30,748 bases of DNA from a virus: the IMG/VR virus record IMGVR_UViG_3300025640_000040, positions 1-30,748 of that record; one strand, 5' to 3'. Both the position numbers and the translations under genes were made by a program. Shown here piece after piece: positions 1 to 30,748 of this stretch. The notes below the pieces were generated by a model. That model saw nothing but the letters and a program-made list of their open reading frames with translations, had not been told where the DNA came from and searched no databases. Within the stretch, counting starts at the first letter, position 1. Each line of letters starts with the position of its first letter.

Positions 1-485
1 ACCATTGCTGTTAGCTTCTGTAAGTACCAACCAGCTTTCTGTAGGTCTTCTACCTGCTTACCTTTGTAGTCATAGCGCCACAGATACTTCAGGCAGTTAC
101 CCTTTAGGTAGCCTTTGAATGCCACTGAAGACATAGACTCTTCAATAGCTTCAATACATTCTATGTTACCGGTGTTGTAGTGTGCGGGTCTGAGCACCAT
201 GTCCGTTTCAATGTCCGGTTCTTCTAGTATTTTTTGTGCTTTATCACAAGCTTCTTTAGCTTCTTCGTGAGCTGCCTTCATCCACGCATCTATGCCTCTT
301 CCTTTTTTAGGCTCAGCCCAACAATCTGCAAAGTCTCCAGCATCGCTCGTAACTTCTTTGCCGTAATCTTCTGTGCTATCATAAACATATTTAGATTCTA
401 AACGCTCCATGTAACTTTCAAACGTAGGCTCTCCTGTTTCTCTAACTCTGTCCCAATCTTGTGGCGTTGCGTCATTCAATCTCAT
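1..485 (-). CDS. DUF3310-family protein (phage nucleotide-kinase-like), cut by window edge
   Basis: This leftward gene runs off the window at position 1, so its C-terminus is missing; about 161 codons are visible. I translated it by hand from the ATG at 483-485, which overlaps the end of the endonuclease I gene by 14 bases. The N-terminal ~120 residues are charged and unrecognised. They are followed by RPAHYNTGNIECIEAI, then GYLKGNCLKYLWRY and VEDLQKAGWYLQKL. This is the characteristic DUF3310 pattern (xHYxxGxIExIxxI, then a GNxxKYLxR helix and a KAxWYLxKL helix), common in phage nucleotide-metabolism and replication clusters and often annotated as a nucleotide kinase. The biochemical role is not settled from sequence. 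Its place downstream of endonuclease I fits the replication operon. Confidence 0.8.
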   Translation of the reverse strand, partial: MRLNDATPQDWDRVRETGEPTFESYMERLESKYVYDSTEDYGKEVTSDAGDFADCWAEPKKGRGIDAWMKAAHEEAKEACDKAQKILEEPDIETDMVLRPAHYNTGNIECIEAIEESMSSVAFKGYLKGNCLKYLWRYDYKGKQVEDLQKAGWYLQKLTAM

Positions 486-951
486 CTTTAAAGTCCTCTT
501 TCTTTTTCACGTTAATCCAGTTGTCAGGTATACTGTCTTCACTAAACCATCTAAAATTATTAGCTGAAGCCCACTCACCATGAGAGCGCCTTGTACCATC
601 TTTACGAACCTTGGCGGCAGGCATAGGGGCATTGGGGTTGGCAAACAGAAACACTAGCTCAACATCAACAGGAAGAACCTTAGAAACCCAGACATACTTA
701 GAGTATTCTGCGCTGTCCCAGAAACGGCCCTTAGCCTCCAGAAGTATCTTCTTGCCATCTATTTCTTTAACAAAGTCTGGCTCGTACTTGTGGGTGACTG
801 TGTACTCAACCTTGTCAACGTGGTGCTCCCAAGCATCTAGGATTCCAGAGTGCAACTCATACTCCCAGTTTGAATCATAGCCTTTTACTAAGTCTTTTTC
901 TACTGGACGTTTAACTCTCGGCTTCCTATAGCCTTTGCGTACCTTCTTCAT
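472..951 (-). CDS. T7-type endonuclease I (Holliday junction resolvase, gp3-like)
   Basis: The 159-residue protein matches T7 endonuclease I, the dimeric nuclease that resolves branched DNA and helps degrade host DNA. Catalytic positions are visible: Glu30 in SNWEYEL, Asp59 in YEPDF, and Glu72/Lys74 in ILLEAKGRFW, equivalent to T7 Glu20, Asp55, Glu65 and Lys67. The C-terminal HGEW...IPDNWI also parallels T7 YGEF...IPAEWI. T7 gp3 is 149 residues, so the size fits. I chose the ATG at 949-951 rather than one six codons upstream because it has GGAG five bases ahead and forms an ATGA overlap with the previous gene's stop. It is the next-to-last visible gene of the leftward replication operon. Confidence 0.92.
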   Translation of the reverse strand: MKKVRKGYRKPRVKRPVEKDLVKGYDSNWEYELHSGILDAWEHHVDKVEYTVTHKYEPDFVKEIDGKKILLEAKGRFWDSAEYSKYVWVSKVLPVDVELVFLFANPNAPMPAAKVRKDGTRRSHGEWASANNFRWFSEDSIPDNWINVKKKEDFKDEIE

Positions 952-1235
952 CTTTGCTCCATTTTCCATGCGATGTCTTGTGGCGTTACATCCTCAACGT
1001 CTTTGTCAGGGAATATTTTTATTAACTGCTTTATCTTATTGCTCAGCCACTTTAATGTATAGAAGCTAGTATGTATTGTGCCTTGCGCCCACAGGTGTGT
1101 TTGTTTAGGCAGCATATCTTTGAAGTTATCTTTGTTAATCTTAGAAGCCTCCTCGTCACTGAGAAGACTTTTAAGCCATTCAATCTGCAAAACTTCTGCG
1201 TGTTTTTTTATTCGCTTAGACTTTTTGCGATTCAT
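948..1235 (-). CDS. hypothetical protein, 95 aa
   Basis: A short basic, lysine-rich protein (starts MNRKKSKRIKKHAEVLQ, ends PQDIAWKMEQR) with no motif I recognise. It appears mostly helical, with a hydrophobic middle (FYTLKWLSNKIKQLIKIF). It is tightly embedded: its start overlaps the exonuclease gene by four bases and its TGA stop overlaps the endonuclease I start, so it is very likely translated as part of the replication operon. Its position between two recombination nucleases suggests a DNA-linked role, but this is only context. Confidence 0.75.
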   Translation of the reverse strand: MNRKKSKRIKKHAEVLQIEWLKSLLSDEEASKINKDNFKDMLPKQTHLWAQGTIHTSFYTLKWLSNKIKQLIKIFPDKDVEDVTPQDIAWKMEQR

Positions 1236-2095
1236 AATATCTCATCCACCTTTGGTTCTGCCTCTACATGTGTTAAATATTTATAGCCAGTAGAGTATTT
1301 AAAAGTTCTGAGGCCAGCTCCATCGTTGGCATCCTTGTGGCATTCGTGTTTATACTTACACCACGTACAACCTTTAGGCAATTGCATATTTCCTTTCTTG
1401 CCATCAGGTGTGGGAGTATAGCACAAGTCAGGCGGCGTGTCAAGTTTTAATTCGTCTAACAGCGTATTTATTTTAGTATCTATGTTCGGCTTATCCAAGT
1501 CGTCTGGAACATACATACATAGCTCGCCACTCTCTTTATTGATAACAAGAAACCCGCCCTCGTTTGTGCCTTCTGCTTTCTCGTAACCGGCGAGCTGTCC
1601 TAAGTAACCGAAGGGGTCATCGTCAGCCAGTGTACCCTTCATAAACTTATTGAAGGCAAACTTAGATGCAGACTTAACGTCTACTACCTGACCGTTAATC
1701 TTACAGTCCATGTGTCCAACAATACCGTTGACTGTAACTTCTTTCTGCTCATCGGTGACGTTGTGTCCCGCCATTCGTACAAGCATAAGTACAACTTCTT
1801 CGAGGATGTGACCGTACAGAAACTTAATTTGCGTTGCACCATCAACGCTGCCACGGCCATTAGGGTCACGCTTCTCAAACCACATCTGACGAGAGGGCTT
1901 ACCTACGTTAGACATTCGTACAGTGAAGTCAGTGTCTCTGGGTCTTGGTGTTGCCCAGTGGAGGATAGCTTCTTTCATAGATGCCATCGTTGCATCGAGC
2001 GCCTCCTCCGTTATTGGAAGAGGCTCTCCATTTGAAAGGTTTTCAAGCAGCCCATAGATGTCAGGGACTATAGTGTTAAGCGGCTTCTGGTTCAT
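1232..2095 (-). CDS. PD-(D/E)XK exonuclease, RecB/Cas4-like
   Basis: The 287-residue protein carries the ordered motifs of the RecB-like PD-(D/E)XK nucleases: LYGHILEEVV (Glu99/Glu100), GHMDC (Asp130), VDVKSAS (Asp139-x-Lys141) and QLAGYEKA (Gln167...Tyr171). The C-terminal cysteines Cys243, Cys246 and Cys252 (GCTWCKYKHEC), possibly with Cys225, resemble the iron-sulfur-binding cysteines of Cas4/AddB-type nucleases; whether a cluster is bound is an inference. In T7-like phages the slot beside the polymerase holds the 5'-3' exonuclease gp6, used for primer removal, recombination and host DNA breakdown; this protein probably fills that role with an unrelated fold. It overlaps both neighbours (20 and 4 bases). 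Confidence 0.82.
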   Translation of the reverse strand: MNQKPLNTIVPDIYGLLENLSNGEPLPITEEALDATMASMKEAILHWATPRPRDTDFTVRMSNVGKPSRQMWFEKRDPNGRGSVDGATQIKFLYGHILEEVVLMLVRMAGHNVTDEQKEVTVNGIVGHMDCKINGQVVDVKSASKFAFNKFMKGTLADDDPFGYLGQLAGYEKAEGTNEGGFLVINKESGELCMYVPDDLDKPNIDTKINTLLDELKLDTPPDLCYTPTPDGKKGNMQLPKGCTWCKYKHECHKDANDGAGLRTFKYSTGYKYLTHVEAEPKVDEIL

Positions 2096-2501
2096 CTTCT
2101 AACTCCTTGAATGCTTTGATTACATCAGAAGAGAATAGCTTCTGAAGATTTAACAGGTACATTTGGCTTGCTCTGTTGTCACCACCCGATACGGTTTTAA
2201 AACTATCTAGGCGCTTGACAATCTTCTTGAGCGTAGCGGTGTTAAATACCAGTGTGCAGTATTCATCATCACCGATACATAAGTTATGGAACCAGTAGTC
2301 GGATTCAGTTGCGTCAATCCCTGACGGCTTACCGTATGACTTATACTCAATACAAATGTTACCCGTCTTTTGCCAGAGGTCACGCTCTGATTTAACTTCT
2401 ATCTTCTTTCCTGTAAGCATCGCTGCAATTTTATCTTCTCGCACCTCTCCGTATGCTAGGTCAAGGTCGAACTTCTTTCTGTCTGCTTTAGTGGGTTTCA
2501 T
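2076..2501 (-). CDS. small PD-(D/E)XK-like nuclease
   Basis: About 141 residues from the preferred start. The core FDLDLAYGEVREDKIAAML, then KKIEVKSERDLWQKTGNICI, then GKPSGIDATESDYW reads as a compact restriction-endonuclease fold: an acidic residue in the first helix, the E-x-K pair in IEVK, and a later conserved SGIxxTxxDYW segment frequently seen in phage proteins of this size. I chose the ATG at 2499-2501 because GGAG sits nine bases upstream; starts up to ten codons earlier are possible but lack a spaced Shine-Dalgarno sequence. It overlaps the 3' end of the polymerase gene by 14 bases and the next nuclease gene by 20. Substrate unknown; a resolvase or structure-specific nuclease is plausible. 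Confidence 0.72.
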   Translation of the reverse strand: MKPTKADRKKFDLDLAYGEVREDKIAAMLTGKKIEVKSERDLWQKTGNICIEYKSYGKPSGIDATESDYWFHNLCIGDDEYCTLVFNTATLKKIVKRLDSFKTVSGGDNRASQMYLLNLQKLFSSDVIKAFKELEDEPEAA

Positions 2502-4245
2502 GCCATCCATCTCCGATGTTGAAGTCCCCATCTAAGGGACAGTTTAAGTTTAAGTTCTTACCTGCTTCAACGATAGCGTCAATACCTGCTTGACCTACTG
2601 CTTCTGCGTCTTGTTCTTTGCATTCAATCTGCCACTCGTCATGGACGTTGGCTACAAACTTAGCATCTAAGTGCCGTATCTTTTTCTCCAGTACAACTAG
2701 CGCTTCCTTCATAACTATAGCACCGGCTGACTGTAACAGTGTGTTGAGTGCAGCATGTTCAGAGCGCACAGTAACTTTACGCCCATCTAGCCCCTTGAGG
2801 AATCCCTTTTTACTATCTCGTTGTACTCGTTGGATAAGAGATTTAAGTGATGGGAGACTATTAAGAAACTGTTCTCGCAGTTGTTTACCTCTTGACTGAC
2901 CTGCTTTAACCACTGACCCAATCTTTGCATTTCCAGCTCCGTAGAGGAAGGCATAGATGAAAGTTTTTGCCTGATTTCTTGATTCAAGTCCTGCAAGTCT
3001 TTGGTTAGCGCTGTGAATATCTCCGTTGAGGATTTCATTAGTATACTCCTTGTCGTTCATATAGTGTGCAAGCATTCTAAGTTCTAAGCCTGAAGCATCA
3101 ATACCTACAAGCTTGTTGCCTTCCTTCACAGTCCAGCAAGACCTGCACTCTTTACCGTAGGGTGAGTTGCTGCTCGGTATCTGCGCCATGTTAGGATGGC
3201 TGTGTGTCATGCGGCCTGTCACAGCACCGTTAGGATTAACATAACCACGCACCCTGTTGTCAGGCTCAACCGCTTTTATCCAACTGTTTACCTGAGCCAA
3301 GCGCTTCTGAAGCATTAGATACTTAGCAATCAGGGCAGCTTCGGGTATATCTTTAACCTTTGACAGTGTACCTTCATCAACAATTGGCTGACCAGTAGGT
3401 GTAAAGTTTTTAGGTGCCCATCCAGCATCAATAAGATACTCACCTATCTGCTTACGAGAACCCAAGTTAAACTCTATGTGAGTCTCACGCTTGATGGGCT
3501 TGTTGGTTTGAAGCATGATGTCATACTCCTCGTCAGTAAGCCTAACTCCCTTACCCTCTGGGCCTTCAGAAACTTTAGCAAGCTTACCGCTTTTAGTATA
3601 CTTAGGCTTGAGAATATCTACGATAACCTTGGGCTTGAATGTCTCATGCACTTCAGCTTCTGTAGCATCTAGCTTCTCTTGGAACATTGCAACAAGCAAC
3701 ATAGCCTTACGCATATCTAACTCAAAGCCATTGCGTCTTTGCTCGTCTATAATCTTAGCAACTGAATGCTCAAGCTTTACTGCTGTAGGTGTGAAGCCTC
3801 GGCTCTCGACACGCAACTGCTGATATACTTTAGTATTCAGTTCTACATCACGCTTACAATACTCTAGCATCTCAGGGGAGTAAGCATCCCAAGCATCTTG
3901 GTTAGCGCCGTAGTCACCCTTGTTGAACTTGAGTCGGTAGCCCCAAGACTCTAAGCCATGACCACCCTCACGGGTTGGTTTGAACAATCTAGAAAGTACA
4001 AGTGTATCTACAATCTTCTTGTTGCTTAGGTCAAGTCCGGCAATACTTTTAATTGCTGGAAGGTCATAGCCAATAATGTTGTGGCCGATTAGTTTATCTG
4101 CGGCTCTCAGAAGACCATAGCCCTCTTCGAGTTGGGTGTTGTCAAATGTAAACACATCCAGTGTGTCTACATCTTGAGCAACAATACAAAAGATTTTAGT
4201 GGGGTCAAGTCCGTCTGCCTCAATGTCAAACACTAAGTTACTCAT
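2488..4245 (-). CDS. T7-like family A DNA polymerase with 3'-5' exonuclease
   Basis: The 585-residue protein aligns by eye along its length with T7 gp5 (704 aa) but is shorter. Exonuclease motifs: FDIEADG (Asp7, Glu9), GHNIIGYDLP (Asn56, Asp61) and MLEYCKRD (Tyr129-x3-Asp133), so proofreading appears intact. Polymerase motifs: A GIDASGLELR (Asp383), B RNQAKTFIYAFLYG (Lys427, Tyr431) and C VHDEWQIE (His535-Asp536-Glu537). The residue equivalent to E. coli Pol I position 762 is tyrosine, as in T7. VNPNGAVTGRMTHSHPNMAQIP is also strongly T7-like. It copies the phage genome with the primase-helicase encoded directly upstream; the start codon overlaps the primase-helicase stop by four bases. No N-terminal or thioredoxin-binding insertion was identified. 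Confidence 0.96.
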   Translation of the reverse strand: MSNLVFDIEADGLDPTKIFCIVAQDVDTLDVFTFDNTQLEEGYGLLRAADKLIGHNIIGYDLPAIKSIAGLDLSNKKIVDTLVLSRLFKPTREGGHGLESWGYRLKFNKGDYGANQDAWDAYSPEMLEYCKRDVELNTKVYQQLRVESRGFTPTAVKLEHSVAKIIDEQRRNGFELDMRKAMLLVAMFQEKLDATEAEVHETFKPKVIVDILKPKYTKSGKLAKVSEGPEGKGVRLTDEEYDIMLQTNKPIKRETHIEFNLGSRKQIGEYLIDAGWAPKNFTPTGQPIVDEGTLSKVKDIPEAALIAKYLMLQKRLAQVNSWIKAVEPDNRVRGYVNPNGAVTGRMTHSHPNMAQIPSSNSPYGKECRSCWTVKEGNKLVGIDASGLELRMLAHYMNDKEYTNEILNGDIHSANQRLAGLESRNQAKTFIYAFLYGAGNAKIGSVVKAGQSRGKQLREQFLNSLPSLKSLIQRVQRDSKKGFLKGLDGRKVTVRSEHAALNTLLQSAGAIVMKEALVVLEKKIRHLDAKFVANVHDEWQIECKEQDAEAVGQAGIDAIVEAGKNLNLNCPLDGDFNIGDGWHETH

Positions 4246-5903
4246 AGCTCGTCTCCGTCAAAGGCATCATAGTTATTACCGTCATCAATCTCTCGCAGCC
4301 TGCCGGTGTCGGCATCGTATAAAAGGCTACAGGCCACACCAACATCTCCAGTGTATCTAGATTTAAGCACTCGCACCTTGGTGGTTGATGCCTCAATCTC
4401 GTCCTCTGATTGTTGGTTGCGCTCCAAAGATATAACACAGTCTGATAACTGAGCGATACTCTGAGAGCCTCTGAGGTGTGACAGTCCTGTCTCTATACCG
4501 TTCTCATGTCCACGGTTGCCCTCAACTCTACGAAGGTGGGATACCAATATCATACCAGCGCCTGTCTCTTCTACAAGAGAGCGAAGTCGGTGCATGATAC
4601 CGTCAATAGCTTTACGCTCATCGCCTTCCAAGGCTTGCAGCACCAGCATATGAAGGTGGTCAACTACAACCCACTTACAATCTAAACCAACAATCAGGTA
4701 GCGAAGCTTGCTAAAGATGTCTTCTAGATTATTGACACCCAGATGGGCATGAATCCAAACACGGCCCTCGTTCTCTCCCATGAATACCTTGCGGTAGTAT
4801 TGTTCGAGAAGCTCATCGCCCATTTTATTCTTAACGCTATCTAGGTGTAGCTTTGCGTTAGCTTCAACAGCCATGATACCTTCAGCAGTACGGCTCCAGT
4901 TCTCTTCAAGAGCTACAATGCCTACGTTATCTTTGGTGTGGTTGATAAGCCAGTGCTCTAGTTCTCTGGTCACAGAAGACTTACCAAGCCCAGTGCCGCC
5001 AGTGAGAGTTACAAGCTCACCTGCTCTCATGCCTTCTAGCTTCTTGTTTAAGCCGCCCCAAGGATATGGGATTGACGGAAGCTTTTCTGTACGTAAACGC
5101 TTGTATTCGTCTAACTGGCTGGACAGATTCATAATCCCTGAAGGGGTGTAGACTTTTGCATCCCAGAAACAATTAACAAACACAGAGTGCTTGTGTTCCT
5201 TGAGCATATCGTTAGGGTCTTTGAACCCTTCGGGCAGTGTCATCAACTTAGCTTTGTTGGGGGTGAGGAGCTTGGCGATAGCCTTAGCCCCTTCCTTGCC
5301 CACCTTGTCGCTGTCGAAACACAACACTACTGTGTCGAAAGATTCTAGAAACTCTAGACTATTCTTAACGTCACGAGCACCTCCTTGTGCTCCTGATTTA
5401 ATTGATACGACAGGCCACTTACTTCCAAGTAGTTCGTATGCTGCCATAGCATCACACTCTCCCTCTACCACTGTAATAAACTTACCGCCTGCTTTAAACA
5501 ACTGCTCTCCGAACAGCCCTGTTTCTTTTGACTCGCCCTTCCAAGCAAACTGCTTGTTAAGCTTCCGTATCTTTGTTGCTACTTCCTCGCCATTGTTGTA
5601 GTAGGGATAGTGGTGGCTAGTGACCTGACCGTTTAGAGTAGTAGATTTAACGCCATACTTTTTGGCAGTCTCAACACTGATTCCTCTGTCGGTCAGGGCA
5701 TTATAGCTAGAGCCACTACCTGAGCCTTGATACTTAGTAAATTCCATTACTGTATCTTGTTTGGGGGTTTGCACTTCCGATGTGCCGTAATCTTTAAAAT
5801 AAGTATTGCAACTGAAGCAATACGCTGACCCGTCATCGTTCTGTGATACTGGGTCACTCCCCCCGCATTCATTACACGGGAGGTGAAATTTAACAAACGG
5901 CAT
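4242..5903 (-). CDS. T7 gp4-like primase-helicase
   Basis: 553 residues with all three functional parts. An N-terminal zinc ribbon has Cys10, Cys13, Cys29 and Cys32. A TOPRIM primase core carries VVEGECD (Glu147, Glu149) and CFDSDK (Asp197, Asp199). A RecA-like DnaB-type helicase follows with Walker A GGTGLGKSS (Lys308), Walker B WVVVDHLHML (Asp415), SHLRR (His456) and ERNQQ (Arg495, matching the T7 arginine-finger region). The last residues are acidic (NYDAFDGDEL), as in T7 gp4, where the tail docks on the polymerase. It unwinds the fork and lays primers for the polymerase encoded next. The start has GAGG seven bases upstream. Confidence 0.96.
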   Translation of the reverse strand: MPFVKFHLPCNECGGSDPVSQNDDGSAYCFSCNTYFKDYGTSEVQTPKQDTVMEFTKYQGSGSGSSYNALTDRGISVETAKKYGVKSTTLNGQVTSHHYPYYNNGEEVATKIRKLNKQFAWKGESKETGLFGEQLFKAGGKFITVVEGECDAMAAYELLGSKWPVVSIKSGAQGGARDVKNSLEFLESFDTVVLCFDSDKVGKEGAKAIAKLLTPNKAKLMTLPEGFKDPNDMLKEHKHSVFVNCFWDAKVYTPSGIMNLSSQLDEYKRLRTEKLPSIPYPWGGLNKKLEGMRAGELVTLTGGTGLGKSSVTRELEHWLINHTKDNVGIVALEENWSRTAEGIMAVEANAKLHLDSVKNKMGDELLEQYYRKVFMGENEGRVWIHAHLGVNNLEDIFSKLRYLIVGLDCKWVVVDHLHMLVLQALEGDERKAIDGIMHRLRSLVEETGAGMILVSHLRRVEGNRGHENGIETGLSHLRGSQSIAQLSDCVISLERNQQSEDEIEASTTKVRVLKSRYTGDVGVACSLLYDADTGRLREIDDGNNYDAFDGDEL

Positions 5904-5918
5904 GGTGTCACCTCATGG

Positions 5919-6152
5919 TTAGCCTTCAACTACAACTTCAGCTTCCTCTGCATCTTCGGTGATGGCTTCATCCGTGAGCCTATCTTCAAACAAAGCTTTA
6001 ATCTGCTGAGCTGCTGCTTGATATAATTGAACATCGTTGTTTGATACTTGTACCTTCACCATTGCGTCCTTCAAAAGCCCAAATAATCCTTGGGCTTCTG
6101 AGTCTAGCAAAGATACATCGTATACATTGTCTCCTACTTTATATGTACCCAT
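5919..6152 (-). CDS. small acidic hypothetical protein, possibly DUF6447-like
   Basis: 77 residues beginning MGTYKVGDNVYDVSLLDSEA, with a central amphipathic helix (VQLYQAAAQQIKALFEDRL) and an acidic end (EDAEEAEVVVEG). The pattern of a short beta-hairpin with a Val/Ile-x-Gly-x-x-Tyr motif followed by one or two helices resembles the small phage family DUF6447, but I cannot confirm this without a search. It sits between SSB and primase-helicase: its ATG touches the SSB stop (shared base at 6152) and it ends 15 bases before the primase-helicase start. This position suggests a replication accessory protein. Confidence 0.7.
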   Translation of the reverse strand: MGTYKVGDNVYDVSLLDSEAQGLFGLLKDAMVKVQVSNNDVQLYQAAAQQIKALFEDRLTDEAITEDAEEAEVVVEG

Positions 6153-6577
6153 TAAATTGCTTCCTCCATTTCATCTTCTACTTCAAACTCTCCGCCATCC
6201 ATTGTACCGACAGAGACTAAATCCAGAACCTGCATAGCTTGGAAGTCTAAACCCTTGAAGGTCTTACCTTTCCAAACAGATTCCCACTCTTTGTACTGAA
6301 CCTTAACTGTAGAACCATTACCTACACGCTCGTCAATTGGGTTCTTGCTTGCATCTACAAGCTTAGGCGCTGACCGAACCATTCCATTCGGGCCATTAAC
6401 TTTACGCTTAATGATAATTGCTGGGCCTTCATCCATGTCCTTTACTGCAAAACCTTTAGACCGAAAGCTTTGTGCAGTGTCTTCGTCTACTACTAGATTT
6501 ACTGTGTATACTGGTTCGTAAGTAGTGTTAGGTGTTGTTACGCTTGCCCAATATGCTGTTCCTGATACTATAGCCAT
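6152..6577 (-). CDS. single-stranded DNA-binding protein (OB fold, acidic tail)
   Basis: 141 residues. The pattern MAIVSGTAYWASVTTPN followed by YEPVYTVNLVVDEDTAQSF, KDMDEGPAIIIKRKVNGPNG and VGNGSTVKVQYKEW is typical of the phage SSB group found beside T7-like polymerases: beta-strand rich with repeated lysine/aromatic positions for ssDNA. The C-terminus is acidic (GGEFEVEDEMEEAI), the usual tail through which SSBs contact polymerase and helicase, as in T7 gp2.5. It is the first gene after a consensus promoter, so its mRNA level is probably high. AGGA lies nine bases upstream of the ATG. The family assignment rests on motif recognition, not on a search. Confidence 0.82.
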   Translation of the reverse strand: MAIVSGTAYWASVTTPNTTYEPVYTVNLVVDEDTAQSFRSKGFAVKDMDEGPAIIIKRKVNGPNGMVRSAPKLVDASKNPIDERVGNGSTVKVQYKEWESVWKGKTFKGLDFQAMQVLDLVSVGTMDGGEFEVEDEMEEAI

Positions 6578-6615
6578 GTTTATATTTCCTATCGTTGGTG
6601 TTAAAATGAGGTGGC

Positions 6616-6644
6616 ATTATACCACAAGTTACTTCGCTTGTAAA
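6616..6644 (-). promoter_or_regulatory. sigma70-type promoter for SSB-replication operon
   Basis: Read leftward: -35 TTTACA (6639-6644), a 17-base spacer and a perfect -10 TATAAT (6616-6621). The predicted start near 6609 lies ~30 bases before the SSB ATG. It sits in the only clear gap between the nucleotide-metabolism genes and SSB, so it should add a second level of expression to SSB, primase-helicase, polymerase and the nucleases. Confidence 0.85.
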
Positions 6645-6647
6645 GTT

Positions 6648-6761
6648 TTATTTGAAAAAAAATTCACGCTCTATGTACATTGCCCAAACAGCTATGATAA
6701 ACACAGCCCAAGCTGGCGCTCCACATAAAGCTAATCCAAGTGCTATGAATACAGTGGTCAT
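6648..6761 (-). CDS. micro membrane protein, 37 aa
   Basis: Translated by hand. The sequence MTTVFIALGLALCGAPAWAV continues with FIIAVWAMYIEREFFFK: one or two hydrophobic segments filling most of the protein, then a short charged tail. The ATG overlaps the MazG stop as ATGA, so translation is likely coupled to MazG. The stop lies three bases upstream of the -35 hexamer of the SSB promoter, so this is the last gene of its transcription segment. Function unknown; single-pass micro-proteins of this kind often modify host membrane complexes. Spurious translation is possible but the coupling argues for a real gene. Confidence 0.6.
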   Translation of the reverse strand: MTTVFIALGLALCGAPAWAVFIIAVWAMYIEREFFFK

Positions 6762-7048
6762 TGTTCTTTAACAAATAGCCCATCAACCATTGTACCCTTG
6801 CGGTCTTTGATGTCATTGTAAGCGTGTTCCATGCACTGTTCGAGAGTTAAGTTGCTTCGATGTGCAATGTTAATTAGCACTACAATAATATCTCCGATGT
6901 CATCAATAACTAGCTCGTCATTCTGAATGTTAAGGCGTAGTTCTTCGACCTCTTCGAGAAGCTTTTCAAACTGTTGGTGGTCTGTTGAGCCATCAAATAA
7001 ATTACGGTCATGGTGCCATTGTACTATCTTGTCTTCCAGTGTCTTCAT
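6758..7048 (-). CDS. MazG-family nucleotide pyrophosphohydrolase
   Basis: 96 residues, all helical, with the MazG metal-binding signature: KLLEEVEELRLNI (the ExxE(L) helix) followed by LVIDDIGDIIVVLINIA (the ExxD-type helix, here DDIGD). The family hydrolyses dNTPs or (p)ppGpp to the monophosphate. Phage MazG proteins are thought to tune host nucleotide pools during infection. The C-terminal IKDRKGTMVDGLFVKE is also typical of phage MazG. It overlaps the preceding gene by 41 bases and the following micro-protein by four. A second MazG-like gene lies just upstream (7175-7438). Confidence 0.88.
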   Translation of the reverse strand: MKTLEDKIVQWHHDRNLFDGSTDHQQFEKLLEEVEELRLNIQNDELVIDDIGDIIVVLINIAHRSNLTLEQCMEHAYNDIKDRKGTMVDGLFVKEQ

Positions 7049-7193
7049 TCTTTTCGGCTTCCTCTTGTATATAGTTAAGTAGTTCTTTAGATGTTACATC
7101 CCATTTGCTGGTGGCTTGCTGCAAGGTTAAGCGTCCTTGCATTAAGTCTTCTTTAGCATTCTTTAAGTTCTGATTCAATACAAGCTGCTCCAC
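7008..7193 (-). CDS. hypothetical protein, 61 aa
   Basis: A short, polar, helical protein (NLKNAKEDLMQGRLTLQQATSKWDVTSKELLNYIQEEAEK). The LTLQQATSKWDVTSKELLNYI portion resembles a helix-turn-helix of the kind seen in small DNA-binding phage proteins, but this is weak. No ATG is available: the frame could begin with GTG at 7193 or TTG at 7178, the latter nine bases after GGAG and overlapping the upstream stop. It overlaps both MazG-like genes, which supports real coupling in a compact operon. Confidence 0.55.
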   Translation of the reverse strand: MEQLVLNQNLKNAKEDLMQGRLTLQQATSKWDVTSKELLNYIQEEAEKNEDTGRQDSTMAP

Positions 7194-7438
7194 TCTTTAA
7201 GTTTATCTTGTTTCTTAAACATCTGTCCAAGCTTTTCTATTTGGCTCACCAGTTTATAATCTGAGAGAAGATTAATCATCACGTTAACATCAGCTGCCTC
7301 CTGTAGTAAGTTGTCTAAATTCTTTTTCTCCTTACCAAACCTGAGAAGTTTACTGCAAACCATTGCTAGTTCGCAGCACTCCTCCATAGTTATAACAAGA
7401 AGCTCTTGTTCTTTTTGAGTTAGTTTATGATTCAACAT
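7175..7438 (-). CDS. MazG-like all-alpha NTP pyrophosphatase
   Basis: 87 residues with the all-alpha NTP-pyrophosphatase pattern: ITMEECCELAMVCSKLLRFG (EExxE helix with the common SKLLRFG end) and LLQEAADVNVMINLL (ExxxD helix). It appears shorter and more divergent than the MazG at 6758-7048, and aspartates of the second helix are partly replaced (EAADVN), so activity is uncertain. Its start forms a TAATG overlap with the DUF932 stop. Two MazG-like proteins so close together suggest either different nucleotide substrates or a partner pair. Confidence 0.7.
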   Translation of the reverse strand: MLNHKLTQKEQELLVITMEECCELAMVCSKLLRFGKEKKNLDNLLQEAADVNVMINLLSDYKLVSQIEKLGQMFKKQDKLKEWSSLY

Positions 7439-8373
7439 TACGCCACCTTTGAGAAGTGATGTTGAACAACAGCCTGTCGGGTGTTCTGTGTTGCAGCTAT
7501 ATTAACTATAGCATCTCGGCGTTGTGCTGTTGCATGAGTAGACCAGTCGGTCATAGCATTATAAAATGCCCAGCGATTAGCACCCAAACGTCTCTTGTAT
7601 TTATGCCAAGCAGCATAGATGTATTCAAGCGATGGGTTAGTTCTTGGCATCTCACCCATGATAGCTTCACCAGATGAAGGCGGTCTAGAGTTAATAATCT
7701 TTTGCGCTGAATCAATCTTCAAAGCTTGGACAATCTCTTGAAAGGCCATGTTATCCGACATGGGTTGAGCACTCCACTCTGACCAGAGTTCACGCTGGTT
7801 CTCGAAAACATCTAGAGCCTTGGTGATAACTCTTGAGCCTACTTCTATGTCTAAGTTACGAGTGTGCTTAGCTCTAAACACTGCAACCTCACCGCCAACA
7901 AAAACTTGTAGATTTGTACAAGCTTGCTGGATAGCTGCTGCACTAATCATAAAGGGCCAAGTCCCGTCAAAGCTTGACACTGCAAGCAGTCCAAGGGATG
8001 CAGTGTCACCGTCTGGAGTATTATAAGTATGAGCAGGTAGCTTATATTGTACAAAGGTTCTAGAGCCATCGTGAGAAGTTCTGATAGTCTCTTGGATGCC
8101 ATCAACGCTAAGCCCTGAACGCTCAATAATATTACGGGTAACATCTATCATTTTCTTAGGGGCCACTGGCTTATAGTTATGACCGTGAACCCCTAGCTCT
8201 GCACCAGTATCAGTGCGGTAAATTACAGACTTAGAGCTAGACAGTTGAGTGCCATCATCGTCAATAAAATAATAAAGGCGCGCAGTTTCTATATCAAAAT
8301 CTGCTGAGCCATAGCCACCCTCTCGGATGGCTTGAAGTGCTGAGTTGTTTGGAAACATTTGCATTATAGTCAT
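7438..8373 (-). CDS. DUF932-family phage/plasmid protein
   Basis: 311 residues. The central block DTASLGLLAVSSFDGTWPFMISAAAIQQACTNLQVF and the preceding VQYKLPAHTY fit the DUF932 (TIGR03299-like) family of phage and plasmid proteins, where a (N/S)S(F/H)DG motif and a (A/V)C(T/N)N motif are conserved. The biochemical role is not known; members are common beside phage early genes, and a nucleic-acid-related role is often assumed. The start overlaps the preceding 85-aa gene as TAATG. Product length is typical for the family (about 250-400 aa). Confidence 0.78.
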   Translation of the reverse strand: MTIMQMFPNNSALQAIREGGYGSADFDIETARLYYFIDDDGTQLSSSKSVIYRTDTGAELGVHGHNYKPVAPKKMIDVTRNIIERSGLSVDGIQETIRTSHDGSRTFVQYKLPAHTYNTPDGDTASLGLLAVSSFDGTWPFMISAAAIQQACTNLQVFVGGEVAVFRAKHTRNLDIEVGSRVITKALDVFENQRELWSEWSAQPMSDNMAFQEIVQALKIDSAQKIINSRPPSSGEAIMGEMPRTNPSLEYIYAAWHKYKRRLGANRWAFYNAMTDWSTHATAQRRDAIVNIAATQNTRQAVVQHHFSKVA

Positions 8374-8630
8374 TACGCTTGTACTCCTTCGATGCCATTA
8401 ATATCTTTGATGTTCTTGAAGCTAATGCTTCGAGACTGTTTGTGCTGTACATAGAAAGCCCACTTGTAGCAATGGAAGATATGAAAACACTCTCCCTTGC
8501 TAACCTCGAAACGATTCTTGCTGGTTCGCTGTCGTACAATAAAAGACTTACCGAAGACCATACCGTTTTTCTTGCCGCTAAATGCCAAAGAGTGTGTAGA
8601 TTTTGCGATTAAGTTGAATAAAGTTTCCAT
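8373..8630 (-). CDS. hypothetical protein, 85 aa
   Basis: Starts METLFNLIAKSTHSLAFSG; basic and rich in Phe, Ser and Lys, with Cys48 and Cys54 (ECFHIFHCYKWAF). No family recognised. It is the first gene after the leftward promoter at 8663-8691, with a leader of only ~25 bases and no strong Shine-Dalgarno sequence (AGG nine bases upstream at best). It ends in a TAATG overlap with DUF932, so the two are probably made together. Confidence 0.65.
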   Translation of the reverse strand: METLFNLIAKSTHSLAFSGKKNGMVFGKSFIVRQRTSKNRFEVSKGECFHIFHCYKWAFYVQHKQSRSISFKNIKDINGIEGVQA

Positions 8631-8662
8631 AGTTTAATGCCTATTGGTTTAGTTGAGTGTGT

Positions 8663-8691
8663 ATTATAACATAAATTTATTTAAAAGTAAA
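8663..8691 (-). promoter_or_regulatory. sigma70-type leftward promoter (middle operon)
   Basis: Read leftward: -35 TTTACT (8686-8691), 17-base spacer, -10 TATAAT (8663-8668). The predicted start near 8656 is ~25 bases upstream of the 85-aa gene. The -35 resembles that of the SSB promoter (TTTACA). It lies back to back with a rightward promoter whose -35 begins 12 bases away. Confidence 0.8.
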
Positions 8692-8703
8692 GCGGTTTTT
8701 TAC

Positions 8704-8732
8704 TTGACTCCGCCGCCGAAGTGTGGTACAAT
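8704..8732 (+). promoter_or_regulatory. rightward promoter facing into the stem-loop at 8734
   Basis: TTGACT (8704-8709), 17-base spacer, TACAAT (8727-8732): five of six matches at each element. A start near 8739 falls at the foot of the stem-loop at 8734-8789, so a transcript would begin with that hairpin and then run antisense to the small leftward genes. No rightward gene follows, so this could drive a short RNA or be a chance match. Confidence 0.5.
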
Positions 8733-8733
8733 A

Positions 8734-8789
8734 ACTTAATGTCTTATAAGTTAGTTCGTAAGAACTTACTAACTTATAAGTCATTAAGT
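8734..8789. repeat. stem-loop family copy 1
   Basis: Inverted repeat with 22-base arms (8734-8755 and 8768-8789; one T-T mismatch at 8742/8781) around a 12-base loop TCGTAAGAACTT. The inner six stem bases (GTTAGT/ACTAAC) and the loop are identical in the copies at 10297 and 10931. In leftward transcripts it lies just past the stop of the gene at 8796-8963 and could stabilise or end that message; there is no U-run. Within the tip, AGTTC and GAACT can also pair around GTAA. Confidence 0.85.
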
Positions 8790-8795
8790 AATTGG

Positions 8796-8963
8796 TTACT
8801 GTTTTTCTTTATCTTTGATTATCATGCTTAGCAACTCAAATTCAATATCATTTAAACGGTCTAGCAAATCTTCGTTAGGTTTAAAGTTTATATTGTTTTT
8901 AAAATACTTTGCATTAATGTTTAATTGATTTAAAATTTCAAAAAACTCTTCAGATTTTTCCAC
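8796..8963 (-). CDS. hypothetical protein, 55 aa, GTG start
   Basis: Translated by hand from the GTG at 8961-8963, which has AGGAG seven bases upstream. The sequence begins MEKSEEFFEILNQLNINAKY and ends IEFELLSMIIKDKEKQ; a small acidic helical protein with no recognised family. It overlaps the previous gene by 14 bases and is the last gene of the leftward micro-gene island, followed by stem-loop copy 1. Confidence 0.65.
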   Translation of the reverse strand: MEKSEEFFEILNQLNINAKYFKNNINFKPNEDLLDRLNDIEFELLSMIIKDKEKQ

Positions 8964-9147
8964 TACTTAACTCCTGTTGAAGTCTATCACCAGTAATCTT
9001 AGTAACAATATAAGGCTCACTGCTCTGCTGTCTTGCAACTTTATGAGCATCTTCTAAACTAAAACTATACACGGGGCATCCAGATAATCCTAGAAAGTCT
9101 ATACGCCATAGAACATTGCCTTCTTTAATTCCATCTGAGTTTTTCAT
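8950..9147 (-). CDS. hypothetical protein, 65 aa
   Basis: Sequence runs MKNSDGIKEGNVLWRIDFLG then CPVYSFSLEDAHKVARQQSSEPYIVTKITGD. The LEDAHKVARQQSSEPYIVTKI part has the helix-then-strand form seen in many small phage proteins that carry a cross-species 'xxxAxxxAxxxxxxYxVxxI' pattern (compare the 43-aa protein at 10994-11125). Function unknown. It overlaps both neighbours by short stretches, typical of this operon. Confidence 0.65.
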   Translation of the reverse strand: MKNSDGIKEGNVLWRIDFLGLSGCPVYSFSLEDAHKVARQQSSEPYIVTKITGDRLQQELSSGKI

Positions 9148-9313
9148 GGTGCTCTGCCTCGTTTAAATAACCTTTAAGTACATAGTCAGGAAGTCTTTCA
9201 ATCATTTCATATATTGCTTGGCCTTCACCGTCTCTTACATCTCTATAGAGTTGATGCATTACCTCGATTAATAGCTCTTCCTTTTCTTCTAAATCTTTAG
9301 TTGTTGGCTGCAT
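9125..9313 (-). CDS. hypothetical protein, 62 aa
   Basis: Acidic helical protein (MQPTTKDLEEKEELLIEVMH...YEMIERLPDYVLKGYLNE). GGAGG lies six bases before the ATG, a strong site. The IYEMIERLPDYVLKGYLNE block looks like a compact helical unit; I recognise no family. It overlaps the gene before by 17 bases and the gene after by 23. Confidence 0.68.
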   Translation of the reverse strand: MQPTTKDLEEKEELLIEVMHQLYRDVRDGEGQAIYEMIERLPDYVLKGYLNEAEHHEKLRWN

Positions 9314-9524
9314 ATCTAGCCTCCTGTTTAACTTTATCTATGTAATCTTCAAAGGCTTTGCGGTGTATCTTCTTGTACTTAGAGCCGCCTTTCTTGATAA
9401 CATCTTGCATATAGTGATATGTTTGAAGACCTTCCATAGCTTTATTGAGGTCTGGCTCTAGCATAAAGCTAAACATATGTGACTGACAGGTCGCAATAAA
9501 CTCTTCTTCTGTGGGTAAATCCAT
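9297..9524 (-). CDS. hypothetical protein, 75 aa
   Basis: Begins MDLPTEEEFIATCQSHMFSF and ends with a basic helix (KKIHRKAFEDYIDKVKQEARYAANN). No recognised family. GGAGG lies six bases upstream of the ATG, and the ATG overlaps the previous stop as TAATG, so it is very likely translated. A small early protein of the leftward island. Confidence 0.7.
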   Translation of the reverse strand: MDLPTEEEFIATCQSHMFSFMLEPDLNKAMEGLQTYHYMQDVIKKGGSKYKKIHRKAFEDYIDKVKQEARYAANN

Positions 9525-9664
9525 TAGTAACCTCCAGTAAATCCAATTATATAAACTCTACGGGCTTGGTCGCCTGAGCTGTTAGCCTCAAATGTTAAGC
9601 CTTCTCGAACAGCAAAAGCTATCATGGCGTAGAACTCTTCGATATCAAACGTCTTAAATTCCAT
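9524..9664 (-). CDS. hypothetical protein, 46 aa
   Basis: Found by hand between two longer genes. It begins MEFKTFDIEEFYAMIAFAVR and ends YIIGFTGGY. GGAG is seven bases ahead of the ATG at 9662-9664; the stop shares bases with the next start (TAATG). The start lies two bases after the preceding stop. The helix-strand-rich composition (EEFYAMIAFAVREGLTFEA) suggests a folded small domain. Function unknown. Confidence 0.7.
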   Translation of the reverse strand: MEFKTFDIEEFYAMIAFAVREGLTFEANSSGDQARRVYIIGFTGGY

Positions 9665-9666
9665 AG

Positions 9667-10281
9667 TTATTCTCCAGTCAGGTAAGTATAGTGTACTTCA
9701 GATACATGGTTGCCATCTTGCCACCGCTTAGACTTAGTAGCTACAAAGTCACACCAAGAGTTCCAAAGATTCTCACAGCCATAGTCAGCACATAATTCTA
9801 TGTACTTATCTATCTTAGCATTGTTAGCATCAATGCCCTTCTGGGTCTTGGGATTCTTAGCTAGTGCTAAGTCTTTAGTGTCCAGTCCATACATTCTAAT
9901 ATTATGAGTATCCATACAGCCAACCAATCCAGCAACCAACTGACAGCAGAAGCCAGCTTTAGCTAAGCCCAAGCCATCAACTCTCAGGAATATATTCATA
10001 AGCGATATAGATTTCATAAAGTCTGTTTGCTTGCTGTTAATAACAGCCATCACCTGAGCATATACTTTGTGCTGATTAGATTTAAGATAGCTATATGTTT
10101 TCCCTTTGTTGCCCCACAAGAATCGGGACTCAGATTTATTTAATCTTACATCGGATAGTTGGTCACCAACACCGAGCCAGTTTTGTTGAATGCTTAGCAC
10201 TACCATTAGAACTGTATCTGACATATTAGTAGCACTACGTTGTGAGTATTCCTGAACCGCTTTGCAGTGAGTGTTGAACAT
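9667..10281 (-). CDS. HhH-GPD-like protein, hypothetical
   Basis: 204 residues from the ATG at 10279-10281 (GGAG six bases upstream; the longer TTG-started version lacks a spaced site). Residues ~98-131 (FLRVDGLGLAKAGFCCQLV then VGCMDTHNIRMYG) look like the helix-hairpin-helix plus catalytic-Asp segment of HhH-GPD DNA glycosylases (endonuclease III has LPGVGRKTA...VDTHIFRV). Asp124 would be the catalytic Asp; the lysine is shifted by one (Lys108), so a bifunctional lyase mechanism is doubtful. No iron-sulfur cysteine loop is obvious. It could be a base-modification or repair protein, or a DNA-binding protein that lost catalysis. It is the largest gene of the island and follows stem-loop copy 2. 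Confidence 0.6.
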   Translation of the reverse strand: MFNTHCKAVQEYSQRSATNMSDTVLMVVLSIQQNWLGVGDQLSDVRLNKSESRFLWGNKGKTYSYLKSNQHKVYAQVMAVINSKQTDFMKSISLMNIFLRVDGLGLAKAGFCCQLVAGLVGCMDTHNIRMYGLDTKDLALAKNPKTQKGIDANNAKIDKYIELCADYGCENLWNSWCDFVATKSKRWQDGNHVSEVHYTYLTGE

Positions 10282-10296
10282 CGGCATCTCCAATTG

Positions 10297-10342
10297 TGTA
10301 CTTATTAGTTAGTTCGTAAGAACTTACTAACTAATAAGTACA
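10297..10342. repeat. stem-loop family copy 2
   Basis: Perfect 17-base arms (10297-10313 and 10326-10342) around the same 12-base loop as copies 1 and 3. For leftward mRNA it sits between the stop of the 43-aa gene (10350) and the ribosome binding site of the HhH-like gene (GGAG at 10288-10291). The outer arm differs from copies 1 and 3 but stays paired. No U-run follows, so it is not a classic terminator. Confidence 0.88.
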
Positions 10343-10349
10343 TTTAATA

Positions 10350-10481
10350 TTAATCTTCTTGAGTTATATAGCGGTCATTCCAGTCTTCGATGGCATTAAA
10401 GACTTCACCGCTAGTTACATAACCGCCATCTAATAGTCTTTCGACTAAATAATGTACAAATTCATTGCTAACTTCTACCAT
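10350..10481 (-). CDS. hypothetical protein, 43 aa
   Basis: Translated by hand: MVEVSNEFVHYLVERLLDGG, then YVTSGEVFNAIEDWNDRYITQED. Acidic and helical; no family recognised. The start lies one base after the preceding stop, with AGAGGTGG four bases ahead of the ATG. Stem-loop copy 2 lies eight bases past its stop. Confidence 0.66.
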   Translation of the reverse strand: MVEVSNEFVHYLVERLLDGGYVTSGEVFNAIEDWNDRYITQED

Positions 10482-10482
10482 T

Positions 10483-10743
10483 TTACCACCTCTTACCCGC
10501 TGGGTTCTGATTAATTTTATCTTTCCAGATGCTTAAAGCTTCTGAGAGCGTAAGGTCATAGTGACCCCAGAATATATCTACTCCCTCTTCAGTGTTGCCC
10601 CAGCTATGGAACATATATTCAGCATCAGGTTTAAAGGCATCTATATGTTTGCTCTTATAGCTAATACAGATTCCAAGTATACCACAAGTGCTAACTAATT
10701 CGGCATCTAAACGTGACCGTAAAGTCTTTTGTAGTTCTATCAT
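10483..10743 (-). CDS. hypothetical protein, 86 aa
   Basis: I prefer the ATG at 10741-10743 (MIELQKTLRSRL...), one base after the previous stop and nine bases after GGGG; a longer frame starting at 10770 would overlap the upstream gene. The middle (YMFHSWGNTEEGVDIFWGHYDLTLSEALSIWKDKI) alternates strands and a helix. No family recognised. Part of the leftward micro-gene operon. Confidence 0.68.
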   Translation of the reverse strand: MIELQKTLRSRLDAELVSTCGILGICISYKSKHIDAFKPDAEYMFHSWGNTEEGVDIFWGHYDLTLSEALSIWKDKINQNPAGKRW

Positions 10744-10744
10744 A

Positions 10745-10912
10745 TTATTTAACCCCTGATTCTTTTGCATCTTCGACTATCTTACAAGCCAGATTCCAAG
10801 CCATCATAGCGGCCAGCCAAGCTACAGATTTCTCACTGCCTGAAAAGCTTTCAAGTCTATCTTCTAAGTCTTTCATGCTAGTCGGAGTGTAAAACAATTC
10901 AACTTTTTTCAT
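10745..10912 (-). CDS. hypothetical protein, 55 aa
   Basis: Translated by hand: MKKVELFYTPTSMKDLEDRL followed by a small-residue and Trp-rich helix (SVAWLAAMMAWNLACKIVEDAK). The helix could be amphipathic or membrane-seeking, but it contains charged ends and is short. A GAGG-type site lies upstream (GAGGCGAACCGTTATG, nine bases). It is the first gene after stem-loop copy 3. Function unknown. Confidence 0.64.
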   Translation of the reverse strand: MKKVELFYTPTSMKDLEDRLESFSGSEKSVAWLAAMMAWNLACKIVEDAKESGVK

Positions 10913-10930
10913 AACGGTTCGCCTCTTTTG

Positions 10931-10976
10931 TGTCTTTATTAGTTAGTTCGTAAGAACTTACTAACTAATAAAGACA
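10931..10976. repeat. stem-loop family copy 3
   Basis: Perfect 17-base arms (10931-10947 and 10960-10976) around the shared loop TCGTAAGAACTT. It lies between the stop of the gene at 10994 and the ribosome binding site of the gene at 10745-10912. Compared with copy 2, two outer pairs are swapped (C-G to T-A, A-T to C-G) with pairing kept. Confidence 0.88.
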
Positions 10977-10993
10977 TTTTAAAATAATAATTA

Positions 10994-11125
10994 CTATGCT
11001 TTTTCAATGTAGACATCTTGATAGCCTTCAGCTATATAGAAGGCCGCTAACTTTTCCGCTTCACCTTTGGTGATATAGTATTGATTTGCTTCAACACCAC
11101 CAACCCAAACTGTATATCTATTCAT
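10994..11125 (-). CDS. hypothetical protein, 43 aa
   Basis: Translated by hand: MNRYTVWVGGVEANQYYITK, then GEAEKLAAFYIAEGYQDVYIEKA. A strand-hairpin-helix-strand pattern (YTVWVGG...TKGEAEKLAAFYIAEGYQDVYIE) typical of very small soluble phage proteins. AGGAG is eight bases upstream; the ATG overlaps the stop of the 28-aa gene as ATGA. Function unknown. Confidence 0.66.
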   Translation of the reverse strand: MNRYTVWVGGVEANQYYITKGEAEKLAAFYIAEGYQDVYIEKA

Positions 11126-11208
11126 CGGTCTATCTCCTTTCCAATTATATAGATTATAAAGCCAGACAATGATAACACTATTATAAACGCTACGTCAATT
11201 ATAACCAT
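11122..11208 (-). CDS. micro membrane protein, 28 aa
   Basis: Translated by hand: MVIIDVAFIIVLSLSGFIIY then IIGKEIDR. It is almost entirely one transmembrane helix with a charged tail. GGAGG lies six bases upstream, and its stop overlaps the next start (ATGA); the next gene's Shine-Dalgarno sequence lies inside its last codons. This coupling is the main support for such a short gene. Function unknown. Confidence 0.55.
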   Translation of the reverse strand: MVIIDVAFIIVLSLSGFIIYIIGKEIDR

Positions 11209-11209
11209 C

Positions 11210-11374
11210 TTATACCTCCACTTCAATGAAAGAATCTAAGTCAGTCGGCTCTGCCGGAACAACTTCTACTAAACTATATTCTGCATTTCTTAAATGCATA
11301 GCAGTTTCAGTAGCATCTTCTAAGTCTTGGCAGACCATTACATTACCATCGAATATAACTTTATACATAAGCAT
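11210..11374 (-). CDS. hypothetical protein, 52-54 aa
   Basis: Translated by hand: MLMYKVIFDGNVMVCQDLED, then ATETAMHLRNAEYSLVEVV and an acidic end. Two ATGs (11374 and 11368) are possible: AAAAGG lies four bases from the first and ten from the second. The strand-turn-helix-strand pattern resembles the 43-aa protein at 10994. The gene follows the degenerate stem-loop at 11395-11440 and precedes the 28-aa membrane protein by one base. Function unknown. Confidence 0.63.
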   Translation of the reverse strand: MLMYKVIFDGNVMVCQDLEDATETAMHLRNAEYSLVEVVPAEPTDLDSFIEVEV

Positions 11375-11394
11375 TCAGCCTTTTCGTTTTGGAG

Positions 11395-11440
11395 TTAATT
11401 TAATAGAGCCTACTACTTCGTAATAGGCTATATAAATTAA
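11395..11440. repeat. degenerate fourth stem-loop
   Basis: Arms TTAATTTA (11395-11402) and TAAATTAA (11433-11440) enclose an internal loop and a second stem GCCTA/TAGGC (11408-11412, 11424-11428) with tip CTACTTCGTAA. TTCGTAA is shared with the tip of the other three copies. It occupies the same kind of site, between a stop codon and the next gene's ribosome binding site. Confidence 0.65.
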
Positions 11441-11620
11441 CTAAACTTCGTAGCATTTAACAACAGTACTCCAGTCTATACTATGTAAAACTTCTTCGCA
11501 ATGATATAGATGTTTATGTACTACTATTGTACCATCATCCCACTCTATACAAACTTTATCGCGGAAGGATACATTTGGAAACTTTCTTGCCCATATATAG
11601 CTATCATCAAAGTCTTGCAT
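11441..11620 (-). CDS. hypothetical protein, 59 aa
   Basis: Translated by hand: MQDFDDSYIWARKFPNVSFR, then DKVCIEWDDGTIVVHKHLYH and CEEVLHSIDWSTVVKCYEV. A beta-rich start (VCIEWDDGTIVVHK) and three cysteines with several histidines (CIEW...HKHLYHCEE...KCYEV) could make a small metal site, but spacing does not match a known zinc finger. GAGG lies nine bases upstream. Function unknown. Confidence 0.63.
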   Translation of the reverse strand: MQDFDDSYIWARKFPNVSFRDKVCIEWDDGTIVVHKHLYHCEEVLHSIDWSTVVKCYEV

Positions 11621-11675
11621 AAATATATACCTCGAAAATTAATAGAATTTAACTGGCCGTCCGTGGCCGATAGAA
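11621..11675. other. short gap with weak GGCC hairpin
   Basis: A 55-base gap between two leftward genes. It holds the Shine-Dalgarno sequence of the 59-aa gene and a small inverted repeat GGCC-GTCCGT-GGCC near 11654-11667. The stem is only four pairs and no U-run follows, so I do not call a terminator. Confidence 0.4.
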
Positions 11676-12113
11676 TTACTTGACAGACAGAATCTCAAGG
11701 ATTTTACCCATCATCGCTTCTAGCGAATCAACACGATTGGTCAGTGTTGGTTCCTTGGAAGTCGTAGACTTCTTTGGAGCCTTGGAAGCCTTTGGCTTCG
11801 CTGAAGCTTTAGCTTTAACTTTCTTGGAAGCCTTTGGCTTCGCCTTAGCCTTAGATTTCTTGGTAGAAATCATGTGGAGGAACTGCTCTGGAACACAATC
11901 CCATTCAAACCATTCTGAAACATCAGAATGGGTCATAAAGCTATCGGAGTCTTTGTAGTGCTTGTTAAGCACTGCATTGAAAACCTTGGTCAATCCATAT
12001 CTCTCCGATGGAGAGGTTGCTTGGATATTCGCAAAGTGGGAAGCTACGGCAAACACTTGTCGAGCAGTAGCAATTTGGTTGGCATCGATTGAGTTGAAGT
12101 TTGATTTGGCCAT
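11676..12113 (-). CDS. histone-H1-like Lys/Ala/Pro-tailed protein, first gene of leftward operon
   Basis: 145 residues in three parts: a helical N-terminal domain (residues 1-80, with THSDVSEWFEWDCVPEQFLH), a strongly basic low-complexity linker (85-118) built of repeated KAKPKASKKVKAKASAKPK units, and a C-terminal amphipathic helix (TNRVDSLEAMMGKILEILSVK) that looks like a short coiled coil. The basic part resembles histone H1 and AlgP-type tails that neutralise DNA charge; binding to DNA is inferred. It is the first gene of the leftward operon after a ~640-base leader. Its Shine-Dalgarno sequence AAGGA (eight bases upstream of the ATG) lies inside a 32-pair hairpin, so translation may be controlled. 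It could coat host or phage DNA or act as a transcription regulator. Confidence 0.75.
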   Translation of the reverse strand: MAKSNFNSIDANQIATARQVFAVASHFANIQATSPSERYGLTKVFNAVLNKHYKDSDSFMTHSDVSEWFEWDCVPEQFLHMISTKKSKAKAKPKASKKVKAKASAKPKASKAPKKSTTSKEPTLTNRVDSLEAMMGKILEILSVK

Positions 12114-12116
12114 TAT

Positions 12117-12186
12117 AGTATTCCTTATTTATTAAGTTAAAAAGTTCATTCTGAACTTCTTTTTAACTTAATAAATAAGGAATACT
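12117..12186 (-). promoter_or_regulatory. 32-pair hairpin covering the RBS of the first leftward gene
   Basis: Outer arms of 25 bases (12117-12141 and 12162-12186), a three-base bulge (12159-12161), an inner 7-pair stem AAGTTCA/TGAACTT (12142-12148, 12152-12158) and a TTC loop. In the leftward transcript it ends three bases before the ATG at 12113 and contains its AAGGA ribosome binding site in the stem. It is the longest hairpin seen in the window. Confidence 0.85.
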
Positions 12187-12188
12187 TT

Positions 12189-12229
12189 TTAGTATCTCCA
12201 TAACCTTTTATAGGTTATGGAGATACTAA
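12189..12229. repeat. 18-pair perfect hairpin in leader
   Basis: Perfect 18-base arms (12189-12206 and 12212-12229) around TTTAT. Two bases separate it from the hairpin at 12117-12186, so the leftward leader ends in two stacked long hairpins. No U-run follows in the leftward direction (AAAAAG instead), which argues against a terminator. Confidence 0.85.
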
Positions 12230-12239
12230 GCCGACCTTT

Positions 12240-12533
12240 AAGACTTTTAAAGTCTTCATCGGGCGGCATTCCCTATCGGGAATTTCCTGTAGGCGATAAA
12301 ATCTTTGGAGACTTTAAAAGTCTCAAGGGAGGTTGATTAGTCGTAGACTAAAAAGATGCTAAGTGCTTGAAATTCTTGGAAGTCTCTGGAGTAAATCTAT
12401 AGATTTAAAAACACTTGAAAGTCTCCCTAGTTTTGTAAACTAGAAAGCTAGTCACCAACTCTAAGACTTTTAAAGTCTTCAAAGGGGTGTGGGCGTTAAG
12501 ATTCTATAGAATCTCTGGAGATTTTAAAGTCTC
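12240..12533. repeat. array of short palindromes in leftward leader
   Basis: In ~290 bases: AAGACTTT-T-AAAGTCTT (12240-12256), ATTCCC-TATC-GGGAAT (12268-12283), GAGACTTT-A-AAAGTCTC (12308-12324), TTAGTC-GTA-GACTAA (12337-12351), TAAATCTATAGATTTA (12392-12407), CTAGTTT-TGT-AAACTAG (12427-12443), a second exact AAGACTTT-T-AAAGTCTT (12463-12479), AGATTCTATAGAATCT (12499-12514) and GAGATTTTAAAGTCTC (12518-12533, one wobble). TCTTTGGAGACTTTA is also repeated directly (12302-12316 and 12532-12546). Different sequences with the same form suggest structure matters more than one binding site. Confidence 0.85.
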
Positions 12534-12715
12534 TTTGGAGACTTTAGAGGGTGGGCAAGCTGCCATGGGGGGGTACTGGGATATATATACAATCGTATAC
12601 ATTTTATGGAGATATGCCATGTAAACCAGATAGTGCCGCAGCTTTAAAGGCTTTAAAGGGAAGGGGCAAGGCTTGGGAAGTCGGGCGGCTTCCAAGGGCT
12701 TTAAAGGGAGCGATA

Positions 12716-12744
12716 GGGGTGCAGTATACATATGCTATAACCCC
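12716..12744. repeat. GGGGT/ACCCC hairpin near leftward transcript start
   Basis: GGGGT (12716-12720) pairs with ACCCC (12740-12744), and inside it GCA can pair with TGC around GTATACATA. It would lie about ten bases from the predicted 5' end of the leftward transcript, where a terminal stem can protect RNA. Function not shown. Confidence 0.55.
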
Positions 12745-12760
12745 GGTGGGCTTAATATCT

Positions 12761-12789
12761 ATTATACCCGTAGAATAAGCATCTGTCAA
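12761..12789 (-). promoter_or_regulatory. perfect-consensus leftward sigma70 promoter
   Basis: Read leftward: TTGACA (12784-12789), 17-base spacer, TATAAT (12761-12766), all twelve bases consensus. The -10 is preceded by TACGGG, shared with the rightward promoter. Start predicted near 12754, giving a ~640-base leader before the first gene at 12113. It should be the strongest promoter in the window and a natural early promoter. Confidence 0.9.
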
Positions 12790-12915
12790 GTTTTATTTCA
12801 TTTATTTGCAGGTCTTCACTTATATGTACATATATATGCTATAAATGCACATTTTTATGCATATATGTTATAAAAAACTTGACAAACCTCTATATTACGG
12901 GTATACTATAGTATA
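12781..12915. other. AT-rich inter-promoter stretch, candidate replication origin
   Basis: Mostly A and T, with alternating TA/ATG runs and the perfect palindrome TATATGTACATATA (12821-12834). It is flanked by two promoters pointing away from each other and lies where replication and structural genes diverge. In T7-type phages the primary origin is an AT-rich stretch next to promoters. Origin function here is inference only. Confidence 0.4.
12879..12907 (+). promoter_or_regulatory. rightward sigma70 promoter for structural genes
   Basis: TTGACA (12879-12884), 17-base spacer, TATACT (12902-12907). TACGGGTATA at 12896-12905 is shared with the leftward promoter. The -10 lies inside the palindrome TATACTATAGTATA (12902-12915), which could be an operator. 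Start near 12914, ~30 bases before the small terminase gene. Confidence 0.87.
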
Positions 12916-12942
12916 TATAGTTTAAATGACTAGGAAGTCTAA

Positions 12943-13341
12943 ATGCCTGATAAACAACTAACCACCAAGCAACAAGCGTTTCTTGACAATCTTACAGCTT
13001 GTGGCGGAGATGTCAAACACGCAGCAGAGTTGGCAGGCTATGCAGAAGGAACACACTACACTGTAGTAAAGGCACTGAAGTCTGAAATACTAGACATAGC
13101 TACAAACATACTGGCGCTCAATGCACCTAAAGCAGCTTCTAAGCTTATTCAAATTATGGATAGCCCAGAACCTATACCACAAGCTAACATGCGTATACAA
13201 GCTGCACAGCAAATTCTAGACCGTGTAGGACTAGGCAAAACAGAACGCCTAGATGTAAATGTAAGTTCTGGTGGGGGTTTGTTTGTTATACCCGCCAAGA
13301 AGGAGGTAGTGATAGATGGAGAATATACGGAGGTCGAGTAG
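12943..13341 (+). CDS. terminase small subunit
   Basis: 132 residues: LTTKQQAFLDNLTACGGDVKHAAELAGYAEG is the N-terminal helix-turn-helix typical of small terminases (KQxxFxxxxxxxGxxxxAAxxAGY), followed by helices (NAPKAASKLIQIMDS, RIQAAQQILDRVGLGK) that form the oligomerisation region, and a flexible end. It recognises phage DNA and recruits the large subunit encoded next. AGGAAG lies five bases upstream of the ATG. First gene of the rightward operon; its last 26 bases overlap the next gene. Confidence 0.85.
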   Translation: MPDKQLTTKQQAFLDNLTACGGDVKHAAELAGYAEGTHYTVVKALKSEILDIATNILALNAPKAASKLIQIMDSPEPIPQANMRIQAAQQILDRVGLGKTERLDVNVSSGGGLFVIPAKKEVVIDGEYTEVE

Positions 13342-13549
13342 CACCATACCGTTTGGTTATAAGCTAGATGAGTCTAATAACCAAATGCTAGAGCCAGTAC
13401 AAGAAGAACTAGACATGCTGGACAAGGTTCTACCGCTTATAAGGGAAAAGACCCTAAGCCTAAGAGAAGGCAGTATGTGGTTGACCCACGAAACAGGACG
13501 TTCAATATCACACATGGGATTAAAGAAAATTGCCGAACAAAGAAAATGA
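13316..13549 (+). CDS. 77-aa protein, probable N-terminal part of the large terminase
   Basis: Starts in the end of the small terminase gene with a very good AAGGAGG site nine bases upstream. IPFGYKLDESNNQMLEPVQ then SLREGSMWLTHETGRSISHMGLKKIAEQRK has the form PFGY...L.P...E...SLRE...WL...TGR.IS..GL, reminiscent of a serine-resolvase-type helix-turn-helix. The stop TGA (13547-13549) lies within the start of the large terminase frame, which has no AUG and no ribosome binding site of its own. Either this is a separate small protein translationally coupled to the large terminase, or a +1 shift between 13524 and 13549 joins the two. I favour the joined reading but cannot prove it. Confidence 0.6.
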   Translation: MENIRRSSSTIPFGYKLDESNNQMLEPVQEELDMLDKVLPLIREKTLSLREGSMWLTHETGRSISHMGLKKIAEQRK

Positions 13550-15218
13550 TTGGGACATCAATCCTGACAAATACTTGGTTGACGAGGAAGGCAACTTCAA
13601 ACTTAAAGTTGATGGTACTCCCCGCAAAAAGGGTGGCAGAGAAAAAGGCTCAAAGGGAAGAGGGTACACATACCACTCAGAAACAAAAGCCAAGCAAGCA
13701 GCAAAGAGAAGCGTAAAAGACAAAGAGAAAAAACTCAAAGCAGCTCAAAACAAAATAGATAATTACAAGAAGTCTATAAGCAAAACTAAAAAGACTCTCA
13801 GCAAACTCGAAAACGAGAACGATACAAAGCTCGTAAGCGCCGAAGAGTTGGATAACATCCCCGCTTCATTAAAAGCAGAAGCAGTACAGGATGTTATCTT
13901 TAAGGCTAACGAAGGCCCACAGGAAGACTTTCTTGCAGCCGGAGAAACAGATGTGTTGTACGGTGGTGCAGCAGGGGGTGGTAAGTCATATGCTATGCTT
14001 ATTGACCCCTTGCGTTTTGCACACCGACCAGCCCATAGAGCATTAATCATTAGACGCTCTATGCCAGAACTACGAGAACTAATAGACAAAAGTCGGGAGT
14101 TGTATCCAAAAGCATTTCCCGGCGCTAAGTACAAAGAAGTAGAAAAGCTGTGGGTATTTCCAAGCGGAGCTAAAATGGAGTTTGGGTTCTTGGAGCGTGA
14201 TGCAGATGTATACCGCTACCAAGGTCAAGCATATAGCTTCATAGGCTTTGACGAGATTACACATCTCCCCACAGAGTTTGCTTGGAATTACTTAGCTTCA
14301 CGGCTACGTACTACCGACCCAGAAATTGAGACGTACATGCGTTGTACAGCTAACCCCGGTGGTTCTGGGGCAAACTGGGTAAAGAAAAGATACATAGACC
14401 CAGCGCCACCCAATGAAAGCTTTAGGGGCGCAGACGGCCTTACGCGAAAGTTTATACCAGCTAGATTACAGGATAACCCCTACCTAGCTAAAGACGGACG
14501 ATACGAGCAGATGCTAAATGCTCTACCGCCAACACAACGCAAACAGTTGTTGGACGGTAACTGGGATGTTGCAGAAGGCGCAGCATTCACAGAGTTTAAT
14601 CCGTTTGACCATGTAATTACGCCTTTTGAAATTCCAATACACTGGGAACGAAGTAAAGGGATTGACTACGGTTATGCTTCAGAAAGTGCATGTGTATGGG
14701 GTGCCGTTGACCCCAGCGATGGTACACTAATAATATATCGTGAGTTGTATAAAAAAGGATTGTTGGGTACTGACCTCGCAAGTATGTTGACTGAAATGGA
14801 GTACGAAGACCCCTTCTCAGTCCAAGGAGTGCTCGATACAGCGTGTTGGAGTCGAACTGGTACTACAGGCCCAACAGTGGGCGAAACGCTTCAAAGGGCC
14901 GGACACAAGCTCAGAAGAGCAGATAAAAACAGAATACAAGGTAAAATACAAATTCACGAATACTTGAAGCTCACGCAAAGCGGTAGACCCAAAATACAAA
15001 TATTTAATACATGTCCTAACCTGATACGCGAGCTTCAAAGTATTCCACTAGATAAGTCTAAGCCTGAAGACGTAGACACACACGCATCAGACCACGCATA
15101 CGATGCGCTAAGATACTTAATAATGGCTAGACCACGTATCAATGATACAATAAACCAACTTAGACAGTTTAGAAAAGAATCACATTTTACACCGTCTGAT
15201 TCAACATTTGGATACTAA
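13530..15218 (+). CDS. terminase large subunit (ATPase-nuclease packaging motor)
   Basis: 562 residues from TTG at 13530. After a basic coiled-coil stretch (residues ~50-100) come Walker A YGGAAGGGKS (145-153, Lys152), Walker B SFIGFDE (Asp241, Glu242), the coupling motif RCTANPGG (271-278), and the RNase H-like nuclease with GIDYGY (Asp379), VLDTACWS and a C-terminal ASDHAYDALRY. It pumps DNA into the prohead and cuts concatemers. The first AUG in this frame is codon 156, after the Walker A lysine, so translation must start at a non-AUG codon or enter by frameshift from the gene at 13316. An in-frame TAA lies at 13521. Confidence 0.95.
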   Translation: MPNKENDWDINPDKYLVDEEGNFKLKVDGTPRKKGGREKGSKGRGYTYHSETKAKQAAKRSVKDKEKKLKAAQNKIDNYKKSISKTKKTLSKLENENDTKLVSAEELDNIPASLKAEAVQDVIFKANEGPQEDFLAAGETDVLYGGAAGGGKSYAMLIDPLRFAHRPAHRALIIRRSMPELRELIDKSRELYPKAFPGAKYKEVEKLWVFPSGAKMEFGFLERDADVYRYQGQAYSFIGFDEITHLPTEFAWNYLASRLRTTDPEIETYMRCTANPGGSGANWVKKRYIDPAPPNESFRGADGLTRKFIPARLQDNPYLAKDGRYEQMLNALPPTQRKQLLDGNWDVAEGAAFTEFNPFDHVITPFEIPIHWERSKGIDYGYASESACVWGAVDPSDGTLIIYRELYKKGLLGTDLASMLTEMEYEDPFSVQGVLDTACWSRTGTTGPTVGETLQRAGHKLRRADKNRIQGKIQIHEYLKLTQSGRPKIQIFNTCPNLIRELQSIPLDKSKPEDVDTHASDHAYDALRYLIMARPRINDTINQLRQFRKESHFTPSDSTFGY

Positions 15219-15219
15219 T

Positions 15220-15582
15220 ATGGCACACTGCAATAAAAAAACAAAGTATAATAATGGTGGATTAGTAGCCCGTAAAGAGTTTAAAGGTATTGGTTCTATT
15301 GAGGGCAATTTATCTGGAAACCAAGGCTATCGTTCTGGAGAAGTAAAAGCTTCTACCAACTTAGGCGGTACACGAGTAACGGCAAGCAAGTTTAAAGACT
15401 CTATGGGTAACTCGTCTACAAACTACAGCCTAGAAAAACAAATGAAAGGTAAGTCTTCTGCTGGTGTAAAGCTAGGTAAAAACCCAAGCGCTACTTACTC
15501 TAAAGATTTAGGAAAGGGGTTTACACTAAAAGCAAAGGTAGGTAAAAACTATCGTGGCATGTCAATCTCTAAGCCTCTATAA
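15220..15582 (+). CDS. hypothetical basic Gly/Ser/Lys-rich protein, 120 aa
   Basis: Begins MAHCNKKTKYNNGGLVARKEF at the ATG at 15220, two bases after the large terminase stop; an upstream TTG is less likely. The body is repetitive and beta-like, alternating small and basic residues (SGEVKASTNLGGTRVTASKF, KGFTLKAKVGKNYRGMS). No family recognised. Short proteins with an NNGG motif often lie between terminase and portal in this kind of phage; a minor virion or head-completion role is possible but unproven. Confidence 0.65.
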   Translation: MAHCNKKTKYNNGGLVARKEFKGIGSIEGNLSGNQGYRSGEVKASTNLGGTRVTASKFKDSMGNSSTNYSLEKQMKGKSSAGVKLGKNPSATYSKDLGKGFTLKAKVGKNYRGMSISKPL

Positions 15583-15593
15583 AGGAACAGTAC

Positions 15594-17786
15594 ATGAACG
15601 AAAAAAACGAATCATACGAAAACGCTGATTATCTTTACTTTGAAACTGAAGAGACTGCTGGCGGTCTTGAGCTGGACTTAGAAGAAGATGTGCGGAATCG
15701 TTTCGTAGGCTTAGTACAAGACCGTTACGCTAATGCAGAACAAGCAAGAGACTTTGACGAGCAGCGATGGCTCACGGCCTACCATAACTTTCGTGGAATT
15801 TACAACAAAAATGTACGTTTCCGTGAAAGCGAAAAGTCAAAAGTATTCGTTAAAGTAACTAAGACCAAAGTATTAGCAGCCTTCGGCCAGCTAGTAGACG
15901 TTATTTTTGGTACTGGTCAGTTTCCTATTGGTGTACGTGAAACCCAACTGCCTGAAGGTATAGCAAAGTATACACACCTAGAAGCTGGCGGAACTGGCAT
16001 AGAAACCAGCGCACCATCTTATGAAGAACCCGCAGAAGAAAAAGAAGACGGGCCTAAGCCCATTTCTCCGTATGATGTTGGATATGCTGGTGATGGTCGT
16101 GATGAGCCACTAAAAGCAGGCGAAACGCTTACAGCTACAAAAGATGTACTGTCCGAAGCTATCAAAGAAGCAGGGCTAACTTTCGCAGAAGGCGCTTCCC
16201 CAGACCCACAGATATTAGAACGCTCTCCGGCTAAAGAAGCGGCACGTAATATGCAGACACTTATACACGACCAGATTGAAGAATCAGGCGGCTCAAGTGA
16301 ACTACGTAATGCATTACTAGAAGCAGCATTGTTTGGAACTGGTATTGTCAAAGGCCCATTCAACTACAACAAGACGCTTAGCCGTTGGACAGTTGACGAG
16401 GACGGAGAAAGAAACTACAACCCCCTTGATGTTCGTGTTCCTCGTATTGAGTTTGTAAGTATTTGGGATTTCTTCCCAGACCCCAATTCAACTTCTATTG
16501 AAGATTGTGAGTATATTGTACATCGACATAAAATGAATAAGTCTCAGTTAAGAGCATTGGCTAAAATGCCGTTCTTTAACAAAGACGCAATTCGTGAATG
16601 TTTACAAATGGGGCCTAATTATACTGAAAAAGATTATGAGCATGAGTTAAAAGACGACCAAAGAACAGAAGATTATGGTTCAGCGCAGTTTGAAGTCTTA
16701 GAGTATTGGGGAATTATGGATGCAGAATACGCCAGAGAAGTAGGAATGGCATTACCCGATGAGGTTGATGATTTAGATGAAGTGCAAGTTAATGCTTGGG
16801 TTAGTAATGGTAAGCTGCTACGTGGGGTTGTTAATCCATTTACTCCATACCGACTACCATACAATGCCTTTCCTTACGAGCGTAATCCTTATTCTTTCTT
16901 CGGTATTGGCGTTGCTGAGAATATGGACGACTCTCAACAAATAATGAACGGCCATGCACGTATGGCTATCGATAACTTGGCACTTGCAGGAAGCTTAGTA
17001 TTTGACGTAGATGAATCAGCCCTTGTAGGTGGACAGAGCATGGATATTTATCCCGGCAAAGTATTCCGCCGTCAGGCTGGAATGCCCGGTCAGGCTATTC
17101 ATGGTGTGAAGTTCCCGAACACTTCTCAAGAAAATATGATGATGTTCGACAAGTTTAGACAGCTAGCTGACGAACAAACAGGTATCCCAAGTTACTCGCA
17201 CGGTCAGACAGGCGTACAAAGCATGACTAGAACTGCGTCTGGCATGTCTATGCTGCTGGGTGCAGCGTCACTAAACATTAAAACAGTTATTAAGAACATT
17301 GATGACTTCCTCCTAAAGCCTTTGGGCGAAGCATATTACCAATGGAACATGCAGTTCTTTGAGGGGGAGCTGGATATTCAGGGCGACCTCGAAGTTCGTG
17401 CAATGGGCACAAACAGCTTAATGCAAAAAGAAGTACGCAGTCAACGACTGACTATGTTTCTTCAAACTGCACAGAACCCTGCGATTGCACCGTTTGTTAA
17501 AATCTCTAAAATTGTTAGTGAGTTGGCTTACAGCCTTGACCTTGACCCCGATGAGATTCTTAATGACCCTGAAGAAGCCGCAATCATGGCACAAATTATA
17601 GGAGCACAAAATGTTGGACAAGGAAATGGCGAACCGACTGGGGCCGCTGGTCAACAACCCGGAGCTATGGGAGGCCCTGAAGGAGCACCTCAACAACCTA
17701 CGGAACTTGGAGCTACAGGGACTGGCGGTGGCAACATCGGAACTGGAACTGTACCGCAAGCAGGGGAAAGCGAGTTCACTGGCTAA
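15594..17786 (+). CDS. portal protein (head-tail connector)
   Basis: 730 residues, in the expected slot after the terminase. VPRIEFVSIWDFFPDPNSTSIEDCEYIVHRHKM, the LPYNAFPYERNPYSFFGIGVAEN block, MDDSQQIMNGHARMAIDNLALAG and GIPSYSHGQTGVQSMTRTASGMSMLLGAA are typical of large podovirus portals of the P22-like type (DPxxxxxxxxxxxxH, GxG, and the T-x-x-G-x-x-M-L helix). It forms the dodecameric ring through which DNA passes. The last ~60 residues are Gly/Pro/Gln rich (GNGEPTGAAGQQPGAMGGPE) and look disordered; this part overlaps another gene. AAGGA lies seven bases upstream of the ATG. Confidence 0.92.
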   Translation: MNEKNESYENADYLYFETEETAGGLELDLEEDVRNRFVGLVQDRYANAEQARDFDEQRWLTAYHNFRGIYNKNVRFRESEKSKVFVKVTKTKVLAAFGQLVDVIFGTGQFPIGVRETQLPEGIAKYTHLEAGGTGIETSAPSYEEPAEEKEDGPKPISPYDVGYAGDGRDEPLKAGETLTATKDVLSEAIKEAGLTFAEGASPDPQILERSPAKEAARNMQTLIHDQIEESGGSSELRNALLEAALFGTGIVKGPFNYNKTLSRWTVDEDGERNYNPLDVRVPRIEFVSIWDFFPDPNSTSIEDCEYIVHRHKMNKSQLRALAKMPFFNKDAIRECLQMGPNYTEKDYEHELKDDQRTEDYGSAQFEVLEYWGIMDAEYAREVGMALPDEVDDLDEVQVNAWVSNGKLLRGVVNPFTPYRLPYNAFPYERNPYSFFGIGVAENMDDSQQIMNGHARMAIDNLALAGSLVFDVDESALVGGQSMDIYPGKVFRRQAGMPGQAIHGVKFPNTSQENMMMFDKFRQLADEQTGIPSYSHGQTGVQSMTRTASGMSMLLGAASLNIKTVIKNIDDFLLKPLGEAYYQWNMQFFEGELDIQGDLEVRAMGTNSLMQKEVRSQRLTMFLQTAQNPAIAPFVKISKIVSELAYSLDLDPDEILNDPEEAAIMAQIIGAQNVGQGNGEPTGAAGQQPGAMGGPEGAPQQPTELGATGTGGGNIGTGTVPQAGESEFTG

Positions 17787-17847
17787 CCTTTTAAAATTAA
17801 AAGAACAAGCAACAGAAGCTAAACAACGGATAGAGGAACAACAATGA
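17611..17847 (+). CDS. overlapping helical protein, 78 aa, out of frame with portal end
   Basis: MLDKEMANRLGPLVNNPELW, EALKEHLNNLRNLELQGLAV, ATSELELYRKQGKASSLANL, then LKLKEQATEAKQRIEEQQ: a clean helical protein in the +1-type frame, overlapping the portal by 176 bases. AGGAG lies six bases ahead of the ATG, and its end overlaps the next gene's start (ATGA). The pattern (NPELWxALxEHLxxxxxxxLxxLxxAxxxxExxRxQGxxxxLxxLLxLxE) resembles small helical proteins that follow portals in many podophages. The portal's disordered tail fits overprinting. Function unknown; assembly role suspected. Confidence 0.75.
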   Translation: MLDKEMANRLGPLVNNPELWEALKEHLNNLRNLELQGLAVATSELELYRKQGKASSLANLLKLKEQATEAKQRIEEQQ

Positions 17848-19196
17848 AAAAATCTAAACTAAAATATGCAGTAGGCTCAGTAGCTCAAGCAGCGGCAGAG
17901 GGTGCTGATTCATTGTTGTCTGAAGCTCGAAAAGATGTAGTAGCTGCGCGTGAACCAGAACCAGCAGTAGCTCCTGAAATTGAAGAGCTTGCAGAAGCCG
18001 CATCTAAAGTAGAAGCAAGTCCAGATACACAAGCTCCTGAAGCACAAACAAACATGAAGGACACCACTAAGCTTGTAAACTCTTTTGAGTTTCAGGGCGG
18101 TAATAAAAAAATGGACAAGGCTTATATTATGGAGTCTTTGGGCGAGGTAGCTGACTCTTCAATTGTCGAGTCTAAGCAGTCTATTGCTGAGTTTATTACT
18201 GATTTGCACCGTGTACAGTTGGAGCAAGAGTCTAAGCCCTTACTGTCTCCTAAAGATTTTAAAAAGCTTACTAGCTTTGCAAGCACTGAAGAGCGCATGG
18301 AAAAGAAAGAGGGTGGAGAAGTTTCTGATGTAGATAAATACATTAGCTTGTATGGTCAGATGGAACAGTCTATGGACAAAGCAGAAACTCCTGAAGATAA
18401 AAAAGTAATTTATGAGCGATGGTCTGAGGTAGAAAAAACATTTGACGGTAATACTATTAGTGCTGCTTTACAGAAAATGGACGAAGGGCGAGAAGGTAAA
18501 TTTATAGGTGGACTGCTAGGAGCAGTTATAGAAGAAGTTACATCTTCTAAAGGAACTACTACTGAACCTGTAGGTCAAGAAGCCGAAGCAAGCATCAGCA
18601 ACTTAGAGGGGCCTGACCCCATAGCAGCAGCTAATAACGCTCCTATTTCTAATACAAGCTTTGCAGAAGGAGGCTCGTTAATGGCTCCCGGTATGCCTGT
18701 AGATACTTATGATAATATACCACCAGAAGAAATGGAAGCAGTAAGAGCCACACAACTTCCAGACGATGAAATGGAAGACGAGTACGCAGGCTACGTGTTG
18801 AAAGAAGCACTGTCTCCTGACGACCAAGATTATTTAATAAATGCTCTCGAAGGCGATGAGCGTTTAGGGCAAATCTTTGATAACATCATGGATATTGCTG
18901 GAGAATTCGCTGGCGAAGGAGCTGTAGAAGGCCCCGGCACCGGCACATCAGATTCGATACCCGCAAGGTTGTCGGATGGTGAATTTGTTTTCACCAGAAA
19001 AGCAACCGACCAAATAGGCACAGATAAGCTTCAGGCTATGATGGATGATGCAGAACGTGCTTATGATGGCGGTGTAATGAAAAAGTACGCAGGAGGAAGC
19101 ATCCTTGATGGCGTTATGGATATGGAAGACCCTGATGAAGGAGTTCATAACCAAATGCTCAGCTCGAATGCAATGCCTAGTGTACGAAACCGATAA
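17844..19196 (+). CDS. structural protein with SDxIPARLSDGEFVF motif, 450 aa
   Basis: An acidic, Ala/Glu-rich protein. The N-terminal ~80 residues look disordered (PEPAVAPEIEELAEAASKVE); the middle is helical. Near the C-terminus GPGTGTSDSIPARLSDGEFV appears, a motif found in many virion proteins (G-x-G-T-S-D-x-I-P-A-x-L-S-x-G-E-F-V). EGGSLMAPGMPVDTYDNIPPEEME and VMKKYAGGSILDGVMDMEDPDEG repeat small-residue and acidic patterns. Its place between portal and scaffold suggests a minor capsid, internal or decoration protein. Its own ATG overlaps the previous stop. No enzyme domain seen. Confidence 0.75.
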   Translation: MKKSKLKYAVGSVAQAAAEGADSLLSEARKDVVAAREPEPAVAPEIEELAEAASKVEASPDTQAPEAQTNMKDTTKLVNSFEFQGGNKKMDKAYIMESLGEVADSSIVESKQSIAEFITDLHRVQLEQESKPLLSPKDFKKLTSFASTEERMEKKEGGEVSDVDKYISLYGQMEQSMDKAETPEDKKVIYERWSEVEKTFDGNTISAALQKMDEGREGKFIGGLLGAVIEEVTSSKGTTTEPVGQEAEASISNLEGPDPIAAANNAPISNTSFAEGGSLMAPGMPVDTYDNIPPEEMEAVRATQLPDDEMEDEYAGYVLKEALSPDDQDYLINALEGDERLGQIFDNIMDIAGEFAGEGAVEGPGTGTSDSIPARLSDGEFVFTRKATDQIGTDKLQAMMDDAERAYDGGVMKKYAGGSILDGVMDMEDPDEGVHNQMLSSNAMPSVRNR

Positions 19197-19219
19197 GGCC
19201 ACCCGAAAGGCCCCTTATC
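19192..19219. repeat. GGCC stem-loop, copy A (intergenic)
   Basis: GATAAGG (19192-19198) pairs with CCTTATC (19213-19219) around a core that contains CCACCCGAAAGGCC. It starts inside the stop of the 450-aa gene. A 22-base segment (19195-19216) is identical at 19457-19478. No clean U-run follows (ACTAACTTTTAACC), so termination is possible but weak. Confidence 0.65.
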
Positions 19220-19324
19220 ACTAACTTTTAACCTAGAGGCCACCTTGTAGTATCAAGCCCTATTCTTCAGTCGCGAGTTGAATAGCTACCTTGAAAAGAC
19301 GACAAGCCCCAAAAGGAGTGCGAC
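19220..19324. other. gap upstream of scaffold gene with second weak hairpin
   Basis: Contains CTATTC (19260-19265) facing GAATAG (19280-19285) around a GTCGCGA centre, and then the AAAGGAG ribosome binding site of the scaffold gene. No promoter with good -35 and -10 was found. Confidence 0.4.
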
Positions 19325-20128
19325 ATGACTGACTTACAAGAAGTAGAAGTAGAAGAAGAAGCAGCAAACCCATACAACATGCACAAAGATTGGCATGATG
19401 AAGAAGACCAACCCTTTGAAAGTGCTGATGGTGTTTACTACGAAAAGAAAGCTAAGAAGGCCACCCGAAAGGCCCCTTCTGAAGAAGAATCCGCTACAGA
19501 TTACAAAAAGCGATATGATGATTTAAAAAAGCATTACGACACTAAGATTAACGAGTTTAAACAGAAAGAACAAGAACTTCAAGCCGAAGCTCGAATGACA
19601 CAGCAAGTTGAACAGGCCGTTCGTCACGAGGAACATGCAGAAGAAGTTCAGGACGAGTATGTAGAAACAGCACCCGCTGAAGAGGCTAACACTAGACTTT
19701 CAGCACTTGATGAGCGAGAAGCTAGGATTGCACGAAAAGAGGCTGAAATAACTCTAAGTTCAGCGCATCCTGACTTTTCAGAAATACGGCAAAGTGACGA
19801 GTTTCACGAATGGGCTAAGTCACAGCCAGAAGCAATTCAAGATTGGGTATACAACAATCCTAATGACGTAAGCTTAGCAATCAAAGCTATTGACTTTTAT
19901 AAAATGGAATCGGGTTTAAGCTCTCAACCTTCTTCAAGTAAGAAAGCACAGTCGCAGCCTGTGTCCCCTTCGGCAGCAGATATGGTTTCAACTAAAACAA
20001 AAGCCGTAAATGCTAATGAGCCAAAGATATGGACACAACGGGAAATTGCTGCACTGTCTATGGATGAGTATGATAAACATGAAAAAGAAATCGATTCAGC
20101 CATAATTGAAGGCAGGGTAGTAGCTTAA
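19325..20128 (+). CDS. capsid assembly scaffolding protein
   Basis: 267 residues, very acidic N-terminus, long charged helical middle (YKKRYDDLKKHYDTKINEFK, REARIARKEAEI) and a C-terminal helical hairpin (WTQREIAALSMDEYDKHEKEIDSAIIEGRVV), the standard layout for podovirus scaffolds, which bind coat protein through the C-terminal helices and leave the mature head. It directly precedes the major capsid gene. AAAGGAG six bases upstream. The segment KKATRKAPSE is encoded by a second copy of the GGCC stem-loop sequence. Confidence 0.85.
   Translation: MTDLQEVEVEEEAANPYNMHKDWHDEEDQPFESADGVYYEKKAKKATRKAPSEEESATDYKKRYDDLKKHYDTKINEFKQKEQELQAEARMTQQVEQAVRHEEHAEEVQDEYVETAPAEEANTRLSALDEREARIARKEAEITLSSAHPDFSEIRQSDEFHEWAKSQPEAIQDWVYNNPNDVSLAIKAIDFYKMESGLSSQPSSSKKAQSQPVSPSAADMVSTKTKAVNANEPKIWTQREIAALSMDEYDKHEKEIDSAIIEGRVVA
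19455..19480. repeat. GGCC stem-loop, copy B (inside scaffold gene)
   Basis: AGAAGG (19455-19460) pairs with CCTTCT (19475-19480) around the core shared with copy A. Bases 19457-19478 are identical to 19195-19216, while the flanking stem bases differ yet still pair. In this copy the sequence is translated as part of an acidic/basic linker of the scaffold. Confidence 0.65.
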
Positions 20129-20161
20129 TAACTATTGTCTTAAATAAAAGGAAAAATAATC

Positions 20162-21124
20162 ATGGCTAATAACGTATCAGACCAGTTTTTTGCAGAAGGT
20201 AGTAACAGTAACTTTGGAACTAGCAGCAACTTTATGCCTGCTATTTACTCGAAGAAGGTTCTTAACTTCTTCCGTAAAGCTTCCGTTGCTGAAGCAATCA
20301 CTAACACTGACTATGCAGGTGAGATTTCTGCATACGGTGATTCTGTAAAAATCATTAAAGAACCCACCATTACTGTACATCAGTATGAGCGTGGCGCTGA
20401 CACAACTGCAACTGCACTGACCGACACCGAAGTAACTTTGGTTGTTGATATTGCTAACGCCTTTAAGTTCATCGTAGACGACATCGAAACTTCAATGTCT
20501 CACGTAAACTTCAAGGAAGTAGCTGCTTCATCTGCTGCTTACGCTCTGCGTGATGCATTCGATGCTGGCGTACTGGCTACTATGGAAGCAGGTCTAAGCG
20601 CTTCTTCTCCTGACCACATCATCGGTGGCGACACTACTGCTTCAGCCGCTTCTGGCGTTCTGACCGGTACTGACGCTGTTGGTCTACAACACGCAGGAAC
20701 TGACCCTCTAGATGTTCTGGCTCGTATGGCTCGTCTGCTTGATGACGAAAACGTACCAGAAGAAGGTCGTTGGGTTGTAGCTCCTCCTGTATTCTACGAA
20801 GAGCTGTCGCAGTCTGACTCTAAGCTCTTGTCAGTAGATTTCAACGGTGGTCAAGGTTCTATCCGTAATGGTCTAGTAAGCTCTGGTAAGCTTCGTGGAT
20901 TTAGCATGTACAAGTCTAATAACATGACTGGACTTGTTGCTAACGCTGATGGCCTTATTCTTGGCGGTCACATCTCTGCGGTATGTACTGCACAGACTAT
21001 CACCAGCACTGAAGTCATTCGTGACCCAGACAGCTTCGGTGACATCTGTCGTGGTCTGCACGTATACGGCGCTAAGGTTCTTCGACCTGAAGCTCTCGTT
21101 GGTGCATACTTCAACGTAGCATAA
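20162..21124 (+). CDS. major capsid protein
   Basis: 320 residues starting MANNVSDQFFAEGSNSNFGT. The region QFFAEGSNSNFGTSSNFMPAIYSKKVLNFFRKASVAEAITNTDYAGEI followed by GDSVKIIKEPTITVHQYERG and LTDTEVTLVVDIANAFKFIVDDI is a HK97-fold coat of the T7/podovirus sort: N-arm, E-loop-type segment, spine helix (SSAAYALRDAFDAGVLATMEAG) and A-domain with NVPEEGRWVVAPPVFYEELSQ. Codon choice differs from neighbours: many preferred-looking C-ending codons and higher GC, as expected for the most expressed gene. AAGGA nine bases upstream; a hairpin follows the stop. Confidence 0.93.
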   Translation: MANNVSDQFFAEGSNSNFGTSSNFMPAIYSKKVLNFFRKASVAEAITNTDYAGEISAYGDSVKIIKEPTITVHQYERGADTTATALTDTEVTLVVDIANAFKFIVDDIETSMSHVNFKEVAASSAAYALRDAFDAGVLATMEAGLSASSPDHIIGGDTTASAASGVLTGTDAVGLQHAGTDPLDVLARMARLLDDENVPEEGRWVVAPPVFYEELSQSDSKLLSVDFNGGQGSIRNGLVSSGKLRGFSMYKSNNMTGLVANADGLILGGHISAVCTAQTITSTEVIRDPDSFGDICRGLHVYGAKVLRPEALVGAYFNVA

Positions 21125-21143
21125 GCTGTAACCAAATAAGTGC

Positions 21144-21163
21144 GGGGGCTGTAAAAGGCCCCC
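21144..21163 (+). terminator. hairpin after major capsid gene
   Basis: GGGGGC (21144-21149) pairs with GCCCCC (21158-21163) around TGTAAAAG, then AATCTTTAAC. The stem is strong and GC-only, but the T-run is short, so partial termination or mRNA 3'-end protection is more likely than a full stop. The position just after the capsid gene matches many phages. Confidence 0.6.
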
Positions 21164-21195
21164 AATCTTTAACAAATTTAAAGGCAATATAAACT

Positions 21196-21966
21196 ATGGC
21201 AACATCATACTTAGATTTGACTAATGAACTTCTTAGAGAACTTAACGAAGTTCCGTTAGATTCAGGTAACTTTAGCACAGCTATTGGTGTCCAAGGACAC
21301 GTACAAGATGCTGTAAACAAAGCATACTTTGATATTATCAATGATGAACCTCAGTGGCCTTTCTTATCTGCTGGCGAGAGTGGCGAAGTAGACCCTATGT
21401 ACGGAAACGTATATGTCGAAACAGTTGCAGGCCAGAGATTTTATGAACTAAAACCAGCTAGTGATTCCATTAAAACAGATTATGGTTCAATAGACTGGGA
21501 TAATTTTTATGCGACCACTGTAGGCGTAGCTGGCGAAACAGCCCCCTACACTGGAAAGAATTTGTCGTTTATGACTACAGAAGCTTGGAAAACATTTAGA
21601 CGAGTTTCAGAAAACTTAGATGACGCAGACAGTCAAACATTTGGAGTTCCTAACAGTGTAATTAGAAGTCCTGATTCACGTAAGTTTGGACTTAGCCCCA
21701 TACCTGATAAAGTGTATCGTGTGTGGTTCTATGCTTGGAACCTTCCTACAAAATTTACCAGTTATAGTGACGAGATAGTGTTTCCTGAAATGTATAGCAC
21801 AGTTTTGCTAGCTAGAGCACGTTACTATATTTGGCAGTTTAAAGATAATCCACAGGCCGCTTCATTTGCAATGGACGACTATAGAAAGGGATTACGCAGT
21901 ATGCGCTCAAACCTTATTGAAGCCGCACCAACCACAATAAAAGATGACCGAGTGAGATTCATATAA
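21196..21966 (+). CDS. tail tubular protein A / gp11-like adaptor
   Basis: 256 residues. YLDLTNELLRELNEVPLDSG then FSTAIGVQGHVQDAVNKAYFDIINDEPQWPFLS is the usual N-terminal helical part of podovirus adaptor proteins that attach under the portal (T7 gp11 and relatives: ...LlNeV...F......q..v..avn.a...i......W.f). The C-terminal FPEMYSTVLLARARYYIWQFKDNPQAASFAMDDYRKGLRSMR also matches this family. It likely joins the portal to the tail nozzle. Length is close to T7 gp11 (~196 aa) plus extra loops. Confidence 0.78.
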   Translation: MATSYLDLTNELLRELNEVPLDSGNFSTAIGVQGHVQDAVNKAYFDIINDEPQWPFLSAGESGEVDPMYGNVYVETVAGQRFYELKPASDSIKTDYGSIDWDNFYATTVGVAGETAPYTGKNLSFMTTEAWKTFRRVSENLDDADSQTFGVPNSVIRSPDSRKFGLSPIPDKVYRVWFYAWNLPTKFTSYSDEIVFPEMYSTVLLARARYYIWQFKDNPQAASFAMDDYRKGLRSMRSNLIEAAPTTIKDDRVRFI

Positions 21967-21967
21967 T

Positions 21968-23596
21968 ATGGCAGCTTCACAACCTTTTGGTTTCGCTTGC
22001 AAGGGTGGTTTAAATACCAACATAAGCAAGATAGAATTGCTTAGTCAACCCGGAATTGCAACTAAGTTGCTTAATTTTGAGGTTGACCCTGATGGCGGCT
22101 ATCGGCGTGTTAGTGGGTTTACAGCTTATGGAGCAGGCTCAGCAGCAAGGCCCAACGGCGCAAATTCTGTTCTAGGTATTAAAACTTATGCAGACGGCGT
22201 TGTAGTATGTAGCGGAACAGATATTTTCTTTAGTAATGATGGCGTTACTTGGCTTCAAATAAACCGAGCTTCTGTTCATAGCAACGGAGACAACTATACA
22301 ACTTTTACAGGCCGTGCAGCATTAACTAGAACTAATCAAGGCCAGTGTTCTATTGACATCTATGAAGGCAGTAAGTCCGTATACGGTGAGTTAGTAATTT
22401 GTGATGGAGCTAATAAACCTTATTACTTTTATATGACAGGAACAGGTGCATTAACTAGCCGAACTTTTTTTTCATCGGAAGTTACAGTATCAAACACAGA
22501 AGCTCCTACAGTCGGAACTGTACACAGTAATCATTTTGTAGTAGGAGGAACACTAGAAAATCCTAACCAAGTGTATTATAGTCATTTACATGAAATGGAT
22601 AATTTTGCAGGTGCGGGAGCAGGAGAAGTAAGACTAGCAGATAAAGTTATAGGTCTTAAAAGCTTTCGTGGCGACTGCATTGTATTCTGTAAAAATAGCA
22701 TTTACAGATTAATAAATATTGAAGCTAACGATGCAACGACTGCAATTGTTCCAATCACTAAAAATGTAGGCTGCATAGATGGACAAAGCATTCAAGAAAT
22801 TGGAGGCGACCTTGTATTTTTAAGCCCTGACGGTATTCGTACATTGGCTGGAACTGCGCGTATTGGTGATGTAGAGCTAACTTCTGTAAGCAGAAACATT
22901 CAAAGAATTTTAAGTAACATTGCAAACAACATAAATGCTTATACTGTTTCAAGTGTTGTGTTGCGCTCTAAGTCTCAGTATCGTTTATATTACTCAAACC
23001 CTACTGAAGGCGGAGCATTTGCAAAAGGAATCATTGGAACCTTTACAGGCCAAGGATTTGAGTGGTCTGAAACAGAAGGAATTGAAGCACCTGCTGTAGA
23101 TAGCGGATTTTTATATAGTGGTGTTGAGCAGATTATACATGGAGATGCAAGAGGTTATATTTATAACCACGACACAGGGAATTCTTTTAGTTATCAAGGA
23201 ACATTAGAAGATATTAAAGCTGAGTATGAAACACCTTACTTAGACTTTGGTGACATGGGCACACGAAAAACTTTACAATACATTAAAACATCTGTAACTC
23301 CTGATGCAGGAGCAGGTGGTTTTTCACAGCCTACATTAAGAGTTAAGTTTGATTTTGAAGATGCTAACATACAACAGCCTGCGCCTTACACCTTTCCAGA
23401 AATTAGAGGCGGCGCATTTTTTGGAGATGCCGTATTTGGAGAAGCAGTTTTTGGTTCAGCAGAAAGCCCACTCATAAGACAACCTATTCAGGGAAGTTGC
23501 TATACGTCTAATTTTTCTATAAACAGTGACGACCAACTTCAACCTTATACAATTAACGGTTTATATATAAACTATGTTCCCGCAGGCAGGAGATAA
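21968..23596 (+). CDS. tail stabilisation / nozzle protein
   Basis: 542 residues starting GGLNTNISKIELLSQPGIATKLLNFEVDPDGGYRRVSGF (read as several shorter blocks), a pattern I recognise in podophage tail tube/stabilisation proteins: xxKGGLxTxxSxxxLxxxPGxxxxxxNFExDxxGxYRRxxGY. The rest is beta-rich (LFVSRTNKQYRLYYS-like: VLRSKSQYRLYYSNPT; RGDCIVFCKNSIYRL; NVGCIDGQSIQEIGGDLVFLSPDGIR), suggesting a propeller fold as in T7 gp12 or P22 gp10-type proteins. It begins two bases after the adaptor gene stop. Likely the distal part of the short tail. Confidence 0.72.
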   Translation: MAASQPFGFACKGGLNTNISKIELLSQPGIATKLLNFEVDPDGGYRRVSGFTAYGAGSAARPNGANSVLGIKTYADGVVVCSGTDIFFSNDGVTWLQINRASVHSNGDNYTTFTGRAALTRTNQGQCSIDIYEGSKSVYGELVICDGANKPYYFYMTGTGALTSRTFFSSEVTVSNTEAPTVGTVHSNHFVVGGTLENPNQVYYSHLHEMDNFAGAGAGEVRLADKVIGLKSFRGDCIVFCKNSIYRLINIEANDATTAIVPITKNVGCIDGQSIQEIGGDLVFLSPDGIRTLAGTARIGDVELTSVSRNIQRILSNIANNINAYTVSSVVLRSKSQYRLYYSNPTEGGAFAKGIIGTFTGQGFEWSETEGIEAPAVDSGFLYSGVEQIIHGDARGYIYNHDTGNSFSYQGTLEDIKAEYETPYLDFGDMGTRKTLQYIKTSVTPDAGAGGFSQPTLRVKFDFEDANIQQPAPYTFPEIRGGAFFGDAVFGEAVFGSAESPLIRQPIQGSCYTSNFSINSDDQLQPYTINGLYINYVPAGRR

Positions 23597-23600
23597 TTAG

Positions 23601-25454
23601 ATGGCAGGTACAAGCTATACAAGACAAAGTACAATTACAGACGGTAATCTAATTACTGCTTCTCTTTTTAATAATGAGTATAATCAGCTTTTAAATGCTT
23701 TTGTATATTCTTCAACGGGAACTACGGGCCACACGCACGATGGAACCGCTGGTCAAGGTGGTGCAATTGGAAAGATTGGCGACCAAGACTTTAATAATAA
23801 AATAGAAATTAGCGCGACTAATAATCGTATTGAATGCTATATAGAAGTTGGCGGCTCTCCTGTTGAACAGCTTCGTATTCAAGACGGAGCTATTGTACCT
23901 GTAACTGATAGTGATATAGATTTTGGTACAACTTCTTTAAGATTTAAAGATGCTTTTGTAGACAGCTTGACTGTAACTGGCGTTGTTACTGCTACAGGAT
24001 TCACAATAGGCTCAGCAGTTATTACTGAAGCAGAACTAGAAATCCTAGATGGCAAAACATTCTTGGATGAAGATGACTTATCTTCTGATAGTGCTACAGG
24101 TATTCCGTCACAACAGTCTGTAAAAGCTTACGTAGACGCACAGGTTACTGCACAAGACCTAGACCTAACTGACGGCACTACAAGCATCTCAATTGATTTA
24201 GATTCAGAGGCTCTGAGTGTCTTGGGCGGAACCGGCATAACCTCTACTGCAAGCGGCAATGGCGTAACACTCGCAATAGATTCTACTGTAGCTACTCTTA
24301 CAGGCTCACAGACTCTCAGCAACAAGACCCTAGCTACTCCTGTTATCTCCGGCAACCTAACTACTGACGGCACTATAGATGGTCGTGATGTAGCTGCTGA
24401 TGGTACTAAGCTAGATGGCATTGAAACCGCAGCAACTTCAGACCAAACAGATGCAGAGATTCGTGCTGCCGTTGAAGCCGCTACAGATTCTAATGTGTTT
24501 ACAGACGCTGACCACAGTAAGTTAAATGCTATTGAGGCTTCAGCTGACGTAACAGACACAGCTAACGTAACAGCCGCTGGTGCCTTAATGGACAGCGAGG
24601 TGACAAACCTTGCAGAAGTAAAGGCTTTTGATTCTTCCGATTACGCTACCGCAGCACAAGGTACTTTAGCTGATAACGCTTTGCCTAAATCTGGCGGCAC
24701 AATGACTGGTGCGCTTGTACTCAACAACACTGGTTCTTTAAAAGTTTCCGCAGGTACTACAGGGCAGCGTGAAGGCTCTCCAGCAGCGGGGATGTTTCGC
24801 TACAACACCACGGAAGGCAAGTTTGAAGGCTACTCCACAGAGTGGGGCGAGATTGGTGGTGGTGCTGCTGACCTCCTGCTTAACAGCTTCACTGGTGACG
24901 GCTCCGACGTAACCTTCTCACTCTCTGGTGCAGCAATAGAAAACAACACGCTGGTGTATGTCGATGGCGTGTATCAGAACAAATCAACCTATGCAGTATC
25001 TAGCGCAACTCCCGCTGTAGTTACTTTCTCTGAGGCTCCTGCTAACGGAGCAGCCATTGAGATTATGGTAGCGGCTATTTCAGTCACTAACGTAGGTACA
25101 CCCAGTGACAACACAGTCACTACGGCTAAGATTGTAGATGATGCAGTAACAGCAGCTAAGATAGCTTCAGAGCCTGTAGCAGTAGGTATAACAACTGTAG
25201 TAACTTCTACATCTGTTACAGCTACAGTAAACACACATGTTTTTGTAGACACTGCAACTAAAACTATTACGCTGCCTGCATCACCGACTATTGGTCAAAG
25301 AGTATTAGTTACTGTCGGAAACTTTACAGACACGGTGGTTGGACGTAACGGCAGTAATATTATGTCAAGCGGTACAGACATGACATTAGACAAAGCATAT
25401 CTTTCAATTCAATTTATATATACAAACTCTACAGTAGGGTGGGCAATAGCATGA
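23601..25454 (+). CDS. tail fibre protein
   Basis: 617 residues, Ala/Thr/Ser/Asp rich. The N-terminus (SYTRQSTITDGNLITASLFNNEYNQLLNAF, then GHTHDGTAG) is a virion-attachment-like segment. The middle holds recurrent fibre motifs: FKDAFVDSLTVTGVVTATGF, GIPSQQSVKAYVDAQ, SQTLSNKTLATPVISGNLTT, DGTKLDGIETAATSDQTDAE and LPKSGGTMTGALVLN. A carbohydrate-like beta module comes next (GDGSDVTFSLSGA...LVYVDGVYQNKSTYAV). The last ~75 residues (NTHVFVDTATKTITLPASPTIGQRVLVTVGN...) are a module also found as a separate gene at 26601. Base composition shifts from AT-rich (before ~24100) to more GC-rich, suggesting mosaic origin. AGGAG eight bases upstream. Confidence 0.88.
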   Translation: MAGTSYTRQSTITDGNLITASLFNNEYNQLLNAFVYSSTGTTGHTHDGTAGQGGAIGKIGDQDFNNKIEISATNNRIECYIEVGGSPVEQLRIQDGAIVPVTDSDIDFGTTSLRFKDAFVDSLTVTGVVTATGFTIGSAVITEAELEILDGKTFLDEDDLSSDSATGIPSQQSVKAYVDAQVTAQDLDLTDGTTSISIDLDSEALSVLGGTGITSTASGNGVTLAIDSTVATLTGSQTLSNKTLATPVISGNLTTDGTIDGRDVAADGTKLDGIETAATSDQTDAEIRAAVEAATDSNVFTDADHSKLNAIEASADVTDTANVTAAGALMDSEVTNLAEVKAFDSSDYATAAQGTLADNALPKSGGTMTGALVLNNTGSLKVSAGTTGQREGSPAAGMFRYNTTEGKFEGYSTEWGEIGGGAADLLLNSFTGDGSDVTFSLSGAAIENNTLVYVDGVYQNKSTYAVSSATPAVVTFSEAPANGAAIEIMVAAISVTNVGTPSDNTVTTAKIVDDAVTAAKIASEPVAVGITTVVTSTSVTATVNTHVFVDTATKTITLPASPTIGQRVLVTVGNFTDTVVGRNGSNIMSSGTDMTLDKAYLSIQFIYTNSTVGWAIA

Positions 25455-26287
25455 GTAATTTTTCAGATTTTATAGGTGGTGGTGGTTCTGCGTCATTCCC
25501 CACAATATTTTTAAGTAAGTCGCAGACTTGGGTTCCGCCTCAAGACGGCAATATCTGCATTCACGTTATTGGTGGAGGGGGCGGTGGTGCTGGCTGGAGT
25601 GAGTATACGACTAGTGGTGGTGCTGGCGGGTATTGTAAAAAGAACACTTTAGCAGTCACTACTTCTGGTTCTTTTACAGTTGTCGTTGGAGCAGGTGGCG
25701 CTGGCGGTGCAAACAACAGAGGCAACACCGGGGGTGGTGGAACTGGGGGAAACAGTACAGTGGCAGGAACAGGTTTATCGTCCACCCTCACAGCTAATGG
25801 AGGCGCAGGCGGTGTTTATTCAAGCAGCGCAATTCCAGCAGGAGGAACTGCTGCAAACGGAGATGTAAATAACACAGGTGGCGCAGGGGGGGCTGTTTCT
25901 GGCACAGACGGAGGCGCTGGCGGTGGCGCAGTCGGTCTTACGGGTACAGGGCAGGCAGGTTCTGTTGGTAATAAAGACCTACCTATAGCCGGGGAGTGTG
26001 ACATTATTGGAGACTTCTGGTCATCTACAATGGGGCAAATAGCTGGAGGAATAGCTGGGCGCTGTGTTAGACACACCACTTCCACAGTACCCTATGACGG
26101 TGTAAATGGCGGCCCATTATCAGGCGGTGGCGGTATTATATTTAATACAGGTAGTGAAAGATTGGTGCAAGGCGGTGCTGGTGGTATTGGTGGTGGTGGT
26201 GGTGCGGCAGAAAACAAGGGCCATATATCGTCATCTTTAGGTGGTGAAGGTGGCGAAGGCATTGTCGTTATCCAGTACATCCCATAA
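25451..26287 (+). CDS. glycine-rich adhesin A (receptor-binding tip)
   Basis: 278 residues from the ATG overlapping the fibre stop (ATGA). Starts MSNFSDFIGGGGSASFPTIF and SQTWVPPQDGNICIHVIGGG, then long poly-glycine runs (GGAGGYCKK, GGGGTGGNSTV, GGAGGIGGGGGAAENKG) and a conserved end GEGGEGIVVIQYIP. This is the glycine-rich adhesin form known from T4-like gp38 and related phage tips, where glycine runs pack as polyglycine-II helices and the loops bind receptors. The C-rich CKKNTLAVTTSGSFTVVVGAGG block is framework shared with adhesin B at 26916. It should sit at the fibre end and set host range. Confidence 0.85.
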   Translation: MSNFSDFIGGGGSASFPTIFLSKSQTWVPPQDGNICIHVIGGGGGGAGWSEYTTSGGAGGYCKKNTLAVTTSGSFTVVVGAGGAGGANNRGNTGGGGTGGNSTVAGTGLSSTLTANGGAGGVYSSSAIPAGGTAANGDVNNTGGAGGAVSGTDGGAGGGAVGLTGTGQAGSVGNKDLPIAGECDIIGDFWSSTMGQIAGGIAGRCVRHTTSTVPYDGVNGGPLSGGGGIIFNTGSERLVQGGAGGIGGGGGAAENKGHISSSLGGEGGEGIVVIQYIP

Positions 26288-26298
26288 AGGAGAATTAA

Positions 26299-26601
26299 AT
26301 GAAATATAATATTAAAGATGCTGATGGCAACATCACAAACACCATCACTGCTGATGCTGAGTTTGTTGAGGCTAACTTTGAGCATTACGAGCTTTGGGTA
26401 GCACCTGCACCCGAAGAGTTTACGCAAGAAGACATAGAGGCCATTGCAAAACTATGGCGTGATGGAGAACTCCAGCGCACAGACAAAGCAGCACAGACTC
26501 CAGACTGGCCCAACCGTGACAACATCCTGACCTATAGGGTTGCATTGCGCGACTGGCCAGCTACGGATAACTTCCCAGACACAAAACCAGAGGTGGGCTA
26601 A
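26299..26601 (+). CDS. tail-assembly-chaperone-like protein A
   Basis: 100 residues: MKYNIKDADGNITNTITADA at the start, EFVEANFEHYELWVAP, and a C-terminal ELQRTDKAAQTPDWPNRDNI then YRVALRDWPATDNFPDTKP. The end fits the phage tail assembly chaperone type (Phage_tail_APC: RDxxLxxxDxxxxPDxxxxxxWxxYRxxLRDxPxxxxFPxxxxP). AAGGAG six bases upstream. Each glycine-rich adhesin is followed by one of these, so it probably helps fold or attach its adhesin. A paralog lies at 27730. Confidence 0.78.
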   Translation: MKYNIKDADGNITNTITADAEFVEANFEHYELWVAPAPEEFTQEDIEAIAKLWRDGELQRTDKAAQTPDWPNRDNILTYRVALRDWPATDNFPDTKPEVG

Positions 26602-26915
26602 TGGCTTTAACAAAAGTAACAACGGGCGTTCTTGCTGACACGATAGCCGCTGGTATTCCTACGGCAACTGTGGGCAGCAACGCGAACGCAACAGCTAACA
26701 CGCATCACTTTGTGTCTGCATCAGGTGTGACTCTTACACTACCTACGCCTACTGTAGGCATGAAGGTGTACGTTACTGTAGGTAACTTTGACACGACAGT
26801 CATTGGGCGTAACGGCAGCACTATCGTAGGCTCCGCAACAGACTTAACAATCAACGTAGCTAATATGTCCATAGGACTTATTGGAACTTCAACTTCATCA
26901 TGGGTGTTTATATAA
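26601..26915 (+). CDS. free-standing fibre-end module, 104 aa
   Basis: MALTKVTTGVLADTIAAGIP followed by ATANTHHFVSASGVTLTLPTPTVGMKVYVTVGNFDTTVIGRNGSTIVGSATDL (shorter blocks shown only to compare). It matches the C-terminal part of the fibre gene: NTHVFVDTATKTITLPASP, GQRVLVTVGNFTDTVVGRNGS and GTDMTLDKAYLSIQFI. The gene starts in a TAATG overlap with the chaperone-like gene and ends directly before adhesin B. The N-terminal KVTTGVLADTIAAG is also a common fibre stem sequence. It likely joins adhesin B to the tail or forms its base. Confidence 0.75.
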   Translation: MALTKVTTGVLADTIAAGIPTATVGSNANATANTHHFVSASGVTLTLPTPTVGMKVYVTVGNFDTTVIGRNGSTIVGSATDLTINVANMSIGLIGTSTSSWVFI

Positions 26916-27719
26916 ATGTCAAACTTAACAGACTTAATATCAGCAGGCGGGGGTGGTGGTGCATTACCACAAATCGCATTGACACAATCTCAAACATGGG
27001 TTCCACCGCAAGACGGAACAGTATGCATTCACGTTATTGGTGCTGGTGGTGGTGGAGTTGCCACTTTAACAGGAGGCTCTTACGGTGGTGGGGCTGGTGG
27101 CTACTGCAAAAAAACTACGTTAGCCGTGACCACATCAGGCTCGTTTACTGTAGTTGTTGGTGTTGGTGGTTTAGGAGGATACACCAATGGAACGAACAAC
27201 GGAGCAGGAGGAGGAAATAGCACTGTTTCAGGTACTGGTTTATCAAGTACTTTGACCGCAAACGGTGGTGGTGCAGGAACTACTAGTGCTGGAGGTGCTG
27301 GAGGCACAGCCTCAAATGGTACAGTAAACAACACTGGCGGTGCTGGTTCTTTTTACGGGGGCGGTGCGGTTGGTGTCTACGGTACAGGAAACCCCGGCAG
27401 AGATAATGCACAAGGTGGTGCTGGTGGCGGTTCTTCTGATGCTCAAGGTTGGGATGGCTTGACAGGCTATGGTCAGATTGTTGGCGGCAAAGGTACTAAA
27501 ACATCTGCTTTTGCAGACTATCAAGGACTTATTAGCCAATACCCTGCGCCTGCTTTAGCAGGAGGCGGTGCAGTGTTTCAAAATCCGGGTTCAGGTAGTG
27601 CATACGGTTCTGACGGAGGTGTTGGCGGTGGCGGTGGCGGTTGTCGTAATAATAATAGTCTGGGTGCTGGCGGTTGCGGTGGTGACGGCATAGTAATCAT
27701 CCAATACCTACCCGCATAA
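26916..27719 (+). CDS. glycine-rich adhesin B (paralog of adhesin A)
   Basis: 267 residues, the same plan as adhesin A: SNLTDLISAGGGGGALPQIA, SQTWVPPQDGTVCIHVIGAG, GGAGGYCKKTTLAVTTSGSF, and an end GGCGGDGIVIIQYLPA. Framework blocks are nearly identical to adhesin A while the glycine-loop regions differ in sequence and length, as expected for receptor-binding diversification. It begins directly after the stop of the 104-aa module with no clear ribosome binding site, so it probably depends on coupling. It likely recognises a different receptor or variant. Confidence 0.85.
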   Translation: MSNLTDLISAGGGGGALPQIALTQSQTWVPPQDGTVCIHVIGAGGGGVATLTGGSYGGGAGGYCKKTTLAVTTSGSFTVVVGVGGLGGYTNGTNNGAGGGNSTVSGTGLSSTLTANGGGAGTTSAGGAGGTASNGTVNNTGGAGSFYGGGAVGVYGTGNPGRDNAQGGAGGGSSDAQGWDGLTGYGQIVGGKGTKTSAFADYQGLISQYPAPALAGGGAVFQNPGSGSAYGSDGGVGGGGGGCRNNNSLGAGGCGGDGIVIIQYLPA

Positions 27720-27729
27720 GGAGAAGAAC

Positions 27730-28026
27730 ATGAATTATATAATTAAAGACGCTGACGGCAACATCACTAATCCTTGCATCAAAGCTAGTGCTGAGTTTAT
27801 GGAAGCTAACTTTGAACACTATGAAGAGTGGTCTGTGCCTGTAATTGAAGCGCAACCAGAATTAGAAGCACGACAATGGCGCAATGGCGAACTATCGTCT
27901 TCAGACTTCATAGTCCCTCTGACAGACCACCCTCAACGCGATGCTTACATGACGTATCGTGCAGCCCTACGCGACTGGCCCAGCACAGCAGACTTCCCAG
28001 ACACTAAGCCAATTTTAGGCAGCTAA
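27730..28026 (+). CDS. tail-assembly-chaperone-like protein B
   Basis: 98 residues: MNYIIKDADGNITNPCIKAS, AEFMEANFEHYEEWSVPVIE, RQWRNGELSSSDFIVPLTDH and YRAALRDWPSTADFPDTKP. A clear paralog of the protein at 26299 (same KDADGNITN start, same AEFxEANFEHYExW block, same end). AAGGAG six bases upstream. It follows adhesin B in the same order as A follows adhesin A. Confidence 0.78.
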   Translation: MNYIIKDADGNITNPCIKASAEFMEANFEHYEEWSVPVIEAQPELEARQWRNGELSSSDFIVPLTDHPQRDAYMTYRAALRDWPSTADFPDTKPILGS

Positions 28027-28027
28027 T

Positions 28028-28486
28028 ATGATTGCAGAAATCTCAGCAGTTGTAGGTGTACTAAAGGCTCTTAATGATGGCATTAAAACCGTCAAAGAGT
28101 CTGGAGACCACTTGTCAGGTCTGTCGGGATTGTTTACTAGCCTCACTGACAGCAAGGTAGCTGTAGAGAGCATTGAAGAGGCTACTAAAGCAGGCGACCA
28201 CATACTAACACAGGAAGAGGCTCTGGAGCTTGCATGGGCTAAGAACGCCATTCGAGAGCAGGAGAAGGAGCTAAAGAAGATAACGCCTAAGCTAGTCTGG
28301 CGTGACATGCTGATGCTTCAGAACAAGTCTATTCTAGACCACAAGCATAAACTAGAAAAAATTAGACTTGCTAAGTTAAAACAACAACGAAAAGTAACTG
28401 ATATGCTAAAAAACATAGGAGCTACCATTGTTGTTGTTTCTGTATTTGGCGGTATTTTTTGGTTAATAACTGAAGGTATAATATAA
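28028..28486 (+). CDS. membrane protein, 152 aa
   Basis: Residues 1-45 are helical, the middle is charged and lysine-rich (EEALELAWAKNAIREQEKELKK, HKHKLEKIRLAKLKQQRK), and the C-terminus (NIGATIVVVSVFGGIFWLITE) is one transmembrane segment. The layout (soluble coiled-coil plus tail anchor) and the position right before a holin-like gene suggest a lysis or DNA-entry related protein, but I do not recognise a family. The stop touches the next start (TAATG). Confidence 0.68.
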   Translation: MIAEISAVVGVLKALNDGIKTVKESGDHLSGLSGLFTSLTDSKVAVESIEEATKAGDHILTQEEALELAWAKNAIREQEKELKKITPKLVWRDMLMLQNKSILDHKHKLEKIRLAKLKQQRKVTDMLKNIGATIVVVSVFGGIFWLITEGII

Positions 28487-28659
28487 TGGCTGTAGAAGAA
28501 TCAGTAAAAGAAACGGTAGACGTAGTAGCTGCCTCAACAGGTATACTTTCTTTAGTTGCTTGGCTACCACCTACAGCCTCGTTGTTTACTATTATATGGT
28601 TAGGTATAAGGATATACGAATCAGATACCGTAAAGGGGTTTTTAAACAAGGAAGATTAA
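28486..28659 (+). CDS. holin-like small membrane protein, 57 aa
   Basis: Translated by hand: MAVEESVKETVDVVAASTGI, then LSLVAWLPPTASLFTIIWLG, then IRIYESDTVKGFLNKED. A single clear membrane pass (SLFTIIWLGIRIYES) with a preceding apolar stretch is the form of small phage holins that follow the tail genes (xxxVxxxxxxxxxxxxxLPxxxxxFTIxWxxIRIYExxTVxxxL). It would open the inner membrane at lysis. It overlaps both neighbours as TAATG. No endolysin is seen in the window. Confidence 0.72.
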   Translation: MAVEESVKETVDVVAASTGILSLVAWLPPTASLFTIIWLGIRIYESDTVKGFLNKED

Positions 28660-29672
28660 TGCAGTTCTATATTTTAACGTCTACTAACTATGATGCTCTT
28701 GTTAGACATTTTGATTCTAGATACAGCAACATAGAAAAAGAAGACGCTGTAGTAGTTATAAACACATTAAATGAAAAGTATAGTGCTCAGGCCGAAGACT
28801 TTTGTAAAGAAAATAACATTGAGTATTACATTACAGAAAGCAACGGAACACCAGCAAAAGGTAAAAATTCTGTATTAGATATTTTTTTAGAATCTAATAA
28901 TGATTATTGTGTTATGGTAGATGGAGATGACTTTTTAACTCCGCATGGAGTTTGGATGTACAAAAATTTAGAGGTAATGGATAATCCTCCAGATGCAATA
29001 TGTCTAATAAATCAAAAGTCTTATAGGTATGTAAAAAATACTTTGTATGCTTTGCAACCATTTACAGTAGATTATAGTGACTTGCTAAGCTCTGATTATT
29101 ATACAATGTTTAAGAATGAGTATAAGCTAAGCGAAGAAAAATCAAAATACTTTGAAAGCTTGCATTACAAGTTTTATGCACAACACAGAAAGTATTCACA
29201 AGATAACGAAGCACATTGTCGAGTTACGTGGCTTAGCAAAAAAGCAGCAAAGTTTAGATTTAATGAAGACATAGTTGTGGGTGAAGATACTCTTCAAATG
29301 TTTGAGTTAAAAAACCAAGCAGTATTAGGCAACTTAAATTTCTATACTACAGACGAAACGCCTGCAACCTATGTATATGACGAAAGAAATGCAGGTACAG
29401 TAATGAAAGTATCTAAGTTTGGTTTTGATTATGAGTGGATGGATGCATACTTAAACGAGCTTAAAAAAATGGAAGACGAAAATAAACTACATGAAAATGT
29501 AAAGCTTCCTGAATTAAAGATAGATTATCCTGTAGTATATAATAAAAGTGATTATAAACTTACAGATAAATATATTCACAAATATAATGACATTAATGTA
29601 GAGCTTCCACGAAATGCTACAGAAAAGTCAATACACAAAAGTTATTTATATTTAAAAAAATATGCTGCGTAG
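28659..29672 (+). CDS. glycosyltransferase-like protein (GT-A fold)
   Basis: I start at the ATG at 28659 (TAATG overlap with the holin-like stop), giving 337 residues; the longer frame would overlap the holin gene. MQFYILTSTNYDALVRHFDS, VVVINTLNEKYSAQAEDF, then DYCVMVDGDDFLTPHGVWM with Asp88-Gly-Asp90-Asp91 matches the DxD metal-sugar site of GT2-type glycosyltransferases. The rest (KAAKFRFNEDIVVGEDTLQMF) holds an ED pair near the usual catalytic base. The gene is noticeably more A/T-rich than the tail genes before it. It may modify host surface sugars, virion proteins or DNA bases; the substrate cannot be told from sequence. Confidence 0.7.
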   Translation: MQFYILTSTNYDALVRHFDSRYSNIEKEDAVVVINTLNEKYSAQAEDFCKENNIEYYITESNGTPAKGKNSVLDIFLESNNDYCVMVDGDDFLTPHGVWMYKNLEVMDNPPDAICLINQKSYRYVKNTLYALQPFTVDYSDLLSSDYYTMFKNEYKLSEEKSKYFESLHYKFYAQHRKYSQDNEAHCRVTWLSKKAAKFRFNEDIVVGEDTLQMFELKNQAVLGNLNFYTTDETPATYVYDERNAGTVMKVSKFGFDYEWMDAYLNELKKMEDENKLHENVKLPELKIDYPVVYNKSDYKLTDKYIHKYNDINVELPRNATEKSIHKSYLYLKKYAA

Positions 29673-29686
29673 AATAAGGAACTTTA

Positions 29687-30748
29687 ATGATTAAAGCTCG
29701 ACAAACTTTAAAAAACCTGCAAGCTAGTCGCATACGAGCACAGGCTTATGGCGGGGGATTGCAGTATAATTACGGCTCTGGGGGCGGAGGCGGTGGAAGC
29801 ATGGAAGGCTCTACTGTTTATGGTTATAATCCAAGCCCTACTGCGGGAGGCAGCTATAACAATGCTGGTGTAGGACAGTATAGTAACACAGGCTTTGGGA
29901 TTCCGGCTGGCGTTGGTTCAACTTCTTCTGGTGGAGGAAACTCTAGCGGCTATGTCAGTACTCCGGCCCCGAAAGAAGAAGAACCAGAAGTAAATGAAGT
30001 AATAGTAGAGGCTGAGCCTTTACCACCAAAAGATGAACCAGAGCCTATTCTTGTTTCAGAAAACAAGGAAACAGGTGTAAATATATATGATGCTCAACCC
30101 ACTATGGGTGGAAGCAATTCTAATACAGACGATAAAGAAACTGAAGACAAAGAAGAAGAAAACTCAGAAGATACTGAAGACGATGGAGACAACAGTATGG
30201 CAAACACAGAAGGCAAAGAACTTCGAAATGGAAACGCTTATGGCAGTTCCGGCCCTAAACAAAACCCCAATAACGGCGGAAACCAAACCGGGGGTGGCGG
30301 AAACCAAACCGGGGGTGGTTCAACCCAAGAAGGTACTGGTGCTCCAATTAAAATTGGGCAAACAACTCCTGAGTATACTATTCCAGAAATGGAAGCTGTA
30401 AAAGCTAGTGCATACGGAATGACTACATCTAAAAAAGATATTCAATCTGTAGGCGAGGCTGGCACTGTAACTGTAGGCGAAGACGTTACGGCTCCCGACA
30501 TGGGTGCAACTGTAGAACAAGAAGCTCCAGATAAAGTAGGCCCCGCAAAAGAAGTTACGGGTGCTACGTTTGATGCTTCTCTAGTGGGTACAGGTGCTGA
30601 TGTTACAGCAGCTCAAGGACGGCTTTCTCCAGAAGCTATAGCTAGAGTAGAAGATGCAAAGCTTAGTGAAAGAGCCGTTGCAGCACAAAGAGATACTCAA
30701 GCCGAAAGAGAAGCTCAGGCAGGCAATGTAGTTTTTGATGTTGACTCA
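29687..30748 (+). CDS. start of a long Gly/Glu-rich virion protein, cut by window edge
   Basis: Open from the ATG at 29687 to the last base (354 codons, no stop), with AAGGA six bases upstream. The N-terminus MIKARQTLKNLQASRIRAQA is basic and helical. A Gly/Ser/Tyr-rich part follows (YGSGGGGGGSMEGSTVYGYN), then an acidic stretch (DDKETEDKEEENSEDTEDD), a short repeat GGNQTGGG read twice, and finally helical, Ala/Glu-rich sequence (LSPEAIARVEDAKLSERAVA). The end resembles internal virion proteins of podophages, which are ejected with DNA, but the function is inferred from position and composition. Confidence 0.7.
   Translation, partial: MIKARQTLKNLQASRIRAQAYGGGLQYNYGSGGGGGGSMEGSTVYGYNPSPTAGGSYNNAGVGQYSNTGFGIPAGVGSTSSGGGNSSGYVSTPAPKEEEPEVNEVIVEAEPLPPKDEPEPILVSENKETGVNIYDAQPTMGGSNSNTDDKETEDKEEENSEDTEDDGDNSMANTEGKELRNGNAYGSSGPKQNPNNGGNQTGGGGNQTGGGSTQEGTGAPIKIGQTTPEYTIPEMEAVKASAYGMTTSKKDIQSVGEAGTVTVGEDVTAPDMGATVEQEAPDKVGPAKEVTGATFDASLVGTGADVTAAQGRLSPEAIARVEDAKLSERAVAAQRDTQAEREAQAGNVVFDVDS

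Follow-up and report, generated by a model that had tools for sequence, protein, structure and literature searches.

The stretch of DNA analyzed here (the window; 30,748 nucleotides) is an IMG/VR fragment that encodes T7-like replication proteins. Its portal protein is 63% identical to that of Pelagibacter phage HTVC115P and about 50% identical to those of the HMO-2011 group. Genes surrounding the region of interest run leftward, so that its mRNA corresponds to the minus strand. The hairpins of the window all lie in the first 4 kb downstream of a consensus promoter (12789–12761, minus strand), which by its sequence is presumed to start the leftward early transcript that carries them. Table 1 lists these hairpins together with the neighboring promoters and reading frames.

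Table 1. Hairpins, promoters and reading frames in the early operon of the window.
Feature	Position	Strand	Description
Sigma-70-type promoter	12761–12789	minus	TTGACA-17-TATAAT; 12 of 12, consensus match only
Related long hairpin	12117–12186	minus	28 perfect pairs; tip AAGTTCAGAATGAA
ORF downstream of 28-bp hairpin	11676–12113	minus	145 aa; Lys-rich tail
Hairpin copy 3	10931–10976	minus	tip AAGUUCUUACGA; 17 perfect pairs
Hairpin copy 2	10297–10342	minus	tip AAGUUCUUACGA; 17 perfect pairs
ORF directly downstream of copy 2	9667–10293	minus	208 aa; no family
Hairpin copy 1	8729–8794	minus	tip AAGUUCUUACGA; 13 perfect pairs, T-T mismatch, more pairs outward
Promoter-like site	8663–8691	minus	TTTACT-17-TATAAT; between copy 1 and ORF 8373–8630

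A first-pass annotation of the window had described three stem-loops with an exact common core, two of them perfect over 17 pairs, whose arms differ by compensating changes. Coordinates and exact matching confirm this observation; the interpretation attached to it is partly supported. The core GTTAGT-TCGTAAGAACTT-ACTAAC is identical at 8750–8773, 10308–10331, and 10942–10965, and its sense (minus-strand) reading is 5'-..GUUAGU AAGUUCUUACGA ACUAAC..-3'. With at most one mismatch allowed, the window contains the 12-base tip three times where 0.22 occurrences are expected, and no shuffled sequence reaches three. Copies 2 and 3, which have the 17-bp arms, differ at two stem positions, both compensated (A-T/C-G and C-G/T-A), while copy 1, paired at 93% over 27 positions, has one extra A-T/T-A swap relative to the other copies. 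RNA folding z-scores for window hairpins are −6.1 and −7.3. The annotation had also placed the stem-loops between a stop codon and the next ribosome site or promoter. Copy 1 lies past the stop of a small ORF (8796–8963) and ahead of the promoter-like site at 8691–8663 (minus); the end of copy 2 is followed after approximately 10 nt by GGAG and the start of ORF 9667–10287/10293; and the end of copy 3 precedes the ribosome site of a small ORF at approximately 10745–10912. U-runs are absent at all three.

If the folded form is selected, as the annotation claimed, further copies should exist whose arms differ and still pair, and the tip should not occur apart from paired arms. Dozens of IMG/VR contigs strongly bear out the first expectation, and tips lacking paired arms were found at about chance level only. 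Scanning IMG/VR with the 18-mer AGTTCGTAAGAACTTACT yielded 61 stretches that represent 25 distinct arm contexts; all except one (L054) have at least seven consecutive pairs, and their arms have no common sequence. A 14-mer scan split cleanly into matches with at least seven paired positions and chance matches with four or fewer. The second tip allele, GTGAGTTCTTACGAAC, is present in 61 further stretches, mostly on paired, unrelated arms. Other tips on paired stems include GAGUAUCUUACGA closed by GUA/UAC, GAGUUCUAACGA, AAGUUCAUACGA, and GACUUCUUAGGA closed by CU/AG, along with a small number of others. A scan with the pattern GTGAGTNTCTTACGAAC returned chance matches only.

The covariation score for stem and tip is 0.728 among 44 distinct copies, compared to 0.158 (SD 0.017) for shuffled controls and at most 0.203 for alignments that were slid. 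Two-sided changes occur at 12 of 14 pairs in these copies, and the two inner pairs are invariant. At one orthologous site with near-identical flanks, L028 has TGGACTTA../..TAAGTCCA and L037 has TGTACTTA../..TAAGTACA; the halves of a pair change only together among such close relatives (for example, T-A to G-C in L028). This covariation demonstrates that the hairpin fold is conserved by selection, in agreement with the earlier claim.

The tip itself is a fixed sequence, more than a fold. Its sense consensus is [G/A]A-GU-UCUU-AC-GA (also written R-A-G-U-U-C-w-w-A-C-G-A), the letters of which we number t1–t12 in the sense direction. Scans were carried out in which t3/t10 or t4/t9 was freed and the flanking GT..AC was held fixed. 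Among the matches listed, paired arms accompany only G..C at t3/t10 (38 distinct contexts) and only U..A (38) or U..G (1) at t4/t9; approximately 57 contexts with other letters at t3/t10 are among the matches listed, and none has paired arms. The RNAfold minimum consists of the stem, an R.A/A.G internal loop, the G-C and U-A pairs of GU/AC, and a UCUU loop. This model suggests that the tip probably comprises tandem sheared R.A/A.G pairs and two base pairs, capped by a short U-rich loop, and the occurrence of G or A at t1 would fit a sheared pair. A refolded tip with a GNRA-type GTAA loop, proposed in the first-pass annotation, was read from the wrong strand: GTAA sits on the untranscribed strand, and the refolded loop in the mRNA is UUAC. 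The corresponding inner fold, GUUC-UUAC-GAAC, is favored by L189, L198, and the GUA..UAC tips and contradicted by L004, L229, and L190; it may be a second state of the tip.

Analysis of 96 contexts revealed that 86 fall outside ORFs of at least 100 aa, compared to 35% of random positions. A ribosome site and start codon follow within 160 nt in the sense direction in 76 contexts and in the antisense direction in 21. Under stricter rules, a start was found in the sense direction only in 66 of 93 contexts, in both directions in 3, in the antisense direction only in 2, and in neither in 22 (in total, 69 sense versus 5 antisense). The stems have a median of 21 outer pairs, with the first break mostly 7–13 pairs from the tip, and the median distance from stem end to start codon is 24.5 nt; some hairpins lie 60–120 nt from a start. 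In contigs examined whole, the copies (up to seven per contig) are located mostly among small genes upstream of replication genes. The element is oriented with transcription, and its place in the early operon is the interval separating a stop codon from the ribosome site that follows. Like Rho-independent terminators, the hairpins are found past a stop codon; unlike terminators, they have long AT-rich stems, and a U-run (at least five U in 8 nt) follows the stem in only 1 of 57. A terminator scan reported no site at these hairpins, and the earlier judgment that they are not classic terminators stands. That annotation had left a choice between RNA and a cruciform. Orientation and placement favor RNA, and they speak against a cruciform at the DNA level.

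The long hairpin of the window (Table 1) contains within its 3' arm the AAGGAA ribosome site of the ORF that follows. Two relatives (L037 and L218) bear the canonical tip at the orthologous site. In relatives, the long paired stem is always kept at this site, and the tips are swapped among the canonical sequence, AAGTTCAGAATGAA, AAGCTCTTTGAG, and AAGTCACTTGTGA.

Judging from their relatives and the names of metagenome contigs, carriers of the element are marine, mostly uncultivated phages. One carrier (G003) is an HMO-2011-like contig with a portal protein 70% identical to those of HMO-2011 and CRP-1; others have a different structural module, related to those of HTVC027P, CRP-902, and DSL-LC04. 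The suggestion that the hairpins coordinate the island in which they lie is too local, since the element is found in phages with different structural modules. Model R1 had no match in 20 named phage records, including HMO-2011, CRP-1, HTVC115P, HTVC103P, and HTVC027P, an absence that applies to those records; nine of the 20 were inspected for hairpins with any recurring tip, and none was found. Sister contigs whose DUF932 protein is 61–65% identical to that of the window also have no fixed-tip hairpins. Together, these sister contigs and named relatives indicate that presence of the element does not follow phage descent. A shared host is one explanation for the distribution of carriers.

No protein cluster is common to all 13 carriers examined, some of which are fragments. 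The most widespread cluster, DUF932 (PF06067; 7438–8373, minus strand, in the window), is present in 9 of 13, and most carriers encode it in their early operon; it also occurs in relatives without the tip. DUF932 was considered as a phage partner of the hairpin and rejected: the 61–65% identical copies belong to many sister contigs that have no tip, and an HMM search found the protein in HMO-2011 and DSL-LC04, both without the tip. A bacterial origin was likewise rejected, as the 18-mer has seven matches in 84,980 species genomes, about the chance number, and none has paired arms. Model R1 with strict filters, run without a positive control, had no match in 369 gammaproteobacterial genomes, a result whose scope is this class. 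In Rfam 15, no family exceeds its gathering score, and only chance-like microRNA models appear below it.

How might these hairpins act? Our leading proposal, offered tentatively, is that they are cis-acting RNA elements of polycistronic early mRNAs that are read by a host factor and most likely direct cutting or protection of the mRNA between cistrons in an RNase III-like manner. A stem of approximately two helical turns, variable in sequence and Watson-Crick paired, would present the invariant tip to this factor. We infer a host factor as the reader, since the tip is common to unrelated phages and no protein is common to the 13 carriers examined. The hairpin would then be cut or protected between cistrons, as occurs with host RNase III in T7 early mRNA, and the tip would help place or select the cut. 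At 12117–12186, the stem is predicted to bury the ribosome site, which a cut would free.

Among the candidate mechanisms, RNase III-type processing leads on the strength of helices two turns long, an intercistronic position in early operons, and the precedent of T7; processing by this enzyme or stabilization is plausible. In T7, RNase III processes the mRNA precursors, and for some phage mRNAs this step is important for optimal translation (PMC4858673). In a computed comparison, the T7 early hairpins (R0.3, R0.5, R1, R1.1, and R1.3) fold at the same kind of places: several per genome between early genes, just ahead of the next gene, with stems of about two turns interrupted by breaks and no U-run. 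The marine hairpins similarly separate early cistrons, are read on the mRNA strand, and form a helix of about two turns, often with an internal break. However, T7 hairpins share their arms (AAGGUC/GGCCUU) and vary in their loops, which is the opposite of the marine pattern, in which variable arms carry a fixed tip. For this reason, we do not file the marine family with the T7 type. To our knowledge, bacterial RNase III needs no conserved tip, which points to a further or other reader. The yeast RNase III Rnt1p cuts AGNN-capped hairpins, in which a fixed tip on a variable stem of set length serves as a cutting ruler; the marine family resembles these substrates in its fixed tip and variable stem, but Rnt1p is a eukaryotic enzyme and recognizes an AGNN tetraloop. 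A counterpoint to processing is the site at 12117–12186, which keeps its stem yet changes its tip.

It is possible, if doubtful, that the hairpins amount to a hitherto unrecognized kind of element in phage mRNAs: a sequence-specific tip, carried on a two-turn helix whose letters are free to change and common to unrelated marine phages of one host group, through which all of these phages would exploit a host RNA-binding or RNA-cutting protein to process early mRNAs. The family has the appearance of a signal in phage mRNA that has not been described before. It is a new structured element, unusual in having a fixed tip, and probably acts in the manner of intercistronic mRNA hairpins already known. 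It combines absence of an Rfam match with very strong covariation and occurs in abundant marine phages, some of which are related to HMO-2011. Should the tip be read by a host factor, its sequence would serve as a molecular marker of the host and of early-mRNA control in unculturable phages, as well as a handle for finding a bacterial RNA-binding or RNA-processing enzyme with tip specificity.

The close proximity of the hairpins to ribosome sites, a fixed tip typical of protein-bound hairpins, and the burial of one ribosome site would also fit a translational or mRNA-protecting role. The hairpin would cap a neighboring cistron, either the downstream one at its 5' end or the upstream one at its 3' end, or would bind a protein that regulates the nearby ribosome site, with no cut by RNase III. 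We regard this as unlikely, given that copy 1 and some others lie ahead of a promoter-like site or 60–120 nt from a start and that the carriers have no phage protein in common. Lambda boxB and other fixed-tip hairpins to which a phage protein binds likewise place a short conserved tip on a variable stem in early mRNA, but the marine stems are far longer, and no phage RNA-binding protein common to the carriers was found among the 13 (some of them fragments).

The lack of a common phage protein, together with the early operon, sense orientation, and fixed tip, would suit cis-acting antitermination or an RNA bound to RNA polymerase, in which the hairpins act on the host polymerase and need no phage protein, as HK022 put RNA does with its hairpins in an early operon. 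We know of no relationship between the put sequence and that of the marine hairpins. Put sites are known as single sites close to the start of an operon; the marine hairpins differ in copy number, reach seven per contig, and sit before each cistron close to the next gene, which makes this mechanism improbable.

Selection on an RNA helix by itself should tolerate G.U pairs more readily than mismatches. At pairs 6–10 from the tip, selected regardless of pair type in distinct copies (290 cells), 256 are Watson-Crick, 1 is G.U, 5 are A.C, and 28 are other mismatches. The near-absence of G.U while mismatches occur is unusual for selection on RNA fold alone, and it could be taken, along with the stability of tandem G.A pairs in DNA, as a sign of a DNA-level element: a cruciform or single-strand hairpin that serves as a replication signal, hairpin promoter, or recombination site. 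Such a role has little probability, because orientation to transcription and position before ribosome sites are fixed, the several copies per genome are all intercistronic, and template switching explains the missing G.U without DNA-level selection (PMC8794818). A mobile palindromic repeat of the REP or MITE kind should have arms shared by descent and either orientation; in the marine family, the arms differ between phages and the orientation is fixed. Template switching during DNA replication gives rise to perfect stems and to changes on both sides of a stem, whereas it rarely affects loops (PMC8794818). The scarcity of G.U pairs suggests that this process may help maintain the stems while selection holds the tip, orientation, and place. 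That the palindromes are functionless by-products, made and kept perfect by this documented mechanism (PMC8794818), would account for two-sided changes without G.U intermediates but is very improbable, as it leaves unexplained why unrelated phages have one and the same tip with fixed letters, as well as the orientation and placement of the element. The family offers a clean example of stems that evolve by paired substitutions without G-U intermediates. The mismatches recur at fixed places, such as pair 6 (A.C, C.C, and pyrimidine pairs).

Several other features of these genomes were noted. The window has another perfect hairpin (18 bp, loop ATAAA) at 12189–12229, and this loop is kept on differing paired arms in relatives (for example, L005, L023, L038, and L382). 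The sister contigs described above correspond to L346–L397; L374, L380, L382, and L393 retain both the long hairpin and the ATAAA-loop hairpin. Related contigs encode a GTA_holin_3TM protein (PF11351; L246, 9905–10303, minus strand), a family name that points to gene-transfer agents, and this protein may offer a clue to the host group. In the window, dense short inverted repeats of AAGACTTT/AAAGTCTT-like words fill positions 12230–12560, which separate the early hairpins from the promoters. The late operon lies near the hairpin-bearing early operon and is divergent from it, and a second promoter-like site (12879–12907, plus strand), divergent from that at 12761–12789, is situated between the two operons.
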